Shown: in pieces, positions 1-55,294 of the stretch | Layout of the letters: each line of letters begins with the position of its first letter | Position numbering within the stretch: the first letter of the stretch is position 1 | Assembly (NCBI RefSeq): GCF_000485595.1 | Contig: NW_014577085.1 | Location: forward strand, 473,497-528,790 | DNA from: Priapulus caudatus | Taxonomy: Eukaryota > Priapulida > Priapulimorpha > Priapulimorphida > Priapulidae | Direction of reading: 5' to 3' | DNA: 55,294 bases | Made by a program: the position numbers and the translations under genes | Notes under the pieces: generated by a model | Told to the model about the DNA's origin: nothing | Databases searched by the model: none | The model's input: only the letters and a program-made list of their open reading frames with translations

Positions 1-32
1 GTTTACGTTTACGTTCGTTACGTTACGTCTTA

Positions 33-48
33 CTCTCTCTCTTCTTCT

Positions 49-123
<75 letters not shown>
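33..123. repeat. CT and AT microsatellites
   Basis: A CT/CTT tract at about 33-92 is followed by alternating TA at 95-123, at the left edge of the window. Confidence 0.95.
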
Positions 124-126
<3 letters not shown>

Positions 127-263
127 GCAGAGGCCAGGCGTATAATGTTGATAGATATCAGAGAGGCTTTAAGTGCGACATGACCAGGGCATAACTCGGT
201 TCACGTTCCAAACGCCGGTATATTTGAAAAGCAGGTGGCGCCACTGGCGTGATAGTGTCCTAC

Positions 264-387
264 CGAGTTGTTCATGAGAGCCTTGATGCAGCCTATTACT
301 GATGTGTGAATGCTGCTCTGACTCGTCTCGTAGTCCATGTTGCTGAGAAAGTTCAGCAGGCAGCTTAGGCCACCGAGCTGAAAGAAT
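264..387 (-). CDS. DAAM: DAAM coding exon 5 (MDYETS...[11 protein letters not shown])
   Basis: This 124-nt exon: one base (A) completes the Arg codon, then 41 residues end in ALMNNS before donor gtagga at 263. It contains [18 protein letters not shown] and [16 protein letters not shown], nearly identical to vertebrate DAAM. This region belongs to the armadillo-repeat inhibitory domain that binds the C-terminal DAD. The next exon (vertebrate QGRAHVL...) was not recognised in 1-263 and is presumably beyond the left edge. Confidence 0.95.
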
Positions 388-3156
388 CTGAAATAGCATC
401 GGCTTCCTTATTAGAGTTAATCGCAGTCGGTTTAGACTTTGTCGGTTTGCAATTTTATTGGACCCGATTTGGACAATATCGATTACCATTGTCATCATTA
501 CCATGTTGACGATCGGGACAAGTATGGCATTGACGAAAGAGCAAGAAGCTCAATAATGATGAGCAGAGTATTGTTGCTGATGGAAATGACCGTGACCGTA
601 TTTACAGCAGCGAGAACGATGATGACAGTGGGCATGCAGGCCGCTGGTGGCTGAGTATATTATAATATTACTAGTATCATAATATCTTTATATTATTATG
701 GCAAGATTAATGTAAAGAATAGGTCTCATACCTGATGACAAAACTCATTGGTTGTGTTCTGAGCGCTGTTTTCAAACTTTCCACGAGCTCCGTTCGTACC
801 CGTATTTCTTGGGCGTCTTGTGGAAATAATAACTATTAAACAGAAACACGAATAACAATTAACATGAAAAAGGATAGAACATAAATTATCGTTCATATCT
901 ATATTCGAATTATTCTTTGTAAGCTGGTATTTCTATCGAACTGTAAAATACATAAACAGTGATAGCTTGTATAAGAAGCGGGAACTTAAAATATTAAATT
1001 AAAGGGTAGCTATTAAATCAGGCGAAGTTATGAGTGCATCGTAGCTATTAGCACACCCGTGTAACCCCGGACCTCCTAAGTCAAGTCACTCGGTAAATAA
1101 AACATGCTGTGATATAAGACATTGCCTGTGTCGAATACAATGCTTTACGTGTTATAAAAATCATATATTCTATATATATATATATTGATTTCGATAGACG
1201 TACCAGAGATAATGCACCAACTCTGTCGATGTAATAGTCTGGAAGGTTTCTCGAGTTCGTCTCATCTTGTTCCTATATCATGAACACACACACGCGCGAT
1301 ATTTATACTCACTATCTATTGTATTGTTATTACCGCAGACAATTTTATATCAATGGTTACCTTCTAACGTATACACTATCAAACTACGCTAATATACAGA
1401 AACGCTTTCTTATAATGCCACGCAATCGTTTTATCATGCAGTAGTAATTAATTATCCTGTTAAGCAATAACAAATTATCGACCCTTCAACCAAAAATAAT
1501 AATCAAGCGGACGAGCCAACGAAGTGGAACAAACTAAGATTACCGTTCACTACCGTAACTTTGTATATTTCTACTTTGCAGCGGTTCCCAGTGCGGACCA
1601 GTTATCTGTCGTCAGTCATGTAATTTATGCATAATAATTCGACATTTTCTTCTGCGTGCAGATTCGGAAAATAGGCTGACGAACATTTGTATATCAGGCT
1701 AATTCATTCCCAAGTTCTTTACGCCTAAAGTTACGCATGTTTCTCCAAACAGCAAACAGTACCGATGTTTACCTATCTGTGACCTTGGCCTCCCATTAGT
1801 TAAGTATATATGGAAAAGCACTCGGTCTACAAGCCAGCCCACGCACGGCAAGGTCTATTGTAGATTTACGACGTTAATAGGTCCTGGGTTAGGAGAAACA
1901 CGCGCGGTGTATGTGGACAGGTTGCGACAATCAATTCCGGAGATTCAAAAATGCGTTCCAGCAGAATGGTCAACATTTATTTAGCGACATTAAATATTTT
2001 AAGCCTAAAAGACGTCTTAATGCGAACATCGTTTAACTTTTTATATGACGTCTACAGTTATATAACTAGACGGTTCACTGTAGCGCAGGCTTAATATTAG
2101 GCCTACACAAGTACTTCGAAACCCGAACCCGAACTTTACACACAAAGCAGGATTCCCTCCGGCGCAATCCACAACTTGCGTTACGTCTTGCATTTGTTAT
2201 GCACCTCAGACAGATCCACTCTATAGCTTATATAATTACGGACTCGCGTACAGTGATGTCCTATAGCGAAGCAGACACTAACGAATAATATGATAACCTT
2301 GAGGATCGTCGCATCAAGAGATTATCAATTAGAGATAATCGATAGTTGCGATGGGTTCACGTCGCGCAGAACTGCGCACACGTTCCATGAGATCACATGC
2401 GCGCGCCTTCGCTATAAGACGCATATGTTGCAACATACGAACAATCAGCGAAGTAATATACCTCTAACTAAAATATTGGCTGAATGTTCCGGATACGAAG
2501 AAATAAATTACTGTATCAACGGCATACGGATAGTGGAACCCGAAATTAAACGTACTTTTCTTTTCGAACAGTAGATTTGCCATTTTTTCTCGATAGACAG
2601 ATTTAACATGGCTTCCCGGTTTGGCGGTGCCAAGTCGAGCTCATCCTGCGCAAGAAACAAAATTATAGCAATCAATTAGAAATACAGCTTCCTATTTTTA
2701 CTGAGTACCCGTTAATTATAATAATTCAAGTATACATTTTTTAGAAATAGAGATGAGAGTAGAATGGAAGTGATGTGTTTTAATGATTAATTTTTGTTAA
2801 CCGTCTGTGGTCGTGAGTTTGGATGTGATTTCGCGCGCACGCGTCGCTGGTAGTGCGCGTATGTTTCGAGTCGCAGTGCGCGTCGCCACGTCCAAGGCAA
2901 TCACACATCACCGTCACCATACCAACGCAACTCGAGCGAGAGCATCTACGCACCACCAGTTCGGAAAATTTGCTGTTCAGCTCTTCCTCGTCCGGCATGC
3001 TCATGGTGGCGCTATCGGTCGTAGATTGGGTTTCTACGGAGCGCCGACTGCTGGCCGGGCTGCCCCAGGCGCGGGTGAGGGCGGGGGCATGGTAGCCACG
3101 CAAGCAGCACAGCACCCGTGCAAGGCCCGGACCGCGCGGCATCTCCTCCAACGAAT
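264..3156 (-). CDS. DAAM: DAAM formin, 5' part of gene (five coding exons, partial)
   Basis: This is the 5' portion of a Dishevelled-associated activator of morphogenesis, a Diaphanous-related formin. In known animals it nucleates and elongates actin downstream of Wnt/planar cell polarity and Rho. Coding exons on the minus strand are 3142-2954 (start ATG), 2645-2556, 1272-1204, 832-732 and 387-264. Together they encode about 191 residues, and every junction has GT..AG borders and matching phase (0, 0, 0, 2, 0). The reading follows vertebrate DAAM1/2 in order: CC-containing N-terminus, [34 protein letters not shown] and the armadillo-like stretch MDYETS...[11 protein letters not shown]. The rest of the GBD/DID, coiled coil, FH1 and FH2 lies left of the window. 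KIF6 is the divergent neighbour. Identity as DAAM is very secure. DAAM1 versus DAAM2 is not meaningful for an invertebrate with a single copy. Confidence 0.95.
732..832 (-). CDS. DAAM: DAAM coding exon 4 (ESLKTALRT block)
   Basis: This 101-nt exon starts in phase 0 after the acceptor gtttctgtttaatag and ends with AG of a split Arg codon before donor gtatga. It reads [12 protein letters not shown] then [32 protein letters not shown] is the conserved DAAM segment at the start of the armadillo-like inhibitory domain. The N-terminal half is diverged but keeps the vertebrate length (SLLALEKEEEEERSK region). The split AG+A restores Arg across the next junction, as in vertebrates (FVTR/FID). Confidence 0.9.
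1204..1272 (-). CDS. DAAM: DAAM coding exon 3 ([23 protein letters not shown])
   Basis: This 69-nt exon encodes 23 residues, phase 0 both ends. The acceptor is catgatatag and the donor gtacgt. [13 protein letters not shown] aligns with the vertebrate WPEFYIDQLNSM block directly after the WQIYCSKKK segment. The exon is short and was recognised by homology and by the matching phase of its neighbours rather than by open-frame length. Confidence 0.88.
2556..2645 (-). CDS. DAAM: DAAM coding exon 2 (DELDL...[12 protein letters not shown])
   Basis: This 90-nt exon encodes 30 residues, phase 0 at both ends. The acceptor is ...cttgcgcag and the donor is gtacgt. It begins DELDL, has NREAM in the middle and ends [12 protein letters not shown]. 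This is the strongly conserved DAAM segment leading into the GTPase-binding region; the vertebrate form is DELDLTDKHREAMF...[12 protein letters not shown]. It is the single most diagnostic DAAM exon in the window. Confidence 0.95.
2954..3156 (-). CDS. DAAM: DAAM first canonical coding exon (63 codons plus 14 nt upstream)
   Basis: The ATG is at 3142-3140, and the 63 codons end in FSELV before a donor gtgcgt at 2953. The N-terminus MPRG...RVLCCLRGY matches the DAAM pattern of a basic start followed by a CC motif, and [15 protein letters not shown] matches the conserved block before DELDL. The middle (about residues 24-47) is Ser/Thr-rich and diverged. An acceptor precedes the exon: a polypyrimidine run ending in gtgcag, with the first exon base at 3156. 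So at least one exon lies further 5'. The 14 bases between acceptor and ATG contain no stop in frame and read (N)AT-TCG-TTG-GAG-GAG, so the exon can also be entered in phase 1 from an upstream coding exon. Start choice: the first ATG, placed where vertebrate DAAM starts. Confidence 0.93.
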
Positions 3157-3212
3157 CTGCACGGAGAGAGAGAATGTCAGTGGTTGGCGTGTTAGTAAAA
3201 CGTGGAGCATAA

Positions 3213-3258
3213 TATCAGGAGTTAATAAAGACAAATTTGTCTTTATTAACTCCTGATA
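3213..3258. repeat. Perfect 46-bp palindrome without spacer
   Basis: The left arm 3213-3235 (TATCAGGAGTTAATAAAG then ACAAA) is followed at once by its exact reverse complement 3236-3258. It lies 57 bp 5' of the acceptor of the first DAAM coding exon. It could form a cruciform, or a hairpin in RNA. Confidence 0.95.
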
Positions 3259-4094
3259 ATATGTGTTACTTGCGCAGTGATCCTCGTGAATACTCCTTTA
3301 TACAATATATAATTGCGTATTGTTTGGTCATAATCATAATCACGACCATGTATTCGTTCGGAATGCCTCACTATTTTTCACAAAAAGGGCAAACGTGACT
3401 GCGCAGTGTTTTAACGCGCATCACACCTCGCGAAAAACCTCTCCCACTGTAGCAAGGCATTTCCTCAGTACACACATTGCCAGATTTCTGCAGGCGCATG
3501 AAGTTTTATTAGCGCTTACTAAGTCAGCGGTGCAGTTCTCTCACGAACTCGCGGTAGTGAGCTGCGCATTTCTACACATCCTGCGGTCGTACCGCACGTA
3601 CGTTGTCCCTTCGAACTAATATCATATATGTTGTACGTGTTTTCGTGCTCGTTACGCGAGCTCATGCGTGTGCAACGCCCCTTTTTTCGTCGTGTCCGTG
3701 TTCCGGTAATAAAACGCCCTCTATATGGGAGCCTATAAAATTCGCATCTTGCGACTATAAGCGTACTGGTCTTGGGTCTTGTCTCATGCCCCGCCGCGGT
3801 CACGAGCAATTAAGGACAGTGTCCGATTTCGCAGGATGGTAAGATTGCATAAGGGTTTTAAGATTTAAGAGTTAGAAGAGAGTTAAAGGAGTTAACGAGA
3901 CGCGCACGTTATACGAGTGTAAAAGCAGTAACATAACGCGTTTCTTACATGCGGTGTAGGCCTTGTTATCGCGAGGCTCGCTAGCGCAGACAGCTATAGC
4001 CCAAGGGAGTGCGTCAATGTACTCTTTCTCTTCTCTCCTGTACGTGAGCGTCATTAAATACACTAAATTCCACCGATGGCTCAATAATGGCTGT

Positions 4095-4364
4095 CACATT
4101 ACCAGTGGCGCCCGCAGATAGAAGCACTGGAAGCACAGTGCTTCCAGTAAATTTTGGGTTAAAAAATTTTGTTTCTACATTTTGCTCCTAAATCTCTCTC
4201 GCAAGACTCACCAGACGTCTACCATTCAAAAAGTTTCAGGGGGGGCATGCCCCCAGACCCCCTAGCATGCAGCGCGCCTGCTTTTTATTACTTTATTATC
4301 ATTGAGGATTTTATCCTTCTGTGCTTCTACTTTCTTAAGACATGTGGGCGCCAGTGCACATTAC
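4095..4364. mobile_element. hAT-like non-autonomous element with 8-bp target duplication
   Basis: The element 4103-4356 (254 bp) begins CAGTGGCGCCCGCA and ends TGTGGGCGCCAGTG, an inverted repeat with two mismatches. It is flanked by a perfect 8-bp direct repeat, CACATTAC (4095-4102 and 4357-4364). An 8-bp duplication with CA-G-TGGCG-type ends is typical of hAT elements. There is no transposase; the interior has a short local inverted repeat around GAAGCACTGG. Confidence 0.9.
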
Positions 4365-5338
4365 AACGGTAGCTATCTGTTTATGTGAGAATATTTACAT
4401 CTCGATTCAATGTGACAGTAACGCAAACTACTACATTATATCTCTCGTATTATCACATTATCTCTATCAGACGAAAATAATACAATTCTAAAAGCGTGTG
4501 CGCATTCAACCTTGTGGGATATCAGTTCTGCTTAGCAGTTAGTATGTGACGCTTCAACAAGCACCGGACAGCTGATCTTCAGGCTGTCTTCGAAAAGATT
4601 ACGAACACTCACCACACCTTTTACTTACGCGTTACTAGTGAAAACATTGAGCGTGCGTAAAAACAGTTTGCACCGTTACTAACCGTAGACATTCTGTACT
4701 CTTCAACACACGTTTCGAAAAATTATTGGAATGAGAGCCATTGTGATCAGTATAATGTGTTCAACCGGTCGAAAATGATACAAAGTTTGTATACTACATT
4801 TGTAGTAAATCCTATTACGAAAAATGTCAAGCTTGAGTTATACGTATTAAATAAACTCTCTTAATATTTCTCTACGTATATCTACTTTTTACTGAGATAT
4901 TTTGATCCCAATGTTATCATTCCTTCAAAAAGAAAATAGTGCAATGCGATGTTTTTTTTACATCAGCAGATAGTTCGGTATTCTACATCGCCCTTTTCTA
5001 ATAACAGCACACGGATATACCCGATAGATTAACAATCTTTGACGCATATTTTAGCGATAGCGATCAGGTTTCTATTCTGTCGCTCATTATGACAGTTTCT
5101 TAGCCTGGAGCGTTTCATGCTCCTCACACCTTCAATTCAGATTTCAACGATGAACTATTATGCACTGTCAGTAATCCACCTACGCAGCCAAGGAAAAATC
5201 ACGCGCAGCGGAATAGATGTGATGACATCAAATAATAATACAATTCTATAATTTCAAACGATAAATAGACACGCGATATAAACTCGGTTGCCGTTATTCC
5301 CCAATGCTCACAACGAAACTATAATAACGTAGACGTAC

Positions 5339-5534
5339 CGTTTCTGTTACTGGCACTACTGGCCACCAGTCTGGAAGCGAATGCCTTTCCGCTCGCCCAG
5401 TGACCGACAAATTTCCCGTACGACAATACCATGATCTCCATGCTCTCACGCCGAAACTGCGGCAGCGGACTGTCGCCAGTCACTGCCAGCGGACGATAGA
5501 AGCACGGGCCGCTGGCGTATAATCGTATTCGCAT
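5339..5534 (-). CDS. Candidate alternative first coding exon of DAAM (upstream, proximal)
   Basis: This minus-strand open frame starts at ATG 5534 with an in-frame stop (TAA) just upstream. It has 65 codons and ends one base into a codon at donor gtacgt (5338). That phase (1) fits the acceptor at 3157: the split codon becomes Asp and the frame stays open into the DAAM start. It is GC-rich and codon-like (LYASGPCFYRPLAVTGDS near the start, SMEIMVLSYGKFVGHWASGK in the middle). Against it, the start context is poor, and an out-of-frame ATG four bases earlier opens a 30-codon frame. I do not recognise the protein. It could be an alternative DAAM N-terminus, a 5'UTR exon that happens to be open, or chance. 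Confidence 0.35.
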
Positions 5535-8500
5535 ACATCGTTAGACCTCACAGCATCCGCCGATCACGCAAATAATTGATAAGCCACGTGCGCAGTCTCT
5601 CAGTGGGCGATTACACCCGCGCGCATATGCTCTCCCGTACTACTTGTCGGATGCTGAGGGAAGTCGTGCGCAGCGTCTGCATCGCTGTCTGGTCGTGACC
5701 CAGTGAAGCCCACAATTGCTGCTGTTTCTGACCTAGTAAACCTTATTTGTGATACCGTGTCAGTACGGCTCCAATCGCAGCAGCAATAACGCTGTCGTTT
5801 TTACAGCTATTACGCGATGTAAAGCTATATAGGCAGCCGAGTTAGAATCAATAAAATCATTTTTTAAATTCATTTCACGCGGCAGTCTACTAAATTCCCG
5901 CGCACTGGCATTAGTAATGGTAATGTTGACACAAGATTACGCTAAACGATAGGGTGGAGTTAGGCGGTGTGGGTGTGTAGATGTTCTCACGGATACGGAC
6001 GTAGCTGGTACGTATCTCCCACAAGTGGATTTTGTAAACATATCTTCAAGGCTGTTCGAACCGCTAAATACAAATTACAACAATGTTGTCGCTACATTAC
6101 AATTGAACGTCTATCCGTCTTGCACGAGTGATTGACACACTGTTCTGCATACCGACTGACAGTAGTAGTACCCAACCATTACGAACGATTATGATGAAGC
6201 CAGTCTGTAGTTTCCACGCAGATATTTCGATCTTTGAAAACACTGCCGACAAACAGTTTCGCTCCTAGCTGGTTGTTAGTGAGAAGAAAGGGGCGCGATC
6301 ATCCTGGATATTATCGTCTCTATACTGCAGCGATCGGTGGTGGGTACGCTTACTGTGAATTCAGAAATGATGCACAGAAAGTGTTAAAGTTGTAATTTAA
6401 GCGAAGGTTGTGGCCTTCACATGATCTGTACTGATTGTGTTCAGCGTAGCGGGCTAATTAGCTTGTTCATCTCTATAATGACATGCGAGAATGGATACAC
6501 TTGCCGTACAAAATGAAAGGGAATATAGTGAATGCATAGAGTTACTAAACATCTGCCCGTCTGCAGACGCAGAGAGTGTCGGGGCTGCATGGGCTGGATA
6601 ATAATGCAATGAATTATTGATGGTGGCGGAATGAAAGCATGCACGCAATCACTCGCCTACCATGTTCAACGCAAACCCACCCACTATACATCTATAATTT
6701 ACAGAATATTTCGTTTACACTGCGATCAGACCAATTATCCGTTTAGATGGCATAATTAGGACAAACAAACGAGGTGAAATAAAATACAGCGTATATTTAC
6801 TTTTTCACATTATTTGAACAAAATAAAGAGCCACATTTGCGGTATCTGTAGTAGCTTTTTTTTAAAGAAATGCAAAACGCGCGATCTATGTCAATGAAAC
6901 GTTATTCAAATATTTATGCAAACTGAGTAAAGTATTTAATTTAACGCGAAATTAGTCCAATATAACTAATTAATTGCACAAAAAGTGCTATGCAAAAGTT
7001 ATAGTTTTCATACAATATAGTATAACCTTCGACGGGATAAATTCGGAGTGTATAGGGAGAATGAAGAGATTAAACGCTGTCAGTCTCCGTCCTTGGATTT
7101 CATAGTAAATCATTAAATGTGGTATAGAATCGGCGCGGTGTTTTGCCACAGAACTAGGTCAGCACCGATGCGAGAGTTTGCCTACATTCTCGTCTCATCA
7201 CATTAATTCAAGACGACAGCACTTCACGTTCCTCTCATGTACATCGGCACTTAGCCGCCCAGCACATCTACGCGATCGCTGCAGATGCTAGCGATGCTAG
7301 GAATCAGCGTATTGCTGAGGCAACTACTCACATCATCAGCTATGTATCATCGCGCGGTAGCAGCGCCAACATCGTACGATTACTAGCCTTTGCGTTCCCC
7401 ATAATGAGGTAAGGGCGACCGCCATAGCGCCGCGCTGTCGCCAGCGCCGAATTATACAATTTCCATTTGATTTGCTATCTATGAGTGGAACACAGCGCCA
7501 ATAGAAACGGATAAATAGTAGACTCTGCTGCCTGCACAGGATTCATGAAGCAGAACACGTATCCATTGTGTATAATCATAAATTTTATGATGAGTCGTAA
7601 TCACAGTAACGTGTGCTCCTCTAAAAGTGCGCGAAAGTGCGGTGACGTGCAGAATGACATCGAAATCGTGACAGGTCATTAAAATATAGAATGGTTTAAC
7701 GCGCATTCTCCTCACATGACCTATTCCAGCGAGCCGACAACGAAATACTATATACGTAGTTTCGCGAGAATAGTAGAAATCTCAAACATTGTCTCATAAC
7801 TGTACAATACCTGCTGCACCGTTGATCCGCTTCTTTCGCAGACTTTCCCTGAACGGAATGGGAGATAGAGGGATGTACTTCCCGAATCTTGCCTTCATCT
7901 TTGCACTCATAATTAAAGGGTCCACTTGTGCTTTAGACGAAACACCGCACACAGATTTTATTCTGTCTTATCTGATATAACGCTCACGCTCTTCGCTGTA
8001 AAACCGTCTTGCTTCCCAAAGTTGACTCCAAACTCCGCAAACAGTTACATGCATGCACACTAAGAAATAGAGTAGTTAGATACTGGCAAAGGAGCCTCTG
8101 ATATTATGGGCTATTTGGGACTAGCCAACCGCTCAACGTGCAATATGTCTAATTACACCGGTCAATCAATGCGGATACCAAATTCAAATGTTATATAATC
8201 ACTGCTCTTCAATGACAAGAGCATTGTGTCTCTGTTCTTGCATGTCCTTGACATTTATATGCAAAATATGCACGCAGGAAGAGACCGGCAGAATGTAATG
8301 GCAAGTCTGCCTACTATAGCAGCTATTTGTGTAATCACAGATGCGCGCGCATTATCAGGTCCGTCTTCAACGAAAGCTGCGAGGGCAAACGCGATCGTTT
8401 CTCTCGTTATTTATGTAATAGTCTGTCTGCAACGCACCTGCGGTGGTCTTAACCAGTCGTTTGCTCGGTTGGAATGCTTTTCGGAAACGTACTCTTTAAC

Positions 8501-8860
8501 TGCGTCGTGCGCACGCCACTCACAACAATAGCCATATTATGCAATCTAAGCAGCGCAGGGGAGAGCCGTGAAATGGGGGTTTCTTCTACGGAAATACCAC
8601 CGCTTTCCCTTTCTCTGCCACGCTCGCTATAGCGAGCTTTTCATCATATTAAAAAAAAGCTGAATTGAAGTTTTTAAATCCAGTACTTCAAGGCCAGACA
8701 TGTCTGAGATTATACATGCACGGGGACTGCATCCTCTGCTGGTGGCTGGCTAGGTTGTTAGTATCACGCGAGCATAGACGACGGTACAGAGCACATATAT
8801 ACCGATCAACTGTCGATAAAACACACGAACACACGTCTCAAGTCTGCGTCAAGATTTCAC

Positions 8861-8940
8861 AACATTTCACTGATTGTCAGTTTTTCGTTTCACATTTCAC
8901 AGATTGTCAGTTTTTAGTTTCACAGTTCACAGATTTTCCT
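8861..8940 (+). repeat. Short tandem repeat, about 28-bp unit, three copies
   Basis: The motif TTTCAC(A/T)GATTGTCAGTTTT is repeated with small changes; the third copy is truncated. Confidence 0.7.
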
Positions 8941-10935
8941 ATCAAAATTCAGCAATGTATCCGTAAGATGATTTCGTCGTACGTTAAGGAATTTCGATGG
9001 AGCCGCTATATATGCGATACAGTTCAATGTTTGAGCGCGGCAGGGTTTTCGCCTTCATAGCGCCGCATAGATGAGATTCACCAAGTATCAGAGAAGCCGG
9101 GAAAACTAAATCAGCTTTATTCAGCTCTGAATTGCTTGCGATGCTTCTCCAACAAGAAAAACGACGGTATCCAGCACATCCGACATGAAGTTATTTCTCT
9201 GTCTATCGTCGTATTACTGCATGCATATAACGACTGGTTATATTCACTCTGGTATAAACATTGACTCGCAGAACTAATATTCTGTATGTCCTCTTTAGCC
9301 AACCGTATTCCAACCTATACTCTCAGATCACGGCATTTATCAATCATTCTGCAATTTACGATCCAATCCCCCGACCAACTTTTTGCACACAGGCTGATTT
9401 TCAAACCTACACGCGCGCACACATACGGATATGTATATGTGAGCTCGTCTATGTGCGACCAATACCACCAGTCAGCTGTAACACCTTCAGTGTCATCAAA
9501 ACAGCGAAAGGAGCCAATAGTGGACGCTACTGGAGTTTAAGGCATGTTTTGACCATTTGCAGAGAGGCCAGCGTTAAGAGGATTTCCATGTTGATCAAAC
9601 ACGGGACATTTTCCCGAACAAAGACGACCATCTACGTGGCTGTACGTAATTGTATAGATTTTTTTATCGCACAATGAGTCGAAGGGGGTCACACCAAGGT
9701 CCCGTGTATGCGTACGGTACATATACCGACCACAATGGCAACAGGAACATTTATTCCTAAAGCGGGCTGGCCCAGCAATTCTTGGTCATTTCAAGGAGAA
9801 GGACAGACATATCAAAAGGCAACCTAAACGTTTAGTAGGATGAATGAGTAAATAGAAAAACCGAAAAGTTTATACTAATGTGTGTTATGAAGTTAGGATT
9901 ATGCCTACCAAGGTCATAATCGATCGTTCGAGTTGCTTTCGCTTGCACGATACAATTTTCTGGAATAATAGCGAGCAGTTAACGTGCCATTTTTATGCTA
10001 TGTTAGGACCATGTGGGTGATCATCGACAGCTAAAGTTACGATCTTGCAAATTTGTAGCTGCAAGTTGCAGTCTATATATATTTAGCTGAATTTGATTAC
10101 ATTCAAGCGAACACTGTACATGTATAAGTGAAAGACACGATAAAACTAGACATATTCCATATCCTAGATATATCTCCGGGTATACATTGTTCCTATCGTA
10201 TACTCCGCGCGAATATGTGATCTCCGTTCTAAATTTATAAATTCGACCAAACAGTATATATTTCTGTGGAAAAATTCGTACCGGACATGTATGCGTCAAC
10301 ACAAATCTTACCAAATGATAGAGTATATAGAAAAATCTAGGAAGATGGGGTCGCCTTGTATTTATTCAAGTATCACTGTTGAGTAGGTGCCGTCTACGAT
10401 TAATTTCGAATAAACGTGTTTTCTCTTAGCAATTATGGAATGCGCGAAAACAACGCTTATACCTTATGTCGCTGTACAGGGAAATTAATTCGCACATATA
10501 ATTATAAAACAAAAAATTATTAAAGACATGGTGGTACTGGTGGTGAAGTAAGTACACGTGTGCTCTTGCTCTGCGCTCTGAGTCTCATGTGTAGTTTCAA
10601 CCAAATAAGAATGGGGCTGGGTTTATATCAATGCAGTTTCCTAGGTAAAAATATCATTTCCTGATTTCAGGTTATATAAAATCGCAATTCAACGATTTCC
10701 CGCGCCCCGATTCACCTACTCCAGAATCACGAAAAATTCATCCGGTATTTCCCGGTCCCCAGATCAGATGCCGCGTTCCGCATCACCTCTCAAATAATAA
10801 TAATGCGACTGCAAATACGAATGACAATGTACAAATAAAAATTCCTACTAATATATGCTTCAGTATTTAAAAAAAGAGCCTTGCGCTACCTGCACCAGGG
10901 ACAATTGTCATATACAATATAAGTGATATATATTT

Positions 10936-10994
10936 GATTTTAGTTGATAAATATATGATATATATATATATATATATATAATATATATATATAC
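10936..10994. repeat. AT dinucleotide repeat
   Basis: Alternating TA/AT tract, interrupted a few times. Confidence 0.9.
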
Positions 10995-11232
10995 TACCGA
11001 TCTCTTGATTGACAGGTTGACTCTAGCTATAAGACGACATCATGTTTTGCGAGTTAATGGTAAGTAGATCTCGATAGACTAACGTTAGTCGTTAGTAATA
11101 ATGGTGACAACGACACGGTATTCCTATACATTACATGTGTTTGTATAATCTGACTTGTATTAATATGACTGTAATTGTATAATATATAGGCCCCTATACT
11201 GTATATAGTCTGTACCATCAGACTATTGTTTT

Positions 11233-11337
11233 CTATATTATTTCTATTGTATAATCAAGAGCGTATAATTTAAGAATTAGTGTTATTCTTTAATACGCTC
11301 TTGGCTGCTATGATTAGCCATAGAAATAATATAGATA
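11233..11337. repeat. AT-rich inverted repeat (hairpin)
   Basis: The core arms CAAGAGCGTAT (11256-11266) and ATACGCTCTTG (11293-11303) are perfect. Similarity extends outward through CTATATTATTTCTAT-like sequence on both sides. Confidence 0.7.
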
Positions 11338-12343
11338 ATTCATTACTCTATATTATTAATCATATTATTTCTTAAGGATTAGCAGAGTATAATATTTGAT
11401 AGTACGGCTCTGCGAGTATGAAACCATAATAACTTAGTAATACCAATGAAGAACCACTAAAAAACGACCAGCCGGACCAAATGTATCCAATAGCGTATGT
11501 GTTACAAGATAGCTATTTTTACCCATGCGTGCGTAGCGTAGATTGAACTATGTTTTCCTTGGTGTCAAACTTGAGTAAGAATTAAAGAATAAATGGTAAG
11601 GCAATGAATCAAAGTCTTTGGTAGGTGAAACCTAAAAAGAAAACCCAGTAGGTTAGCAGATGATATACTTCAAAAAAATCTTTATGTAAGTTCTAACATC
11701 TGCAGAATCAACGTTTGACATGTGCTGAGCTACGTACCATTACGCACTGACAAATTACAGTACTGTGCAAGTAGTCACCAGTTGTGTGTAATTATACTAT
11801 TGTTTAGAGTGATGTTTGTGCAGGTAGTAGTCCGCTAGGCTTGATTGATATACCATTATATTATCCTTATAAATGGTCCCTTCAGTCTATAACATCAGAG
11901 AGTAAAGAACATCAGTCAGTCATTCATTTAACTTCCTCGTGCCAGCTGCTGATGAGTGTCAATAACAAAAAAAAGTCTATATTCGGCGTAATATTCATCG
12001 AGTTTGAAGATCAAACATTAGTAAATGAATAGTATATGTACGTGTAGCAATTTATTGCAAAAAATTGTTTTTCAATGACTAATGGCAATACAACCACATA
12101 ATTTCCAGTTTTGGCCAGGTTTCCAAATGAAATTCATCGGACATTCCATCTTAAAACAATTTATTACTGAATACGAGTATGGCACCTGTTACGAAATTAA
12201 TTGTGTTAACAATTCAAATAGCCTATATGTCCCGTATATACCACATACCATTACGGGTGCCTGCTGCGCTTTTGGAACCTAAGCTGTTCATCCCATATCT
12301 AAACAATATATATAGTAACTCTAAACAAAAATGACAATTTCAG

Positions 12344-12385
12344 CTCCATAACAACGGCAACAGAGACAGATTATAAATTCACGAT
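12344..12385 (+). other. Weak candidate for the KIF6 exon preceding 12768
   Basis: This 42-nt segment is flanked by acceptor caatttcag and a weak donor gtcgtc. Its phase would join the next exon, reading ...TETDYKFT-I-FDKVFDQ. YKF resembles the vertebrate KIF6 strand YKFKFQRIFDQ, but one residue is extra, the donor is poor and the upstream part does not match. It is reported only because the preceding KIF6 exon must exist and ends in phase 2. Confidence 0.15.
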
Positions 12386-12433
12386 GTCGTCCCACCTTAA
12401 GGCTCGTCGCTAAGTATCGCTCATAGGCTATGT

Positions 12434-12668
12434 CCCGCCAGGGTACGCCGAACTACCCTGGGTACGGTCCGGTATACCGGAACGTACCCTGGTCACTATT
12501 GATATGGTTGGTTAGGATTTAAGGTAGGGTGTTAGGGTTAGGGTAGGTAGGCGTAGGCGACTCCCAGACTCGTTAGTGAGTAGGCGAGGTACGTCGCATA
12601 TTAGATAGTACCAGGGTACGTTCCGGTATACCGGACTGTACCCAGGGTACGTTCCGGCAGTACCCCGG
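12434..12668. mobile_element. Foldback element with TTAGGG-like core
   Basis: The arms at about 12434-12497 and 12607-12668 are inverted copies. Each contains the self-complementary CCGGTATACCGG (12469-12480 and 12623-12634) next to GTACCCTGG. The roughly 110-bp core holds GGGTGTTAGGGTTAGGGTAG, a telomere-like tract. Confidence 0.85.
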
Positions 12669-12767
12669 GGAACATGACAGACCCTCTCAGCATAACTATC
12701 ACTTGCGTAGTAAAAGTTCAATGTGTGAACAATGAATTAAATTCAAATAAACAACTATACTTTGCAG

Positions 12768-54610
<41,843 letters not shown>

Positions 54611-54657
54611 GTACGAGGCCTGGGCTCTTCTTCTCTTCTTCTCTTGCAGCCATTTTT

Positions 54658-55200
54658 AGCTCACCTTGACATCGTCAAGATGAGCTATTGCCATGGGGCG
54701 TCGTCTCGTCGTCCGTCAACATTTGGCTATGGTCAACGATAACTTGAGAACCGTTTGACCCACATGTTTCGTATTGCATACAGTTGTTACTCCTATGGGA
54801 GAGATGTGAACGTCCTATTTTGGAGCACGCCAGTTGACCTACTTTCGAGCCACGCCCACTTTTTGGCAAAAATGGAAACGGCCATAAGTCAGTTCAGGTT
54901 CAATGGATTTTGCTCATTTTTTGGTACGTGAATGAATAAGGACTGGCCCCAATACATATCACACCGGTTTTTTTTTAATTATGCAAATTAGGTAGATTTT
55001 TGGCAATTTCACTATGCATTTCAGTGTCTGCCTACGGTCAACGATAACTCAAGAACCGTTTGACCCACATGTTTCAAATTGCATACAGTTGTTACTCCTA
55101 TGGGAGAGATCTGCACGTCCTATTTTGGAGCACGCCAGTCGACCTACTTTCGAGCCACGCCCACTTTTTGGCAAAAATGAAAATGGCCATCTAGATTCAT
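54658..55200 (+). repeat. Dispersed-type repeat containing a 305-bp tandem duplication
   Basis: A segment of about 160 bp (GGTCAACGATAACTTGAGAA... to TTTTTGGCAAAAATG) at 54731 recurs at 55036 with about 95% identity. The left edge is a hairpin: TAGCTCACCTTGAC and its complement, with one mismatch (54658-54688). This looks like a mobile-element fragment in the KIF6 intron after the 54610 donor. Open frames in it are not coding. Confidence 0.75.
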
Positions 55201-55216
55201 TCGATTTTGTTAAATT

Positions 55217-55275
55217 TACCTACCTACCTACCTACCTACCTACCTACCTACCTACCTACCTACCTACCTACCTAC
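55217..55275 (+). repeat. TACC tetranucleotide repeat
   Basis: About 14 perfect TACC units. Confidence 0.95.
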
Positions 55276-55294
55276 TAGGGGTGCAACGAATCAG
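55276..55294 (+). mobile_element. Possible hAT-type terminus at window edge
   Basis: TAGGGGTGCAACGAATCAG resembles the CAGGGGTG(C/T)AACGA start of hAT/Charlie-type elements. Only 19 bases are present. Confidence 0.3.

Follow-up and report, generated by a model that had tools for sequence, protein, structure and literature searches.

The window analysed here, a stretch of 55,294 bases of the Priapulus caudatus genome, contains parts of two protein-coding genes: a member of the DAAM formin family, hereafter DAAM-A, on the minus strand, and the ciliary kinesin gene KIF6 on the plus strand. No RNA genes were found in the window, either at gathering scores or by ARAGORN, and a search of NCBIfam gave no match. 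Exons were located using human KIF6 and DAAM1 sequences as queries. This recovered the full set of nine expected KIF6 exons, but only four for DAAM, of which five were expected; the remaining DAAM exon (1272-1204) was picked up in translations of the window and then confirmed. Splice borders were taken from the sequence itself, and the final reconstruction fixes all of the junctions. The exon sets of the original prediction, five for DAAM and nine for KIF6, proved accurate, and its outermost coordinates (264 and 54610) coincide exactly with the ends of exons.

The DAAM-A gene

The five predicted minus strand exons, at 3156-2954, 2645-2556, 1272-1204, 832-732 and 387-264, have AG/GT borders and consistent phases, and constitute coding exons 2 to 6, as established by exon mapping (by translation in the case of exon 4) and reconstruction. 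The stitched exons match the Pfam family Drf_GBD (E = 2.4e-25), with exon 6 contributing to this GTPase-binding domain, and the gene runs past the left edge of the window. The best match of the DAAM search was P0121, a P. caudatus protein annotated as 'disheveled-associated activator of morphogenesis 1-like isoform X2'. This protein begins with a further coding exon on the minus strand at 23205-22947, which opens with an ATG at 23205, encodes approximately 86 residues identical to the start of P0121 and ends in the donor GTAAGC. Intron 1, between this exon and exon 2, is 19,790 bp long (3157-22946). With exact junctions across all six exons, the residues encoded in the window correspond to the first 282 of P0121, with 282/282 identical, and it is this match that assigns the window to a priapulid (Ecdysozoa) and to P. 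caudatus. The full protein carries Drf_GBD, Drf_FH3 and FH2 domains and a DAD-like motif, EFDNLISVLRTGDVF, which identifies it as a DAAM formin, the GBD part being the portion that falls within the window.

The assignment of exon 1 is based on a predicted gene model and on canonical splice sites, with the donor, the acceptor GTGCAG of exon 2 and the reading frame all fitting exactly. Its open reading frame matched no Pfam family, and a comparison of its peptide with the other 119 proteins retained from the DAAM search, the best 120 of 1856, gave nothing credible (best E = 8.4). Likewise, CpG content gave no peak near 23 kb that might signal a DAAM promoter, with observed to expected ratios of 0.99-1.01 relative to 1.03 overall. 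Exon 2 contains an internal ATG, at 3142, at the position where, by eye, other DAAM proteins start. As its peptide is unmatched among the DAAM-search proteins listed and this internal ATG lies at the usual DAAM start, exon 1 looks like a later acquisition, and we infer from these sequence features that it was added to DAAM-A within the lineage.

The KIF6 gene and its missing N-terminus

Nine plus strand exons, all with AG/GT borders and in consistent phase, encode 334 residues of KIF6 without a stop. Located through exon mapping and reconstruction, these lie at 12768-12842 (the first found, starting FDKVFDQ), 13085-13127, 15250-15354 (containing the P-loop, TGSGKT), 51591-51700, 52705-52834, 53182-53300 (containing the NQASTRSH and LVDLAG motifs), 53472-53559, 53991-54134 and 54420-54610, the last of which encodes the end of the motor and residues beyond it, with the gene continuing past the right edge of the window. 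The third and fourth exons are separated by an intron of 36,236 bp (15355-51590). Within the exon at 53472-53559, a valine replaces a glycine relative to SERVGKTNVGGT of the homologue P0001.

The stitched exons match the Pfam Kinesin family (E = 2.4e-95), and the motor is closest to KIF6: relatives among the best 120 of 7961 matches are 72-75% identical, and the KIF name, where one is given, is KIF6, with a single protein, from Mytilus, labelled 'kinesin family member 6/9'. A 'kinesin-like protein' (7n61) and KIF9 took the top ranks in a comparison with solved structures. We take KIF6 to be a member of the kinesin-9 family.

The motor is incomplete within the window. In KIF6 homologues, about 58 residues precede the part encoded by the first exon found here, and a motif search of the whole window did not detect the N-terminal strand typified by IFARVKP. 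A profile of the N-terminus was constructed from those 90 of 236 KIF proteins having a start methionine and the R[VA][KR]P motif, and was applied both whole and in three parts; the best open reading frame in the window outside the known exon scored 8.0 bits. As a control, 19 non-vertebrate or unnamed proteins were chosen, of which 12 were among the 90 and tested by leaving them out, the other seven falling outside; every piece of these 12 scored at least 19.9 bits, and all 12 carry the motif. Because profile and control are both limited to motif carriers, very small exons or an N-terminus lacking the motif could still be hidden in the window. The start of KIF6 may accordingly be situated to the left of the window, within DAAM-A or past it; otherwise the first part of the gene may have diverged or been lost, be broken up into tiny exons, or be misassembled. 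With this part undetected, KIF6 may be damaged or its assembly faulty. Neither the best 120 of 7175 matches (184-584 residues) nor the best 120 of 7961 (415-1321 residues) included a KIF6 protein from Priapulus. As a match of the protein to itself would be expected at the top of such a list, this is consistent with an incomplete or absent gene model.

Interleaving of the two genes

Each gene has exons inside an intron of the other. DAAM-A intron 1 hosts the KIF6 exons at 12768-12842, 13085-13127 and 15250-15354, while DAAM-A exon 1 sits in the long KIF6 intron, together with a ten-base assembly gap and two minisatellite arrays. The original prediction had the 5' ends of the two genes facing one another; this description does not survive the addition of exon 1, which starts the DAAM model 20 kb further upstream and within KIF6, with the 5' end of KIF6 itself undetected in the window. 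Since each gene has exons inside the other's intron, the two are not divergent neighbours flanking an intergenic space. Instead they form, given the DAAM gene model, a divergent pair on opposite strands whose 5' parts overlap, the mapped coding extents having 10,438 bp in common. On the same model, DAAM-A and KIF6 are protein genes interleaved on opposite strands.

This geometry also bears on the suggestion that the genes share a promoter region. A bidirectional promoter would have two starts around a short common gap, and no such gap is present: isoform X2 starts at 23205, beyond the KIF6 exons at 12768-15354, and no start was detected for KIF6 in the window. For the annotated isoform X2, the idea of facing 5' ends with a promoter in common is rejected, and the proposal is left unsupported.

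Two DAAM paralogues in Priapulus

The DAAM matches listed include two P. caudatus proteins: P0121 (DAAM-A), from a contig of 926,582 bases, and P0124 (DAAM-B), from a contig of 442,612 bases. In a tree of 19 DAAM sequences, these group with P0122 (support 100/100), apart from the other 16, and DAAM-B pairs with P0122 (98/97). The terminal branch of DAAM-A has a length of 1.04, as against a median of 0.19, and the program cautions that a branch of this length cannot be placed with certainty. Across the GBD-FH3 region, identity to nine other DAAM proteins is 61.5-68.4% for DAAM-A and 70.9-83.7% for DAAM-B; when P0122, a near relative of DAAM-B, is removed, these ranges become 61.5-67.3% and 70.9-75.9%. 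The FH2 domain, again omitting P0122, displays a smaller gap, at 47.5-53.3% and 50.7-59.1% respectively. Judged on these sequence comparisons, the KIF6-linked DAAM-A is the more diverged and faster-evolving copy, and DAAM-B the better conserved. DAAM-A nevertheless appears functional, as it has kept the GBD, FH3 and FH2 domains and the DAD-like motif.

Linkage of DAAM and KIF6 in other animals

Conservation of a DAAM2-KIF6 linkage in vertebrates, as originally claimed, is supported. Entries from the match lists, comprising the best 120 of 1856 for DAAM, and the best 120 of 7175 and best 120 of 7961 for KIF6, were compared by eye; the 44 DAAM and 19 KIF6 entries read overlapped in six species, all vertebrates. 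Among the matches listed, DAAM2 and KIF6 were on the same record in all six (Ictalurus punctatus, Scleropages formosus, Paramormyrops kingsleyae, Erpetoichthys calabaricus, Aplochiton taeniatus and Paroedura picta), where the same record means the same species and an equal record size, which does not prove adjacency. A second, partial DAAM2 record from Scleropages, on a contig of 179,747 bases, had no partner among the KIF6 entries listed. We take the human DAAM2 and KIF6 genes to be side by side and not overlapping, in a presumed head-to-head orientation.

Published gene lists agree with this linkage. A human insertion of approximately 389 kb that derives from 6p21.2 is reported to include portions of both KIF6 and DAAM2 (PMC8990796), and human DAAM1 is placed on chromosome 14, away from KIF6 (PMC8143408). 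In cattle, one list gives the genes in the order KCNK16, KIF6, DAAM2, MOCS1 (PMC12075139), and another has KCNK16 and KCNK17 between KIF6 and DAAM2 (PMC8396740), although the order of such lists may not be that of the map. KIF6, DAAM2 and DAAM1 are named among the candidate-region genes of one chromosome in the fish Evynnis cardinalis (PMC13240142). Searches of the literature available found no treatment of DAAM2-KIF6 synteny or of KIF6 microsynteny; passages from several of the papers naming both DAAM and KIF6 contained no discussion of deep synteny, and the main text of a study of metazoan synteny names neither (PMC8851819).

Among the matches listed, a DAAM-KIF6 linkage was observed in vertebrates and Priapulus only. 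On this distribution of sequences, the link in Priapulus is likely, though unproven, to be the same ancestral link as that of vertebrates.

Comparison with known arrangements

One close parallel is the vertebrate DAAM2-KIF6 pair, exemplified by human 6p21.2, in which the same two gene families are linked. It differs from the Priapulus pair in that the mapped parts of the latter are interleaved for 10.4 kb or more, and in that the linked DAAM of Priapulus is one of two copies. The divergent (5'-5') and embedded classes of antiparallel overlap described by PMC2330155 likewise involve opposite strands, overlapping 5' parts and exons within the introns of the partner; the Priapulus pair is known from coding extents, and a KIF6 start to the left of the window would convert it into the embedded arrangement. 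Resemblance can also be found to genomic regulatory blocks such as wnt7-atxn10 (PMC8851819), where linkage joins a developmental gene to one that is unrelated and has large introns, although the KIF6-linked DAAM of Priapulus is the more diverged copy and the pair is known from coding exons. Finally, the nested pairs LRRTM/alpha-catenin (PMC3933685) and synapsin/Timp (PMC2330155) combine a gene on the opposite strand of an intron with long-standing linkage, as appears to be the case here, but are nested in one intron, whereas the exons of both Priapulus genes interleave.

Origin and maintenance of the pair

The explanation we favour, and consider more likely than not, is that an old, inherited DAAM-KIF6 linkage has been joined by a lineage-specific interleaving of the 5' parts, which holds the pair together mechanically. 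The linkage itself would most likely date from the bilaterian ancestor, given that DAAM2 and KIF6 are linked in vertebrates, and the overlap is probably later and specific to the lineage. By one of two routes, DAAM-A would have gained an upstream promoter and its 86-residue first exon inside KIF6, overlap between genes being known to arise when new exons are adopted (PMC2151771); by the other, the 5' end of KIF6 would have moved past DAAM-A. Once interleaved, the pair could be held mechanically, needing neither a shared promoter nor shared enhancers: it would be locked, because any break falling between approximately 12.8 and 22.9 kb would part exons of DAAM-A and of KIF6 alike. Such locking would be partly escaped by a DAAM isoform that uses the ATG at 3142 as its start. 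In a human-mouse comparison, conservation was lower for 5'-5' overlaps (14 of 115 human pairs) than for the other partial classes, convergent (153 of 328) and parallel (5 of 33) (PMC2330155), so the overlap need not be common to other priapulids.

Should the link prove ancestral, DAAM-KIF6 would be added to the gene pairs kept together since early bilaterians, and Priapulus would exhibit a simple, non-regulatory way of fixing such a pair, through exons threaded through one another. The second DAAM, on another contig of the same species, provides a natural test. A stronger version of the mechanical account, which we put forward tentatively, is that KIF6 begins to the left of the window, such that DAAM-A is largely or wholly embedded in the transcription unit of KIF6, and that a pair of neighbours of bilaterian age has become inseparable by rearrangement, with the ancestral DAAM role having passed to the unlinked DAAM-B.

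The most credible competitor, albeit one we would back well behind the mechanical account, shares with it the ancestry of the link, but proposes that neighbours in the bilaterian ancestor simply were never separated, the overlap being incidental and constraining nothing. A link by itself requires no function, and the predominantly unconserved nature of 5'-5' overlaps (PMC2330155) fits such neutral retention; yet alone it does not account for animals as different as ray-finned fish, a gecko, mammals and Priapulus all having the linkage, if microsynteny has otherwise been lost.

It has alternatively been suggested that regulation keeps the genes together, either through a shared promoter region or because the introns of one gene, with KIF6 perhaps as the bystander, hold enhancers of the other. 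The occurrence of the linkage in both vertebrates and Priapulus is in keeping with this, the large introns, of 19.8 and 36.2 kb, give room for such elements, and blocks of this kind have been described (PMC8851819). We nevertheless regard it as improbable, as there is no gap with two facing starts, the annotated DAAM start being within KIF6 and that of KIF6 being undetected in the window. Of the two Priapulus DAAM genes, moreover, it is the one linked to KIF6 that has diverged further, and this counts against a regulatory block kept for DAAM, without excluding one.

Slightly less plausible still is that the exon at 22947-23205 belongs to another minus strand gene within the KIF6 intron and has been mis-chained to DAAM by the gene predictor, in which case the pair would be plainly divergent. 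The lack of a Pfam match for its open reading frame, and of counterparts to its peptide among the DAAM-search proteins listed, might be expected of such an artefact, but the exact fit of donor, acceptor and frame argues against it, as does the appearance of the exon in a named isoform model (X2). Named isoform models usually rest on transcript evidence.

Marginally behind this stands a secondary association, in which a priapulid DAAM duplicate came to lie next to or within KIF6 through an event unrelated to the vertebrate pair. DAAM-A is indeed one of two copies that the tree joins with P0122, apart from the remaining 16 sequences, and the insertion of a copy could account for the mutual placement of exons in introns. 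However, a chance landing beside the very gene linked to vertebrate DAAM2 would be unlikely, and simple insertion into one KIF6 intron fails to explain the KIF6 exons in the DAAM intron.

A scaffold misjoin that sets KIF6 beside DAAM is very improbable: although the window's one assembly gap, ten Ns at 30614-30623 in the KIF6 intron, falls in an AG repeat, and low-complexity arrays are present in the same intron, DAAM exons 1-6 and the KIF6 exons from 12768 to 15354 all lie to its left on N-free sequence, and the KIF6 protein continues in phase across it, with the 26 residues (counted by eye) from GIIPR to SYLEI spaced as in the homologue P0001.

Repeats in the window

Several repeats accompany the two genes. 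A 30 bp tandem repeat (4.2 copies, 23910-24036) lies approximately 0.7 kb upstream of the ATG of DAAM-A exon 1; its minus strand translation is a run of prolines and alanines that mimics an FH1 region in searches. Within the long KIF6 intron, an AG dinucleotide array at 30421-30687 spans the sole assembly gap, and two arrays of a 23 bp minisatellite, at 45436-47801 (about 102 copies) and 48349-49296 (about 41 copies), have a strong GC skew and are open in frames of hundreds of residues, but are not genes. Beyond the last KIF6 exon found, two similar open stretches, at 54743-54931 and 55048-55194 (RLTHMF.IAYSCYSYGRD), have the appearance of a dispersed repeat.
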